DNA from: an uncultured Candidatus Nitrosopumilus sp.
GTDB taxonomy: Archaea; Thermoproteota; Nitrososphaeria; Nitrososphaerales; Nitrosopumilaceae
Length of the DNA stretch: 64,000 bases
Reading direction: 5' to 3'
Assembly: GCA_905612485.1 (NCBI GenBank)
Contig: CAJQSE010000026.1
Span: 40,050-104,049, forward strand
The position numbers and the translations under genes are program-made. Below are positions 1 through 64,000 of this stretch, piece by piece (the first letter of the stretch is position 1; every line of letters starts with the position of its first letter). The notes below the pieces were generated by a model. That model worked only from the letters and a program-made list of their open reading frames with translations. It did not search any database and had not been told where the DNA came from.

Positions 1-2
1 CT

Positions 3-866
3 TTACTTCAAGAAAAAAAATATTCAGTTGTAGTTGCAGCTGCTGATACTTTTAGAGCTGGTGCTATAGAGCAATTACGAGAACACACTAATCGTTTAAA
101 TCTAAAACTTGTTGCACAAAATTATGAATCTGATCCTGCAGCTGTTGCTCGTGATGCTGTTCTATATGCAAAATCTCACAAAACAGATTGTGTATTAATT
201 GATACTGCAGGCAGGATGCAAACAAGTAAAAATTTGATGGAACAAATTGAAAAAATTATTAAAGTTGTAAACCCTGATATGACTATTTTTGTTGGTGATT
301 CCTTAGCTGGTAATGATACTGTAAATCAAGCACGTGAATTTCATAAATACGTAAAGTTTGATGGTTCCATTTTAACTAAAAGTGATGCTGATGCAAAAGG
401 TGGTGCTGCATTATCTATTGCAAAAGTTACATCTACCCCTGTTCTTTATTTGGGTACTGGACAAGAATATTCTGATTTAAAATCTTTTGATAAAGACATC
501 TTTTTGGAAACTGTATTTGGTTCATTAGGTGATGTAAAAATAGAAAAAATTGATGTATCTACACCAGAACCTGAACCAACATCAGAACCTGAACCAACAC
601 CTAAACCTATCTCTGATGATCCATTTTATGGAATCAAGGATAATGAAATTGCAAAATATTCTGATTTATTTGACATACCTCCACCAGAATCTGATGCTAA
701 AGCCATCAAGTTAGGCAATAAAATTCGTCAATGGATTAAAGATGGTAAACCTAAACCTGGAGAATCTAAAGTAATTTCATTTAATGATGAAGCAGAGATA
801 CATAAACAAGATAAAGAAGAAGAATCTAAAAAGAAACGAGGATTATTTGGACGGTTTAAAAAATGA
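3..866 (+). CDS. ftsY: Signal recognition particle receptor FtsY (5' truncated by window edge)
   Basis: Open frame from base 3: ...VVAAADTFRAGAIEQLREH...DPAAVARDAV...DCVLIDTAGRMQTSKNLMEQ...FVGDSLAGNDTVNQAREF...DGSILTKSDADAKGGAALSI; the track ORF at 216 is an internal start. Confidence 0.95.
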   Translation, partial: LLQEKKYSVVVAAADTFRAGAIEQLREHTNRLNLKLVAQNYESDPAAVARDAVLYAKSHKTDCVLIDTAGRMQTSKNLMEQIEKIIKVVNPDMTIFVGDSLAGNDTVNQAREFHKYVKFDGSILTKSDADAKGGAALSIAKVTSTPVLYLGTGQEYSDLKSFDKDIFLETVFGSLGDVKIEKIDVSTPEPEPTSEPEPTPKPISDDPFYGIKDNEIAKYSDLFDIPPPESDAKAIKLGNKIRQWIKDGKPKPGESKVISFNDEAEIHKQDKEEESKKKRGLFGRFKK

Positions 867-1777
867 AAATTAAAACAAAAGATTTACTTACATTAGCGGA
901 ATTAACTCCAAAAGAATTTTTGGGATTAATTGATCATTCCATTAAATTAAAAAAAGAATTAAAAAAAGGTGGAAACAAACCTGTCTTAAAAAATAAAACA
1001 CTAACAATGATTTTTCAAAAACCTTCAACTCGAACACGTGTAAGTTTTGAAATAGGAATGTATCAGTTAGGAGGCCATACAATTAATTTATCATTAAATG
1101 ATACACAACTATCTCGTGGTGAATCAGTTGAAGATACTGCAAAAACTCTTTCACGATATACTGATTGTATAATGGCTCGTGTTTATGATCATTCTTTACT
1201 TGATAAATTATCTGAACATGCAAGTGTTCCTGTAATTAATGGATTATCTGATTCATTTCACCCTTGTCAGATTTTGGCAGATTTTATGACAATTAAAGAA
1301 AAGAAAAAAACCCTCAAGGGATTAAAAATTGCTTGGATTGGAGATGGCAATAATGTATGCAATTCAATGATTTATGGTGCAGCTTTATCTGGTGCTAAAA
1401 TGTCTATTGCAACTCCTAAAGGATTTGAACCAAACAAATCAACTGTTAAAGTCTCTCAAAATTTAACTGATATTGAATTAACTATTGATCCACTAACAGC
1501 AGCTAAAAATGCTGATGTGGTTGTAACTGATACTTACTCTTCAATTCATAATAACGATTCAAAAAGAATCAAAAAATTTATTCCAAAATACCAAGTTAAT
1601 AATAAAATCATGAACCTTGCAAAGAAAAATGCGATCTTTTTACATTGTCTTCCTGCAAAACGTGATCAAGAAGTTACTTCATCTGTAATAGATGGACCTC
1701 AATCTGTAGTTTGGGATGAGGCAGAAAATAGACTTCATACTCAGAAAGCTTTGCTTTGTGCATTACTTCACGCTTAA
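863..1777 (+). CDS. argF: Ornithine carbamoyltransferase
   Basis: FQKPSTRTRVSFEIGMYQLGG, HPCQILADFMTI, FLHCLPAKRDQEV motifs. Confidence 0.95.
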   Translation: MKIKTKDLLTLAELTPKEFLGLIDHSIKLKKELKKGGNKPVLKNKTLTMIFQKPSTRTRVSFEIGMYQLGGHTINLSLNDTQLSRGESVEDTAKTLSRYTDCIMARVYDHSLLDKLSEHASVPVINGLSDSFHPCQILADFMTIKEKKKTLKGLKIAWIGDGNNVCNSMIYGAALSGAKMSIATPKGFEPNKSTVKVSQNLTDIELTIDPLTAAKNADVVVTDTYSSIHNNDSKRIKKFIPKYQVNNKIMNLAKKNAIFLHCLPAKRDQEVTSSVIDGPQSVVWDEAENRLHTQKALLCALLHA

Positions 1778-1813
1778 CGTATATAATAGCAGTTTCAAAG
1801 TCAGATCCTGTAG

Positions 1814-2296
1814 ATGGCCTATTCAAAAATATTGAGACGACTTAGAGAGCAAAAGACCAATTATAGAAAACGTGGTACCATGTTGATGGGTAAGCGTGCT
1901 TTCATTACTGTAAATATTTCAAATGAGAATACACAAGTTCAAGTTCTTAAACCTGGCATGACTGGTGACACTGTTGTTGCATCTGCACATTCTAGATATT
2001 TACTTGAAAAAGGTTGGAAAGGTTCTAGAAAAAGTGTACCTGCAGCATATCTTACTGGCTATTTGGCAGGTAAGAAAGCATTAGGTAAAGGTGCAAAAGA
2101 TGCAATTATGTATACTGGTACTAAACGATATACACAAAGAATGGCAGCAGCTTTGAAGGGAGTTATTGATGCTGGTCTTCAAGTTCCTGCTGACTCTGAA
2201 TCATTTCCTGCTGATGAAAGAATCAATGGTGACCATCTTACTGTTAAAAATGAAGTTTCTAAAATTAAATCTGCAATAGATAGTGAGGTCAAATAG
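1814..2296 (+). CDS. rpl18: Ribosomal protein uL18 (L18)
   Basis: Archaeal L18-type sequence and position before S5. Confidence 0.93.
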   Translation: MAYSKILRRLREQKTNYRKRGTMLMGKRAFITVNISNENTQVQVLKPGMTGDTVVASAHSRYLLEKGWKGSRKSVPAAYLTGYLAGKKALGKGAKDAIMYTGTKRYTQRMAAALKGVIDAGLQVPADSESFPADERINGDHLTVKNEVSKIKSAIDSEVK

Positions 2297-2298
2297 AA

Positions 2299-3027
2299 AT
2301 GAGTCAAACAGCACAATCTAAACCCGGACAATCTAAACCCGGACAAGGCGGAAGAGGAAGAGGTCCACCAGTATATGGACGCGGTCCACCTGGAGCAGCA
2401 GCTACACGTCCTAGAAGACCTCGAAGAGAACCTGAAGTAGAAATTTGGGTCCCAAAAACTATTTTGGGACAAAAAGTTGAATCTGGAGAAATTACTTCTA
2501 TTGAAGAAATTCTAGAATCTGGGTTAAGAATTCAAGAATCTGGAATTATTAAAAAATTATTACCTGATTTAAAAAGTGAAGTTGTTGATGTAGGTATTAT
2601 TCAAAAAATGACGTCCAATGGACAATCTACAAGATTCAAAGCAATTGTTGCAGCAGGAAATGAAAATGGTTATTTAGGAATTGGTCAAGGAAAATCAAAA
2701 CAAATGAGAATTGCTATTGAAAAAGCAACTAGTCAAGCTTTTCTAAATATACAACCAATTAAAATGGGATGTGGTAGTTGGGAATGTAAATGTGATCAAA
2801 AACATTCTGTTCCATTCAAAGTAAAAGGAAAAGGTGGAAGTGTAACTATTGAAATTATTCCTGGACCTCGTGGTTTGGGTCTTGTTGCAGGTGGAAAAAT
2901 TAAGAGATTATTAGAATTAGCAGGTCTTAAGGATGCATGGACTACCGCAAAAGGTTCTACTCCTACAATGAACTCAACTTCAAAAGCCGTACTGGATTGT
3001 CTTAGACAGACATTCAGTCAGGGATGA
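2299..3027 (+). CDS. rps5: Ribosomal protein uS5 (S5)
   Basis: KMTSNGQSTRFKAIVAAGNENGYLGIGQGKSKQ and S5 C-terminal domain; RG-rich N-terminal extension. Confidence 0.95.
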   Translation: MSQTAQSKPGQSKPGQGGRGRGPPVYGRGPPGAAATRPRRPRREPEVEIWVPKTILGQKVESGEITSIEEILESGLRIQESGIIKKLLPDLKSEVVDVGIIQKMTSNGQSTRFKAIVAAGNENGYLGIGQGKSKQMRIAIEKATSQAFLNIQPIKMGCGSWECKCDQKHSVPFKVKGKGGSVTIEIIPGPRGLGLVAGGKIKRLLELAGLKDAWTTAKGSTPTMNSTSKAVLDCLRQTFSQG

Positions 3028-3500
3028 TAAAAATGGTAAATGCCTATCTTGTTGTTAGAATTAAAGGTCAAGCCGATTGTCCGTATTGGGCTACAACTAC
3101 TATGACTTTATTAAAATTAGATAAAAAATACCGTGCAACAATCTTACCTGCCAAAGATAATACTTTGGGAATGTTAAAAAAAGTACAACATTATGTTTCT
3201 TGGATTGAAATTGATGCATCTTTAGCACAAGAATTAATTGAAAAGAAAGCCAGAAAAGGTGGTTATCAAAAAATTACTGATGAAGATCTAAAAGAACTTG
3301 GATTTGCAAATACTGCAGAACTTGGAACTGCTTTGGCTGATGGAAAAGCTACATTATCAAAATTATCCCCACTAAAACCTTGGTTTGCTTTAGCACCTCC
3401 AGTACATGGATTCAAAAGAAGTACCAAGAAACTATATGGACAAAAAGGAGTTCTTGGCGCTAACAAAGAACTTGATACTATTGTTAGGAGAATGATTTAA
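3024..3500 (+). CDS. rpl30: Ribosomal protein uL30 (L30)
   Basis: AYLVVRIKGQADCPYWATTTMTLLKLDKKYRATILP; between S5 and L15. Confidence 0.93.
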   Translation: MIKMVNAYLVVRIKGQADCPYWATTTMTLLKLDKKYRATILPAKDNTLGMLKKVQHYVSWIEIDASLAQELIEKKARKGGYQKITDEDLKELGFANTAELGTALADGKATLSKLSPLKPWFALAPPVHGFKRSTKKLYGQKGVLGANKELDTIVRRMI

Positions 3501-3501
3501 C

Positions 3502-3948
3502 ATGGCAACTAGATTACGAAAAACTCGAAGACTTAGAGGTGGCAGACACATGGGATGGGGCCAGGTAGGTCAACACCGTGCAAGCGGTCACAAAGGTGGT
3601 CTTGGAGTTACGGGTTTTCAAAAACATCATTACAGTAGTTTGTTAAAAGATGAACCAGATCACTATGGTCATGAATCAAGTAAACCACCTCATCCAAATA
3701 TTACAAAAAAATGGACTAGTGTAAGAGACCTAGATGATTTATTCACTAAATTTGGTAAAGAAGAAAGTGGGAAAAAAGTCGTAGACCTTGAAAGTGCAGG
3801 ATACGAAAAACTTCTTGGTGGTGGAAAAATCACTAATGCTTATTCTGTAAAAGTAGGAAACTTTACTGCATCAGCTGAAGAAAAATTAAAAGCTGTTGGT
3901 GGAGAAATTTTTCAATCTAAAACAGAAGAAAAAACAGCTGAGGCTTAG
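3502..3948 (+). CDS. rpl15: Ribosomal protein uL15 (L15)
   Basis: RLRKTRRLRGGRHMGWGQVGQHRASGHKGGLG. Confidence 0.95.
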   Translation: MATRLRKTRRLRGGRHMGWGQVGQHRASGHKGGLGVTGFQKHHYSSLLKDEPDHYGHESSKPPHPNITKKWTSVRDLDDLFTKFGKEESGKKVVDLESAGYEKLLGGGKITNAYSVKVGNFTASAEEKLKAVGGEIFQSKTEEKTAEA

Positions 3949-3958
3949 GTAACTGAAA

Positions 3959-5392
3959 ATGGCTGAAGGTACTTTAACTTCTATAATTAGAAAAATGGTT
4001 TTCAAAGCAGAACCCTACTTACCCCAAGTTCCAAAACCAAAAAAGAAAATTCCATTACAGACTAGATTACTTTGGTGTGGTGTTGCATTACTTATCTACA
4101 TGGTAATGGGACAAACTCCACTATTTGGAGCAACAGCTCCTGAATTTGATTTTCTAGCATTTGCTAGGGTTATTTTTGCATCCCAACAAGGTACTTTGGT
4201 TGAATTAGGAATTGGGCCGATTGTAACTTCTGGACTCTTGATGCAATTGTTGAGAGGTTCTGATATTTTGAAATTTGATTTCAAGAAACCAGAAGAAAGA
4301 GGCATTTTTCAAACCGCAACAAAAATGGTAACTTACGTTGTAATTGTAGCTGAATCTATTGTTTATGCTGTAGCAGTTTATGGTAGTGCTACATCTGAAC
4401 CGTATGTTCTGTATGTGATAATAGGGCAGTTGATGGCGGCGTCGATCATAATTATGTTCTTAGATGAATTAATCCAAAAAGGTTGGGGACTTGGTAGTGG
4501 AATCAGTTTATTCATTATGGCCGGTGTTGCTCAACAAATTCTTTGGAGTCTGCTTAGTCCGTTACCTGCGGGTGATGGTGGAATGATTGGTATTATTCCA
4601 TATCTTATAGAATCAATAATTGGTAGTGGTGATTTAGGAAATGTATTATTCCGTTCAAATCAACTGCCGAGTATTTTTGGACTTTGTCTTACTGCTGGAA
4701 TAATTTTGATACTTGTATTTACTCAAGGTATGAAAATTGAAATCCCAATTGTTTCTACAAAATATAGAGGATTCCAGGCTGTTTATCCTATCAAATTGAT
4801 GTATGTTTCTAATATTCCAGTAATTTTAGCATCTGCATTAACTGCAAACGCTGTGTTTGTATTCCAAATGATTTGGTCAAACTTTAACCCGCGTAACAAT
4901 AATTTCTTTGTGAATTTTATAGCGCAATTTGATCCTACTAGTCCGTCTACTCCAATTGGTGGACTTATTTACTATGTCACACCACCACGTGGTTTAGATG
5001 TTGCAGCCTTAGATCCAATGCGTGCAGTAGGATATGTTTTATTTATGATTGGAATTGTAGTTGTATTTGGTAAACTATGGGTTGAACTTGGTGGTTTATC
5101 GCCAAAGAGTGCAGCTCAAAACTTACTTGATGCAGATGTACAAATTCCTGGATTTAGAAGATCAAACAAACCAGTTGAAGCATTACTAAACAAGTACATT
5201 CCATCTGTTACAATTCTTGGCTCTATGATTTTGGGTCTCTTAGCAGGAGTATCTGATGTTCTTGGTGTATTTGGATCTGGAATTGGAGTGTTACTTATGG
5301 TGGATATTATGATTAATTATTACACACAATTAGTTAGAGAACAAGTAGAAGTTGTTATGCCGCGGTTGGGTGCCATACTTGGTAGAAAATAA
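3959..5392 (+). CDS. secY: Preprotein translocase subunit SecY
   Basis: Multi-TM protein with SecY motifs (LFGATAPEFDFLAFARVIFASQQGTLVELGIGPIVTSGLLMQLL). Confidence 0.96.
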   Translation: MAEGTLTSIIRKMVFKAEPYLPQVPKPKKKIPLQTRLLWCGVALLIYMVMGQTPLFGATAPEFDFLAFARVIFASQQGTLVELGIGPIVTSGLLMQLLRGSDILKFDFKKPEERGIFQTATKMVTYVVIVAESIVYAVAVYGSATSEPYVLYVIIGQLMAASIIIMFLDELIQKGWGLGSGISLFIMAGVAQQILWSLLSPLPAGDGGMIGIIPYLIESIIGSGDLGNVLFRSNQLPSIFGLCLTAGIILILVFTQGMKIEIPIVSTKYRGFQAVYPIKLMYVSNIPVILASALTANAVFVFQMIWSNFNPRNNNFFVNFIAQFDPTSPSTPIGGLIYYVTPPRGLDVAALDPMRAVGYVLFMIGIVVVFGKLWVELGGLSPKSAAQNLLDADVQIPGFRRSNKPVEALLNKYIPSVTILGSMILGLLAGVSDVLGVFGSGIGVLLMVDIMINYYTQLVREQVEVVMPRLGAILGRK

Positions 5393-5957
5393 AAAAATCC
5401 TCATGGTTGGAATCCCTGGTGTTGGGAAAAGTACCTTGTTAACAACAATAGTTGAAATCTTAAAGAATCATAAAAAAAATGTAATTGTAATTAATTATGG
5501 AAGTTTAATGTTTGATGTTGCTAAAAAAAATGGATTAAAAGAGAGAGACGATTTAAGAAAATTATCTGTAACTGAACAACAACGTCTTCAAAAAATTGCT
5601 GCAGAAACAATTGCTACTCATAAGGAAGAAATTGTAATCATCGATACTCATGCATTCATTAACTCCCCTGAAGGATATTATCCTGGACTACCTGAACATG
5701 TTTTAAAAATTATCAAACCTAGCAATTTTGTTTCTGTATCTGCAAAGCCTGAAGAGATTTACAATAGAAGAATGAAAGATGACACTCGAAATAGAGATAA
5801 AATAACACTAGCTAACATTAAGAAGGAGCTTGATTATCAAACTGGTATGATTTCTGCATGCGCTGTAATTACTGGCTCCCCAGTTAGACATGTTTTTAAT
5901 AGTGAGGGGAAGATTGATGAGGCAGCAGATAAAATAATCAAGGCAATAGGACTGTAA
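5379..5957 (+). CDS. adkA: Archaeal adenylate kinase
   Basis: KKILMVGIPGVGKSTLL P-loop; follows secY; likely TTG start near 5379 overlapping the secY end. Confidence 0.88.
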   Translation: MVENKKILMVGIPGVGKSTLLTTIVEILKNHKKNVIVINYGSLMFDVAKKNGLKERDDLRKLSVTEQQRLQKIAAETIATHKEEIVIIDTHAFINSPEGYYPGLPEHVLKIIKPSNFVSVSAKPEEIYNRRMKDDTRNRDKITLANIKKELDYQTGMISACAVITGSPVRHVFNSEGKIDEAADKIIKAIGL

Positions 5958-5959
5958 AC

Positions 5960-6592
5960 ATGGATTTTAACTTTATTCTACTCTTTATTGACTCGGCATT
6001 TCTCCAACTACCTGAATTTCTTGGTGGTGAAGGCAGAATGGCACTTGGCAGTGATGACCCTATGGTCAAGGGTTTGATTCTTACTATGTTTGCTGTAACT
6101 GGATTTGGTATTTTGCTTAATATTTTTAATTCTGCAGTTAGAAGAAAAATGGTTGATCAAACTAAACTAAAAAGAATTATGAAGGAAACTAAAGCATGGC
6201 AAAAAGAAAGAATGTCTGCAATGAGAGCTAAAGATCAAGCAAAATCTGCAGAACTAGGAAAAAAATCTTCGTACATGAACAAAATGTCTATGGAGATGAT
6301 GCAAATGAATATGAAACCAATGATGATTACATTTGTACCTTTAATTCTAATCTTTTATCTTGTATTGCCCGTACTATTCTCTTACACTGTAGCTATTTCT
6401 CCAATACCACTTAATGTAATTCCTGGAGATATGTTCCAACTAACTTGTACTGCAGAACAAGCTTTAGATACAACAAACATCTGTTTTGGTAAAGAAAATC
6501 ATATAATGCTTTGGGCTTGGTACTTCCTTTCTTCTATTGCATTTAGTGGAATCATTATGAGACTTACTAAAACCTCAATGGATCTAGGTTGA
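5960..6592 (+). CDS. DUF106 / EMC3-like (Oxa1 superfamily) membrane protein
   Basis: TM segments plus charged coiled coil and Met-rich segment; conserved position after secY-adk. Confidence 0.82.
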   Translation: MDFNFILLFIDSAFLQLPEFLGGEGRMALGSDDPMVKGLILTMFAVTGFGILLNIFNSAVRRKMVDQTKLKRIMKETKAWQKERMSAMRAKDQAKSAELGKKSSYMNKMSMEMMQMNMKPMMITFVPLILIFYLVLPVLFSYTVAISPIPLNVIPGDMFQLTCTAEQALDTTNICFGKENHIMLWAWYFLSSIAFSGIIMRLTKTSMDLG

Positions 6593-7149
6593 CAAAATCT
6601 ATTGTCATATCTGGCCCTCCTGCAGTCGGAAAAACAACTGTTGCTAAAGGATTAGCTAAAGAATTTAATTTTCAATATCTCAGCGGTGGAGATGTTTTAA
6701 AAGAAATGGCCAAAGAACAGGGATTTAATTCTGATGGTGATGATTGGTGGGATACTCCTGAAGGAATGAAATTTTTAAATCAGCGTGAACAAAATTCTGA
6801 ATTTGATAAAAATTTAGATAAAAAATTAACTGACTTGTTTAATCAAGGTGGTATGGTGATTACTAGTTATACATTACCTTGGTTAATTGAAAATGGTGTG
6901 AAAATATGGCTAGAAGGTTCTCATGAGAGTAGTACAAAGAGAATGCAATCTCGAGATAATATGAGTTCAGAAAATGCACATGAGATAACAAAAGCTCGTT
7001 TTGATAAAAATAAAGCATTATACAAAAACCTCTATGGTTTTAGTTTTGGTGAGGATAAAGACGTATTTGATGTAATCATTAATACTGATAATTTAACTGC
7101 GAATCAAGTAATAGATGTTACAACAGAAACTGTGAGAAAACTACTATGA
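6589..7149 (+). CDS. cmk: Cytidylate kinase
   Basis: IVISGPPAVGKTTVAKGLAKEFNFQYLSGGDVLKEMA; conserved position. Confidence 0.88.
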   Translation: MTKSIVISGPPAVGKTTVAKGLAKEFNFQYLSGGDVLKEMAKEQGFNSDGDDWWDTPEGMKFLNQREQNSEFDKNLDKKLTDLFNQGGMVITSYTLPWLIENGVKIWLEGSHESSTKRMQSRDNMSSENAHEITKARFDKNKALYKNLYGFSFGEDKDVFDVIINTDNLTANQVIDVTTETVRKLL

Positions 7150-8147
7150 CTCTAAAACAACTTGAGAATCTAATTGAAATTGATCAGGATATTACTGATG
7201 ATGCTTATGGAACATATTATGATAAACGAACTATTGAACAATTATTGAACAATGGACTTATTATTTTAGATAAACCTCCAGGACCTACAAGTCATGAAAC
7301 TGTAGCATGGACAAAACGAATTTTGAAACTTGAAAAGATTGGCCACAGTGGAACTTTGGATCCTCAAGTTTCAGGAGTTCTACCATTAGGATTAGGTGAA
7401 GCAACAAAAGCTCTAGGCGTTTTACTATATGGTCCTAAAGAATATTATGCATTAGGTAGACTGCATTCATTACCATCTAAGGAAAAATTGGCTGAAATAA
7501 TTGAAATGTTTACTGGTGAAATTTTTCAAAAACCACCTCAACGTTCTGCTGTTGTTAGACAAACTAGAACTAGAACTATCTATGAATTAGAAGTAATTGA
7601 ACAAAAAGAAAGATTACTCCTAACTAGGATTTTATGTGAAGCCGGAACTTATATTCGAAAATTATACTATGATATTGGTGAAGTTTTAGGTCCTGGTGGA
7701 ACAATGGTTGAACTTCGAAGAAGTAGGGTGGATCAATTTCATGAAAAAGATGGCTTAGTAACTTTGCATGAATTAGCTAATGCATTTGCCATCTGGGAAG
7801 AAAAAAAAGATGATAGCAAATTAATGGGAATGATAAAACCAGTTGAATTTGCTCTAAGTGAATTAAAGTCTGTAGTAATTCGTGATTCAGCAGTTGATGC
7901 AATGTGCCATGGGGCTCAACTTGCAATTCCTGGTGTTTTACAAATATCTTCATATTTGAAAGCAGGTGATATTGTTGGAATTTATACGCAAAAAGGTGAA
8001 GCTGTTGCATTAGCTGAATCCACAATGGATGAGGAAGAGATTCGTGATGCTACAAAGGGATATGCATTTGTCACAAAGAGAATAATCATGGCTCCAAATA
8101 CATATCCAAAAAAATGGCGAACAAAACCTATTGCTCCAAAGGATTAA
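7146..8147 (+). CDS. cbf5: tRNA/rRNA pseudouridine synthase Cbf5 (TruB family, H/ACA RNP)
   Basis: IILDKPPGPTSHETVAWTKRIL...GHSGTLDPQVSGVLPL; C-terminal PUA-like region. Confidence 0.95.
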   Translation: MTLKQLENLIEIDQDITDDAYGTYYDKRTIEQLLNNGLIILDKPPGPTSHETVAWTKRILKLEKIGHSGTLDPQVSGVLPLGLGEATKALGVLLYGPKEYYALGRLHSLPSKEKLAEIIEMFTGEIFQKPPQRSAVVRQTRTRTIYELEVIEQKERLLLTRILCEAGTYIRKLYYDIGEVLGPGGTMVELRRSRVDQFHEKDGLVTLHELANAFAIWEEKKDDSKLMGMIKPVEFALSELKSVVIRDSAVDAMCHGAQLAIPGVLQISSYLKAGDIVGIYTQKGEAVALAESTMDEEEIRDATKGYAFVTKRIIMAPNTYPKKWRTKPIAPKD

Positions 8148-8173
8148 AACATCCTAGATCTATTTTCTAAGAA

Positions 8174-8620
8174 TTGTTAGCAAAAAGTCTCACTATTTTT
8201 ATCACTGTTGGTATAATTGCTGGATTTGGAATTGGTATTTACACAATTGATTATAAAACTAATAACCAATTAGTTTTTGTTGATGGTTCTTCTATTTCTA
8301 TAGTTACTGAAAAATTTGATTTTAAACAAGATGAGTTGATAGAAATTAAAATTATCAATTCTGGAACTAACTCATTAACTTTTTTGAATTCATCATGTGA
8401 TTTGAAAATTACTGGTTTGTTTGGAATTCTAATTTATTCTCCTGTCTACCCTCCCGTATCTTTTACTCTTGATCCTATGGGTGAAGTTATTCTTTCATGG
8501 GATCAAATTAAAAATAATGGTGAATTTGTATCTGATGGTGTTTACAAAATATTTGTACACGGAATTGATTCAGATGGAAATACTGTTGAAAAATCAGCTA
8601 CCGTAAGCATTTGGAAATAA
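8174..8620 (+). CDS. Hypothetical membrane-anchored protein, predicted beta-rich extracytoplasmic domain
   Basis: N-terminal hydrophobic segment followed by Ig-like/BsuPI-like beta-rich sequence. Confidence 0.6.
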   Translation: MLAKSLTIFITVGIIAGFGIGIYTIDYKTNNQLVFVDGSSISIVTEKFDFKQDELIEIKIINSGTNSLTFLNSSCDLKITGLFGILIYSPVYPPVSFTLDPMGEVILSWDQIKNNGEFVSDGVYKIFVHGIDSDGNTVEKSATVSIWK

Positions 8621-8687
8621 TTTTCCTTCTAGATAATAACACAATTTATAATCACATTTTATGAAATAGAATTGTCGCAAGACTTCT

Positions 8688-8789
8688 GCCGAGGTCGCCT
8701 AGCCTGGTAGGGCGCGCGCCTGGAAATTGTTAAACCATAAAGCGCGTTCTCGCAAGGGAACGGGAGTTCAAATCTCCCTCTCGGCGCCA
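8688..8789 (+). tRNA. tRNA-Ser (GGA) with 15-nt intron at 8726..8740; CCA encoded
   Basis: GCCGAGG/TCTCGGC acceptor, CGCGC/GCGCG anticodon stem, loop CTGGAA^A, long variable arm, GGGAGTTCAAATCTCCC T-arm, discriminator G then CCA. Confidence 0.9.
8726..8740 (+). other. Candidate tRNA intron (attgttaaaccataa) between positions 37 and 38
   Basis: 22 nt separate CGCGC and GCGCG where 7 are expected; removing 15 nt restores loop CTGGAAA. Confidence 0.85.
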
Positions 8790-8791
8790 TT

Positions 8792-10102
8792 TTATTTTTC
8801 TAATTTTTCAATAATATCATTAAATTTCCAAGGTCCACATTGTGCCTCCATGTCTTCATTTTCAAATAAGCCCTTTTTATGTAATTGATTTATTACATAT
8901 GCTGAAAACGGCAATACTCCTGTTGCCCCTGGTGAATTATAATTTAAAATATGAAATGATGTGTCCTCTTCAAGTAAAATCACATCTGGAACAAACTTTC
9001 CATTTTCATTAATTACTGATGATCTAATTCCTGCAGTTCCTTTTTCTGTAATTTCTTTTGGATTAATTTTTGGTAAGAATTTCTTTACTCTTTCAATCAT
9101 TACTGATTTTGACATTGATGATTGTATTTCACTAAAAACCAGTTCTTGAAATTGTTTGTCAAATATTGCTTTTCTTGCACCTGAACCAAGCATTTCAAAT
9201 ACTTTTGGTATGAACTTTTTGATATTTTCTGTAGTATCATATCCATATGGACTAAAGACTGGAACTGCATTTGGTCCAATTTCACAACTTCCATCAACTC
9301 GAATTATCCAATGAGGATCTAAAAATGGATAGTCTGGGAATTCTGGAACCGAATAGACGCTGGTTTTAGTTAAATTATGATATTTTTTTGGAGTTCTCCA
9401 ATATTCTCCTCTAAAATGTACGTCTGTAAGGTTTTTTGCAATTTTGATATCATGTGCAATATCAATTGCCTTACCTCCTGCGGCATTAATCAAAAAATTT
9501 GTAAAAATTTTATGATCTTCATTAATTGTTATTTCCCATTTATCGTTGATTTTTTTTATTCGAGTTATTTTTTTATCAAAAAGAAAATTAATTCCATTTT
9601 CTTTACTATCTTTCATGATTGAATTTGTTAGTATGGAATAGTCTGTTGAACCATCTCTATGTGCATAAAGAGCTGCCTCGCATTTTATTTCTGGTTCAAT
9701 TTTCTTAAGTTCTGCTTTATCTATTAGTTCAATATCCTTTTCTTCAAGTCCATTTTGTTTTCCCCATTTTAGATATTTTTCAAGAACTTTGATTCCTTTT
9801 TCATCTAGTGCAACTTCTATTACCCCATCTTCTTTGAATGGTAAATTTTGTAATTTAGAATATTCTTTCCACATTTCATAACCATGAAATGCAGCATTTG
9901 CAAATAGTTTTTTCTTTTCCGGATTGTATAGGTATGGTGCATGAACTTTTCCAGTATTTCTACCACTAGTATGATGTGCAACACTATGCTCCTGTTCAAT
10001 CACTGCAATTTTTTTTGATTTATTTAGAAATGATAAAAAATATGAAAGCGAGGTACCTAAAATCCCTCCACCAATTATAATTAAATCAAAATCATCTTTC
10101 AA
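8792..10102 (-). CDS. FAD-dependent oxidoreductase, L-2-hydroxyglutarate oxidase (LhgO)-like
   Basis: DLIIIGGGILGTSLSYFLS dinucleotide-binding motif; C-terminal GTAGIRSSVINENGKFVPD...ILNYNSPGATGVLPF. Confidence 0.8.
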   Translation of the reverse strand: MKDDFDLIIIGGGILGTSLSYFLSFLNKSKKIAVIEQEHSVAHHTSGRNTGKVHAPYLYNPEKKKLFANAAFHGYEMWKEYSKLQNLPFKEDGVIEVALDEKGIKVLEKYLKWGKQNGLEEKDIELIDKAELKKIEPEIKCEAALYAHRDGSTDYSILTNSIMKDSKENGINFLFDKKITRIKKINDKWEITINEDHKIFTNFLINAAGGKAIDIAHDIKIAKNLTDVHFRGEYWRTPKKYHNLTKTSVYSVPEFPDYPFLDPHWIIRVDGSCEIGPNAVPVFSPYGYDTTENIKKFIPKVFEMLGSGARKAIFDKQFQELVFSEIQSSMSKSVMIERVKKFLPKINPKEITEKGTAGIRSSVINENGKFVPDVILLEEDTSFHILNYNSPGATGVLPFSAYVINQLHKKGLFENEDMEAQCGPWKFNDIIEKLEK

Positions 10103-10184
10103 TTAATTTTAGTTTGTGTTAGTTGATATTAAATTGAATCTATGACGCTTAAGATTAATATCTGATATAATTTTCAGTTTAATT

Positions 10185-10460
10185 ATGATGCCAGATAAAT
10201 GCTCAGTTACAGAGGAAGGAAAACAATGTGTCAATCCCCCTGAATTCATTGTATCTATTGTTGATGGAAAAGATGAATACATGTTTGGTTTAACCTGTCA
10301 AAAACACAAATCTGTTGTAACTGGTAAACTTGGACTTTTACAAAATGAGGGAAAAATACACAGTGGAAAAATTAGTTTTACTCCAGTAAAATCAATAGGA
10401 ACTGACTGTGTTCATGGTGATGTTGATGATTTTGTTCAAATTGATATGAATAAACTCTAA
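10185..10460 (+). CDS. Small conserved-type hypothetical protein with Cys/His
   Basis: Intact ORF with DKCSVTEEGKQC and LTCQKHK motifs. Confidence 0.6.
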   Translation: MMPDKCSVTEEGKQCVNPPEFIVSIVDGKDEYMFGLTCQKHKSVVTGKLGLLQNEGKIHSGKISFTPVKSIGTDCVHGDVDDFVQIDMNKL

Positions 10461-10503
10461 TCAATATGAAAAATTATAATAATTTACTTTTCTTAAAATA
10501 ATT

Positions 10504-10878
10504 ATGCTTTTTGAACTATTATCTGATATAATTAAAGTTGATGATGTTTTACTAATTACAAAAAATATTGGTGCAACCTGTGAAATTCGTAGTAATTCTC
10601 TTGCTATACGTCAAAAAGAAAAATGGATTACAATTGGAGATAACGATGGGCCTGCACATATGCACATCAATTCTGAGATGATACAATTTGCAGAATTTAT
10701 CCAAGAACAAAGACCTGATAAAATTAGTTTTAGCATAAGATTTTTTGATGAAAATAATGAGCGTATTGTGGCTGCATTTTTCACAAAAATGTATGATGAA
10801 TCAAAAAATTTGATTTCTGAAAGAAAAGATTTCTATGATTCATTACATGAAAAATATTCTTCAAAAATTAAATTTTAA
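10504..10878 (+). CDS. Hypothetical protein
   Basis: Intact ORF with typical codon use. Confidence 0.6.
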   Translation: MLFELLSDIIKVDDVLLITKNIGATCEIRSNSLAIRQKEKWITIGDNDGPAHMHINSEMIQFAEFIQEQRPDKISFSIRFFDENNERIVAAFFTKMYDESKNLISERKDFYDSLHEKYSSKIKF

Positions 10879-10885
10879 AAAAAAT

Positions 10886-10904
10886 CTTGTCTGAAAAAGA
10901 CAAG
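10886..10904. terminator. Hairpin between convergent units (CTTGTC-tgaaaaa-GACAAG)
   Basis: 6-bp perfect inverted repeat just after the stop codon at 10878. Confidence 0.4.
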
Positions 10905-10914
10905 CAAAAAAGTA

Positions 10915-11004
10915 TCAGTTTTCTGATTCTTTTTTCTTTTTCTCTTTTTCAGTTTGTATTTTTGCTAATTCTAATTCTTCGTTAGTATGTTTGAATTTTT
11001 TCAA
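10915..11004 (-). CDS. Possible Lys/Glu-rich microprotein (29 aa, TTG start)
   Basis: Frame LKKFKHTNEELELAKIQTEKEKKKKESEN*; short and unproven. Confidence 0.25.
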   Translation of the reverse strand: MKKFKHTNEELELAKIQTEKEKKKKESEN

Positions 11005-11073
11005 CTTAATTCTATATCATAATTTCAATATAAAAACTCAACATTTTATTGGGTTAACACTTACTCGTAATGA

Positions 11074-12042
11074 TTAATATCCTATTGAATAAATTGGTTT
11101 TTTACCATTCATTCCTAAAATTAAATTCTTGGTAGTAATTTCTGCCATTTTGATTCTAGTTTCTTTTGTAGAACTTCCTACATGTGGTGCTAATACAATA
11201 TTTTCTAATTTAAGAAATGAGTGGTTTTTTTTAATTGGTTCTGTTTCAAATACATCTAATCCTGCACCTCCAATTATTTTTAGTTTTAATGCTACTACAA
11301 GATCTTTTTCATTTACAATCTTACCTCGTGATGTATTGATCAAAAATGCTGTTTTTTTCATTTTTTTAAAAATTTTCATATCAAACATTTGATTGGTTTC
11401 TTTTGTATGTGGAACATGAATCGAAATAATGTCACTTTGAGTAATTAATTTGTCAAATGTAGTATATTTCACTCCTAATTTTTTTTCCTCTATTTTAGAA
11501 ATTTGTTTTCTATTGTGGTATATTATTTTCATATCAAATGCTTTTGCTCTTTTTGCAAGTGTTTTTCCAATTCTACCTAAACCAATTATGCCTAAAGTTT
11601 TACCTTGAAGGTCTAATCCCACATAATCATATGCTCCATAGATTTGTCTCCATTTTCCTTTTCTAATTATTCTGTCACCTTCTGAAATTCTTCTTAACGA
11701 ATCAATCAATAATGCAAATGCCATGTCTGCAGTTGCATCTGTTAAAACTTCTGGAGTATATCCAACTCTAATTTTCTTATCTTTTGCAAATTTTGTATCG
11801 ATATGATCATACCCGACACTAAATGTACTAATTACTTTGAGATTTTTTGCTGATTGAATTATTTCTTTATTAATTTGATCATATGGAAAACAGATTAAAC
11901 CATCTACTTGTTTAATTTTAGATTTCAATGTACTTTGAGGTATGGGTATTTTTCCTGTATGGATTTCAACTTGAAATTTCTTTTTTAATTCTTTTAATGC
12001 AAAATCATGTAATGTTCTTGTAAGAAATATTTTTTCTTTCAT
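11074..12042 (-). CDS. D-isomer-specific 2-hydroxyacid dehydrogenase
   Basis: TLGIIGLGRIGKTLAKRAKAF, LINTSRGKIVNEKDLV, GGAGLDVFETEP...LAPHVGSST. Confidence 0.92.
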   Translation of the reverse strand: MKEKIFLTRTLHDFALKELKKKFQVEIHTGKIPIPQSTLKSKIKQVDGLICFPYDQINKEIIQSAKNLKVISTFSVGYDHIDTKFAKDKKIRVGYTPEVLTDATADMAFALLIDSLRRISEGDRIIRKGKWRQIYGAYDYVGLDLQGKTLGIIGLGRIGKTLAKRAKAFDMKIIYHNRKQISKIEEKKLGVKYTTFDKLITQSDIISIHVPHTKETNQMFDMKIFKKMKKTAFLINTSRGKIVNEKDLVVALKLKIIGGAGLDVFETEPIKKNHSFLKLENIVLAPHVGSSTKETRIKMAEITTKNLILGMNGKKPIYSIGY

Positions 12043-12094
12043 CAGTCTTCAGATTTATCTCAAACCATTTATACGATTTCTTTGTATCTTCATT

Positions 12095-12241
12095 ATGTCT
12101 TCTAAGATTGAAGAGGAAGAAGAATTTGCTATTTGTGTGGATTGTGGCAATTCTATTGAAAAATGTATATGTGTATGTCCTTATTGTGGTGAACGTGATA
12201 AATGTGAATGTGCATTATTTGATGCGGCTACAGGTGGATAA
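12095..12241 (+). CDS. Cys-rich microprotein (48 aa, 8 Cys), putative metal-binding
   Basis: MSSKIEEEEEFAICVDCGNSIEKCICVCPYCGERDKCECALFDAATGG*; below ORF-track cutoff. Confidence 0.65.
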   Translation: MSSKIEEEEEFAICVDCGNSIEKCICVCPYCGERDKCECALFDAATGG

Positions 12242-12294
12242 TTGAATAATTATTTACCATATGGTTATTATTTGAAAAAAGGATGTGAATTATT

Positions 12295-15154
<2,860 letters not shown>

Positions 15155-15163
15155 TTTTATTTT

Positions 15164-15715
15164 TTAGTTGATTTTTTTTTGAATTTCTTTCCAGACGTCT
15201 CCTCCAAATTTATATTCTTTATTTTTTGATTTTGCTGTATCTAATCTCCATCTAACTGACTCCACATCAAATTTGTAATTAATTTCTTTAACTCCTGTTG
15301 GAAGTTTTTGAGGATCAAGATGATGTTGTAATAATTCTATGACAAAATCCATTTTCTCTACTGCATTGTTAAACCATTGTTTATCAATCACATCAACTGT
15401 AAATACAATTTTTGGGTTTCCTGCAAAATTGATTTTAATTTTTAATGCATTACGTCTTCCACGTCTTCTTTTGTATTCTTTTAAAACATCTTTTACTTGT
15501 TCCCAGCGTTTAAAATCAAACCATTTGAAAAAGGCTTCATTAAATTCTAATGGAATGTCAATATTAAGAAAACTTACAAAATTCTCATCATTATTTTCTA
15601 TTTCTTCTTGTAGTACTGTAAATCTAGAATTTAGAAATCCATAAAGAACTTCTATCTCCCACGGTGAAATGCCATAATATTCTAATTTTGTTTTTAGAGG
15701 CTCAGACAATAACAC
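15164..15715 (-). CDS. Conserved-type hypothetical protein
   Basis: Intact 183-aa ORF, convergent to the beta subunit. Confidence 0.6.
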   Translation of the reverse strand: MLLSEPLKTKLEYYGISPWEIEVLYGFLNSRFTVLQEEIENNDENFVSFLNIDIPLEFNEAFFKWFDFKRWEQVKDVLKEYKRRRGRRNALKIKINFAGNPKIVFTVDVIDKQWFNNAVEKMDFVIELLQHHLDPQKLPTGVKEINYKFDVESVRWRLDTAKSKNKEYKFGGDVWKEIQKKIN

Positions 15716-15807
15716 AATTTATTTAAATTTGTAATTAAATCTTCAATTTTCATCTAAATTTAACTTCAAAATATTAAAATTATATAGATATGCCATTTAG
15801 GTTACTT

Positions 15808-16137
15808 ATGAAGAAAGAATTTGTTGTAAAAAGCATTGATTCAGCCCCTGATGGAGCACCATATGTTGTACTTTCACTATCCTCCCTAAAAGATCTTAAA
15901 GGAGGAACTCAAAATTCACCTGCTACTCTTGGTTCTCCAAAGGTAATGGGATTTTCAAACATGAATGATATGATGAAAGACCTTAACAAGATGATGTCTG
16001 GTGCTGGTGGTGGCATGGGAATGCAATCCGGAATTACTCAATTAAAACTTGAAATGCATGAATACAAAGAGATGGGTCTTTCAGTTGGAGATAAAGTATT
16101 TCTTGAATTAACTAAAGCAGAAACACTTGGTGTTTAG
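15808..16137 (+). CDS. Hypothetical protein with Met/Gly-rich central loop
   Basis: Start probably at internal ATG (MKKEFVVKSIDSAP); MNDMMKDLNKMMSGAGGGMGMQSG. Confidence 0.6.
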   Translation: MKKEFVVKSIDSAPDGAPYVVLSLSSLKDLKGGTQNSPATLGSPKVMGFSNMNDMMKDLNKMMSGAGGGMGMQSGITQLKLEMHEYKEMGLSVGDKVFLELTKAETLGV

Positions 16138-16169
16138 ATACTTTTTTGAATTAAATTTTTTAATTATTG

Positions 16170-16718
16170 TTAAATGGTATTGAAAAATTTCCAACCATAC
16201 AACACCATTACCGTTCCAATTACAAATAACATTGGCTTCCATGCAAATACAGGAATTCCGGGCGTTGCAAGTTTAACTTTATAATTATCTACAACTGTTG
16301 TAATATTTTTCTTTATTTTATCATGCCAGATATTGTAATCTATTTGATATTTTTTTAAAATCTCTTCTACTTCATAAACTACTGGAGTTCTTTGTGAAAA
16401 TAAATGTTGAAGATAATCCCTTGATACTTCAACTTCTGCATGAATACCAATTTTTCCATCTGCTAAATCTATCATTCTGATGTGCATTTCCCATGGTTTT
16501 TTTAATTTCAAATTTATACCACTACCAATTTGGTCTGGTTGTTTATGTTCTAGTTTTACTTTGGTAAATCCTTCGGCTGTAAAAATTTTCATTAATTCTT
16601 CAAAACTTTTTTTGACAACGATATGAAGTTGCTCTACTCCTTTGTTATCCACATGGATTTTGTGCTTTAATCCATCGATAAATGAGATCGTTTTTGGATA
16701 TTTTGTCAAATATTCCAT
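16170..16718 (-). CDS. Hypothetical protein with C-terminal TM anchor
   Basis: C-terminal hydrophobic segment MLFVIGTVMVLYGWKFF. Confidence 0.6.
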   Translation of the reverse strand: MEYLTKYPKTISFIDGLKHKIHVDNKGVEQLHIVVKKSFEELMKIFTAEGFTKVKLEHKQPDQIGSGINLKLKKPWEMHIRMIDLADGKIGIHAEVEVSRDYLQHLFSQRTPVVYEVEEILKKYQIDYNIWHDKIKKNITTVVDNYKVKLATPGIPVFAWKPMLFVIGTVMVLYGWKFFNTI

Positions 16719-16764
16719 GTTTTTTATCTCGAATTCCTCTATTTAAAAAAACTTACCTTATACC

Positions 16765-17541
16765 CTAGTTTTTTGGGGGATTTGTAAGACCTCTAACGTA
16801 AATACATTGTTCTGGTGCAATTGCCATTTCTGAAGAATTAATTTTTCTATCTGTAAGTTTTGCTCCAGAATCCCTAACTATTGCAAATGGTTTTGATTCT
16901 GCACCTTCTCCCATTTTGTAATTTGCAATTGTTGCAAGATTATCTGCAACTGCTTGAAATGTAACTTTCAATGGATTCCCATCTAGATCTTTTTTGGATC
17001 TCATATCTAACACTGGTTCTATTCCCGCACATGATACTGCAACTCCTGATGTTCCAATTCTTACTGGCATCAATCTACTGTCTACTAAAATTACTCCGAC
17101 ATGAATTAATAATTTCAAGAAAACTTTTCTTCGAATTTGTTCTGCAATTAGATATGGATCTGTTGGATATAGTATTGCTTTACCTTTTTTTGCATTTGAT
17201 TTATCGATTCCAGCATTTGGTGCCATAATATTGTCTGCTGATGTAATAACAAATCCTCCAATACCTCCAAAAATTTTATCTGATTCTCTAATGATGATTT
17301 CTGCAATTCCTGGTTTTAATTGATATTCATCTGCAATCTTCATACCGTATTTTGATGTTTTGATTTTTTCCAAATCTATAATTCTTCCTTGTGAATTTGA
17401 GATGTATTTTGTTGAAATTATTATGACGTCTCCTTCTTGTAATTTTGTCTCATTTTTTTGCAGAGTCTTTTCTAATGCCTCAAAAATATCGAATTCATTT
17501 TCCATTCTTTCTGCTAGTAGTGGTAATACTGTTAATTGCAT
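16765..17541 (-). CDS. cofE: Coenzyme F420-0:L-glutamate ligase
   Basis: LQEGDVIIISTKYISNSQGR, GIGGFVITSADNIMAPNAGIDKSNA, GTSGVAVSCAGIEPVLDMR. Confidence 0.92.
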   Translation of the reverse strand: MQLTVLPLLAERMENEFDIFEALEKTLQKNETKLQEGDVIIISTKYISNSQGRIIDLEKIKTSKYGMKIADEYQLKPGIAEIIIRESDKIFGGIGGFVITSADNIMAPNAGIDKSNAKKGKAILYPTDPYLIAEQIRRKVFLKLLIHVGVILVDSRLMPVRIGTSGVAVSCAGIEPVLDMRSKKDLDGNPLKVTFQAVADNLATIANYKMGEGAESKPFAIVRDSGAKLTDRKINSSEMAIAPEQCIYVRGLTNPPKN

Positions 17542-17614
17542 AATATTCTATACATTCTATTTCTTTTTTATTGTTCTGAAAAGCTTTTAATCCTAAGAGC
17601 AAACTTTTTGAATT

Positions 17615-18886
17615 ATGAATATAGTTGAGAAGATCCTTGCACGTGCTTCAGACAAGTCCTCAGTTGCCCCCGATGATGTGATTTTCGCTGATGTTGATAA
17701 AGTCATGATGCATGATGTATCTGGACCTGGTGTGATCAAGGTTTTTGATAAATTAAAAAAACAAGGAATTGCAGTTGATAAATTATGGGATCCTACTAAA
17801 GTTTGGGTAGCTGAAGACCACTTTGTACCCTCAGCTGATAAAATGTCTGCAGAAAACATTGTAAAATTATCAAATTTCACAAAAAAATATGGCATTGAAA
17901 AACATTTCAAATATGGAATGGGTCAATACGGTATTTGTCATACTCTATCTCATGAAGAAGCAATGGTAATGCCTGGTGATGTTTATGTTGGTGGTGATTC
18001 TCACACAAATACAACTGGTGCTTTAGGAGCATTTGCATGTGGTTTGGGTCATACTGATATTGCTTATGTTTTATTAAATGGAAATATTTGGTTTAAAGTT
18101 CCAGAAACTTATTATTTCAAACTAAATGGAAAATTACCTGATCATGTAATGGCTAAAGATTTGATTCTAAAAATTATTGGAGACATTGGAAATGATGGTG
18201 GTGCATATAGGACCATGCAATTTGGTGGAAGTGGAATTGATGAAATGTCTGTTGAAAGTAGATTAACTTTATGTAATATGACAACTGAAGCAGGAGCTAA
18301 AAATGGAATTGTAGAACCTGACCAAAAAGTAGTTGACTATCTTTCCCAAAGAGGAGCCACAAATTTTAATTTAGTTACTGGTGACTCTGATGCAGAATAT
18401 TCTAAAATCTTTGAATATGAAAGTTCAGAAATGGAACCTATGATTGCAAAACCCTTTTCACCTGATAACACCTGTGTTGTAGGAGAAGCTCCATCAGTTG
18501 AATTAGATAAATCATACATTGGTTCTTGTACTGGTGCAAAATACGAGGATTTAGAAGCTGTAGCAAAAATACTCAAAGGACGAAAAGTAAAAATCAGAAC
18601 TGAAATTTTACCTGCTGCAATTTCAATTTATCAACGTGCTATGGAAAATGGACTGTTGAAAATTTTCTTAGATGCTGGTGCTACAGTTGGTCCACCTACT
18701 TGTGGTGCCTGCTGTGGTGCTCATATGGGAGTCTTGGCAAAAGATGAAATTTGTATCAGCACTACTAATAGAAACTTCCCTGGAAGAATGGGGCATGTTG
18801 AATCTCAAACCTATCTTACATCTCCAATGGTAGCAGCAGCTTCTGCAGTTACTGGAAAAATTACTGACCCTAGAGATTTGATATGA
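17615..18886 (+). CDS. leuC: 3-isopropylmalate dehydratase / homoaconitase large subunit, archaeal type
   Basis: Aconitase-family motifs GDSHTNTTGALGAFACGLGHTD, SCTGAKYEDL, GPPTCGACCG. Confidence 0.9.
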   Translation: MNIVEKILARASDKSSVAPDDVIFADVDKVMMHDVSGPGVIKVFDKLKKQGIAVDKLWDPTKVWVAEDHFVPSADKMSAENIVKLSNFTKKYGIEKHFKYGMGQYGICHTLSHEEAMVMPGDVYVGGDSHTNTTGALGAFACGLGHTDIAYVLLNGNIWFKVPETYYFKLNGKLPDHVMAKDLILKIIGDIGNDGGAYRTMQFGGSGIDEMSVESRLTLCNMTTEAGAKNGIVEPDQKVVDYLSQRGATNFNLVTGDSDAEYSKIFEYESSEMEPMIAKPFSPDNTCVVGEAPSVELDKSYIGSCTGAKYEDLEAVAKILKGRKVKIRTEILPAAISIYQRAMENGLLKIFLDAGATVGPPTCGACCGAHMGVLAKDEICISTTNRNFPGRMGHVESQTYLTSPMVAAASAVTGKITDPRDLI

Positions 18887-19374
18887 AAGGAAATATCATA
18901 AAATATGCTCGTGATAATATTGACACTGATGTAATTATTCCTGGTGAATACCTCAAAGTTCATGATTATACAGAACTTGCAACTCATGCCATGGAGGGAT
19001 TAGACCCTGACTTTCATTCTAAAGTAAAGGAAGGTGATTTCATTTTATCTGGAAAGAATTTTGGATGTGGGTCTAGCCGAGAACATGCTCCAATAGCATT
19101 ATCTCATTCTGGAATAAAAGCAATTCTTGCTTTATCTTTTGCAAGAATTTTTTATCGAAATTCTGTAGATGGTGCATTTTTGCTACCTATTGAAATTGAT
19201 CAAGATGCATATGATGGAATTTCTGAAGGTGATGAAATTGATATTGATGTTTCAAAAAATGAAATAAAAAATATCACAAAAAATCAAACATACAAAATGA
19301 AACCATTTTCTGAAATTATTGGAAAAATAATTGCAGCCGGTGGATTATTCAAGTATAAACCAGATCAGGATTAA
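18883..19374 (+). CDS. leuD: 3-isopropylmalate dehydratase / homoaconitase small subunit, archaeal type
   Basis: [30 protein letters not shown]. Confidence 0.9.
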
Positions 19375-19375
19375 A

Positions 19376-20791
19376 ATGGGTAAAACACTTTTTGAAAAAA
19401 TTTGGGAGTCTCATATTGTTGTTGAAAAACAAAATGAACCAGATTTAATTTATATTGACAGACATCTTGTCCATGAGGTGACATCTCCTCAAGCATTTGA
19501 TGGACTACGTATGAATAATAGAAAAGTAAGACGTCCAGATTTGACAATTGCTACCATGGATCATAATGTTCCAACTAGTGACCGCTCTTTACCCATATTG
19601 GATCAAACTTCTGCTGTTCAAATTAAAACACTTGAAAATAATTGCAAAGATTTTGGAATTAAATTATTTGATATTAACAGCCCAAATCAGGGAATTGTGC
19701 ATGTTATAGGCCCTCAATTAGGCATAACTTTGCCTGGTTCTACTATTGTTTGTGGTGATAGCCATACTTCAACTCATGGAGCATTTGGTGCATTGGCATT
19801 GGGAATTGGAACTAGTGAAGTTGAACATGTATTGGCATCTCAAACTTTATGGTTGGAAAAGCCAAAAACATTTGAAGTTAGAGTTGAAGGAAAAAGAAAG
19901 AATCCACATGCCGTAACTGCCAAAGATATTATTTTATCAATAATCAAAAATATTGGAACTGCTGGTGGAACTGGCACTGTTATTGAATATCGTGGTGAAG
20001 GAATAAGTGATCTTTCTATGGATCAAAGAATGACAATTTGTAACATGTCAATTGAAGGAGGAGCTCGTGCAGGATTAGTTGCACCTGATCAAAAAACTTT
20101 TGATTATTTACGAGGTCGAGAATACACTCCAAAAAATTATGAATCTCTTGTAGATTCTTGGAGAGATATTCTCAAAACCGATTCTGATGCAACCTTTGAT
20201 AAACAATTCATCTTAGACATTAATGATATTGCACCTCAAGTAAGTTGGGGAACCAACCCTGGAATGACCTGTGATATAGATGAACCAATTCCATCCCCTG
20301 ATAAATTTTCTAATGGTGATGTTAATCAAAAGAAAGGTGCTGAAAAAGCCCTTGAATACATGGCTCTTGAATCTGGAACTATGATTGAAGATATTAAAAT
20401 TGATAGAGTGTTTATCGGCTCTTGTACTAATGCAAGATTAGAAGATCTTATTGAAGCATCCAAAATAATTCAAGGACAAAAAGTTGCACCAAATGTAAGT
20501 GCAATGGTAGTTCCTGGTTCTCAAATGGTGAAAAAACAAGCTGAAGAGATGGGTTTGGATAAAATCTTCCTTGATGCTAATTTTGAATGGAGAGAGGCTG
20601 GATGTAGCATGTGTTTAGGTATGAACCCTGATATTTTATCCCCTGGTGAACGTTGTGCTAGTACTTCAAATAGAAATTTTGAAGGTAGACAAGGTAATGG
20701 TGGTAGAACTCATTTAGTTAGTCCTGTAATGGCTGCTGCTGCTGCAATTAATGGTCATTTTGTAGATGTTAGGAAATTGGATTTGAATTAA
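19376..20791 (+). CDS. leuC: 3-isopropylmalate dehydratase large subunit, bacterial type
   Basis: [68 protein letters not shown]. Confidence 0.95.
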
Positions 20792-20792
20792 A

Positions 20793-21377
20793 ATGAAACC
20801 TTTTCAAAATGTAAAAAGCATTGTAACCCCACTTGATAAGGTCAATGTTGACACTGATCAAATTATTCCAAAACAATTTTTAAAATTAATTCAAAAGTCT
20901 GGATTTGGTAAATTTTTATTTTTTAATTGGAGATATGATGAAAATGAAAATCTAAAATCTAATTTTGTTTTAAATGATTCAAAATACGTTGGTTCAAAAA
21001 TTCTAGTGGCAGGTGATAATTTTGGATGTGGTTCTAGTAGAGAACATGCTGTCTGGGCTTTAGATGATTATGGTTTTTCTGTAATAATATCTTCATCTTT
21101 TGCAGATATTTTCTTTAGCAATTGCTTTAAAAATGGACTATTGCCAATTTCATTAGAATCAAAAATGGTAGAAAAATTATTACAAGAAACTAATATAATT
21201 GAGGTGGATTTGGAACATCAAATAATTAAAACTCCTTCTGAAGAAATACCTTTTGAAATTAATTCTTACAAGAAAAAAATTCTCTTGGAGGGATTGGATG
21301 ATATTGCACAAACTTTTCAATTTGAAGATAAAATATCTGAATTTGAAGAAAAATCTACAGTCCCATCTGTTTTATGA
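20793..21377 (+). CDS. leuD: 3-isopropylmalate dehydratase small subunit, bacterial type
   Basis: [54 protein letters not shown]. Confidence 0.95.
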   Translation: MKPFQNVKSIVTPLDKVNVDTDQIIPKQFLKLIQKSGFGKFLFFNWRYDENENLKSNFVLNDSKYVGSKILVAGDNFGCGSSREHAVWALDDYGFSVIISSSFADIFFSNCFKNGLLPISLESKMVEKLLQETNIIEVDLEHQIIKTPSEEIPFEINSYKKKILLEGLDDIAQTFQFEDKISEFEEKSTVPSVL

Positions 21378-22068
21378 TTTTCTTTACTAATTTCTTATTT
21401 CTCTCTACAATCATTGGTGATTCTACATCTATCCACTCTTTATCTACAACATCATAGGCGCTTACTTTACCTTCTTTCGATAATGGCTGTAAGATATCAT
21501 ATGACAAGTTGATTTGTTTTTGCTTTTGCTTTATTTTTTGAATAACTTCTTTTCCAAGTATGTAGATTCCAAAGCATTCTGATAATTGTAATTTCATTAA
21601 TGGTTTTTCTTTGAATTCTGTGATTAATCCATCTTTTACTACGGCAAATCCTGTTTCTTCTTTTCTTTTTGTTCTAGTCGCAATACATACTGAACTGTTT
21701 TTTTCTTTGAATACGTCTCTCATTTTTTTTATATCTACTGCACATAGATTATCTACAAACCATAATAGAAATTCTGATTCATTTTTGAGCTCTTTTTCAA
21801 TATGGAGTAAATCTCCTCCCGTACCACTTTGTGAATCCTGAACAAATTTTATATTTTTTTGATCTCCGTAGTAGTTTTTAATTTGACCCCCTAATCCATT
21901 GTAATCTGAAATTATGATTATTTCTTTTATGAAATTAAATGATTTTAGATATCTTACAACATAATCTATCAATGGTTTATCGTTAATTGGGGTCATTGCT
22001 TTTGGAAAATATTCTGTATATGGTTTTCCACGGGTACCTTTGCCCCCTGCTAAAATTACAGCTTTCAC
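21355..22068 (-). CDS. Sugar-phosphate nucleotidyltransferase
   Basis: MKAVILAGGKGTRGKPYTEYFPKAMTPINDKPLIDYVVRYL. Confidence 0.88.
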   Translation of the reverse strand: MKAVILAGGKGTRGKPYTEYFPKAMTPINDKPLIDYVVRYLKSFNFIKEIIIISDYNGLGGQIKNYYGDQKNIKFVQDSQSGTGGDLLHIEKELKNESEFLLWFVDNLCAVDIKKMRDVFKEKNSSVCIATRTKRKEETGFAVVKDGLITEFKEKPLMKLQLSECFGIYILGKEVIQKIKQKQKQINLSYDILQPLSKEGKVSAYDVVDKEWIDVESPMIVERNKKLVKKIIKQMGL

Positions 22069-22071
22069 AGT

Positions 22072-22518
22072 CTAACGGTATGATTTCTGCTTTCTTCTTC
22101 TTGCACCCGGTCCGCCAAATTTCTTTGGTTCTTTTTGTCTGGCATCTCCGCTTACTAGATATTTATCAAAATCAGCGATTCTTTTTCTTAGGTCTTCTCT
22201 AGTTGATTTTGGGAAAGGATGATCTTTTGGCTCTTTTTTAGATTTTGTCCAGCCTATGAGTGCTCTAGTAATTGCAGTTGCAATTGCACTGGCTTGCCCC
22301 ATGAAACCTCCACCTCTTACTCTTACTGAAATATCAATTTTATCTCTTAAATCACCTATAATTTCAATTGGTGCTAAAATAACTTCACGAGCAGTTTCTT
22401 GTGGAATCATTTCGATTGGAACATTGTTAATTCTAATTTTACCTACACCTTTTGTAATGTAGATGTGAGCACTAGCTGTTTTTCTAGTTGCAAAATAAAT
22501 CTCAGTTTTTGGAATCAT
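22072..22518 (-). CDS. rps9: Ribosomal protein uS9 (S9)
   Basis: RKTASAHIYITKGVGKIRINN; C-terminal GGPGARRRKQKSYR. Confidence 0.95.
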   Translation of the reverse strand: MIPKTEIYFATRKTASAHIYITKGVGKIRINNVPIEMIPQETAREVILAPIEIIGDLRDKIDISVRVRGGGFMGQASAIATAITRALIGWTKSKKEPKDHPFPKSTREDLRKRIADFDKYLVSGDARQKEPKKFGGPGARRRKQKSYR

Positions 22519-22519
22519 A

Positions 22520-23029
22520 TCATTCAGTCCATCCTATTACTCTACATAATTCTGCTAATGCTGTATAATTAGATGCTTCTCTTTTGATTAATGCTTTCTC
22601 AAATTGAATTTTTTCAATTGGTTTTGTATCATTTGGTACACCAATGTAAGTTCGAAGTCTTTGAAATGCTAATTTACCTGATGGTTTTCTATCATATGGT
22701 AGCATTTGACGAATCATTTTTGCCATAAGTGTATCTGGTCTTCTGTAGTGTACAGGACCATGTTTGTAATTGATAATACTGTTAATTTCTAAAAATTCTC
22801 TATATTCTTTAATTTGATTAGCTCTTGTTCCACTCATCATAATTTTTTCACAATTAATCACTGTAACTCTTTGTCCTTGTAATAGTAACTTTGCAACATT
22901 TGATGCTAATCTACCTGCAATGTGGTTTGTTGCATCTACTACAATTGGTCTATCTGTTCTAATGACTATCTCTTGTTTAGAAGTATTTGAATTTCTTCCA
23001 GCAGGTCTGTTAATTCTTCCATTAGCCAA
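22520..23029 (-). CDS. rpl13: Ribosomal protein uL13 (L13)
   Basis: VVDATNHIAGRLASNVAKLLLQGQRVTVINCEKIMMSG. Confidence 0.95.
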   Translation of the reverse strand: MANGRINRPAGRNSNTSKQEIVIRTDRPIVVDATNHIAGRLASNVAKLLLQGQRVTVINCEKIMMSGTRANQIKEYREFLEINSIINYKHGPVHYRRPDTLMAKMIRQMLPYDRKPSGKLAFQRLRTYIGVPNDTKPIEKIQFEKALIKREASNYTALAELCRVIGWTE

Positions 23030-23369
23030 GTAGTACGACTCCTTTGCCTGTAGGATTTTGTTTGATTAAATCTGTATATGAAATTAATTTTCCGCCATTT
23101 TCTAATACTTTTGCTGCTGCAGCATTTGAAATTGAAAATGAGCATAATGTAATTTTATGTGATACATTTCCTGTTCCTAGTACTTTGCCTGGAAATACAA
23201 CTGTATCATTTTCTTTAGTTAATTGGCTGATTCTATTCACGTTGATATCTCTTCTTGCTATTGATGGTTTCAATGCATATTCTGCTAGTTTTCTCCAAAT
23301 TGGAGCATCGTTCTTTGCTGATGCTTTTCTAAGATCGCTTGCCATACGTATAACAACTTGATTAGTCAT
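23022..23369 (-). CDS. rpl18e: Ribosomal protein eL18 (L18e)
   Basis: VNRISQLTKENDTVVFPGKVLGTGNVSHKITLCSFSISNAAA. Confidence 0.93.
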   Translation of the reverse strand: MTNQVVIRMASDLRKASAKNDAPIWRKLAEYALKPSIARRDINVNRISQLTKENDTVVFPGKVLGTGNVSHKITLCSFSISNAAAAKVLENGGKLISYTDLIKQNPTGKGVVLLG

Positions 23370-23414
23370 GTGAATAATCCGGCTTAAAACCCAAATATAA
23401 TGTCTATGCTTGTA

Positions 23415-24080
23415 TTATTCTTCAAGATTGTTGATCATGTCTTTGAATTCAACAACTCTTCTGCTTACTTCTTGTACACCTTCAAGAACAATTTGCTCTG
23501 GATTTAGTGCCCCTGTTGATTCTACTGTGAGAATTTTCTCATTATCTTTGTTGGTATCTGTAAGTGTTGATATATTTGAGGAATTCCATTTTGCATGCTC
23601 TGTTCCACGTCCTAGTCTTGCATAACATTCAAGTTTAATTTTTTGACCTGGAGCTAATTGTATAATTGGAATTTTTTCTGAAACTGGCTTTACTGTCTCA
23701 TCTTCAGATGATAATTCATTAGATAATACTGTTCTAGTTTCTTCTGATTTTCCAGAATCTAAAACTAGTAGAATTTTACAGTTTGAACAACCTGATTCGC
23801 TTTGACAATCACATTTTGTTGGTTCATTAAATCTGTTCAAGTCTGTTTTTAATGGAATTAAACCTAATCTGTGTGCTAATCCTTCATCTGGTAATACTGA
23901 TGTATTTTCAATAATGTCTACTGTATCAATTGCAAAAACTGGAACTCCATTTAGACATACACGCCTAAGTGCATTTGCATATTGTAGTGGAATTCCTTTT
24001 AGCTTAATAGCTATTTTCTGAGAATCTTTACTAATTACGTCTAATGATGACAAATCTTGTTGAAAATCGTCAAAGTGCAC
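23415..24080 (-). CDS. rpoD: DNA-directed RNA polymerase subunit D (Rpo3)
   Basis: GIPLQYANALRRVCLNGVPVFAIDTVDIIENTSVLPDEGLAHRLGLIPL. Confidence 0.95.
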   Translation of the reverse strand: MHFDDFQQDLSSLDVISKDSQKIAIKLKGIPLQYANALRRVCLNGVPVFAIDTVDIIENTSVLPDEGLAHRLGLIPLKTDLNRFNEPTKCDCQSESGCSNCKILLVLDSGKSEETRTVLSNELSSEDETVKPVSEKIPIIQLAPGQKIKLECYARLGRGTEHAKWNSSNISTLTDTNKDNEKILTVESTGALNPEQIVLEGVQEVSRRVVEFKDMINNLEE

Positions 24081-24140
24081 ATAAAAATCTAGCTAGTTTT
24101 ACGTATAGATAAATACCAAATTATAATATGTATTTTAGAA

Positions 24141-24827
24141 TTGGCTGATACAACTGTAGTTAGATATTCATTTGAGGGGGAAAAATTTGAAATTTTAGTA
24201 AAGCCTGATCCTGCCTTGGATTACAAACTTGGTAAGAAAAAAGATATTTCTGCTGTTTTGATATCTGATGAAATTTATACTGATTTTGGCAAAGGTACTA
24301 AGCCATCTATGGAGAAATTACTTGCAGCTTTTAAAACTGAAGATAAAACTGAAATTGCTCAAATAATGTTTGAGAAAGGAGATCTAAATCTTACTACTGA
24401 TCAAAGAAGGAAAATGATTGATCAAAAAAGAAAACAAATTGTTGAATTTATTGCTAAAACATACGTTGATCCTAGAACTCATTTACCTCATCCTCCATTA
24501 CGAATTGAACTGGCAATGAAAGATGGTCGTATTACCATTGAACCTCAGAAAAGTGTTGAAGAACAAGTAAATGATATTGTTGAAAAATTGCGTTCAATTA
24601 TTGCTTTAAAATCTGAAAATCTACAATTAGAAATTATAATACCTGCACAATATGCTTCTCAATCTTATTCTGTTTTAAAATCTGTTGGTTCTCTAAAAAA
24701 AGAAGAATGGCAAAATAATGGTTCATTAAAAGCAATACTTGAAATACCCGCAGCAGCAAGGCCAAATGTGATTGACAGATTAGGTTCTATTACAAAGGGT
24801 TCTGCATCTGTTGAGGTAATGAAATAA
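24141..24827 (+). CDS. Ribosome maturation protein SBDS homolog
   Basis: KKDISAVLISDEIYTDFGKGTKPSMEKLLAAF; TTG start. Confidence 0.93.
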   Translation: MADTTVVRYSFEGEKFEILVKPDPALDYKLGKKKDISAVLISDEIYTDFGKGTKPSMEKLLAAFKTEDKTEIAQIMFEKGDLNLTTDQRRKMIDQKRKQIVEFIAKTYVDPRTHLPHPPLRIELAMKDGRITIEPQKSVEEQVNDIVEKLRSIIALKSENLQLEIIIPAQYASQSYSVLKSVGSLKKEEWQNNGSLKAILEIPAAARPNVIDRLGSITKGSASVEVMK

Positions 24828-25507
24828 TGGCAGATAAGAGAAAATACGTTATTCCTGGTGATGTAATTACTAGTGGGCCTTTTAGACCTGAACAAAATGT
24901 TATACTTGAAGGAAATGATATAATTGCTACCGCTGTTGGTATTTCTGAAATTTACGATGATTCTGTTAAAGTCATTCCTTTAACTGGAAAATATCTTCCT
25001 AAAATTAATGATCTTGTAATTGGTAAAGTTGTTTCTCATACTTCACTATCTTGGGAATTGGATATCAATTCTTGTTATACTGGATTTTTGCCAGCAATGG
25101 ATGTCTTCGGACGAGATTTCTCAACTCATGCTGATGAACTTTCAAGTAAACTCAAAACAGGCGATCTTGTAGCTGCTAGAATTGCTAATTTTGATAGAAC
25201 AAGAGATCCTCTCATAACAATCTCTGATAGGGACTTGGGTAAAATCGATGACGGTGTATTGGTAAAAATTTCAACAAGTAAAGTTCCAAGATTAATTGGA
25301 AAGAAAGGTAGTATGATTCAGATGATTGAAACGGGCACAAATGCTGCTGTAACAATTGGTCAAAATGGCTGGGTTGTAGTTTCTTGTGAATCTGCTGAAG
25401 GATTATCTAAAGCCAAAAAAGCCATTGAAATGGTTAATGAAAAAGCACATATTGCTAATTTAACGGATTTAATTAAAGACATGTTAGATGGAAAGGATGA
25501 ATCATAA
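24827..25507 (+). CDS. rrp4: Exosome complex RNA-binding protein Rrp4
   Basis: VIPGDVIT N-domain, S1 domain, C-terminal KH domain. Confidence 0.93.
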   Translation: MADKRKYVIPGDVITSGPFRPEQNVILEGNDIIATAVGISEIYDDSVKVIPLTGKYLPKINDLVIGKVVSHTSLSWELDINSCYTGFLPAMDVFGRDFSTHADELSSKLKTGDLVAARIANFDRTRDPLITISDRDLGKIDDGVLVKISTSKVPRLIGKKGSMIQMIETGTNAAVTIGQNGWVVVSCESAEGLSKAKKAIEMVNEKAHIANLTDLIKDMLDGKDES

Positions 25508-26241
25508 TGGGTGGACGAGATGCAACCATGGTTCTATTGGACGAGAACGGCATTCGCTGTGATGGACGTAAAATAGACGAACCACGAAAAATCATGATTA
25601 GAGCTGGTGGATTAAAAAACGCTGATGGCTCTGCTTACATTGAATTTGGTGATAACAAAATTTTAGTTGGTGTATTTGGACCGAGAGATGTTCATCCAAA
25701 ACACATGTCAAATACTGATACTGGAATTCTAAGAGTTAGATATCACATGGAGCCATTCTCTGTTGATGAAAGAAAAAGACCAGCACCTTCAAGAAGAGAA
25801 ATTGAAATTTCCAAAGTTATCAAAGAAGCATTAGAACCTGCTGTTATGTTAGAAAAATTTCCAAGAACTGCTGTTGATGTATTTATTGAAGTTTTACAAG
25901 CTGATGGTGGAACTAGATGTGCTGCACTTACTGCAGCATCTGTTGCATTAGCTGATGCTGGTATTCCAATGAGAGATATGGTTGCAGCAATTGCATCTGG
26001 TAAAGTTGCAGATACTATTGTTCTTGATGTTAACAATGAAGAAGATCAAGCCGGTCAAGCAGATATGCCAATTGGTTACATGCCAAGTCTTAAGAAAATT
26101 ACATTATTGCAATTAGACGGTGTTTTAACTCCTGAAGAATACAAAAAATGTGTAGATGTTGGAGTTAAAGGATGTGAAGTTGTTTATGAACTTCAAAAGA
26201 AAGCACTACACGACAAATATTTTGGGAATAGTGGCGATTAG
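25507..26241 (+). CDS. rrp41: Exosome exonuclease subunit Rrp41
   Basis: ENGIRCDGRKIDEPRKIMIRAGGLKNADGSAYIEFGDNK. Confidence 0.96.
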   Translation: MGGRDATMVLLDENGIRCDGRKIDEPRKIMIRAGGLKNADGSAYIEFGDNKILVGVFGPRDVHPKHMSNTDTGILRVRYHMEPFSVDERKRPAPSRREIEISKVIKEALEPAVMLEKFPRTAVDVFIEVLQADGGTRCAALTAASVALADAGIPMRDMVAAIASGKVADTIVLDVNNEEDQAGQADMPIGYMPSLKKITLLQLDGVLTPEEYKKCVDVGVKGCEVVYELQKKALHDKYFGNSGD

Positions 26242-26243
26242 AT

Positions 26244-27062
26244 ATGGCAACTGTTTCCGTTATTGATGAATTAAAGAAGGCACAAATTCTTGCATTATTA
26301 GAAGAAGGAAAAAGAGTTGATGGACGAGCATTTGATGAACCTCGAGAATTAAAAATTGAAATTAATGCAATTCCTAAAGCAAACGGTTCTGCAAGAGTTT
26401 ACCTTGGTGATACCGACGTTTTATGTGGAGTAAAAATCCAACCAGACAGACCTTTCCCAGATATGGGTGACAAAGGCATCTTTATGTGTACTGCTGAACT
26501 ATTGCCACTTTCACATCCTACTGTTGAAACTGGACCACCACAAGCTCCTGTTATTGAATTGGCAAGAGTTGTTGATAGAGGAATTAGAGAAAGTCATATG
26601 GTTGATGTTACTCAGTTAGTAATTGAAAAAGACAAATCTGTAGTTGGTGTATTTGCAGATATTGTGGTAATTGATTATGATGGAAATCTCTTTGATGCAT
26701 GCTCTTATGCTGCAACTGCTGCTTTACTTACATCAAAAACTCCAACATGGGAGATGGTTGATGATCAACCTTCAGTTGTTGAAGGTGGAGAAAAACAATT
26801 ACCTGTAAGCACAATCCCTGTATCTATAACAATGGGAAAAATTGGAAATCATATTGTTGTTGATCCTAATGGTGATGAATGGGCTAGTATGGCTTGTAGA
26901 GTTACAATAACTACTGATTCTGATGGTAACATCTGTGCATTACAAAAAGGTGGTAGTGATGGATTCACTCAAGAAGAAATTAATCAATGCGGTGATTTAT
27001 CTATTAAAATTGGTGCCAAAATTAGAGAACAATTAAAATCAGCACAACAAGAGAGTCAATAA
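26244..27062 (+). CDS. rrp42: Exosome complex subunit Rrp42
   Basis: GKRVDGRAFDEPRELKIEINAIPKANGSARVYLGDTDVLCGVK. Confidence 0.95.
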   Translation: MATVSVIDELKKAQILALLEEGKRVDGRAFDEPRELKIEINAIPKANGSARVYLGDTDVLCGVKIQPDRPFPDMGDKGIFMCTAELLPLSHPTVETGPPQAPVIELARVVDRGIRESHMVDVTQLVIEKDKSVVGVFADIVVIDYDGNLFDACSYAATAALLTSKTPTWEMVDDQPSVVEGGEKQLPVSTIPVSITMGKIGNHIVVDPNGDEWASMACRVTITTDSDGNICALQKGGSDGFTQEEINQCGDLSIKIGAKIREQLKSAQQESQ

Positions 27063-27063
27063 A

Positions 27064-27276
27064 ATGGCTAAAGCAAAAAAATCTCTAAAAGGGTTAGGAG
27101 CACGTTACGGAATTAAACTTAGAAAACAATACACAAAAGTTCACTTTACATTAAAACAAAAAAGAATTTGTCCTGAATGTGGTTCACAAACATTTAGTAG
27201 AGATGCTGTTGGAATTTGGTCTTGTAAAAAATGCAACTATAAAGTAGCTGGAACTGCATATGACATTAAACTATAG
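27064..27276 (+). CDS. rpl37ae: Ribosomal protein eL43 (L37Ae)
   Basis: RYGIKLRKQ...CPECGSQTFSRDAVGIWSCKKCNYKVAGTAY zinc ribbon. Confidence 0.95.
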   Translation: MAKAKKSLKGLGARYGIKLRKQYTKVHFTLKQKRICPECGSQTFSRDAVGIWSCKKCNYKVAGTAYDIKL

Positions 27277-27505
27277 TGCAAAAGTCACTGTAGATGCTAA
27301 AGATAAAACAACTGCAATTTATGATTCTGTAAATACCGATAATGAATTTTATCCCGAAAATCCTGTTAAAACTAAAATAAAGTTGGATAAAAAACTAGTA
27401 ATTTCTGCTGAAACTGATCAAATTGCACATCTCAGAGCAAATCTGAATTCAACACTTCGACTAATTCAAGCTAGTTACGATTCAATTGAATCGGTAAAGA
27501 TATAA
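27260..27505 (+). CDS. KEOPS complex Pcc1-like subunit
   Basis: Size, position between eL43 and prefoldin beta, and C-terminal HLRANLNSTLRLIQASYDSIES. Confidence 0.78.
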   Translation: MTLNYSAKVTVDAKDKTTAIYDSVNTDNEFYPENPVKTKIKLDKKLVISAETDQIAHLRANLNSTLRLIQASYDSIESVKI

Positions 27506-27528
27506 TCCAATTAAATTTCTGAATATAC

Positions 27529-27927
27529 ATGTCTGCTCCACAAATGCCACCATGGCTTCAAGAACAAATTATGAAATTACAACAATCTCAACAGAATTTA
27601 CAATCTATTATGACTCAAAGACAACATCTTGAAATGGAAAAAGCAGAAACTGAAAAAGCCCTTGAAGAATTAAAGAAAATTACTGATACCGATTCTGTCT
27701 TTAAACAAGCAGGAACTGTTTTAATTAAATCTGATAAAAAAATACTAGTTGATGAATTAGAAGAAAAAGTTGAATTATCAAAAACTAGATCAACTGTTCT
27801 TGAGAAACAAGAAGTTCGTGTAAAAGAAACTCTCAAAGAACAAGAAGCAAAAATTACTGAAATGATGAAAAGTGGTGCTACACCTCCTCCTCCTCCAGCA
27901 GCAACTAAAGATAACCCTAGAAAATAA
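27529..27927 (+). CDS. pfdB: Prefoldin beta subunit
   Basis: Coiled coil with LQSIMTQRQHLEMEKAETEKALEELKKI...VFKQAGTVLIKSD. Confidence 0.9.
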   Translation: MSAPQMPPWLQEQIMKLQQSQQNLQSIMTQRQHLEMEKAETEKALEELKKITDTDSVFKQAGTVLIKSDKKILVDELEEKVELSKTRSTVLEKQEVRVKETLKEQEAKITEMMKSGATPPPPPAATKDNPRK

Positions 27928-27980
27928 TTTCTCTAGTCTATTTCATACAAGATATTAACAATTCATTACAAATACTATTT

Positions 27981-28661
27981 ATGAAATTAGAAAATCTTCG
28001 AATTATTGTAGATGAACGTGAACGAAAAAGTGGAATTCCTGATTTACTCAAAGCTATTGGTATGGATGTTGAAATGAAAACACTTCTTATTGGTGACTAT
28101 ATTGTTGCCCCTGAAACTATTGTTGAAAGAAAAAGTATCAAAGATTTGATGGCTTCCGTTTTTGACGGGAGACTATATGATCAATGTACTAGACTTAAAG
28201 AACATTTTCAACATCCTATAGTTTTGGTTGAAGGTAATGTTGATGAAGTTGAAGAAATTACTGATAATCCTTTAGTTTTCTATGGAGCTCTCTCTAGAGT
28301 TGCACTTGAATTTAAAATTCCAATAATTCCAACTCCTAGTGCATCCCATACTGCTAAATTATTGGTTTCCATGTGTTCTAAAAAAGATGGTCCTACAGGA
28401 CCTTATCTGAAAAAAATTAAAAAATCATCTAATTTAGAAACTCAACAATTATCGACACTTTGTAGTTTACCTGGAATTGGTGAAAAATTTGCAGTTCGAA
28501 TGCTTGAAAAATTTGGAACTCCATTGAAAGTTTTTAGCGCAACTACTTCTGAACTAGCAAAAGTTGAAGGGTTGGGTGAAACTCGTGCAAAAAAAATTAA
28601 AAATATGTTAACTACTAAAAATAAACTTCAAAAAGAAAGTACCCAAAAGACACTGACATAA
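27981..28661 (+). CDS. xpf: ERCC4-domain (XPF-type) structure-specific endonuclease, helicase-less
   Basis: VDERERKSGIPDLLKAIG...VERKSIKDLMASVFDGRLYDQ; C-terminal (HhH)2. Confidence 0.92.
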   Translation: MKLENLRIIVDERERKSGIPDLLKAIGMDVEMKTLLIGDYIVAPETIVERKSIKDLMASVFDGRLYDQCTRLKEHFQHPIVLVEGNVDEVEEITDNPLVFYGALSRVALEFKIPIIPTPSASHTAKLLVSMCSKKDGPTGPYLKKIKKSSNLETQQLSTLCSLPGIGEKFAVRMLEKFGTPLKVFSATTSELAKVEGLGETRAKKIKNMLTTKNKLQKESTQKTLT

Positions 28662-28716
28662 CTATCGCTGTAATTTTATTTCATGAATTTTTATACTATA
28701 CATTTTAAGGAAATTT

Positions 28717-29535
28717 ATGGATAATCGTGTAAATGTTGCAGTTGTAATTGGTGTTGTATTTGTATTGGCCTTTGCTGTAACTTTAACTCAAAGTGAAAAT
28801 CAAGTTGAATCTCAAATTATTGAAGATGAGATTTCTGAAGAATTAATTTATGAGTGGCTGAAAAAATATGATCCATCTGAACAAACAATCTCTGTTTCTG
28901 GCAGTGCTACGGTATCTTCAAATCCTGATACCTTAATTATCGTGCTTGGAGTTGAATCTGAAGCCAAAACTGCCCATGAATCCCTATCTAAAAATTCTAA
29001 TTCATTAAATTCTGTAATCTCTTCCTTATCTAATTCTGGAATTTCTGAAGATAATGTTCAAACATCCAATTTTTCAATTTATCCATTATATGATAACATA
29101 AAAGATTCTGATGGAAATTGGCAACAAATTCTAAATGGATATCGTGTTTCAAATATTTTATCAATTCAAACTGAAAAAATTGATTCTGCTGGAGATATTA
29201 TTGATGTTGCAGTTTCTTCTGGAGCAAATCGTGTTGACAATGTTTCATTTCAATTATCTGACGATAAGTTACAAAAAATTAGTGATGATTTGATTGCAGA
29301 TGCAATTAATGATGCAACTCAAAAAGCAGAAAAAGCACTTGTACCATTAAAACAAAAAATTGTTGGAGTAAAATCTGTAATTATACATGATAATGTAGTG
29401 CCTTACTATGATAATCCAATGCGTACATCATTTGATGGATTTGCAGAACCCTCTATGAAATCTGCGCCAATTATGTCTGGTAATGAAGAGATCACAACTA
29501 ATGTTAGCGTTGTATTTTATATCTCACAACAATAA
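28717..29535 (+). CDS. SIMPL domain (DUF541) exported protein
   Basis: N-terminal hydrophobic segment; ISVSGSATVSSNPDTLIIVLGVESEAKTAHESLSKNS. Confidence 0.88.
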   Translation: MDNRVNVAVVIGVVFVLAFAVTLTQSENQVESQIIEDEISEELIYEWLKKYDPSEQTISVSGSATVSSNPDTLIIVLGVESEAKTAHESLSKNSNSLNSVISSLSNSGISEDNVQTSNFSIYPLYDNIKDSDGNWQQILNGYRVSNILSIQTEKIDSAGDIIDVAVSSGANRVDNVSFQLSDDKLQKISDDLIADAINDATQKAEKALVPLKQKIVGVKSVIIHDNVVPYYDNPMRTSFDGFAEPSMKSAPIMSGNEEITTNVSVVFYISQQ

Positions 29536-29549
29536 TTTTTTTACAATTA

Positions 29550-30026
29550 TTATTTTAACAATTTTCTCTTTAATGTAGTTCCACAAATTGAACATTCTTT
29601 TCCACCTTGATAACTTGCTTTACATCCTGGACAATAGTGAATCCATTTTCCAACATCTTTGATTCCTTTTGTCATAATTGGCACAATGCTTAATCCTATA
29701 TTTTTGCCAACATTAGAAATTGCAAAATCATCTGTAATAATTTGACCTTTTGTTTCCATCCCTAATGCAATAATTGAAATATCTTGTTTTGACAATTGTG
29801 GAAAATCCCCTGTTTCTTTTGCTGCTTTAATTGCAGCCTGAGTTGATTGCTCATCTGGTTCTCTAATTTTCAGCCTGTTTGTTCCAAGTAGTGTTCCAAG
29901 TGCATCATAATTTTTCTTAATGTGTTGTATCTCATCATAAACCAGAGATGTAGTGTAACAATCTTCAGATGATCTAAATGGGACTCCTGCATAAAATGCA
30001 CTAGCGTCTAAAATTCTAAAATCCAA
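29550..30026 (-). CDS. nob1: Nob1-like endoribonuclease (PIN domain plus zinc ribbon)
   Basis: ILDASAFYAGVPF; KQDISIIALGMETKGQIITDDFAISNV; CPGCKASYQGGKECSICG. Confidence 0.9.
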   Translation of the reverse strand: MDFRILDASAFYAGVPFRSSEDCYTTSLVYDEIQHIKKNYDALGTLLGTNRLKIREPDEQSTQAAIKAAKETGDFPQLSKQDISIIALGMETKGQIITDDFAISNVGKNIGLSIVPIMTKGIKDVGKWIHYCPGCKASYQGGKECSICGTTLKRKLLK

Positions 30027-30831
30027 GTTTACTCATTTGTCTTAACCCTCTTTTTTTCAATCTAATGAAAACTGCTGGACTTTTGTATTTTTTAATAATT
30101 ATTGATTCTTCATATCCTGCAGATTTTACAACTTGTGCATCTATTGCAATATTACAATCTTGAGAACAAATGATTTCAATTTTTTCATCTGGAACAACTA
30201 ATGATGCTAATCTGTAAACTGGTGCAACTGGTGTAATGATTAAAACATCTAAACTTTCGTGTAATATTGGACCTCCCAATGAAAATGAATGACCAGTTGA
30301 TCCACTAGGTGTTGCAATAATTACGCCATCCATTTTTTGTTTTACTGTATCATTTTGAAATTTAATTTCAATTTCTGCAGTTTTAGTTAAGTTTGCCCTA
30401 CTAATGTAAATTTCATTTAACGCGGGTGGAAATTCTTTTCCTCCACATGATGCAGTTACTCTGGTTCTTTTATCTAGGAAAAATCTATCTTCTAAAATTT
30501 CATTTATTGCTTCATCAATTTCTTCAATTGTAATTTCTGCTAAAATACCTCTATTGCCTCCAACATTAATTGTTAAAATCGGTGTTTCATTTTCTAAATT
30601 TCGAAAAACTCGAAGTGTTGTTCCATCTCCTCCTAAAGTAATCACTAAATCTAATTTAACATTCTTAATTTCTTCAAGTGTTTCTATTTGTTTTGTTCCT
30701 TCTACACTAACTGGTGAAATTGTATATACTGTTGATTTTTTTGCAAGTAATTTACTTGCCACATCTCTTGCAGCATTTTCTGAATCTTTATTTCCAACTT
30801 TGCTTACTATTGCGACATTTTCTAGTTTCAA
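30016..30831 (-). CDS. nadK: NAD kinase
   Basis: LDLVITLGGDGTTLRVFR; MDGVIIATPSGSTGHSFSLGGPIL. Confidence 0.94.
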   Translation of the reverse strand: MKLENVAIVSKVGNKDSENAARDVASKLLAKKSTVYTISPVSVEGTKQIETLEEIKNVKLDLVITLGGDGTTLRVFRNLENETPILTINVGGNRGILAEITIEEIDEAINEILEDRFFLDKRTRVTASCGGKEFPPALNEIYISRANLTKTAEIEIKFQNDTVKQKMDGVIIATPSGSTGHSFSLGGPILHESLDVLIITPVAPVYRLASLVVPDEKIEIICSQDCNIAIDAQVVKSAGYEESIIIKKYKSPAVFIRLKKRGLRQMSKLGF

Positions 30832-30921
30832 GTAAGTTCTTTTGAATTGTATTTACATAAAAATGATATTTTTAGGCACGTCTGTAAAAACAATTAAGTA
30901 TGAAAACGAAGTAATTCAATC

Positions 30922-31008
30922 ATGAGTTACGCACATCTTAAAGTTTTAGTTGATACTGAATGGTTGTCTCAAAATCCTCCAAACAAAAATAGAAAATTTG
31001 AAGGTTAA
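30922..31008 (+). pseudogene. Short frame resembling a rhodanese/sulfurtransferase N-terminus, truncated
   Basis: MSYAHLKVLVDTEWLSQNPPNKNRKFEG*. Confidence 0.35.
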
Positions 31009-31186
31009 GGCTGATAATGGTATGATTCATGATGTGGATGGAATTGGATATTGGGTACCACTTCGTTGGTATTTTTCTAAAAATTTCTATAATTTGCCTA
31101 CAGTTTTAATTCATGCAAATGCCATGGAAAAAAAATACACTGAACTTCGAGAACTAACTTGTCCTCAAGATAACCTTTTTAACTAA
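30998..31186 (+). CDS. Small hypothetical protein (62 aa, TTG start)
   Basis: LKVKADNGMIHDVDGIGYWVPLRWYFSKNFYNLPTVLIHANAMEKKYTELRELTCPQDNLFN*. Confidence 0.5.
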   Translation: MKVKADNGMIHDVDGIGYWVPLRWYFSKNFYNLPTVLIHANAMEKKYTELRELTCPQDNLFN

Positions 31187-31206
31187 ATCCTAATCACAAA
31201 AAATAG

Positions 31207-32154
31207 ATGTCATTACTTTTAAAAGATCGTGTTTGGTCTATGGAGGCCCCAACTGTAAAACGTGGTGTCTACCCATTACACGGTTTTAAACTTGGACTAT
31301 ACAGATTACCAATTAAACTTGAAGATCCTGTTGAAATAAAATCTGTTCATGATGGTTTGAAAAAAGCATTTGAAATGGACCTCTATGCTGATAGAATTTA
31401 CGCTACATACCGTTGGAAGGAACAAAACATGGCTGACCCTGATGCAAAAGGATACGAAGAAGTTGATTTATCCGTAACAGTAGAAATTGTAACTGGTGAA
31501 GTTGTTGATATTATTTATCAAGTATTTCCAATTGAAAAATTCGGAGATCCTAATTGGGTTAAAGATTATAGAAAGAAAGCAGACCATTTTGCAAAAATGG
31601 TAATTGATACTATTTTACGTAATACCATTTTGGCAGATAAGATGATTTCACATCTTGTAAAATCTGAAAAGATTCCTGAACTTACTGCTATTCAAAGACT
31701 TGAAGAACTAACACCTTTGGCTAAAATTGTTCTTGGTGCTAAACCAAAACCAATTGAAGCTACAGATGATGAGGAAGAAGAAGATGATGGTTCTATTGAA
31801 ATTCCAGATGGAGCAAAACTTGGACCAATCGACGTTGATTATAAATCAAAAATTAAACCTTCTGCTGTATACGAAGCTCCTGAACATACTATCAAAACTT
31901 GGGGTCGTAAAGGTACCAGTAATGGTATAATGGGTATTTGGGGTGAATTTGTTTCAGTAGATTATGATATTTGTATAGGTGATGGGGGGTGTCTTGAGGC
32001 TTGTCCAGTTGGAGTCTATGAATGGTTTGATACTCCTGGAAATCCTGGTTCCGAACAAAAACCATTGATGTCAAAAGAACCTGATTGTATTTTCTGTCTT
32101 GCATGTGAGAATGTTTGTCCTCCACAAGCAATCAAAATTTATGAAGCCAAATAA
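31207..32154 (+). CDS. Zinc-ferredoxin-like 2x[4Fe-4S] domain fused to an unknown N-terminal domain
   Basis: C-terminal YDICIGDGGCLEACPVGVYEWFDTPGNPGSEQKP...EPDCIFCLACENVCPPQAIKI; ~190 aa N-terminal domain and acidic linker. Confidence 0.85.
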   Translation: MSLLLKDRVWSMEAPTVKRGVYPLHGFKLGLYRLPIKLEDPVEIKSVHDGLKKAFEMDLYADRIYATYRWKEQNMADPDAKGYEEVDLSVTVEIVTGEVVDIIYQVFPIEKFGDPNWVKDYRKKADHFAKMVIDTILRNTILADKMISHLVKSEKIPELTAIQRLEELTPLAKIVLGAKPKPIEATDDEEEEDDGSIEIPDGAKLGPIDVDYKSKIKPSAVYEAPEHTIKTWGRKGTSNGIMGIWGEFVSVDYDICIGDGGCLEACPVGVYEWFDTPGNPGSEQKPLMSKEPDCIFCLACENVCPPQAIKIYEAK

Positions 32155-32205
32155 TTGCATTTCTTGCAACTATAAATATCGACTACTACTTTTGAGCAGA
32201 TAAAG

Positions 32206-34272
32206 ATGGCTGGAAATCCTTTCACTCAAATAGTTTTTGATTTGTTCATTATCTCTGCTATTTTAATTACTGCATACACTTGCAATTTTTATTATCTTGT
32301 TTTTCTTGCTAATAAAAGAAATACGATTGCTAAAACTGTTGATATAGGAACTCCTTCTGTAACAATCCAACTTCCAATTTACAATGAAAAATATGTTGCA
32401 AAACGACTTGTTGACGCTGTTTGCAATTTGGATTATCCTAAAGATCAAATGACTATCATGGTTTTAGATGACTCTGATGATAATACTGTTGATGTACTTG
32501 AAAAAACTGTTAACTATTACAAAACTCAAGGATTTCAAATTGAACATGTACGACGTGGAACACGAAAAGGGTACAAAGCTGGTGCTTTAAAATATGCAAT
32601 GCAAATTACTGATTCTGAACTTGTAGCAATATTTGATGCTGATTTTATTCCTCCAACCTGGTTTCTTAAAAAAGCAATTCCACATTTTTCAAAACCAAAT
32701 ATTGGTTTGATTCAATGTCGTTGGGGTCATGTGAATGAAAATTATTCTACTATTACACAGGTACAGGCACTTAGTATTGATTTTCATATGCTTATTGAAC
32801 AAAAAGCAAAAAGTAATTCACATTTGTTTATGAATTTTAATGGTACTGCTGGAATTTGGAAACGTGATTGTATTGAAGATGCTGGAGGTTGGCATACTGC
32901 AACTTTAGTTGAAGATCTTGATCTAAGTTACAGAGCACAAATGAAAGGATGGAAATGTGTCTTTTTACCTGATATTGTAGTTGATGCGGAACTTCCTGCA
33001 CAAATGAATGCTGCAAAAAGACAACAATTCCGTTGGGCAAAAGGTTCCATTCAATGTGCAACAAAATTACTTTTTGATATTGCTGTAAAACGTAAAGTTT
33101 CCATTGAGGCAAAGATTCAAGCTTTCATTCAACTTACACGTCATATTGTTTATCCGTTAATGTTAATACAATTTTTAGCCTTACCTGTTCTTTTGGCAGG
33201 ACAAGTTAATCTTTATGTTGTTAGTTTTCTACCTATCATTACATTTGCAACATATCTTGCAATGGGACCTGGTGCATATATTCTGATTATTCAAAACATG
33301 TATGGTAAATCGTGGAAGTCTAAAGTTAAGCTATTGCCTGCATTATTGATATACAATGCTGGAATGTCTGTAAATAATACAGTTGCAGTTTTTGATGCAG
33401 TCTTTGGCAGGAAAAATGAGTTTCTTAGAACTCCAAAATATGGAATAATCAATAAAAATGATGATTGGAAAGGTAAGGCATATAATTTACCTTTTACACA
33501 AACCACTCTTTTGGAAATCTTTTTTGGTGTCTATGGTACATTGGCAATTTTCATTTCAATATTTTCAAACAATCCTGTGTTTGTACCTATTATTGCAATT
33601 CAAACCATTGGATTTTTCTATATTGCTTACATGAGTTTGGCTCATACTCAATTTAAAAGAAATAAATCAAGTGAACAACGTAAAATGACGAAGAAAGAGA
33701 AAATGGCAAGTACTGTTTACAAATTATCAATGGTTGGAATTTTGGGATTAATTATTTTTGGAGGATTTATGGCAATTAATGGATATAATTCAGACATTTA
33801 TCCTCTGGATAGGATAAGAGGACATTTTGATGGTATTATAGGCTCGTCTGATCCAGATACCATTCGTGCTCATTTAATTGCAATCCAATTAGATTTGGAA
33901 CCAATGTTGGAGAGATTGCCTGAAACTACTGATACTCATAGTCAAATTATTTCTAAAAATCCAGTTTGGATGTTTCCAACTGAATCAACTAATTTTATTA
34001 GAATACAAAATGATGTAAATTCCATGCTGCAAAGTGTTAACACTCTTTCAACTATTCCTCAAGATAATTCTGCATATCATACTGGAATGCTTGACATAAA
34101 TGATAGGGCTTTTCTATTACGCCTTAACATTATGGATGCAACTCCATACATGTATGTGAGTATTGCAAATGTATTTTCAAGTATAATCTGGATTGCTGTA
34201 ATTATTGGAATCTTTACTGCACTAAAAAGGAAGAGAACTCAACTTAAAGAATCTGATACAATTGGCGTTTAA
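32206..34272 (+). CDS. Family 2 membrane glycosyltransferase (cellulose-synthase-like) with C-terminal extension
   Basis: VTIQLPIYNE, LDDSDD, FDADFIPP, LVEDLDLSYRAQMKGW, RQQFRWAKG. Confidence 0.92.
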   Translation: MAGNPFTQIVFDLFIISAILITAYTCNFYYLVFLANKRNTIAKTVDIGTPSVTIQLPIYNEKYVAKRLVDAVCNLDYPKDQMTIMVLDDSDDNTVDVLEKTVNYYKTQGFQIEHVRRGTRKGYKAGALKYAMQITDSELVAIFDADFIPPTWFLKKAIPHFSKPNIGLIQCRWGHVNENYSTITQVQALSIDFHMLIEQKAKSNSHLFMNFNGTAGIWKRDCIEDAGGWHTATLVEDLDLSYRAQMKGWKCVFLPDIVVDAELPAQMNAAKRQQFRWAKGSIQCATKLLFDIAVKRKVSIEAKIQAFIQLTRHIVYPLMLIQFLALPVLLAGQVNLYVVSFLPIITFATYLAMGPGAYILIIQNMYGKSWKSKVKLLPALLIYNAGMSVNNTVAVFDAVFGRKNEFLRTPKYGIINKNDDWKGKAYNLPFTQTTLLEIFFGVYGTLAIFISIFSNNPVFVPIIAIQTIGFFYIAYMSLAHTQFKRNKSSEQRKMTKKEKMASTVYKLSMVGILGLIIFGGFMAINGYNSDIYPLDRIRGHFDGIIGSSDPDTIRAHLIAIQLDLEPMLERLPETTDTHSQIISKNPVWMFPTESTNFIRIQNDVNSMLQSVNTLSTIPQDNSAYHTGMLDINDRAFLLRLNIMDATPYMYVSIANVFSSIIWIAVIIGIFTALKRKRTQLKESDTIGV

Positions 34273-35669
34273 GAAATATTTAGATCATTTCTAATCTCAT
34301 CTACTGCTCTAATTCCATAAATGTCTCTTACTTGTTGAATTCTAACTGATTCTTTTAACATGTCTCTCCCAATAGCATTTGTTAGAATTGAATATACATC
34401 ACTAAATCTAATTTCCCATTTATCTGCACAATCTAAAATTTTACTAACTGCCCATTGTCTAACTTCGTAAGGTAGAGGTATTTTTTCACCTGATTCAATT
34501 GATATTTTATCAAATAGGTTTACAATTTCTGAAGTAAGACTTGCCATTTTTTCTAAATCTTTTGATTCTCCGTATTTTGACTCTGTATTCATTCTGATGT
34601 TTGATTGGTATTCTGATAGTTTCAGTAATGCCATCATTTCCTTTGATGAATCACTAGATGCTTTGTTTGTAACATTTCTAACTGATTGGATTTCTTGAAA
34701 TAATTTTTCAGATTTTTTATGAAATTCTGCTGTAGATGCATCTTGTCTTTTTAGAGTGTTTGCTGTTGAATCTGCTCTTTTTGATAATGAACCAATCTCA
34801 GTCTCAATTTTATCTATTTTGCCTCCTAATTCTTTAATTGATTCTAAACTGATGACATCACTGGAATTTACACTTGATGAGACTGTCTCAAATTGTTGTT
34901 TGAGACCATCTATTATGCCTCCTAATGAGTCAATTTTTGATGCTTTTGATGATATTACATCAATTGAAATTTTGATTGCTTCTAATTCTGCATTGAGATT
35001 TGATGTGCCCGCTACTCCTTCAATTATTTTTTCAAATTCTTGTTTAAGACTTGAAACTACTTGAGTTCCTGTACTCAGATTCTCCGTTTTTTCAGAAATT
35101 TCTTCTATATTTTCTTTTAATTTATTCATCTCAGATGTAATTTCTAAAAATGAATTAGTCTTTCCAGACACTTCTCTTAGATCATCTCTTACTTCATCAA
35201 TTCTTTGAGCAATTTTAATAATCATCTGAGAATTATTTGTAATTGAATTCATACTTTCATCAACTTTTTGAGATATCTCTTGAGTTTTTGATGTTTTTTG
35301 TATTTCTGAAATTTTATTTAATTCATTTTCAAGTTTTTCAGTTTGATTGTTGATTTTATTAATTAAATTGGATTGTGTTCTAACTTGATTTAATCCTGCA
35401 TATAATTTCTGTGTATCATCTTCTATTATGTTAATTTGTTTTGATTGTTTTTGAATATGCTCTAATGTTGATGTTAGTGTATCTATCATTCCTTTCATTG
35501 ATACAAGGACTTTTTGATTTTCACCAAAAATTTTTGACATCACTTTAATTTCTTTTTGTAATGCCTTATTGGAATCTGAAACTGATGCTACTTTCTTTAA
35601 AACTGTTGCTGGATTTGGTTGTCTTTTAACAGTCTTGATTACTTTTTTCTTACTTGTTTTAGATGCCAT
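34269..35669 (-). CDS. Long coiled-coil protein
   Basis: 466-aa heptad-rich sequence with Lys-rich N-terminus and compact C-terminal domain. Confidence 0.75.
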   Translation of the reverse strand: MASKTSKKKVIKTVKRQPNPATVLKKVASVSDSNKALQKEIKVMSKIFGENQKVLVSMKGMIDTLTSTLEHIQKQSKQINIIEDDTQKLYAGLNQVRTQSNLINKINNQTEKLENELNKISEIQKTSKTQEISQKVDESMNSITNNSQMIIKIAQRIDEVRDDLREVSGKTNSFLEITSEMNKLKENIEEISEKTENLSTGTQVVSSLKQEFEKIIEGVAGTSNLNAELEAIKISIDVISSKASKIDSLGGIIDGLKQQFETVSSSVNSSDVISLESIKELGGKIDKIETEIGSLSKRADSTANTLKRQDASTAEFHKKSEKLFQEIQSVRNVTNKASSDSSKEMMALLKLSEYQSNIRMNTESKYGESKDLEKMASLTSEIVNLFDKISIESGEKIPLPYEVRQWAVSKILDCADKWEIRFSDVYSILTNAIGRDMLKESVRIQQVRDIYGIRAVDEIRNDLNIS

Positions 35670-35731
35670 ATTACATGAATTAAGAAACTAATAATAAAAA
35701 AAGTTAGGTGTAAAATAAAAAATGTAAAGAG

Positions 35732-35839
35732 TCACTTGTTTACAACTTCTGGTTCATGAAGTAATTCATGAAATGTCTTTTCAGCAAGACCATTTGTTGT
35801 CTCAATGAATCCTCTGGGACAATATTCGCATTGAATCAT
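35732..35839 (-). CDS. C2H2 zinc-finger-like microprotein (35 aa)
   Basis: MIQCEYCPRGFIETTNGLAEKTFHELLHEPEVVNK*; C-x2-C-x16-H-x3-H; not in ORF track. Confidence 0.55.
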   Translation of the reverse strand: MIQCEYCPRGFIETTNGLAEKTFHELLHEPEVVNK

Positions 35840-35840
35840 A

Positions 35841-35863
35841 TAGTACTGTACGGTACCGTACTA
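35841..35863. promoter_or_regulatory. Quasi-palindromic (GTACN)4 array: TA-GTAC-T-GTAC-G-GTAC-C-GTAC-TA
   Basis: Four GTAC tetramers at exact 5-nt period containing the 14-nt perfect palindrome GTACGGTACCGTAC. Confidence 0.5.
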
Positions 35864-36098
35864 TTAATAATTGGGTTATTCCAATGTAACCAAAAATGCA
35901 GTCAGTTACCCCAGGTCATATCTCTTCATTTTAATCAGCTGACCTACTCATCACTCTGCAGTTAGATTAAGATTTCTAGGCATAAAGAGTTTCAAATTGA
36001 TAACTTTTTGACAATAATAATTTTTTAGATTTTTATTAATTTTATTTCTAAATTTTTATTGTATAATCACTTTTTAATGAAATTCGTTAATTGATTAT

Positions 36099-37427
36099 AT
36101 GCAAAATCTTTTACTTCAATTAGATCCTACTACAATTCAAAATTCTCTTACTTCTACAGCTAATACTTTGATTGAACAAATAACTCCTGAACTTCCTCAT
36201 ACAAGTTTTGTAACTGATTTAGCTTTTATCATGATTATTGGGGCTATAGTTACACTTGCATTTTTTAAAATTAAACAACCTTTGATAATTGGATATCTTT
36301 TTGCTGGAATGCTTATTGGTCCTTTGTCTCCTCTTTGGACTTGGATTTTACCTGAAAGTACTTCATCTCCTGCATTGTTAGATGGTGTTGGAATTTTATC
36401 TGATATTTCTGCACTAAATCTTTTTTCTGAAATTGGTGTTATCTTATTATTATTTGTAATTGGAATTGAATTCCCATATGCTAAAATCAAATCTATTGGA
36501 CGAGTAGCTGTAGGTGTTGGTTCTATTGGATTATTCTCTACATTAGGTGTTTTGTTTTTTACTTCAACTGCACTAGGTCTAGAATTTATGGATGCATTGT
36601 TTATTTCTGCAGCTTTATCTGTATCTAGTACTGCAATTATTGTTAAACTTTTAGAAGAGACGGGAAAAATCAAAAAAGGATCTTCTATACTTATTTTGGG
36701 TATCTTAATTGTAGAAGATATTATTGCTGTAATTTTAATTTCTACATTACAATCTGTTGCTTTAGTTGGAACTGTATCTGTGGAATCTATTGTTGTTATT
36801 GTGTTAGTTGCAGTTGGTCTTATCGTAGGAACGTTTACTCTTGGAACACGTGTTATCCCTCCTCTAATTGATAGAGTTGCAGCTGCAGAAAATCGGGAAA
36901 TTCTACTCTTGAGTGTTCTTGGTCTCTGTTTTGGTTATGCTTTACTTGCAAATATTGTGGGATTATCTGTAGCAATTGGTGCCTTTTTGGCTGGTGTTTT
37001 GGTTGCTGAGTCAAAATCAGCTGAAGTTGCAAAATTACTTTCTAGTCCTATCAAAGATATGTTTGTGGCAATATTTTTCATTTCAGTTGGTGCATTGATG
37101 GATGTTTCACAACTTGAAAATTATATTTTCATTGCAATTGCTTTGATTGCAATTGCTACTGGTATGAAGTTTGGTGGTAACATGTTAGGTAATTTTATTT
37201 TCAGACAAAAACGTGGAAAGGCACTTCGCTCTGCATTCACTTTAGCCGCCCCTCGTGGTGAATTCTCCATTGTAATTGTAAAAGTTGGAGTTGACATTGG
37301 TGCAGTAAGTGCCTTCTTGTTCCCACTTGTGGGTATTATTGCAATTATCACTGCATTTATTTCTCCATTTTTAATGAAGGCTAGTGACAAAATTATACCT
37401 GTATTAGAGGAAAAAGAAGATGCCTGA
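36099..37427 (+). CDS. Kef-type (CPA2) monovalent cation:proton antiporter
   Basis: PLIIGYLFAGMLIGPLSPLW; VSSTAIIVKLLEE; AIGAFLAGVLVAES; no C-terminal TrkA domain. Confidence 0.92.
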   Translation: MQNLLLQLDPTTIQNSLTSTANTLIEQITPELPHTSFVTDLAFIMIIGAIVTLAFFKIKQPLIIGYLFAGMLIGPLSPLWTWILPESTSSPALLDGVGILSDISALNLFSEIGVILLLFVIGIEFPYAKIKSIGRVAVGVGSIGLFSTLGVLFFTSTALGLEFMDALFISAALSVSSTAIIVKLLEETGKIKKGSSILILGILIVEDIIAVILISTLQSVALVGTVSVESIVVIVLVAVGLIVGTFTLGTRVIPPLIDRVAAAENREILLLSVLGLCFGYALLANIVGLSVAIGAFLAGVLVAESKSAEVAKLLSSPIKDMFVAIFFISVGALMDVSQLENYIFIAIALIAIATGMKFGGNMLGNFIFRQKRGKALRSAFTLAAPRGEFSIVIVKVGVDIGAVSAFLFPLVGIIAIITAFISPFLMKASDKIIPVLEEKEDA

Positions 37428-37848
37428 TGAATTACAAAAAATGTTAGATAATGTTCATGATGGAATTACAACTTTTGATTTTGAAGGTAAAGAAACTCCT
37501 TGTATAATAATTGAAGAAGAAAAATATGGTCTAATTAGAGCCAAGATTGAAGGACAACCTTTTTCTGTTAATACCGATCTTAATATTCTTCAAGATGGAT
37601 TGGGAAATGTTTTTGTTGAAATTATTTTAACATTTTCAGTAGGTAATATTTCTGAAAAATTTCTTATCAATGCAAAAACTAATTTAAAATTCTTTGAAGT
37701 TTTAGTAAATACCTCTATGCTTGTACTTAATTCACCTGAATCAAGATATGGCCAAGATAATGTGATAGCAATCCAATTACCTCGTCCTGAAAAGGCACAT
37801 GATGCACTTGAAATTATTAAAACTGGATTAATATCTAAAAATCAATAA
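37420..37848 (+). CDS. Hypothetical protein overlapping the antiporter gene
   Basis: 8-nt overlap (GATGCCTGATG). Confidence 0.65.
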   Translation: MPDELQKMLDNVHDGITTFDFEGKETPCIIIEEEKYGLIRAKIEGQPFSVNTDLNILQDGLGNVFVEIILTFSVGNISEKFLINAKTNLKFFEVLVNTSMLVLNSPESRYGQDNVIAIQLPRPEKAHDALEIIKTGLISKNQ

Positions 37849-37849
37849 G

Positions 37850-37926
37850 TGGTGCAGTTACCGGGATTTGAACCCGGGTCACGTACTTGGCAAGCACGAG
37901 TACTAACCAGACTGTACTATAACTGC
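37850..37926 (-). tRNA. tRNA-Gly (GCC), CCA encoded
   Basis: Reverse complement GCAGTTA...TTGCCAA...CCCGGGTTCAAATCCCGG TAACTGC A CCA. Confidence 0.95.
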
Positions 37927-37990
37927 AACAATTCAAAGAGTTGAATTTGCAGATTTAAGCGTTTTTAAGCTTTCATTGTTATGGTAATTC

Positions 37991-38254
37991 ATGGATGACA
38001 TTCTTTTGAAGAAAATTGAACAAAAAATTCAAGATAGTATTTCAAATAAAGACGACATTAAAGAATTGATTAAATTACTTTCATCAATTGATAATTCCAA
38101 ATCTTTTGCATTGGGTATTGTTGTGGGTAGATTATACAATACTTTTTTCTATCAAAGTAAAAGAATTCTCAAACGAGATCCTACAAAACAAGAATTTGAA
38201 GATTTTTTAAAATTTATTGGAAATAAGAAATCTGATTTAGAACATCTATGGTGA
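37991..38254 (+). CDS. Small hypothetical protein
   Basis: Intact 87-aa ORF MDDILLKKIEQKIQDSISNKDD... Confidence 0.6.
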   Translation: MDDILLKKIEQKIQDSISNKDDIKELIKLLSSIDNSKSFALGIVVGRLYNTFFYQSKRILKRDPTKQEFEDFLKFIGNKKSDLEHLW

Positions 38255-38755
38255 TGATTTATTCCATTCAATTACTTTGATTGTTGGAGTACCTGGTAAT
38301 TTGACACATGATCCGTGAAGTGCTTTCTTTGCAGCGGTTAGATGTGCTTCTCCATTAACGTATAATTCCATAATACATTGTCCTTGTCTTACTCTTGCAC
38401 CTAGACTGGTTGCTTTACCCCATGACCTTCTCATTCCTTCTGAAACCCTATCTGCACCTGCAGTAGCAATTTGTTTGTTTTCTCTTAAGAGATTATGCGG
38501 GTAAATTCTGAGTCTTGAATAGTAACCTGTTTCACCAGTTGTTTTTTCTAGTGTTTTGTTTGCTGCTAATCTAGTAGATTCAATTGCCATATGTCTAATT
38601 TGAAGTCGTTCATTCATCAATAATTGAACACAATATTCGTAGGTACCCCTCTTACCGCCTTGAAATTTTGCAATTTTAATTTGTGGTTTGCCTTTGATGT
38701 ATTCTTTTCTTGTGAATACTTGACCTTTTCCATCTCTATAATTTGCACCATGCAT
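38246..38755 (-). CDS. rpl10e: Ribosomal protein uL16 (L10e)
   Basis: Start at MHGANYRDGKGQVFTRKEYIKGKPQ; GADRVSEGMRRSWGKATSLGARVRQGQ. Confidence 0.94.
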   Translation of the reverse strand: MHGANYRDGKGQVFTRKEYIKGKPQIKIAKFQGGKRGTYEYCVQLLMNERLQIRHMAIESTRLAANKTLEKTTGETGYYSRLRIYPHNLLRENKQIATAGADRVSEGMRRSWGKATSLGARVRQGQCIMELYVNGEAHLTAAKKALHGSCVKLPGTPTIKVIEWNKSSP

Positions 38756-38852
38756 GATAATCTCAACCAAGAATCCCCATATTTTAACGGTTAGCAATTT
38801 TTCAGTTCTTTTTCCAATGCTTATATGGAAATCTTCCATTTTTCTCATCATT

Positions 38853-39416
38853 ATGGATGAAACTCCTGAAGTTAATGGTGATCTAATTTTAGATCAAGTC
38901 TGTATTTCTAATAAGAATATGATTCATGATCTTGAACAAAAGGGATTTGGTGAAATTGAAAATGGTAAATTAATTCTCAAATCATTTGAGACTCTATATT
39001 TATTATATACTCATAAATTATTTCTAAAGAAAAACAAAAAACAAATCAATTTTGATGCTTTCATGGGAATCTGTCAAAAAACAAATTCTGAAATTCTTAC
39101 AAAATTTTTGATATTTCGTGATTTGAAAACTAGGGGATATATTGTAAAAGATGGTTTTGGATTTGGTTCTGATTTTAGAGTTTATGAGAGAGGACATTTT
39201 GGTGAAAAAGGTGCAAAATTTCTAATTTTTGGTCTCAATGAAGGGCAACAAGAGAAGATGGGGGCATTACAAAAGAAAATTGATGAAATTACTCAAATGG
39301 GAAAAGAACCTATCATTGCAGTAATTGAAAGACGTGGTGAAGTGATTTATTATAAAATTAATAAAATGAACTTTTTTGAAAATAAATCCAGGTTAAAAGA
39401 TTCTTTTGAATTTTAA
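38853..39416 (+). CDS. endA: tRNA-splicing endonuclease EndA family protein, possibly the structural subunit
   Basis: IFRDLKTRGYIVKDGFGFGSDFRVYERGHFGEKGAKFLIFGLNEG; canonical H of HxKY/F appears as G. Confidence 0.85.
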   Translation: MDETPEVNGDLILDQVCISNKNMIHDLEQKGFGEIENGKLILKSFETLYLLYTHKLFLKKNKKQINFDAFMGICQKTNSEILTKFLIFRDLKTRGYIVKDGFGFGSDFRVYERGHFGEKGAKFLIFGLNEGQQEKMGALQKKIDEITQMGKEPIIAVIERRGEVIYYKINKMNFFENKSRLKDSFEF

Positions 39417-40069
39417 ATTTGCGTAACCCATTTTGATGAATATTTTAAAAGATTATTTTCTTCTGCATACATAAAATCACAAACATCCACATACTTTGTT
39501 TTATTTTGCCATAAATCTTCAAAGTCTTTCATTTTTCTTTCAACTCTTGTTTTATCATTCCATGATGTAAAAACATCAACTGATTCAAAATCCCTAGTTT
39601 GATTCGAAAATGATTCTTTTGATGTTCCTGTAAATGCTACTTGTTGGTCCTCCTCATCTCTAAAAATTCCAATTCTTTCTGAGAATCCATCTGCAATTAG
39701 TTCTGAATTTGGAATTGCAATTTTTAATTCAATTTGTCCATTATTTACTATGTTTTGTAATTTCTGAATTTTACTATTTTTAATGAATTTTCCTTCAAAT
39801 GATTTTGTAAATTTTTCAGAAAATAATTTTGTAAATATGTTGAGATCTTCTGTCTTGTATCTATGACCTGTTATCATTCTCAGTTTTGCTTTACCTGCAT
39901 TAAAATTATCAAATGCCATTGATATTGTGGCTAGTGCTTGAATTGATAAAAAATTCACACATCTATCATATTGAATACAATTACTTAAACACGGAAAGAA
40001 GAATTCTGCAACAATATCATCTACATCTGAACGATATTCTTCTTTGAGATTAATATTTTTTAGACTCAT
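39413..40069 (-). CDS. Stand-alone phospholipase D-like domain protein
   Basis: VDDIVAEFFFPCLSNCIQYDRCVNFLSIQAL...KLRMITGHRYKTEDL...ERIGIFRDEEDQQVAFTGTSKESFSNQTRDFESVDVF. Confidence 0.65.
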   Translation of the reverse strand: MSLKNINLKEEYRSDVDDIVAEFFFPCLSNCIQYDRCVNFLSIQALATISMAFDNFNAGKAKLRMITGHRYKTEDLNIFTKLFSEKFTKSFEGKFIKNSKIQKLQNIVNNGQIELKIAIPNSELIADGFSERIGIFRDEEDQQVAFTGTSKESFSNQTRDFESVDVFTSWNDKTRVERKMKDFEDLWQNKTKYVDVCDFMYAEENNLLKYSSKWVTQI

Positions 40070-40124
40070 AGAATATGATTTATGATTTTAATATTTAAGG
40101 CAATAATTTATAAATTAATTTAAG

Positions 40125-40199
40125 TGCTCCCATCGGGATTTGAACCCGAGTCTTTGGCTTGAGAAGCCAAAATGCTTAACCGGACTACACTATAGGAGC
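40125..40199 (-). tRNA. tRNA-Glu (CTC), CCA not encoded
   Basis: Reverse complement GCTCCTATAGTG...TTGGC TTCTCAA GCCAA...CTCGGGTTCAAATCCCGA...GGGAGC A. Confidence 0.95.
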
Positions 40200-40309
40200 T
40201 TGATGAAAAACTACTCCGTCTTAATTTAAAGGAAATGTTTTGAGTTTGAATAAAGTTGTAAAACTTTATGACTTGATTCCTTTATAGAAAAACTGTCTCA
40301 TCTAATCAT

Positions 40310-41194
40310 ATGGATTTACAAAAATTCATTGAGACACAGGAATTGTCTAATTTTCCTATTGGATTGGGTGGATGTAGAACTATGGATTATTTTTTTGATT
40401 CTTGTGATTATGATCTTATGGTTTTTGATGAAAATTCTTCTAATAACCAAATTATTTCATTTGAGAATAATTTAATTACTATCCATCATGCATCACTATC
40501 TGAAACAAATACTAAAAAACTTCTTCAATATGATAAATTGAATATTATTCAAGATGATTCTTGGAATTTGAAAATATTTCTTTCTAAAATTTCTCAAAAG
40601 AGAACTTTGCTATTTTCTGATTTTGCAAAAAACTCTTTAATTGAATCTCTTTTTTGTTGTCAAAAAACTAAGGATGGCATTGACAATAATGATGTATTTG
40701 CAGCATGTTGGCAAAAATGTGCTTCTTATTATTTAGCTGATGCCTTATCTTCTTTAAATAATAATCCATCAAGCCCTTCTCACATGCTTGGTTCACTTCG
40801 TAAATTTAAAAAAAATTCTATCAATAATCATATTTCTAGCATTTTGGATACCATTGGAATTGAAAGAGCTACTCCCACATTATTAGAACGTATGTTAAAA
40901 TCTACTATTGGTTTTTCTGATTTAGTTGAGAAAAATAATCATTCTGAATTAATTCAACAAAAATATGATTTTTTCTTAAAAAATTCAATGCTTTCTGATT
41001 GTTACTTTTATCTTGGATATGTCAACAAAGAAAATTTTATTCTAATTAAGGATGAATTGAATAGAAAGCAGGATCTAATTCATATTCTGAAAATTGCCTT
41101 TGACATTGAATCTAATTCAAATCTTCTTTCACAACAAGCTAAAACCATTCAAACTAGTTGTAATGATATTCTTGAGATAATTTCAAGTACATGA
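40310..41194 (+). CDS. Nucleotidyltransferase-like hypothetical protein
   Basis: GLGGCRTMDYFFDSCDYDLMVFDE resembles the NTase G(G/S)...DxD motif; helical C-terminal half. Confidence 0.5.
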   Translation: MDLQKFIETQELSNFPIGLGGCRTMDYFFDSCDYDLMVFDENSSNNQIISFENNLITIHHASLSETNTKKLLQYDKLNIIQDDSWNLKIFLSKISQKRTLLFSDFAKNSLIESLFCCQKTKDGIDNNDVFAACWQKCASYYLADALSSLNNNPSSPSHMLGSLRKFKKNSINNHISSILDTIGIERATPTLLERMLKSTIGFSDLVEKNNHSELIQQKYDFFLKNSMLSDCYFYLGYVNKENFILIKDELNRKQDLIHILKIAFDIESNSNLLSQQAKTIQTSCNDILEIISST

Positions 41195-41244
41195 TTCAGT
41201 ATTATGCACTAACCTTTTAAAACAAGTGATGTTCTTGGTTTATC

Positions 41245-41391
41245 ATGGTAGATCAAGCATGTGGTTGCGAAGCTGACAGCGGCGACCCAGATTACTCATG
41301 TGACTGTGCAATGCAAGGAGCTTGCATATGCAGTGCAGATTGCAAATGTACAACTGACGTTTGTAAAGAAGCTGTTTCACAAATGAATTAA
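41245..41391 (+). CDS. Metallothionein-like Cys-rich microprotein (48 aa, 9 Cys)
   Basis: MVDQACGCEADSGDPDYSCDCAMQGACICSADCKCTTDVCKEAVSQMN*; four CxC motifs. Confidence 0.75.
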   Translation: MVDQACGCEADSGDPDYSCDCAMQGACICSADCKCTTDVCKEAVSQMN

Positions 41392-41427
41392 AACAGCTAA
41401 TTACAACCTAATTTTTTATTTTTTAAT

Positions 41428-41595
41428 TTAATCGTCTTCTTGCTCAAAGCCCCAAGATTTTACTAATTCTTTTTGGAACTTGTCTGCTTGTTTTTCATCT
41501 AATGGAAATCCACAATTTTTATGAGTAGGAACAACTGTCATTCCATCAAGTTTGAATTCTACTTCAAACAAGTGAACTTTAGAACATTCGCACAT
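41428..41595 (-). CDS. Small hypothetical protein (55 aa)
   Basis: MCECSKVHLFEVEFKLDGMTVVPTHKNCGFPLDEKQADKFQKELVKSWGFEQEDD*. Confidence 0.6.
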   Translation of the reverse strand: MCECSKVHLFEVEFKLDGMTVVPTHKNCGFPLDEKQADKFQKELVKSWGFEQEDD

Positions 41596-41718
41596 TTCTA
41601 TTTTTTTTGAACATTCCTCTATATTTGCCTATTTGAATTAAATTTTAATACCTATTTTTAGTATTTTTTGATTATTTGAATAACGTTTAACTATCGCTTT
41701 TACTAATTTTTTTTAGAT

Positions 41719-43236
41719 TTGAAGACGATATTATCAATTCCAATTATTCTTGTATTATTTTTAGGAATAACTATGACTTCATCTGCATATGGACAGATTG
41801 AAGCTGGTGGTGTAAGTTCTGATACGCTCCCAAAAGGAACTACATGGTATGCTGGTGAGGGACTCAAACAAGGTGATTTTTTTTCTTATTCCACATGTTT
41901 TGTTGATTACAAAGAATGTACAAATTTTGAGATGGACTTTTGGATTAAAGGTGATAAAAAAGTTGGTAGTGAAACCAAGTGGTTAGCTGAAGTTGTTGTT
42001 TATGATGGAAATAAAGTAATTGTTGGTGAAATGGAGTTGGGTAAAATTGCTCCAGAACCTACTGGTGGCACTCCTGAATTGGGTATTTACCGTGGTGCAT
42101 TCAAGTCCTCTATTGCTTGGCTATCTGCTTTTGCAACATCTGATGGAAGTTCTGGAGGGAAAGGTCCTAAAGGATTTGATGAAGTATCTTGGGGTAAAAT
42201 TGGAAACATTGGTGGTCAACAAGTTGTTCCATTAGCTATTGAAACTATTACAGTTCCTGCAGGAACTTGGGAAACTGTAATAATGTCTTGGAAAACAGGA
42301 GGGGCTGTAAGTAAAGTTTGGATTGCAGATGATTTTCCATTTCCAATAAAAGCTAAAACCTACACTCATGTTGCTGAAGGTATTCCTCCACCAGAGTATG
42401 ATTTTCAATTGTTAAAGTATAAAGAAAATGTACAACAATCTCCATTTGTTGGAATTGAATCTACTGTAGATGATCTAATTGCTGCTGGATGTGACACTGA
42501 TATTGAAAAGGAAGTAATTCATAAAAAATCTACCACGAACTTCAAATATCAAGTTCATATTTTCTATGGACCTGAATATCCAGTTCAAGGATGTGAGATA
42601 CAATTTCTAGTTAATTTCTTAAAATTTAGTGATGAAACTGAATTTTTGAACCAAGTACAATATGATATTTTTGTTGTAGATGATAAAGGCATTCGAACAA
42701 GATCTATTGCACAAGAAGAGGGTAGACAATTCCTTTACTCTCCATCTGGTCAAGCTCTAATTGATTTTGTTATTAAAGAGGATCCTGGAACTGCAAATTA
42801 TGTAATTTGGGTTTATGGCTTAGCCCCAAATGGAATTGTTCCATCTGGACCTTCTGATTATCTCCAAATAGAGGTTCCAATTTATGCTTCAGATGGAAGT
42901 ATACCTGTTGCAAAAATCCCCTCTTGGATTAAAAATAATGCCGGTTGGTGGGCTGATGGCACCATAGATGATAAATCATTTATACAAGGAATTCAATTTT
43001 TAATTAAAGAAAAAATAATGAAAATTCCAAAAACCACCCAAGGAACTGGGGGAAGTTCTAACGACATCCCCTCTTGGATTAAAAATAACGCCGGCTGGTG
43101 GGCTGATGGCACCATAGATGATGAATCCTTTATCCAAGGAATTCAATTTTTAATTAAAGAAGGAATTATGAAAGTTCCACAACCTTACCAGAGTAATACT
43201 TCTACTGGTGCTGAACCTCCAGCCTGGTATAATTAG
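41719..43236 (+). CDS. Secreted protein with C-terminal duplicated 'PSWIKNNAGWWADG' repeat
   Basis: N-terminal signal-like segment; two near-identical ~37-aa units. Confidence 0.85.
   Translation: MKTILSIPIILVLFLGITMTSSAYGQIEAGGVSSDTLPKGTTWYAGEGLKQGDFFSYSTCFVDYKECTNFEMDFWIKGDKKVGSETKWLAEVVVYDGNKVIVGEMELGKIAPEPTGGTPELGIYRGAFKSSIAWLSAFATSDGSSGGKGPKGFDEVSWGKIGNIGGQQVVPLAIETITVPAGTWETVIMSWKTGGAVSKVWIADDFPFPIKAKTYTHVAEGIPPPEYDFQLLKYKENVQQSPFVGIESTVDDLIAAGCDTDIEKEVIHKKSTTNFKYQVHIFYGPEYPVQGCEIQFLVNFLKFSDETEFLNQVQYDIFVVDDKGIRTRSIAQEEGRQFLYSPSGQALIDFVIKEDPGTANYVIWVYGLAPNGIVPSGPSDYLQIEVPIYASDGSIPVAKIPSWIKNNAGWWADGTIDDKSFIQGIQFLIKEKIMKIPKTTQGTGGSSNDIPSWIKNNAGWWADGTIDDESFIQGIQFLIKEGIMKVPQPYQSNTSTGAEPPAWYN
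42918..43178 (+). repeat. Two ~111-nt direct repeats, period 150 nt (42918-43028, 43068-43178)
   Basis: ccctcttggattaaaaata...gccgg.tggtgggctgatggcaccatagatgat.aatc.tttat.caaggaattcaatttttaattaaaga in both copies. Confidence 0.9.
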
Positions 43237-43298
43237 AGCCTAAATTTTTGATGTTCTACATTCAAATTATTGATTTTTCATTAATTTTTTGATAACAA

Positions 43299-43658
43299 AT
43301 GGTAGGTCTTTTCAAACAACCAAAACGTCATTTAAAAAAATTAATCAGAGATGGGGAATATACTGATGCAATTGTATTTGGAAAAAATTTAGAACCTGAA
43401 TATTCTGATGATTCTGATTTTATGTTCATTATGGGGAGTATCTATTTTATTGTAGATGATGTAAAAAAGGCATTACCTTATTTTGAAAAATCTTTTCAAC
43501 TAAATGCAGATGATGTTGAAATGCTTACTCTAAAAACTAATGTTCATTTGGCATTACAACAAAAAGATGAGGCCATAAATTGTTGTAAGAGAATTATAAA
43601 ATTAGAGCCAAAAAATTCTGAAGCTGAATCCTTACTTGAACAATTAGAAAATATTTAG
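43299..43658 (+). CDS. TPR repeat protein
   Basis: ALPYFEKSFQLNADDVEMLTLKTNVHLALQQKDEAINCCKRIIKLEPKNSEA. Confidence 0.8.
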   Translation: MVGLFKQPKRHLKKLIRDGEYTDAIVFGKNLEPEYSDDSDFMFIMGSIYFIVDDVKKALPYFEKSFQLNADDVEMLTLKTNVHLALQQKDEAINCCKRIIKLEPKNSEAESLLEQLENI

Positions 43659-43660
43659 AA

Positions 43661-44140
43661 TTATTGATTTTTTTTCATTTCATATGCATTTTCCATTAAC
43701 CAATTACAAAATGCTGTAACATTTTCATCAAATTCAGTCCATATGTGAACTGAATGAGGTAAAATATCTATTTTCCAATTATCTGTAAAAACTCTAACCC
43801 CCTCTTTATTTTCATACATGTATGCATCTTCTGTTTTTACATCCCCTAGCATCTCTATTGCTTTTTGTTTAATGATTTCTCTATCTATTGGAAATCTTTC
43901 TCTTTCATAATCTATAATTAAACTCAAATCTCTTTTTCCATACATTTCAAATTCTTCTATTCTTCCTTGTTTTGGAAAATTTACAATTAGTTTGATGTTG
44001 TACATTTTACCAACTTCTTTTCCAATTTCTACTATTCTCTTGTATCCTAAACCTGGATTTTTTTTGATAAGAAATATGATTTGCGCAAGTTCTTTTTTTA
44101 ATTCATTTTGTAAGTCTGTAATTAATTCTGAGAATATCAT
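43661..44140 (-). CDS. Hypothetical protein
   Basis: Intact 159-aa ORF. Confidence 0.6.
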   Translation of the reverse strand: MIFSELITDLQNELKKELAQIIFLIKKNPGLGYKRIVEIGKEVGKMYNIKLIVNFPKQGRIEEFEMYGKRDLSLIIDYERERFPIDREIIKQKAIEMLGDVKTEDAYMYENKEGVRVFTDNWKIDILPHSVHIWTEFDENVTAFCNWLMENAYEMKKNQ

Positions 44141-44222
44141 TAATTATTATCTGAAAAATTCCTATTATAATCATTAATTTCAGTCAAGATTAGTTTTTTT
44201 AGAACTATAATAGATTTAGAGT

Positions 44223-44867
44223 ATGGCAATGCCTGAAGGTTATGATGGAATGAGAACTGGTGATGAATCCGAAAGAACTGATGATCCTAATGAATACAAG
44301 CGTACATGCATTGATTTTATTGAAGATATTTCTCACGATTATGAAGCTTGGGTTGATTATTACAAATTACCTGAAGATGAAGATAAACGAAGACGTGCAG
44401 GAATTCATGCAACCATAACTCGAACAAATGAATGGTTAGCAAAAGTTGCACAATCTATCAAAGCAGTAGATGTTATAATGAATGACGGAATTCAAAAGAT
44501 GGCTGAATCTACAGCTGGTAAACCTCTTGAAATTGGAGTTTTTGTAAATCAAAAATCAGGATACACTGAAACAAAACCTGGAATTATTGATGTAATTATT
44601 AAAGGACATCCTAGAAAAAATAGAAAAATGAAACTTGGTTATCATTTCAAAGATGATAGATTCCGTATTGAATCTACATGCGGTGCATACTTGGAAGAAA
44701 ATAATTTACCAACTGTGGAATCTAATGAGTTGGATCTTCATTTAAAACTTCATGCAGAAAATGGTAAGCCTCGTGATGTAATTTCATTTACTGTTACTGT
44801 TAGTGAAATTGAAAATGATGTTGAATTTGATAGACGTGGTGTTTCTACAGTAGTTCATTTAGTTTAA
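44223..44867 (+). CDS. Conserved-type hypothetical protein
   Basis: Intact 214-aa ORF. Confidence 0.65.
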   Translation: MAMPEGYDGMRTGDESERTDDPNEYKRTCIDFIEDISHDYEAWVDYYKLPEDEDKRRRAGIHATITRTNEWLAKVAQSIKAVDVIMNDGIQKMAESTAGKPLEIGVFVNQKSGYTETKPGIIDVIIKGHPRKNRKMKLGYHFKDDRFRIESTCGAYLEENNLPTVESNELDLHLKLHAENGKPRDVISFTVTVSEIENDVEFDRRGVSTVVHLV

Positions 44868-45196
44868 TTTTTATTATTAGAATCTAATGTAACTTCAATG
44901 GCAACTCTTTTTTCGTCCGCACGTTTTTCTCCAGGATATTTTAATTGAGAAATTTTTTGATTTAATTCATCATCTGTAACTAGAGATGCTTTTCCAGTAA
45001 ATTCCATATTATTATATTGAATTTTTACTTCAGAATTTGTAATTGCATTTTGAAACCAATCTCCATCTGGACGATGTCTTGAAAAATAGATTTTTTTATT
45101 ATATTTTACAGCCCTTAGCCATACTGAATGAGGGTTTCCTGTTTTCCTTCCTTTTGTAATTAGAATTGGTCTGAATCTTTCTTCTGAAATTTCCAT
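44864..45196 (-). CDS. FDOR-type (deazaflavin-dependent oxidoreductase-like) split-barrel protein
   Basis: RPILITKGRKTGNPHSVWLRAVKYNKKIYFSRHRPDGDWFQNAITNSEVKIQ. Confidence 0.6.
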   Translation of the reverse strand: MEISEERFRPILITKGRKTGNPHSVWLRAVKYNKKIYFSRHRPDGDWFQNAITNSEVKIQYNNMEFTGKASLVTDDELNQKISQLKYPGEKRADEKRVAIEVTLDSNNKN

Positions 45197-45330
45197 GCCT
45201 ACTATAATCTGTCAAGTAATTTAATCCCATTGATAGAAATTTCTGATATTTGAAAAATCGGCGAAAAAATTATCTTAGGAATGACTAAAGAAGAATTTTA
45301 AAATATTGAATGATTCTTTTTTATTATATT

Positions 45331-45423
45331 CTATTTTTTTACACAAATTGCACAAACAGGACTTCCATCCTCAAGTGTAATATCTACATTTGATGAGTGA
45401 CATTTTTGACATAATCCTTTCAT
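45331..45423 (-). CDS. Zinc-ribbon-like microprotein (30 aa)
   Basis: MKGLCQKCHSSNVDITLEDGSPVCAICVKK*; CxxC...CxxC. Confidence 0.5.
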   Translation of the reverse strand: MKGLCQKCHSSNVDITLEDGSPVCAICVKK

Positions 45424-45517
45424 ACTTCATGTTCGCAAAATACTCTTTTTAAATTTTTTATGAGTAGTTTTTGATCTAATACTTAGTAATTTATAATTCT
45501 CAAAATGGATTAAGTTA

Positions 45518-46516
45518 TTGTATGCTATAGAAACAAAATCTCTTACTAAATCATTTGGAGATCTAGTTGCAGTAAATGATGTCTCTTTTTCAGTAGAAAA
45601 AGGAGAAATTTTTGGATTTTTGGGACCTAATGGTGCTGGAAAAAGTACTACCATGATGATTTTTACAACTTTACTAAAACCTACATCTGGAAAAGCTTTG
45701 ATTGCAGGTTTTGATGTGATGAAAGATGCCAAACATGTTAGAGAAAATATTGGATTTGTACAACAAGAAACTACTGTTGATGAATATCTAACTGGACGTG
45801 AAAATCTATTATTACAAGCAAAATTAAATCATATTCCAAAAAATGAAATTAATCAAAGAATTAATGAAGTTTTAGAATTAATTGAACTTTCAGATAAACA
45901 ACATCAAGCTGTCGTTACATATTCTGGCGGTATGCGAAAGAGGTTAGATATTGCTGGAGGCCTTTTACATCATCCAAAAGTCTTGTTTCTTGATGAACCT
46001 ACTGTTGGATTAGATATTCAAACTAGGAGAAAAATTTGGCAATATATTAAAAAAATTCACATTGAATTTGATATGACTATTTTTCTTACTACTCACTATA
46101 TGGAAGAGGCAGATAATCTATGTGACCGAATTGGAATTATAGATGGTGGTAAGATTCAAGTCATTGATTCTCCTCAAAATATGAAAAATGCTTTGGGCAA
46201 TGAAATTATTTCACTAGTTGTAAATAATAATAACAATCATGATTCATTTTTAGCAGAATTAAAAAAGATTAAATTTATCAAAAAAATTAATGAGGAAGAT
46301 TTAAAATTAATTCTTTTTACCTCAAATGGAACCGAAGTTATTCCAAAAATTTTTCAAATTTCATCTGATCTTGAAATTAAAATTACTACCATATCTCTAA
46401 CACAACCCACACTTGATGATGTTTTCATTTCTTACACTGGACATGAAATTAGAGATGACAAGTCAAAATTTAATCGAAAGATTGAACATGCAAAAATGAA
46501 GAGGTTACGAGCATGA
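45518..46516 (+). CDS. ABC transporter ATP-binding protein (DrrA-like)
   Basis: FLGPNGAGKSTTMMIFTTLLKPTSG; YSGGMRKRLDIAGGLLHHPKVLFLDEPTVGLD. Confidence 0.94.
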   Translation: MYAIETKSLTKSFGDLVAVNDVSFSVEKGEIFGFLGPNGAGKSTTMMIFTTLLKPTSGKALIAGFDVMKDAKHVRENIGFVQQETTVDEYLTGRENLLLQAKLNHIPKNEINQRINEVLELIELSDKQHQAVVTYSGGMRKRLDIAGGLLHHPKVLFLDEPTVGLDIQTRRKIWQYIKKIHIEFDMTIFLTTHYMEEADNLCDRIGIIDGGKIQVIDSPQNMKNALGNEIISLVVNNNNNHDSFLAELKKIKFIKKINEEDLKLILFTSNGTEVIPKIFQISSDLEIKITTISLTQPTLDDVFISYTGHEIRDDKSKFNRKIEHAKMKRLRA

Positions 46517-47298
46517 ATAGTATAATGTACGACACATATACGATTTTTTGGCGTGAATTAAAGAGATACAAAAAATCTAGAAGTGGAGTTTTAATTAGAT
46601 TAATTCAACCTGCCATTTGGATAATTGTAGTTGGAAATATTTTTTCAGAGACTCAACCATTAATTCAATCGGTAGGATTTGAAGGTGAATATATTGAATT
46701 TATGGCTCCTGGTGTCATTATCTTGACTGCCATTTTTACAAGTATTTTTGGTGGAGTTAACACACTTTGGGATCGAAGATATGGTTTTATGAACAAGGCA
46801 TTAACTTCACCAATTTCACGTTCTGCAATTGCTTTGGGAAAAATGTCTGCTATTTCTTTAATTGCAGCTTTACAAGCAAGTTTGATTATTGGAATTGCTT
46901 TAGCTATTGGTGTTACATTTCCAAACCCATTAATGATTATTCCAATAATGGGGATTGTTATTTTATTCTCACTGGGTTTTTCGGGAATATCTGTTACTCT
47001 TGCAGCAACTGCAAAATCCCAAGAAACTTTTTGGGGAATGATAAATTTACTTGGCATGCCATTATTCATGTTAAGTCCTGCATTATTCCCATTAGAATTA
47101 TTACCAAATTGGCTTGCTGTAATTGCAAAATTGAACCCTGTTACTTATACTGTTTTGTTAGTTAGAGAATTAATGACTGGTGTTTCTGAAGGTGGTATCC
47201 CAATATTGATTAGTATTGGAGTTATCTTTGCATTTGTAATTGCAATGGTGGCCATTACAAGTTATGTGTTTACTAGAGAAGTAAACAAACCATTTTAA
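46513..47298 (+). CDS. ABC-2 type transporter permease
   Basis: Multi-TM; MNKALTSPISRSAIALGKM...; overlaps ATPase gene. Confidence 0.92.
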   Translation: MNSIMYDTYTIFWRELKRYKKSRSGVLIRLIQPAIWIIVVGNIFSETQPLIQSVGFEGEYIEFMAPGVIILTAIFTSIFGGVNTLWDRRYGFMNKALTSPISRSAIALGKMSAISLIAALQASLIIGIALAIGVTFPNPLMIIPIMGIVILFSLGFSGISVTLAATAKSQETFWGMINLLGMPLFMLSPALFPLELLPNWLAVIAKLNPVTYTVLLVRELMTGVSEGGIPILISIGVIFAFVIAMVAITSYVFTREVNKPF

Positions 47299-47336
47299 GA
47301 AAAAATAACAATTACATATTTTTTAACAATTCAATA

Positions 47337-47348
47337 GTGATCAATCAC
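47337..47348. promoter_or_regulatory. Inverted repeat GTGAT-CA-ATCAC upstream of the DUF47-PiT operon
   Basis: Perfect 5-bp arms, in the intergenic region. Confidence 0.35.
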
Positions 47349-47396
47349 AAATTACTTACGATCAACTGTGTCTATATAGAACAATATACTTTATGG

Positions 47397-47413
47397 AGAC
47401 TTTCCTTAAGTCT
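47397..47413. promoter_or_regulatory. Inverted repeat AGACTT-tcctt-AAGTCT upstream of the DUF47 gene
   Basis: Perfect 6-bp arms, ~20 nt before the probable ATG at 47434; TATATAGA element upstream. Confidence 0.4.
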
Positions 47414-47433
47414 TAACATATCTGTTGATTGTT

Positions 47434-48063
47434 ATGGGACTATGGTTATCTTGGATTAAATCCAATGAAAAAGAACTTTTAAAAATTTTAGATAATTTGG
47501 CAAAAAAAGCAGTTGAAATCTCTGAGGCTGTAGTGATTTTATTTGATGATCTTACTAATGTTGAGCAGGCAGCAAAAATTCACCAATTAGAAACTGAAGC
47601 AGATGTTTTAACACGAGATATATTTTCAGAGTTAAATAAAACGTTCATTACACCTCTAGATCGTGAAGATATGCAAAGAATTGCATCAAAAATAGATGAT
47701 GTGATTGATTTCATGGATGGTATTGCTGCTAGAGTGTTTAGTTACAAAATTACTTCTTCCCCACCATACTGTAAAGAGATGGCAATAGAGTTGGTCAAAG
47801 CTACAAAAGAAGTGAAATACATGATTTCAAAATTACAACGAATTAAGGATTCTAAAGATATGATTCAACATTGTCGAAATACTAGTGACATTGAACATAT
47901 TGTAGATGATTTGTATAAAGAAGCAATTAGAGAATTATTTGAAAGTGATGATGCAATTAAAATCATCAAACTAAAAGATATCTATGAAACAATGGAAACT
48001 GCATCTGACCGATGTGTAGATGTATCTGATGTTATTGAAGATATTGTTTTGAAATATACCTGA
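47434..48063 (+). CDS. DUF47/PhoU-like phosphate transport regulator
   Basis: QLETEADVLTRDIFSELNKTFITPLDREDMQRIASKIDDVIDFMDG. Confidence 0.92.
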   Translation: MGLWLSWIKSNEKELLKILDNLAKKAVEISEAVVILFDDLTNVEQAAKIHQLETEADVLTRDIFSELNKTFITPLDREDMQRIASKIDDVIDFMDGIAARVFSYKITSSPPYCKEMAIELVKATKEVKYMISKLQRIKDSKDMIQHCRNTSDIEHIVDDLYKEAIRELFESDDAIKIIKLKDIYETMETASDRCVDVSDVIEDIVLKYT

Positions 48064-48072
48064 GATGATTGA

Positions 48073-49059
48073 ATGTTAGAGATAGCAATAGCAGCAATAA
48101 TTATTGCATTAATATTTGATTTTGTAAATGGGTTTAATGACTCTGCAAATTCAGTTGCTACTGTAATTGGAACTCGTGTTTTAAAACCAATTCATGCCGT
48201 AAGTTTATCTGCTGTAATGAATTTCATTGGTCCACTTGTTTTTGGAGTTGCAGTTGCACAAACAATTGCAAAAGGAATTGTACAACCCGATGATATTACA
48301 GTGTACATAATTATAGGTGGATTGTCAGGTGCTATCGGATGGAGTACCCTTTGTACTTATTTTGGATTACCAATTTCTAACAGTCATTCTTTAATAGGTG
48401 GAATAATGGGTGCAGGAATTGCAGGATTAGGATTTGAAAAATTAGTTTATGGTGGATTAACTAAAGTTTTTGCAGGAATTGTAATTGCTCCAATTGGAGG
48501 GCTAATTGTTGGTCTTTTGTTAACTGGCTTAATAATTACAATATTTGCAAATCGTAAACCTGCGCCTGTAAACAAAACATTTGGTAGATTACAAATTATT
48601 TCCTCAGCATGGTTTGCTTTAACTCATGGTGCAAATGATGGCCAAAAAACTATGGGTATTATTGCCTTAATTTTATTTTCTGCAGGAATGATTCCTGAAC
48701 TTGACATACCTCTTTGGGTAATTTTTGCTGCAGCAGCTGCCATGGGACTTGGTACTTTCTTTGGCGGATACAAAGTAATCAAAACATTGGGAGTTAAAAT
48801 CACTAGGCTTCGACCATATCAAGGATTTGCAGCAGAAACAGGTGGCGGTATAATGTTGGCAGCTTTTGCAATATTGGGAATACCTGCCAGTACCACACAT
48901 GCTATTACAGGAACAATTATGGGTGCAGGCGCTGCTAGACGAAAACGAGCTGTAAGATGGAAAGTAAGTAGACAAATTATTTTCTCATGGATAATCACGA
49001 TTCCTGGTGCAGCTGGAATGGCAATTGGATTTACTTATCTGATTCATCTCTTTGTATAG
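48073..49059 (+). CDS. pit: PiT-family inorganic phosphate transporter
   Basis: FDFVNGFNDSANSVATVIGTRVL; SNSHSLIGGIMGAG; THGANDGQKTMG. Confidence 0.95.
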   Translation: MLEIAIAAIIIALIFDFVNGFNDSANSVATVIGTRVLKPIHAVSLSAVMNFIGPLVFGVAVAQTIAKGIVQPDDITVYIIIGGLSGAIGWSTLCTYFGLPISNSHSLIGGIMGAGIAGLGFEKLVYGGLTKVFAGIVIAPIGGLIVGLLLTGLIITIFANRKPAPVNKTFGRLQIISSAWFALTHGANDGQKTMGIIALILFSAGMIPELDIPLWVIFAAAAAMGLGTFFGGYKVIKTLGVKITRLRPYQGFAAETGGGIMLAAFAILGIPASTTHAITGTIMGAGAARRKRAVRWKVSRQIIFSWIITIPGAAGMAIGFTYLIHLFV

Positions 49060-49105
49060 TTTACATTGATTTTTATTTCAGCAATTTTTTTTCCAGATCC
49101 TACTA

Positions 49106-50191
49106 ATGGATATTTTACAATTAATCCAATCGAATCTTCTTACTCCTATAGTTCTATTTTTCCTATTTGGAATTATTGCAGCAAGAATAAAATCTGATTT
49201 AAAAATTCCAGAAGCAATCTCTGAATTTTTACCCATCTATCTTCTTGCCGCAATTGGACTTCACGGTGGAATCCAAATGAGAACTACTGGATTTGAAAAT
49301 ATGCTTATTCCTATGTTGGTTGCCATTGGACTTTCATTATTGTTTACATTAAATCACTATCAAATTTTACGTAAATTAGGGAAATTCAATATTTTTGACT
49401 CTTATGCATTAGCATCTACTTATGGTGCAGTTGGTGCTGTAACTTTTTCAGTTGGATTATCTTTTCTTAAAAATCAGGGAGTAACATCTGAAGGTTATCT
49501 TGCAGCTGTTTTGGCAGTTTTAGAACCTGTTGCATTTATCTTGGCAATATTTTTGACAAACATGGCAGTCTCTAAACAGATCAATATTAAAAAACAATCA
49601 TTCACTAATGATTCTAAATCTGATATTGATGTTGGGTTAAATGAAACAAAAATCAAACTTTCTAAGGTATTGCGTGAATCAGTTACTGGTAAAGCTATAG
49701 TTATCTTACTTGGTAGTATTGTAATTGGATACATAATTGGTGAAGATGGATTTGGTCCTATCAAATTTGTTTTTGATGAGTTGTTTACTGGAGCAATTGT
49801 AATTTTTATGATTGAAATGGGAATTATTGCAGGTCAAAGATTAGATGACATCAAAAAAGTTGGGATTTTTCTTACATCTTTTGCTATAATCATGCCTACT
49901 TTTAATGGAATAATTGGTGTTGTGGTAGCCACATTGATGGGTCTAAGTTTGGGTGGTTCAGTAATGTTTGGACTTCTATTAGCTAGTGCATCATTTATTG
50001 CAGCTCCTGCTGTTTTGCGTAATGCAATCCCACAAGCAAATCCTAGTCTTTACATTACATCTGCATTAGGAATTACATTTCCTTACAACATCATTGTATT
50101 ATTACCAATCATGTTTGCAGTTGCATCATTTTTACATAATCTTGATGGATCGATAGACTTATTCAATTATTCATTTAAGGATTTGATATGA
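49106..50191 (+). CDS. sbtA: SbtA-type sodium-dependent bicarbonate transporter
   Basis: AISEFLPIYLLAAIGLHGGIQMR; TYGAVGAVTF; LASASFIAAPAVLRNAIPQANPSLYITSALGITFPYN. Confidence 0.88.
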   Translation: MDILQLIQSNLLTPIVLFFLFGIIAARIKSDLKIPEAISEFLPIYLLAAIGLHGGIQMRTTGFENMLIPMLVAIGLSLLFTLNHYQILRKLGKFNIFDSYALASTYGAVGAVTFSVGLSFLKNQGVTSEGYLAAVLAVLEPVAFILAIFLTNMAVSKQINIKKQSFTNDSKSDIDVGLNETKIKLSKVLRESVTGKAIVILLGSIVIGYIIGEDGFGPIKFVFDELFTGAIVIFMIEMGIIAGQRLDDIKKVGIFLTSFAIIMPTFNGIIGVVVATLMGLSLGGSVMFGLLLASASFIAAPAVLRNAIPQANPSLYITSALGITFPYNIIVLLPIMFAVASFLHNLDGSIDLFNYSFKDLI

Positions 50192-50490
50192 AGCTATATC
50201 CTGTAAAATTACTTACAATTACTTGTGAAATTCTAGCACAAAAAAATATTATGGAAATTCTAACTAAACATGAAATTACTGGTTATACAATTTATGAAGT
50301 AAATGGTAATGGTGCACGTGGATTACGTGGTCAAGGTTTTAAAAATGAAAAAAATGTTAAAATTGAAATAATTTTGCGTGAAGCAAAGTTGCAAGATATT
50401 GTTGAGGAGGTTTCTAGAACCATGTTTGCTAATTTTGCCATCGTACTTTATGTTAGTGACGTTGGCGTATTACGTACTGAAAAATTTTAA
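50188..50490 (+). CDS. sbtB: SbtB-like PII-family protein
   Basis: PII ferredoxin-like fold; T-loop-like NGNGARGLRGQGF; overlaps sbtA. Confidence 0.8.
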   Translation: MKLYPVKLLTITCEILAQKNIMEILTKHEITGYTIYEVNGNGARGLRGQGFKNEKNVKIEIILREAKLQDIVEEVSRTMFANFAIVLYVSDVGVLRTEKF

Positions 50491-50786
50491 CAACAGTTTT
50501 TATCTGAACATAGATTTGGAATTTCTTTTGATGTTTTTGTAACCTTTGTTATTAATTCTGATAATTGACTACTGGAAATCATATACATTGCTTTTTTTCC
50601 TTCATCTCTTGATTTGACAATCCCACATTTTTTTAATGTCTTTAGATGATGTGATACTAATGGCTGATCCTTTTTTAGTTCATTCACAAAATCATTCACA
50701 CACAATTCATTATTTTTTTGTAATAATTCTAAAATTTCAAATCTTGTTTCATCACAAATACATTTTAAAAGACTAATTCCATTCAT
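50487..50786 (-). CDS. arsR: ArsR-family transcriptional regulator
   Basis: DQPLVSHHLKTLKKCGIVKSRDEGKKAMY; N-terminal CICDETRFEIL and C-terminal CSDKNCC. Confidence 0.88.
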   Translation of the reverse strand: MNGISLLKCICDETRFEILELLQKNNELCVNDFVNELKKDQPLVSHHLKTLKKCGIVKSRDEGKKAMYMISSSQLSELITKVTKTSKEIPNLCSDKNCC

Positions 50787-50826
50787 ATCAATTTAAATTT
50801 ATATAAACTAATATTTATGTTATATT

Positions 50827-51240
50827 GTGAATTTACCTAAAAATATTCTATTTGTGTGCGTAGAGAATGCTGGAAGAAGTCAGATGGCTGAGGCATTTTT
50901 TAAAAAATATGCTAAAAATCAATTCAATGTGGTTAGTGCTGGAACATCACCATCATCTAATCTTAATCCTATTGTTGTTTCAGTAATGGATGAAATTGGA
51001 ATTGATTTGAAAAATCAACAACCCCAATTATTGTTAGACTCTATGATTGAAAATTCCCATAAAACTGTCAATATGGGATGTATGGATGAGGAATCATGTC
51101 CATCATTATTTGTAAAAGATGTGGATGATTGGAATGTTGATGATCCTAAAGGAAAATCTATTGACGATGTAAGAAAAATTCGTGATCAAATTAAACATGG
51201 TGTTTTGAATTTACTTAATTCTCTTGAAAGTGATAATTAA
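50827..51240 (+). CDS. arsC: Arsenate reductase (low-MW protein tyrosine phosphatase fold)
   Basis: FVCVENAGRSQMAEAFF (CX5R); WNVDDPKGKSIDDVRKIRDQI. Confidence 0.9.
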   Translation: MNLPKNILFVCVENAGRSQMAEAFFKKYAKNQFNVVSAGTSPSSNLNPIVVSVMDEIGIDLKNQQPQLLLDSMIENSHKTVNMGCMDEESCPSLFVKDVDDWNVDDPKGKSIDDVRKIRDQIKHGVLNLLNSLESDN

Positions 51241-51944
51241 TGACTTATTCTAATTTACAAATTTTTACTGTAGAATTAATTGGAACTTTTATTCTTGTAG
51301 TTTTTGCAACTGGTTCTATTGTTTATGATGTTGAATTTTTTGATGGTGATTTGGGAATTCCTTTTGCAGCTGTTGCCCCATTCATTGCATTATTAATTGG
51401 AGTTTATTCTTTTGGAAAAATTTCTTTGGCTCACTTTAACCCTGCAGTTACTATTGGGTACTATGTTACAGGACATATAACAAAAATTCAAGTTTTGTAT
51501 TATTTAATTGCAGAAATTATTGGTGCTTTATTGGGTTCACTTTTTGTTTTAATTTTTATTGGCGAGAAAGCAAATCTTGGAGCCAATGCTCCTAACTATG
51601 ATTTTTCAATCTTTTTGATATTTTCAGTAGAAGTTTTAGCTTCCATGATGCTTATGGGTGTAATTTTCTATGTTGTATATACGAAAGGTCTTCGAGGATT
51701 TAGTGGTGTTGCAATTGGTGGAATTGTTGCATTAGATATTTTATTTTTAGCCTTTATCTCTGGTGCCTCTATGAACCCTGCTAGGGCACTTGCACCTGCA
51801 TTATTATCTGGAACTTTTGGTGACTTGTGGCTATATTGGAGTGCACCGTTTATTGGAACTTTGATTGCAGCATTTCTATTTCGTGATAAATTTCAAGCCC
51901 AGAGAGCTCAAATTAGGAATAATAATGACCATGTTGTAGATTGA
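51240..51944 (+). CDS. Aquaporin / major intrinsic protein
   Basis: Two NPA motifs: HFNPAVTIGYY and SMNPARALAP. Confidence 0.94.
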   Translation: MTYSNLQIFTVELIGTFILVVFATGSIVYDVEFFDGDLGIPFAAVAPFIALLIGVYSFGKISLAHFNPAVTIGYYVTGHITKIQVLYYLIAEIIGALLGSLFVLIFIGEKANLGANAPNYDFSIFLIFSVEVLASMMLMGVIFYVVYTKGLRGFSGVAIGGIVALDILFLAFISGASMNPARALAPALLSGTFGDLWLYWSAPFIGTLIAAFLFRDKFQAQRAQIRNNNDHVVD

Positions 51945-53224
51945 GTATGCCTACTTCTAGGGAACTATTCAATGATGCAAAAAGAGTGATTCCTTCAGGG
52001 GTCAATAGCCCTGTTCGATATTTTGATCCTTATCCATTTTTTACAAAAAAAGCAAATGGTGCATACATTTGGGATGAAGACAATAGACGTTACATTGATT
52101 TTTGTAATGCATATGGTGCGTTACTTTTAGGACATAGAAGAAAAGAAATCATTACATCTGTAACTAAACAACTTTCAAAAGGAACTCTGTATTGTACTCC
52201 AACTGCATCTGAAGTAGAATTATCACAATTAATTATTGGGAATTTTCCATCTATGGATAAAGTCAGATTAATGAACACTGGTGGTGAAGCTACAATGACT
52301 GCAATTAGATTAGCTCGTGGTTACACAAAAAAGAAAAAAATTATTAAATTTGAAGGATGTTATCATGGTGCACATGATTCTGTTTTAGTAAAAGCAGGTT
52401 CTGGTTCAGTACATAATGGTATTTCTGTATCTGATGGTGGATTAGATGAAGTTTCCAAAAATACATTGGTTGTTGAGTATAACAATATTGAAGATTTACA
52501 AAAAACAATTTCTAAAGATAAAGACATTGCTGGTGTTATTGTTGAACCAATTTTAGCTAACATGGGATTAATTTTACCTGAAAAAAATTTTCTTTCCGAT
52601 TTGAGGAAAATTACTAAAGAAAATAACATCCCATTAATTTTTGACGAGGTTGTTACTGGCTTTAGAGTGTCACCTGGTGGAGCACAAGAACATTTTGGTA
52701 TCAAACCTGATATCACGACTTTAGCTAAATCTTTGAGTAATGGATTTACAATATCTGCTGTTGGCGGTAAAAAAGAAATCATGAACTTACTTTCTCCTGA
52801 AGGAAAAGTATACCAAGCAAGTACTTTTGCTGGAAATCCTATCTCTGTTAGTGCTGCAATTAGTTCTATTAAGACAATAAATAAAATCAAAAATAAACTC
52901 TATTCAAAACTTGAAAGATTTAATTTATTATTTTCCACCGCACTTGACGATATGGCAACTGATATGAGAATTCCTCATCAAATTAATTTTACAGCCTCAA
53001 TGTTTCAAATTTTCTTTACAAATACGCCTGTAATTGACTATAAAACATCAAAAAAAGCAAACGGTAAAAAATTCCAAAAATTATTTAAAACTCTATTGAA
53101 ACAAGGAGTCTTTATTCCACCTTCTCAATTTGAAGTTGTTTTCTTATCTGATGCTCATACTGAAAATGATCTAAACAAAACATTAGATGCATATCATACT
53201 GCATTAAAGTCGGTGAAAAATTGA
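51941..53224 (+). CDS. hemL: Glutamate-1-semialdehyde 2,1-aminomutase
   Basis: VIPSGVNSPVRYF; FDEVVTGFRVSPGGAQEHFGIKPDITTLAKSLSNGF. Confidence 0.96.
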   Translation: MSMPTSRELFNDAKRVIPSGVNSPVRYFDPYPFFTKKANGAYIWDEDNRRYIDFCNAYGALLLGHRRKEIITSVTKQLSKGTLYCTPTASEVELSQLIIGNFPSMDKVRLMNTGGEATMTAIRLARGYTKKKKIIKFEGCYHGAHDSVLVKAGSGSVHNGISVSDGGLDEVSKNTLVVEYNNIEDLQKTISKDKDIAGVIVEPILANMGLILPEKNFLSDLRKITKENNIPLIFDEVVTGFRVSPGGAQEHFGIKPDITTLAKSLSNGFTISAVGGKKEIMNLLSPEGKVYQASTFAGNPISVSAAISSIKTINKIKNKLYSKLERFNLLFSTALDDMATDMRIPHQINFTASMFQIFFTNTPVIDYKTSKKANGKKFQKLFKTLLKQGVFIPPSQFEVVFLSDAHTENDLNKTLDAYHTALKSVKN

Positions 53225-54156
53225 AGTATGTAGTTGGTGCAAGAGGTAGTAAATTATCTATAGCTCAAACCAATTGGATTATTTTAGAATTAAAAAAAGT
53301 AAATCCTGATTGTGAATATGAAATTAAACCAATTACTACTAAAGGTGATACTGATACAAGACCACTATTCACTATTGAACAAAAAGGTATTTTTGAAAAA
53401 GAAATTGATAAGGCAGTTGCAGAAAAAGAAATTGATTTTGCAGTACATAGTCTCAAAGACGTTCCTTCTCAATTAACTGATAATTTAATAATTGCATCAA
53501 TTCCAAAACGTGAAATAGTAAATGATGTATTCATTTCATCTGACGGTTCATCATTAGATGAAATAAAACCTGGTTCTGTAATTGGAACAAGTTCACTGAG
53601 ACGTGCTGTCCAGGTCAAACGAAAAAGATCTGATGTTACTGTTAAATCTATTAGAGGTAATATTGAAACTAGAATTAAGAAAGTATTTGGCGAAGATTAT
53701 GATGCTGTAGTACTTGCACATGCAGGAATTTCTAGATTGGGAGTTGATGTAAAGTTTACATCTTTATCTACTGAAGATTTCTCTCCTTCACCTGGTCAGG
53801 GTGCTCTTGCAATTGTTGCAAGAATTGATGATCCTCAAACAATTGAAATGCTAAGAAAAATTGAAGACCCTGTTACTCGATTGGAAATTGAGGCTGAACG
53901 TGCTTTATCTGATTTTATTGATTCTGGATGTAGATTTCCTTTAGGTGCATATGCCAAATCAAATGGCTCTGAAATGACATTAACTGTATATGCTTTTTCT
54001 GTTGATGGTAAGCAATCTCTACAAGTAACTCATTCTGGAGATAAAAATTATCCAAAATTATTGGGTAAACGTGTAGGTGAGGAATTACGTAGTAAGGGCA
54101 TTAATGATCTTGCATTAAATTGGAGACAGAAAGTGGAGGAATGGAATAAGACATGA
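53221..54156 (+). CDS. hemC: Hydroxymethylbilane synthase
   Basis: GARGSKLSIAQTNW; VHSLKDVPSQL; GTSSLRRAVQVKR; GCRFPLGAYA. Confidence 0.96.
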   Translation: MKYVVGARGSKLSIAQTNWIILELKKVNPDCEYEIKPITTKGDTDTRPLFTIEQKGIFEKEIDKAVAEKEIDFAVHSLKDVPSQLTDNLIIASIPKREIVNDVFISSDGSSLDEIKPGSVIGTSSLRRAVQVKRKRSDVTVKSIRGNIETRIKKVFGEDYDAVVLAHAGISRLGVDVKFTSLSTEDFSPSPGQGALAIVARIDDPQTIEMLRKIEDPVTRLEIEAERALSDFIDSGCRFPLGAYAKSNGSEMTLTVYAFSVDGKQSLQVTHSGDKNYPKLLGKRVGEELRSKGINDLALNWRQKVEEWNKT

Positions 54157-54893
54157 TCGGTAAAGTGTATCTTGTTGGAGCAGGTCCTGGAGATAGTAAG
54201 TTAATTACTCTGCGGGCTGTTGAATTAATCCAAAAAGCTGATGTTGTTTTGTATGATAGATTAGTTAGTAAACAAATTATTTCGATGATTCCTAAAACTG
54301 CAAAAAAAGTCTATGTTGGACGTGCAGTGGGTGATGATACAACTCATCAAAATACTACTAATGATCTAATGGTTGAATATGCAAAATCTAAAAAAAATGT
54401 TGTCAGACTTAAGGGCGGTGATCCAATAATTTTTGGACGTGGCGGCGAGGAAGCTGAATTTCTAAAAGATCATAAAGTAAAATATGAAATTGTCCCTGGA
54501 ATTACTTCTGGTATTGGTTCTGCAACATATGCTGGAATCCCATTAACTCATAGAAGATATTCTTCATCAGTAGTTTTTGTAACTGGACATGAGGATCCTG
54601 AAAAGAAGCAAGAGATTGTTAAATGGAAAAATCTTGCAAAATCTGTAGATACCATAGTGATCATGATGGGATTGTCTAGAATTGATGTTATTTGTAAACA
54701 ACTTATTTTAGGAGGCATGGATAAAAAAATGCCAGTAGCTGTAATTCAAAATGGAACAACTCCCCAACAAAAAATGATAAAAGGAAATGTTACAAATATT
54801 GCAAAAAAAGTTAAAGAAAATAAAATTATTCCTCCTACAAATATAATTATTGGTAAGGTAGTTGATTTATCTGATATTATTGGGTGGAAATAA
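54153..54893 (+). CDS. cobA: Uroporphyrinogen-III C-methyltransferase
   Basis: VYLVGAGPGDSKLITLRAVELIQKADVVLYDRLV; RLKGGDPIIFGRGGEEAEFL. Confidence 0.95.
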   Translation: MIGKVYLVGAGPGDSKLITLRAVELIQKADVVLYDRLVSKQIISMIPKTAKKVYVGRAVGDDTTHQNTTNDLMVEYAKSKKNVVRLKGGDPIIFGRGGEEAEFLKDHKVKYEIVPGITSGIGSATYAGIPLTHRRYSSSVVFVTGHEDPEKKQEIVKWKNLAKSVDTIVIMMGLSRIDVICKQLILGGMDKKMPVAVIQNGTTPQQKMIKGNVTNIAKKVKENKIIPPTNIIIGKVVDLSDIIGWK

Positions 54894-55693
54894 TGCTTAG
54901 TGGTAAAACTATTGCAATAACTCGTTCACACGATGATGCTTCAGAATTTATTTCACTTGCAAAAGAAAATAATGTCACTGCTATACCATTACCTACAATT
55001 GAATTAGTAAGTAAGGGTGAAAAAATTGTTGATGACTTTTTAGAGTCTGTCTCTAAATACAATCCTGATTATTCTGTTTTTATGAGTTCAAAAGCTGTAA
55101 AATTATTATTTGACACTGCAAAACAATTGGGAAAACTTGAAAAATTACAATTAGCAGTTGCAAATACTACTGTAATGTCTGTTGGACCTAAAACTTCTCT
55201 CACACTTGAAGCTCAAGGAATTAAAGTAAATCATCAACCTACGACTTTTTCATCTGTTGGTGTGGGTGAGGAATTTACAAAACTTAATGCTGTTGGGAAA
55301 AAAGTTATTGTTCCACGTAGTGGTGCATCAACCCCTTTTCTAAAAGAACTACTTTCAAAAATTGGAATTGATGTATTAGAAATTTATCTGTATGATGTTT
55401 GTGCTTTTAGAGATACTGCTCAATGGAATGGGTTTAGAGAATTATTTTCTCAAAATAAAGTTGATGGTGTAGTCTTTACTAGTGCATCGTCTGTTAGGGG
55501 ATTTTTTGAAATAATGTCTAAAGATTATGCTGAGGATGTATTACTTGACAATCTTACAAAATTATCTGTTGTTTCAATTGGCCCATTTACTTCAGATGAA
55601 TTAAAAAAATTTAAAGTCAAAAATACTGTTGCAGAAGTTCATACTGTTGCAGGTGCATTTGATGCCATGAAGACTACTTTGAACATGATTTGA
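54893..55693 (+). CDS. hemD: Uroporphyrinogen-III synthase
   Basis: Two-domain HemD-like sequence, adjacent to hemC and cobA. Confidence 0.9.
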   Translation: MLSGKTIAITRSHDDASEFISLAKENNVTAIPLPTIELVSKGEKIVDDFLESVSKYNPDYSVFMSSKAVKLLFDTAKQLGKLEKLQLAVANTTVMSVGPKTSLTLEAQGIKVNHQPTTFSSVGVGEEFTKLNAVGKKVIVPRSGASTPFLKELLSKIGIDVLEIYLYDVCAFRDTAQWNGFRELFSQNKVDGVVFTSASSVRGFFEIMSKDYAEDVLLDNLTKLSVVSIGPFTSDELKKFKVKNTVAEVHTVAGAFDAMKTTLNMI

Positions 55694-55769
55694 GTGTGAT
55701 TTAGCTCAAGCTATTTAGCTCTACCTATTTTTCCTCATGTATTTATAATATAACGGAGTTATTTTACAC

Positions 55770-57170
55770 ATGGCAACAGAAAATCTAGATATTGATTATA
55801 CAAAATATGATTTTAAAGACTCAACAGAAATGTATGTCCATCTTAGTAAAAAAGGACTCTCTAAAGATACTGTAATTGAAATTAGTAAAATGAAAAATGA
55901 GCCACAGTGGATGCTAGATTTTAGATTACGTTCTTATGAAATCTTTATGAATAAACCAATGCCAACTTGGGGTGGTGATCTTAGTACTATCGATTTCCAA
56001 AATATCTATTATTATGCTAAAGCATCTGAAAAAGTAGCAAAGAATTGGGATGATGTTCCAGATAATGTTAAAAAAACTTTTGATAAACTTGGAATTCCAG
56101 AAGCTGAGAAGAAATTTTTGGCAGGTGTTGGTGCACAATACGAATCTGAAGTTGTTTATCATAGTTTAAGAGAAGATTTGGCAAAACAAGGTGTTTTGTT
56201 TTTAGATACTGATCAAGCTTTAATTGATCACCCTGAATTGTTCAAAAAATATTTTGGTAAAATTATCCCTCCAGAGGATAACAAATTTGCAGCATTAAAC
56301 AGTGCAGTATGGAGTGGTGGCTCATTTATCTATGTCCCACCAGGTGTTCATATTGACATGCCTTTACAAGCATACTTTAGAATTAATGCTGAAAATATTG
56401 GTCAATTTGAAAGAACATTAATCATTGTTGATGAAGGCGCAGAAGTACATTACATCGAAGGTTGTACTGCTCCTGTATATTCTTCTGAATCACTTCACTC
56501 TGCTGTTGTTGAACTTGTTGCACACAAAGATGCAAAATTAAGATACACTACTATTCAAAACTGGAGTTCTGATGTTTACAATCTTGTAACAAAACGTGCT
56601 TATGCATATGAAGGTGCAACCGTTGAATGGATTGATGGAAATATTGGAAGTAAATTAACAATGAAATATCCTGGTGTTTATCTTATGGGTGAAAGAGCTT
56701 ATGGTGAAACACTATCTATTGCATTTGCAGGTAAAGGTCAACATCAAGACACTGGAGCTAAAATGGTACATCTTGCACCAAATACAACTTCTAAAGTTAC
56801 ATCAAAATCTGTAAGCCGATTAGATGGACGTTCAACTTATAGGGGAATGCTACATGTTGCAAAAGGCGCTACTGGTGTAAAATCTACTGTTAGATGTGAT
56901 GCATTGTTAATGGATGATACATCAAAAACTGATACTTATCCGTACATGGTAATTGATCAAGAGGATGCAACAATCACTCACGAAGCTACTGTTGGAAAAA
57001 TCGGTGATGAACAAATTTTCTATCTTATGTCTAGAGGATTTAGTGAGGAAGATGCATTATCATTAATTGTTAATGGCTTTATGGAACCATTTACAAAAGA
57101 ATTGCCAATGGAATATGCAGTTGAATTAAACAGACTCATTAAATTAGAAATGGATGACTCTGTGGGATAA
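55770..57170 (+). CDS. sufB: Fe-S cluster assembly protein SufB
   Basis: SufB core [50 protein letters not shown]. Confidence 0.96.
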
Positions 57171-57195
57171 TATCCCAATTTTTATCTGATTAATA

Positions 57196-58596
57196 ATGTC
57201 TCAAGAAATACTTTCAAAATTAAGCACTGCTCATATTGATAAAATATCTTTATCTGGAAATGAACCTGATTGGCTTAAAAATTATCGAAGAAATTCATTA
57301 ATTATCTATGATGATCTCCCAATTGAAACATCTCCATTATACAACAAGTATACTGATGCAAAAAAGATGGATCCTGCAAAAGTATCTCTATCTACTACTA
57401 CTACTGAAACAATACCTGCTTTTCTTCAAAAAAGATTAGGTGAATTAGAAAATGAAATTTGTATTATTCAAATTGGAACCAACATTCATAGAATTAATTT
57501 ACCTGATGAATTAAAATCAAAAGGACTTGTAATCTCTTCAATATCTGATGCCATTCAAAATAATTTTGAATTAGTAAAAAATGCATTAGAGGCATCAAAT
57601 TCTAATGATGATAAATTTACAGCTTTGAATAATGCTGCTTTTAATTCTGGAATATTCATCCACATACCACGTAATTTTATTTTAGATAAACCTATTTACT
57701 TTTTGACATGCCTTTCTGAAGATGGTCATTCAACAATTTCTAGAAATATTATTTTTGCAGATGAAAGCAGTAAATCTATACTTGTTCAAGAATTGTATTC
57801 TGCAAATATTCAAACACAGCAAGCATATATTGAATTAATGAACACAAATGTTGCTGCAAATGCTCAATTGGATGTTACTACTTTACAAATGATGGATCAA
57901 CACGCTGTAACTTTTTCAACAAAACGTATTGACCTCGGACAAGATGCTAAAGTAAACTGGTATTCTGGATTATTTGGTTCAATGTTATCTAGATATAAAA
58001 TTGAATATTTTCTTAATGGTACTGGTGCATCTTCAAATGACTCTGAAGTTATTTTTGGAAATAATGAACAATCATTTGATATTCAAACTAATGTAAATCA
58101 TGAAAGTCCATCTACTGAAGGACGTGTAGTTGAAAAATCTATTCTTCGAAATAAATCTAAATCTCTTTTTAAAGGAATGATTAGAATTAAGGAAAATGCA
58201 ACTAAATCCAATTCTTTCTTATCAGGTCGTTCAATTCTATTAGATCCTGATGCAAAATCCTCATCAATTCCTGGATTAGAGATATTCACCAATGATGTAA
58301 AAGCAACTCATTCTGCATCTGTTGCACAAATTGATGAGGAACAACTTTTCTATCTAAAAACTAGATGCCTCAGTCATGAAGAAGCTGAAAGAACTATTGT
58401 TGAGGGTTTCTTAGAACCTCTTTCAAGAAAAATGTCTTTTCAAGTGAGAGCATGGATTGCATATCTTATTGAATCAAAATGGGATAATCGTGAACTTACT
58501 ATTAACACAGATGAGGAATTGGCAAAGTTTGTTGAAATTGAAGAAACTCGTTATGATGAAAATTCTGAAGTTGAACAACACTACAAGTATCGGTGA
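57196..58596 (+). CDS. sufD: Fe-S cluster assembly protein SufD
   Basis: SufBD-family C-terminal sequence; follows sufB. Confidence 0.92.
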   Translation: MSQEILSKLSTAHIDKISLSGNEPDWLKNYRRNSLIIYDDLPIETSPLYNKYTDAKKMDPAKVSLSTTTTETIPAFLQKRLGELENEICIIQIGTNIHRINLPDELKSKGLVISSISDAIQNNFELVKNALEASNSNDDKFTALNNAAFNSGIFIHIPRNFILDKPIYFLTCLSEDGHSTISRNIIFADESSKSILVQELYSANIQTQQAYIELMNTNVAANAQLDVTTLQMMDQHAVTFSTKRIDLGQDAKVNWYSGLFGSMLSRYKIEYFLNGTGASSNDSEVIFGNNEQSFDIQTNVNHESPSTEGRVVEKSILRNKSKSLFKGMIRIKENATKSNSFLSGRSILLDPDAKSSSIPGLEIFTNDVKATHSASVAQIDEEQLFYLKTRCLSHEEAERTIVEGFLEPLSRKMSFQVRAWIAYLIESKWDNRELTINTDEELAKFVEIEETRYDENSEVEQHYKYR

Positions 58597-58600
58597 TTTT

Positions 58601-58909
58601 TTGTCTGAATGGATTAAAGCATGCAATTTAGATCAAGTGAAAAAAGGCGAACTTTTTGGTTTTATTAAAGATGATATGAAACTTCTCATAGCAAATCTTG
58701 ATGGCACAATTCATGCTACTGATTTAATTTGTACTCATGCTGATGCAGATCTTTCTACTGGCTTTCTGAGCAAAGAAGGTGTTAGATGTCCATTACATCT
58801 TTCAGTTTTTAATTTAGTTAATGGTAAACCAAATAATCTTCCAGCTGAAACTGCTCTTAAAACATATCCAGTTAAAATTGATAACAACGAAATTTTTGTA
58901 GAGGTTTAA
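58601..58909 (+). CDS. Rieske [2Fe-2S] ferredoxin
   Basis: LICTHADADLSTGFLSKEGVRCPLHLSVF (CxH...CxxH); likely TTG start at 58601. Confidence 0.9.
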   Translation: MSEWIKACNLDQVKKGELFGFIKDDMKLLIANLDGTIHATDLICTHADADLSTGFLSKEGVRCPLHLSVFNLVNGKPNNLPAETALKTYPVKIDNNEIFVEV

Positions 58910-58912
58910 AAT

Positions 58913-60157
58913 TTGCAAAGTACTGACGACTCTTTTGAGAATCTTAGAAATGATTTTCCAATTTTAAAAAGAACTGTTAGAGATAACAAACGTCTTGTTT
59001 ATTTAGATAATGCATCTACAACTCAAAAACCTAATCAAGTAATTGATGCTATTACTGATTATTATAGAAATCATAATGCAAATATTCATCGTGCAGTATA
59101 TGCCCTTGCTGAAGAATCAACTGAAGCTTATGAAGCAGCTAGAGATAAAATTGCAAAATTTGTTAATATTAAAAATCGTCAAGAACTTATTTTTGTTAGA
59201 GGAACTACTGAAGCAATTAATTTAGTTGCATATGCATGGGGGAGACCTCATATCAACGAAGGTGATATTATTGTCACCACTGAATATGAGCATCATAGTA
59301 ATATTGTTCCATGGCAATTACTTACTCAAGAAAAACATGCAAAATTAGAATATATTGGAATGGATGATGATGGACAATTAATTTTAGATGATCTTGATAA
59401 ATATCTTGCAACTGGTAAAGTAAAACTTGTAACTTTTAGTTTGATGTCTAATGTTCTTGGAACTATTACTGATGCTGAAAAAATTATTGCAAAATGTAAG
59501 GCTGCAGGTGTCCCTACTTTGATTGATGGTGCTCAAGCTGTACCTCATATGACAGTTGATCTTGATACTTTGGGTTGTGATTTCTTTGCATTCTCTGGAC
59601 ACAAAATGTTGGCTCCTACTGGAATTGGTGTTTTGTGGGTTAGAAAATCTGTATTACAAACAATGAATCCATTTCATGGTGGTGGTGATATGATTAGAGA
59701 AGTTCACAAGTATGAAACTACTTGGAATGATTTACCTTACAAATTTGAAGCAGGAACTCCAAGTATTGCAGATGTTATAGGATTTGGAGCTGCAATTGAT
59801 TATCTTACAAAAATTGGAATGGATAATGTGCGACAACATGAAATTGAATTAACTAAATATGCTATAGATGAATTTTCAAAAGTTCCAGGACTTCAAATCT
59901 ATGGTACTAAAGATATTACAAAACGTGGTGGTGTCATATCATTTAATTTTGCAGATGTACATCCACATGATGTTGCTCAAATAATTGATGGTGAGGGTAT
60001 TGCACTTCGTTCAGGTCATCATTGTGCCCAAGTATTAATGGAGAGACTAAACGTTGCTGCAACTTCTAGAGCTAGTTTCTATATTTATAATACAAAGGCA
60101 GATGTTGATGCTTTAATCAATTCATTAAATATAGTGGCAAAGGTCTTTAAATTATGA
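58913..60157 (+). CDS. sufS: Cysteine desulfurase SufS
   Basis: YLDNASTTQKPNQVIDAITDYY; FSGHKMLAPTGIGVLW; LRSGHHCAQ. Confidence 0.96.
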   Translation: MQSTDDSFENLRNDFPILKRTVRDNKRLVYLDNASTTQKPNQVIDAITDYYRNHNANIHRAVYALAEESTEAYEAARDKIAKFVNIKNRQELIFVRGTTEAINLVAYAWGRPHINEGDIIVTTEYEHHSNIVPWQLLTQEKHAKLEYIGMDDDGQLILDDLDKYLATGKVKLVTFSLMSNVLGTITDAEKIIAKCKAAGVPTLIDGAQAVPHMTVDLDTLGCDFFAFSGHKMLAPTGIGVLWVRKSVLQTMNPFHGGGDMIREVHKYETTWNDLPYKFEAGTPSIADVIGFGAAIDYLTKIGMDNVRQHEIELTKYAIDEFSKVPGLQIYGTKDITKRGGVISFNFADVHPHDVAQIIDGEGIALRSGHHCAQVLMERLNVAATSRASFYIYNTKADVDALINSLNIVAKVFKL

Positions 60158-60597
60158 ATAGTGGTACTGACATCTATCATGAAATGATTGTTGATTATTC
60201 AAGAAATCCTATCAACTATGGAAAAATTGAAAATCATGATGTTACATTTCATGATTCTAACCCCCTATGTGGTGATAGTATTGATATTGATATGAAAATT
60301 GATGATAACAAAGTCACTGATATTAAATTTCATGGAAAAGGTTGTGCCATCTGTATGGCTTGCACTTCAGTTTTAACTGAAATAACTAAGGGAAAATCTC
60401 TTGATGATGTACGAAAAATTGAAAAACATGATATATTGGGTGAATTAGGATTAGACCACTTACAAGCTGTTAGAATTAAATGTGCATTACTTTCTCTTAA
60501 GGTGCTCAAATCTGCATTGTATACCTACCTTGGTTCTAATCTGAATGATGAAACAGGTGTAGATACGCTAAAAACAGAGGCTGAAAATCTGTATTAA
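60154..60597 (+). CDS. sufU: SufU/IscU-like Fe-S scaffold
   Basis: NPLCGDSIDIDMKIDDNKVTDIKFHGKGCAICMACTSVLTEI. Confidence 0.93.
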   Translation: MNSGTDIYHEMIVDYSRNPINYGKIENHDVTFHDSNPLCGDSIDIDMKIDDNKVTDIKFHGKGCAICMACTSVLTEITKGKSLDDVRKIEKHDILGELGLDHLQAVRIKCALLSLKVLKSALYTYLGSNLNDETGVDTLKTEAENLY

Positions 60598-60598
60598 T

Positions 60599-60946
60599 AT
60601 GAGTGATTTTACTTCTTCCATTCCTATTGAATTACAAATACGAAAAATAATTTTTGAAAAATTTAATGATGTTGATACAAAATTTACTAATGATGCTATC
60701 TTTGAAATTCTCAAATCTGAAGGTGACCTTGACCCTTCTTGGATAATTGATGATACTGAATCATTATTTATGGGAATTTGTGATTCTGGTCTTGTGAGAA
60801 ATATCGCACAAAATTTTACTACTATTTTTCTAAAACTATTTGATCCTGTTGAAAAATTTTATTGTGATTCTTGTAATCATGATATCTATCTAGGAACCTC
60901 TGAAGAAAGAGTTTGCCCAAATTCCTCTTGTGCATCTACTCTTTAG
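60599..60946 (+). CDS. Hypothetical protein with C-terminal zinc ribbon
   Basis: FYCDSCNHDIYLGTSEERVCPNSSCAS. Confidence 0.7.
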   Translation: MSDFTSSIPIELQIRKIIFEKFNDVDTKFTNDAIFEILKSEGDLDPSWIIDDTESLFMGICDSGLVRNIAQNFTTIFLKLFDPVEKFYCDSCNHDIYLGTSEERVCPNSSCASTL

Positions 60947-62165
60947 TTCTATATTTTATTGCCGCATCCTCTAACGCTTTCATCATTGGAAGTTTTTCTC
61001 CAGTCAGATATAATACTAATGCGCCACCTGCTGTACTGATATGATTAATTTTATCTGCTAATCCTTCTTGCTTTAATGCTGTTGTTAAATGTCCACCACT
61101 TACAATTGTTGTTGCCATTGAATTTGCAACTGCATTTAACATTTCTTTTGTTCCATATTTGAAATTCTCTTTTTCAAAAAATCCTGCAGGACCACTAATG
61201 AATACTGTTCCCGCACCTGAAATTAATTTTGAATAATATTCTATTGTTTTAGGGCCTAAGTCCAAAATTTTATCTCCTTTACTAATTTCCCTAACATCCA
61301 TTTCTACTCTTTTCCCATCTTTATCAATTGCAATATCTACTGGAGTTGCAAAAACATCTGGGTAATCCCCTATCAACGAATGTGCTTTTGAAACCATATC
61401 GTTTTCTCTTTTGATTCTTAGAGGGGATTTAATTCGGGCTTGAGCCCGCATAAACACATTTCCAATTAATCCTGTAAGTAAAACATGGTCTGCACGTCCA
61501 TTTTGAATTAGTAATTTGATAGCTTCTAGTCTATCTGATACTTTTGAACCTCCTAGAATAATTACATGGGGTGCTTTTGCAACTGTCATTATTTCATCCA
61601 AATTTCTTACTTCTCTCTCTACGATTCTACCTGCACATGCTGGTAACACCTGTGCAAATCCTACAATAGATGGATGTGATCTGTGTGCACTTGGAAATGA
61701 ATCTAAGACACAAAGATCAAATAATTTTGATAATCTTGAAACCATGATTGTTTTTGCAGCATTTTCTGGTGTAAACTCATAATTTTCTTCAGCACATAAT
61801 CTAAGATTATCTAAAAGTAATATCTCCCCTTCTTCTAAATTTTTAATTGCATTTTGTGCTGCTTCTCCAATAGTATCTTCCACATATTTTATTTTTCTAC
61901 ACATTAATTTCTCAAGAACTTTTGCATGTTTGTCCATTCCTGTATATTCATTATTTCCAACCCTTCCTTGATGAGATGCTATCACCACTTTAGCATCTTT
62001 TAGTGATTCAAGCGTTTCAATGGTTTCTTCAATTCTTTTGGTACCTAAAATTTCCCCCGTTTCTGGATCGATTGGACAATTCATATCCATTCTCACAAAT
62101 ACGGTTTTACCATTTAGATCAAAATCATCTAATGTGAGTACCTTCACAACTTTTCTATTATGCAC
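60936..62165 (-). CDS. pgk: Phosphoglycerate kinase
   Basis: VFVRMDMNCPIDPETGEI; ASHQGRVG; FPSAHRSHPSIVGF; ILGGSKVSDRL. Confidence 0.95.
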   Translation of the reverse strand: MHNRKVVKVLTLDDFDLNGKTVFVRMDMNCPIDPETGEILGTKRIEETIETLESLKDAKVVIASHQGRVGNNEYTGMDKHAKVLEKLMCRKIKYVEDTIGEAAQNAIKNLEEGEILLLDNLRLCAEENYEFTPENAAKTIMVSRLSKLFDLCVLDSFPSAHRSHPSIVGFAQVLPACAGRIVEREVRNLDEIMTVAKAPHVIILGGSKVSDRLEAIKLLIQNGRADHVLLTGLIGNVFMRAQARIKSPLRIKRENDMVSKAHSLIGDYPDVFATPVDIAIDKDGKRVEMDVREISKGDKILDLGPKTIEYYSKLISGAGTVFISGPAGFFEKENFKYGTKEMLNAVANSMATTIVSGGHLTTALKQEGLADKINHISTAGGALVLYLTGEKLPMMKALEDAAIKYRTKE

Positions 62166-62287
62166 TTGGTTAAAATCTTTGAGCCGATCACAATTATTTG
62201 TTGAAATTTGTTTGTGTGATATGAGTTATATTTTTGAAGGTTATGTATTAATAAAAATTAAAAGATGTATACTTGAGGTTTAATTAA

Positions 62288-62956
62288 TTGCAAAACTGGC
62301 TTTTTGATATTCGTTCTCGTTCTTTTGTCTTATTGACTGCCCTCTTCCTCATTTTAACTGCCTTTGTATTTTCTGAACTAACTGATGATTTTGATCAAAA
62401 TGTGATTTTTTTCATTTCAGAAAATGTTGGAAATCCTACTCTTGACATTTTTATGCAATATGTTACTGAGAGTGGAGATGTTTTTAACATGATGATATTT
62501 GCAATTATAGTATTATTAATTCCAAAAACTCGTAGAGTTGGAATTACTCTTTTGATTCTAATTGTAATTTCTACTCTTCTTACCGGATACATCAAATGCG
62601 GTGTCGACAGAGATAGACCTGATTTTGAATACCTTGGAGTTGAATTTCCTGTAGAAATTAGCCGTGATACATTTGCATTGTTCTGTGAAGGTGGTTTTGA
62701 TGCTTCATACCCTTCTGGTCATGCAGCTAGATCAATGATATTTGCAATTATCTTAGGATATGCACTATCTGAGAGATTTCCTCGTGGTGCATATTTGATA
62801 TTTATTTATCCTGCAATGATCTCTCTTAGTAGATTGTATGTTTTACAACATTTTCCAATGGATGTAATAGGTGGAACTGTAATTGGAGTGATGCTTGCAG
62901 GTGTTATGGCAAATAGAACAAAATTATACCAAATTTTTGATAAATCAAAATCCTAA
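62288..62956 (+). CDS. PAP2-family membrane phosphatase
   Basis: KCGVDRDRP; YPSGHAARS; SRLYVLQHFPMDVIGG. Confidence 0.93.
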   Translation: MQNWLFDIRSRSFVLLTALFLILTAFVFSELTDDFDQNVIFFISENVGNPTLDIFMQYVTESGDVFNMMIFAIIVLLIPKTRRVGITLLILIVISTLLTGYIKCGVDRDRPDFEYLGVEFPVEISRDTFALFCEGGFDASYPSGHAARSMIFAIILGYALSERFPRGAYLIFIYPAMISLSRLYVLQHFPMDVIGGTVIGVMLAGVMANRTKLYQIFDKSKS

Positions 62957-63256
62957 TTCTGTTAAAGCTGAATTATCTATCAATACAATTGCAAAATGTT
63001 CATCGTCATAATGATATGTCCAATATTTGACATCCCTTGTTTCATTTTTTTGACGAAGCCCTTTTGTAACTCCTGTTGTAATTGTATATCCAATTCTTTT
63101 TGCAAGTTTAGTTTCTTTTGGCATTAGGACTTTGAAACCTTCTTTTTTATCTTTGAATCCTAAATTTACCATATCTTCCACTGCTAGAATTGCATCATTT
63201 TCATTTTTTAGATCATATACTTTTGTTATTGGTAAATTTTTTGGATGAAAATCCAT
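62945..63256 (-). CDS. Hypothetical protein
   Basis: Intact 103-aa ORF. Confidence 0.6.
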   Translation of the reverse strand: MDFHPKNLPITKVYDLKNENDAILAVEDMVNLGFKDKKEGFKVLMPKETKLAKRIGYTITTGVTKGLRQKNETRDVKYWTYHYDDEHFAIVLIDNSALTELGF

Positions 63257-63392
63257 AGTTTTGGTAAAATATCATCACTAATATTTTTTAAAATAAGTTA
63301 ATTTGCGATCAATATTGGTTAATTTTCTTAACCGAAAAGTCAAATCCTAATCATATTAACAACTTAATCGACTCTTTTATTTTAGAACATCA

Positions 63393-64000
63393 TTGACATC
63401 CTTAGAAAAAACAGTAATTGAATTACGTCAAAAGAAGAAAGAAGCAACAAAACTAAAACAAAATGCTGAAACTCAACTTAAGCAACTTCAATCTGCAGAA
63501 AAACGTTCTGCAACTGGTTTACAAAAAATGATTAAACAAATTGAATCTGAAAAAGAAGATGTTTCAGATGTTTCAGAAAACCTTACAAGAAAAAATGCTC
63601 AGGTGGATAGTATTCAAAGATTAGTATCTACTGCTGAAGTTCGTATTAATAGTGAAAAAGAAATTATTGATCAAACTGAACAAGAAATTGAATTTGCTGA
63701 AACTCCTGAAGAAAAACAAAATGCAGAGGCTAGACTGCGCTCATTAAATGATCATATTCAGGAATTAATTTCTGAAATAAAAAGCAGACAAAAAACACTG
63801 AAAAAAATATCTGAACAAGTTTCCACATTTGATGATATCAAATCAAAAATTGCAACACAAATTAAAAAACAAACTAAATCAAAGCCTTCATTTCGTAGTA
63901 CCATTAGTTCAAGTCATCATACTGCAGCAAAAGTTGTAAAAGAAATTGAAAAACGAACTAAAGCTGAAGAAAGAATTACTAAAACTTTGAATAATGCATC
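63393..64000 (+). CDS. Coiled-coil protein (3' truncated by window edge)
   Basis: Open frame TSLEKTVIELRQKKKEATKLKQNAETQLKQLQSAEKRS... to the window end; TTG start likely. Confidence 0.75.
   Translation, partial: MTSLEKTVIELRQKKKEATKLKQNAETQLKQLQSAEKRSATGLQKMIKQIESEKEDVSDVSENLTRKNAQVDSIQRLVSTAEVRINSEKEIIDQTEQEIEFAETPEEKQNAEARLRSLNDHIQELISEIKSRQKTLKKISEQVSTFDDIKSKIATQIKKQTKSKPSFRSTISSSHHTAAKVVKEIEKRTKAEERITKTLNNA

Follow-up and report, generated by a model that had tools for sequence, protein, structure and literature searches.

Metallothioneins are defined as proteins of fewer than 100 residues with 15-30% Cys arranged in CC or CxC motifs (PMC9781358). The class is further marked by thiolate clusters that hold several metal ions and by a part in metal homeostasis or detoxification. 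The nine-Cys β domain holds 3 Zn(II), Cd(II)3 or 6 Cu(I) (PMC9846682). The copper metallothionein of Neurospora crassa (1t2y) contains 25 aa with seven Cys in the arrangement CxC-x5-CxC-x3-CxC-x2-C. In prokaryotes, SmtA/BmtA (PF02069) and MymT are small cytosolic Cys-rich proteins; the SmtA type includes a zinc-finger fold, and the copper metallothionein MymT was discovered as an unannotated short ORF (PMC7558416). Csp (DUF326, PF03860), a cytosolic Cu(I) store in a copper-monooxygenase organism, is a pre-folded four-helix bundle (PMC7558416). No report of an archaeal metallothionein was found in the open-licence literature, though subscription journals may contain an earlier description. Among ammonia-oxidizing archaea (AOA), N. 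maritimus is copper-tolerant though it has none of the known Cu-detoxification genes, and the basis of this tolerance was left open; AOA are also published as encoding no Cu efflux (PMC9723733). Both Csp and CopZ are present in N. viennensis (PMC7785015).

The window, by which we mean the whole 64,000-nt stretch of DNA that was analysed, contains a small Cys-rich gene in a syntenic block, the features of which are as follows.

40310..41194, + strand: upstream neighbour, 294 aa, without Pfam family; its place is kept at nearly all stand-alone loci
41207..41228, + strand: conserved promoter element CACTAACCTTTTAAAACAAGTG; TATA core at 41215-41222, centred ~26 nt upstream of the ATG
41245..41391, + strand: metallothionein-like microprotein, 48 aa, nine Cys, CGC-x10-CDC-x5-CIC-x3-CKC-x4-C
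41428..41595, - strand: downstream neighbour, 55 aa (CEC...C), conserved, also in the order's other ammonia-oxidizing families
41719..43236, + strand: downstream neighbour, ~505 aa, predicted secreted, which completes the syntenic block; start codon provisional

Translation of 41245-41391 (+) gives MVDQACGCEADSGDPDYSCDCAMQGACICSADCKCTTDVCKEAVSQMN, and the 48 residues with nine Cys, arranged as CGC, CDC, CIC and CKC plus one more C, are exactly as the earlier note had claimed. The gaps between successive Cys are 1, 10, 1, 5, 1, 3, 1 and 4 residues. An ORF with nine Cys per 40 aa was obtained in none of 60 first-order simulations of the 64,000-nt window, nor was one with four serial CxC motifs; the real window holds a few further Cys-rich open frames, mostly non-coding by appearance. 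We also note a small Cys-rich ORF at 11975-12241 (+), ending in ...EEEEEFAICVDCGNSIEKCICVCPYCGERDKCECALFDAATGG, which resembles a small zinc-ribbon protein. Across 86 distinct coding sequences of the microprotein, the pooled dN/dS is ~0.08, and ~0.12 in close pairs. The frame is under strong purifying selection, and the 41245-41391 ORF is a real gene. Conservation extends to non-Cys residues, which include EA..GDP of the first loop, the D of CDC, MQG, the D preceding CKC, and KE beyond the last Cys. In divergent genera the Cys pattern is kept and the first loop is shorter by one residue. Many of the non-Cys residues are nearly invariant, so that the function may exceed bulk metal chelation in specificity.

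With its 48 aa, 18.8% Cys and four CxC motifs, the microprotein falls within the size, Cys content and motif range of the metallothionein class. The metallothionein likeness proposed in the earlier note is upheld at the level of sequence, where it comprises size, Cys content, CxC motifs, the number of nine Cys, and a spacing shared over six Cys with the β domain and the Neurospora protein. This spacing, [CxC]x5[CxC]x3[CxC], is identical in the microprotein, fish metallothionein (1m0j) and the N. crassa copper metallothionein (1t2y). The vertebrate β domain (PF00131) likewise has nine Cys with CxC-x5-CxC-x3-CxC in exact register. The microprotein differs from it by an extra CGC ~10 residues upstream, by an end formed of a single last Cys rather than the closing CxC..C..C, and by its invariant MQG and acidic residues. 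It differs from the N. crassa protein in length and Cys number and in ending ...-x4-C rather than -x2-C. The microprotein profile scores 26.2 against the fish β peptide, a value that none of 200 shuffles reach (shuffle maximum 21.2). The score against the N. crassa peptide is reached by 2 of 200 shuffles, and therefore no homology is claimed. Human MT1A (PDB 9q7p) gives a gap-free alignment at E = 4.8.

The curated families do not take in the module. The PF00131 (Metallothio) search stays below its cut-off, with a best E of 0.015, matches in 3 of 21 members and the window protein not reported. PF02069 gives no match to the window protein up to E = 10, nor to the 21 members up to E = 1. The microprotein, presumably cytosolic, resembles SmtA/BmtA and MymT in being a small Cys-rich prokaryotic protein; the zinc-finger fold of the SmtA type is a further difference. 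DUF326 likewise has no Pfam match to the microprotein. Its proposed role is like that of Csp, but 48 aa are too short for a four-helix bundle. Neither Pfam nor NCBIfam holds a family that includes the module, and Rfam gives no match in the region. Three further leads were rejected. A GULLO2-like match (E ~1) is Cys-driven noise, and the UBR boxes of UBR1/UBR2 (PDB, E ~0.2) are out of register with the CxC pairs. Haloarchaeal plasmid matches (44%, 36 aa, E = 0.2), which lie beside copper-related genes, are due to chance and represent the YHS/TRASH domain of an ArsP_1 permease. The likeness to the β domain is a functional analogy and probably reflects convergence; judged by its sequence, the module appears to work like a metallothionein, outside every curated metallothionein family tested.

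The nearest named relatives are Nitrosopumilus, in agreement with the ammonia-oxidizing archaeal origin supposed in the earlier note. In the genus, 36 of 36 other genomes searched hold the module as a stand-alone frame of 45-76 aa and/or as the end of a long ORF, usually of ~460 aa. Profile A1, built from 21 sequences and run on 398 genomes across the phylum, matches all 63 Nitrosopumilaceae genomes, with the stand-alone form in 62 and the long form in 37. It matches none of the 335 genomes outside the family, including those of same-order families. Of 250 Nitrosopumilaceae genomes, 228 have the module in one form or the other; among high-quality genomes the count is 127 of 131, and 22 of 22 genera are represented, the family label being taken from named contigs among the matches. 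Together with the dN/dS values this decisively confirms the conservation of the frame, which the earlier note had named as one of the checks on its proposal. The window protein and its counterparts in 227 further family genomes share CGC-x9/10-CDC-x5-CxC-x3-CxC-x4-C, usually with MQG after CDC (profile A1). A scan of 84,980 species yielded 190 encoding loci. The best 80 of these belong without exception to Nitrososphaerota or to unnamed archaeal MAGs, mostly with Nitrosopumilaceae names. Locus L099 is labelled Nitrososphaeraceae, yet has the Nitrosopumilaceae gene order and is thus probably mislabelled. Genome G351 (L190, L191) carries three stand-alone copies; two of these, separated by ~4.5 kb and oppositely oriented, have almost the same sequence. 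Viral contigs and phage records contain no relatives of the microprotein.

Beyond the claims of the earlier note, the analysis establishes this family-wide distribution, a conserved promoter, and a second form of the module as the tail of a membrane protein. In a bit over half of the genomes sampled (37/63), a ~460-aa protein predicted to have a signal peptide and one TM carries the nine-Cys module as its C-terminal tail. From the N-terminus, the predicted signal peptide is followed by an extracytoplasmic domain and the single TM; basic residues and a linker then lead to the nine-Cys module. In a 454-aa example, residues 1-26 and 314-342 form the sole hydropathy peaks, and all nine Cys of the protein lie within the tail. 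The positive-inside rule would place this tail in the cytosol. In the standard-length sequences on which the count was made, 74 of the stand-alone form and 21 type-B tails, every one of the nine Cys is invariant. The copy of the membrane protein in the window's own genome is broken off by a contig end ahead of the tail. AlphaFold gives pLDDT values of 54 for the microprotein and 32 for the tail protein, too low for the models to serve in a fold search. An open frame of 217 aa at L080, from a GC-rich relative, was considered as a further fusion and is instead a frame spuriously extended upstream.

For the extracytoplasmic domain Pfam has no matching family; the domain is family-wide, and divergent versions occur in two other families of the order. 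The C-terminal slot that follows it is variable, carrying a type B tail (EEAACGC...), a type A tail (microprotein-type with Met, MVDQACGC...), a plain RGSMPKGWKP-type end, or another domain. The last case is observed in L135 and L143 (genomes G033 and G021), where the Cys tail is replaced by KMINV.I.V.NID...GE.W.NEIVN.YADM..., so that the slot takes unrelated domains. In a tree of the extracytoplasmic domain, with weak support at several deep forks, 11 type A tails group together and one further type A sequence stands apart among type B. As the sequences read, the tail appears in about two lineages to have been swapped for a microprotein-type sequence that brings its start Met along. The simplest reading would be recombination between the microprotein locus and the tail, and such exchange makes the two forms probably equivalent in function.

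At nearly all stand-alone loci, the order of the 294-aa gene, the microprotein, the 55-aa gene on the opposite strand and the ~505-aa gene is kept, with almost constant distances. Nitrosopelagicus-type loci are missing the 55-aa gene at that place, and in one genome of this type its homologue is relocated elsewhere. In Nitrososphaeraceae-type relatives homologous flanking genes occur together and the microprotein is absent, the homology of the 294- and 505-aa flanks being assessed visually. Within an older gene block, the Nitrosopumilaceae line thus gained the module, or other lines lost it. Several features of the neighbours may be recorded. The 294-aa protein, whose sequence is conserved throughout the family, has GC(R/Q) and C(D/C)(Y/E)D as conserved motifs close to its start. 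Its homologues in the Nitrososphaeraceae-type relatives appear to occupy the corresponding position, and the gene that comes next there is a conserved zinc-ribbon-like one, RYASGQKRCQICEIFIKWDGLWCPCCGYRLRTKPRNLKYKAKLRAR (L178 1639-1908 (-), L179, L181, L182). The Cys-containing 55-aa protein at 41428-41595 (-) has the sequence MCECSKVHLFEVEFKLDGM..., and the ~505-aa protein has two near-identical terminal repeats, IPSWIKNNAGWWADGTIDD[K/E]SFIQGIQFLIKE, and is without a Pfam family.

Ninety upstream regions have TACTAACCTTTTAAAAYAAGTA or variants in common. The TATA core, ~26 nt before the ATG, predicts a leaderless microprotein mRNA with a putative transcription start at the ATG itself. In seven genomes the element occurs essentially once per genome, at the microprotein gene, and a shared regulon was accordingly rejected.

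Csp and CopZ were sought by their DUF326 and HMA domains in 61 Nitrosopumilaceae genomes, nearly all at least 95% complete. DUF326/Csp is present in none of the 61. HMA domains are found in 17, always in frames of 812-845 aa, so that none of the 61 genomes has a stand-alone CopZ. DUF326 and short HMA ORFs are present in other families of the order. The relation between Csp/CopZ absence and presence of the module is correlative and represents one lineage and one gain. Since 17 of 61 genomes also have an HMA ATPase, the module is not a strict substitute. With Csp and stand-alone CopZ absent and HMA ATPases mostly absent, the module is best read as a thiolate buffer for cytosolic Cu(I)/Zn(II). 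We also note that the HMA-bearing proteins of ~820 aa (e.g. in G317, G063 and G128) have the size of P1B-type ATPases and disagree with the published claim of an absence of Cu efflux from AOA.

In the proposed mechanism, nine cytosolic thiolates would enclose one metal-thiolate cluster, as in the 9-Cys mammalian β domain, with a content of most likely ~4-6 Cu(I) or 3 Zn(II). The free protein would be a soluble buffer and store, keeping cytosolic Cu(I) bound in cells whose ammonia-oxidation and respiratory chain is rich in copper. The tail form would set an identical site at the membrane's inner face, where it could hold or pass on metal. That the module binds a metal-thiolate cluster is considered quite likely; the chances that copper is its main physiological metal appear evenly balanced. 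The account as a whole, a new Nitrosopumilaceae-specific metallothionein-like family acting as a copper buffer, is one toward which we lean slightly. The invariance of the nine Cys in both forms argues for it, as do the β-type spacing, the class-level features, the exchange between tail and microprotein, the lack of Csp and stand-alone CopZ, and the copper tolerance of N. maritimus. Against it, EA..GDP, the D of CDC, MQG and KE are unusually conserved for a metallothionein, which suggests a partner or a defined fold; the syntenic neighbours include no copper gene, and two other ammonia-oxidizing families do without the module. A more far-reaching proposal seems rather doubtful, namely that a metallothionein arose separately in Nitrosopumilaceae by convergence on the eukaryotic β Cys pattern, and that its two interchangeable forms, a soluble copper buffer and an inner-face membrane-tethered copper dock, would replace the Csp/CopZ of other ammonia oxidizers.

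An alternative that we regard as unlikely is a zinc or general Zn/Cd soft-metal thiolate protein, which would be a zinc buffer or cadmium guard with no special copper role. His serves as a zinc ligand in some bacterial metallothioneins, and a His stands between CDC and CIC in most stand-alone sequences; however, it is missing from the window protein and nearly all tails and is thus not an essential ligand. The nine-Cys β-type arrangement takes Zn(II)3 or Cd(II)3 (PMC9846682), and the conserved neighbourhood contains no copper gene, whereas the copper dependence of the organisms and the missing Csp and CopZ favour copper.

Less probable still is a metal-responsive adaptor or sensor, in which the conserved non-Cys residues would dock a partner and the free or tail form, on being loaded with metal, would signal to a membrane complex. 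The strong conservation of these residues, the location of the tail on a one-TM protein with an extracytoplasmic domain, and the exchange of the tail for quite different C-termini are in keeping with such a role. Neither a partner nor a DNA-binding feature was found, and with a promoter element essentially unique to the gene no regulon is visible.

A non-metal role as a thiol redox buffer, guarding the cell from reactive oxygen or nitrogen species, appears highly improbable; the nine thiols per 48 aa and the lack of catalase in AOA (PMC9723733) would suit it, but the exact Cys spacing and the other residues are rigidly conserved, and a thiol pool needs neither. An iron-sulfur or single structural zinc-finger domain has equally little likelihood, as the Cys-only ligands and weak matches to Cys-rich zinc domains are set against the lack of the CxxC pairs typical of zinc ribbons and ferredoxins, the lack of a Pfam family, and PDB matches that are out of register.

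Marine Nitrosopumilaceae are abundant, copper-dependent nitrifiers, and in the copper-buffer account the module provides a concrete, near-universal candidate for their missing intracellular copper handling. If it binds metal, it would constitute an archaeal metallothionein family, none having been reported in the literature searched, and would also be an instance in which a metallothionein domain forms a membrane protein's cytosolic tail.
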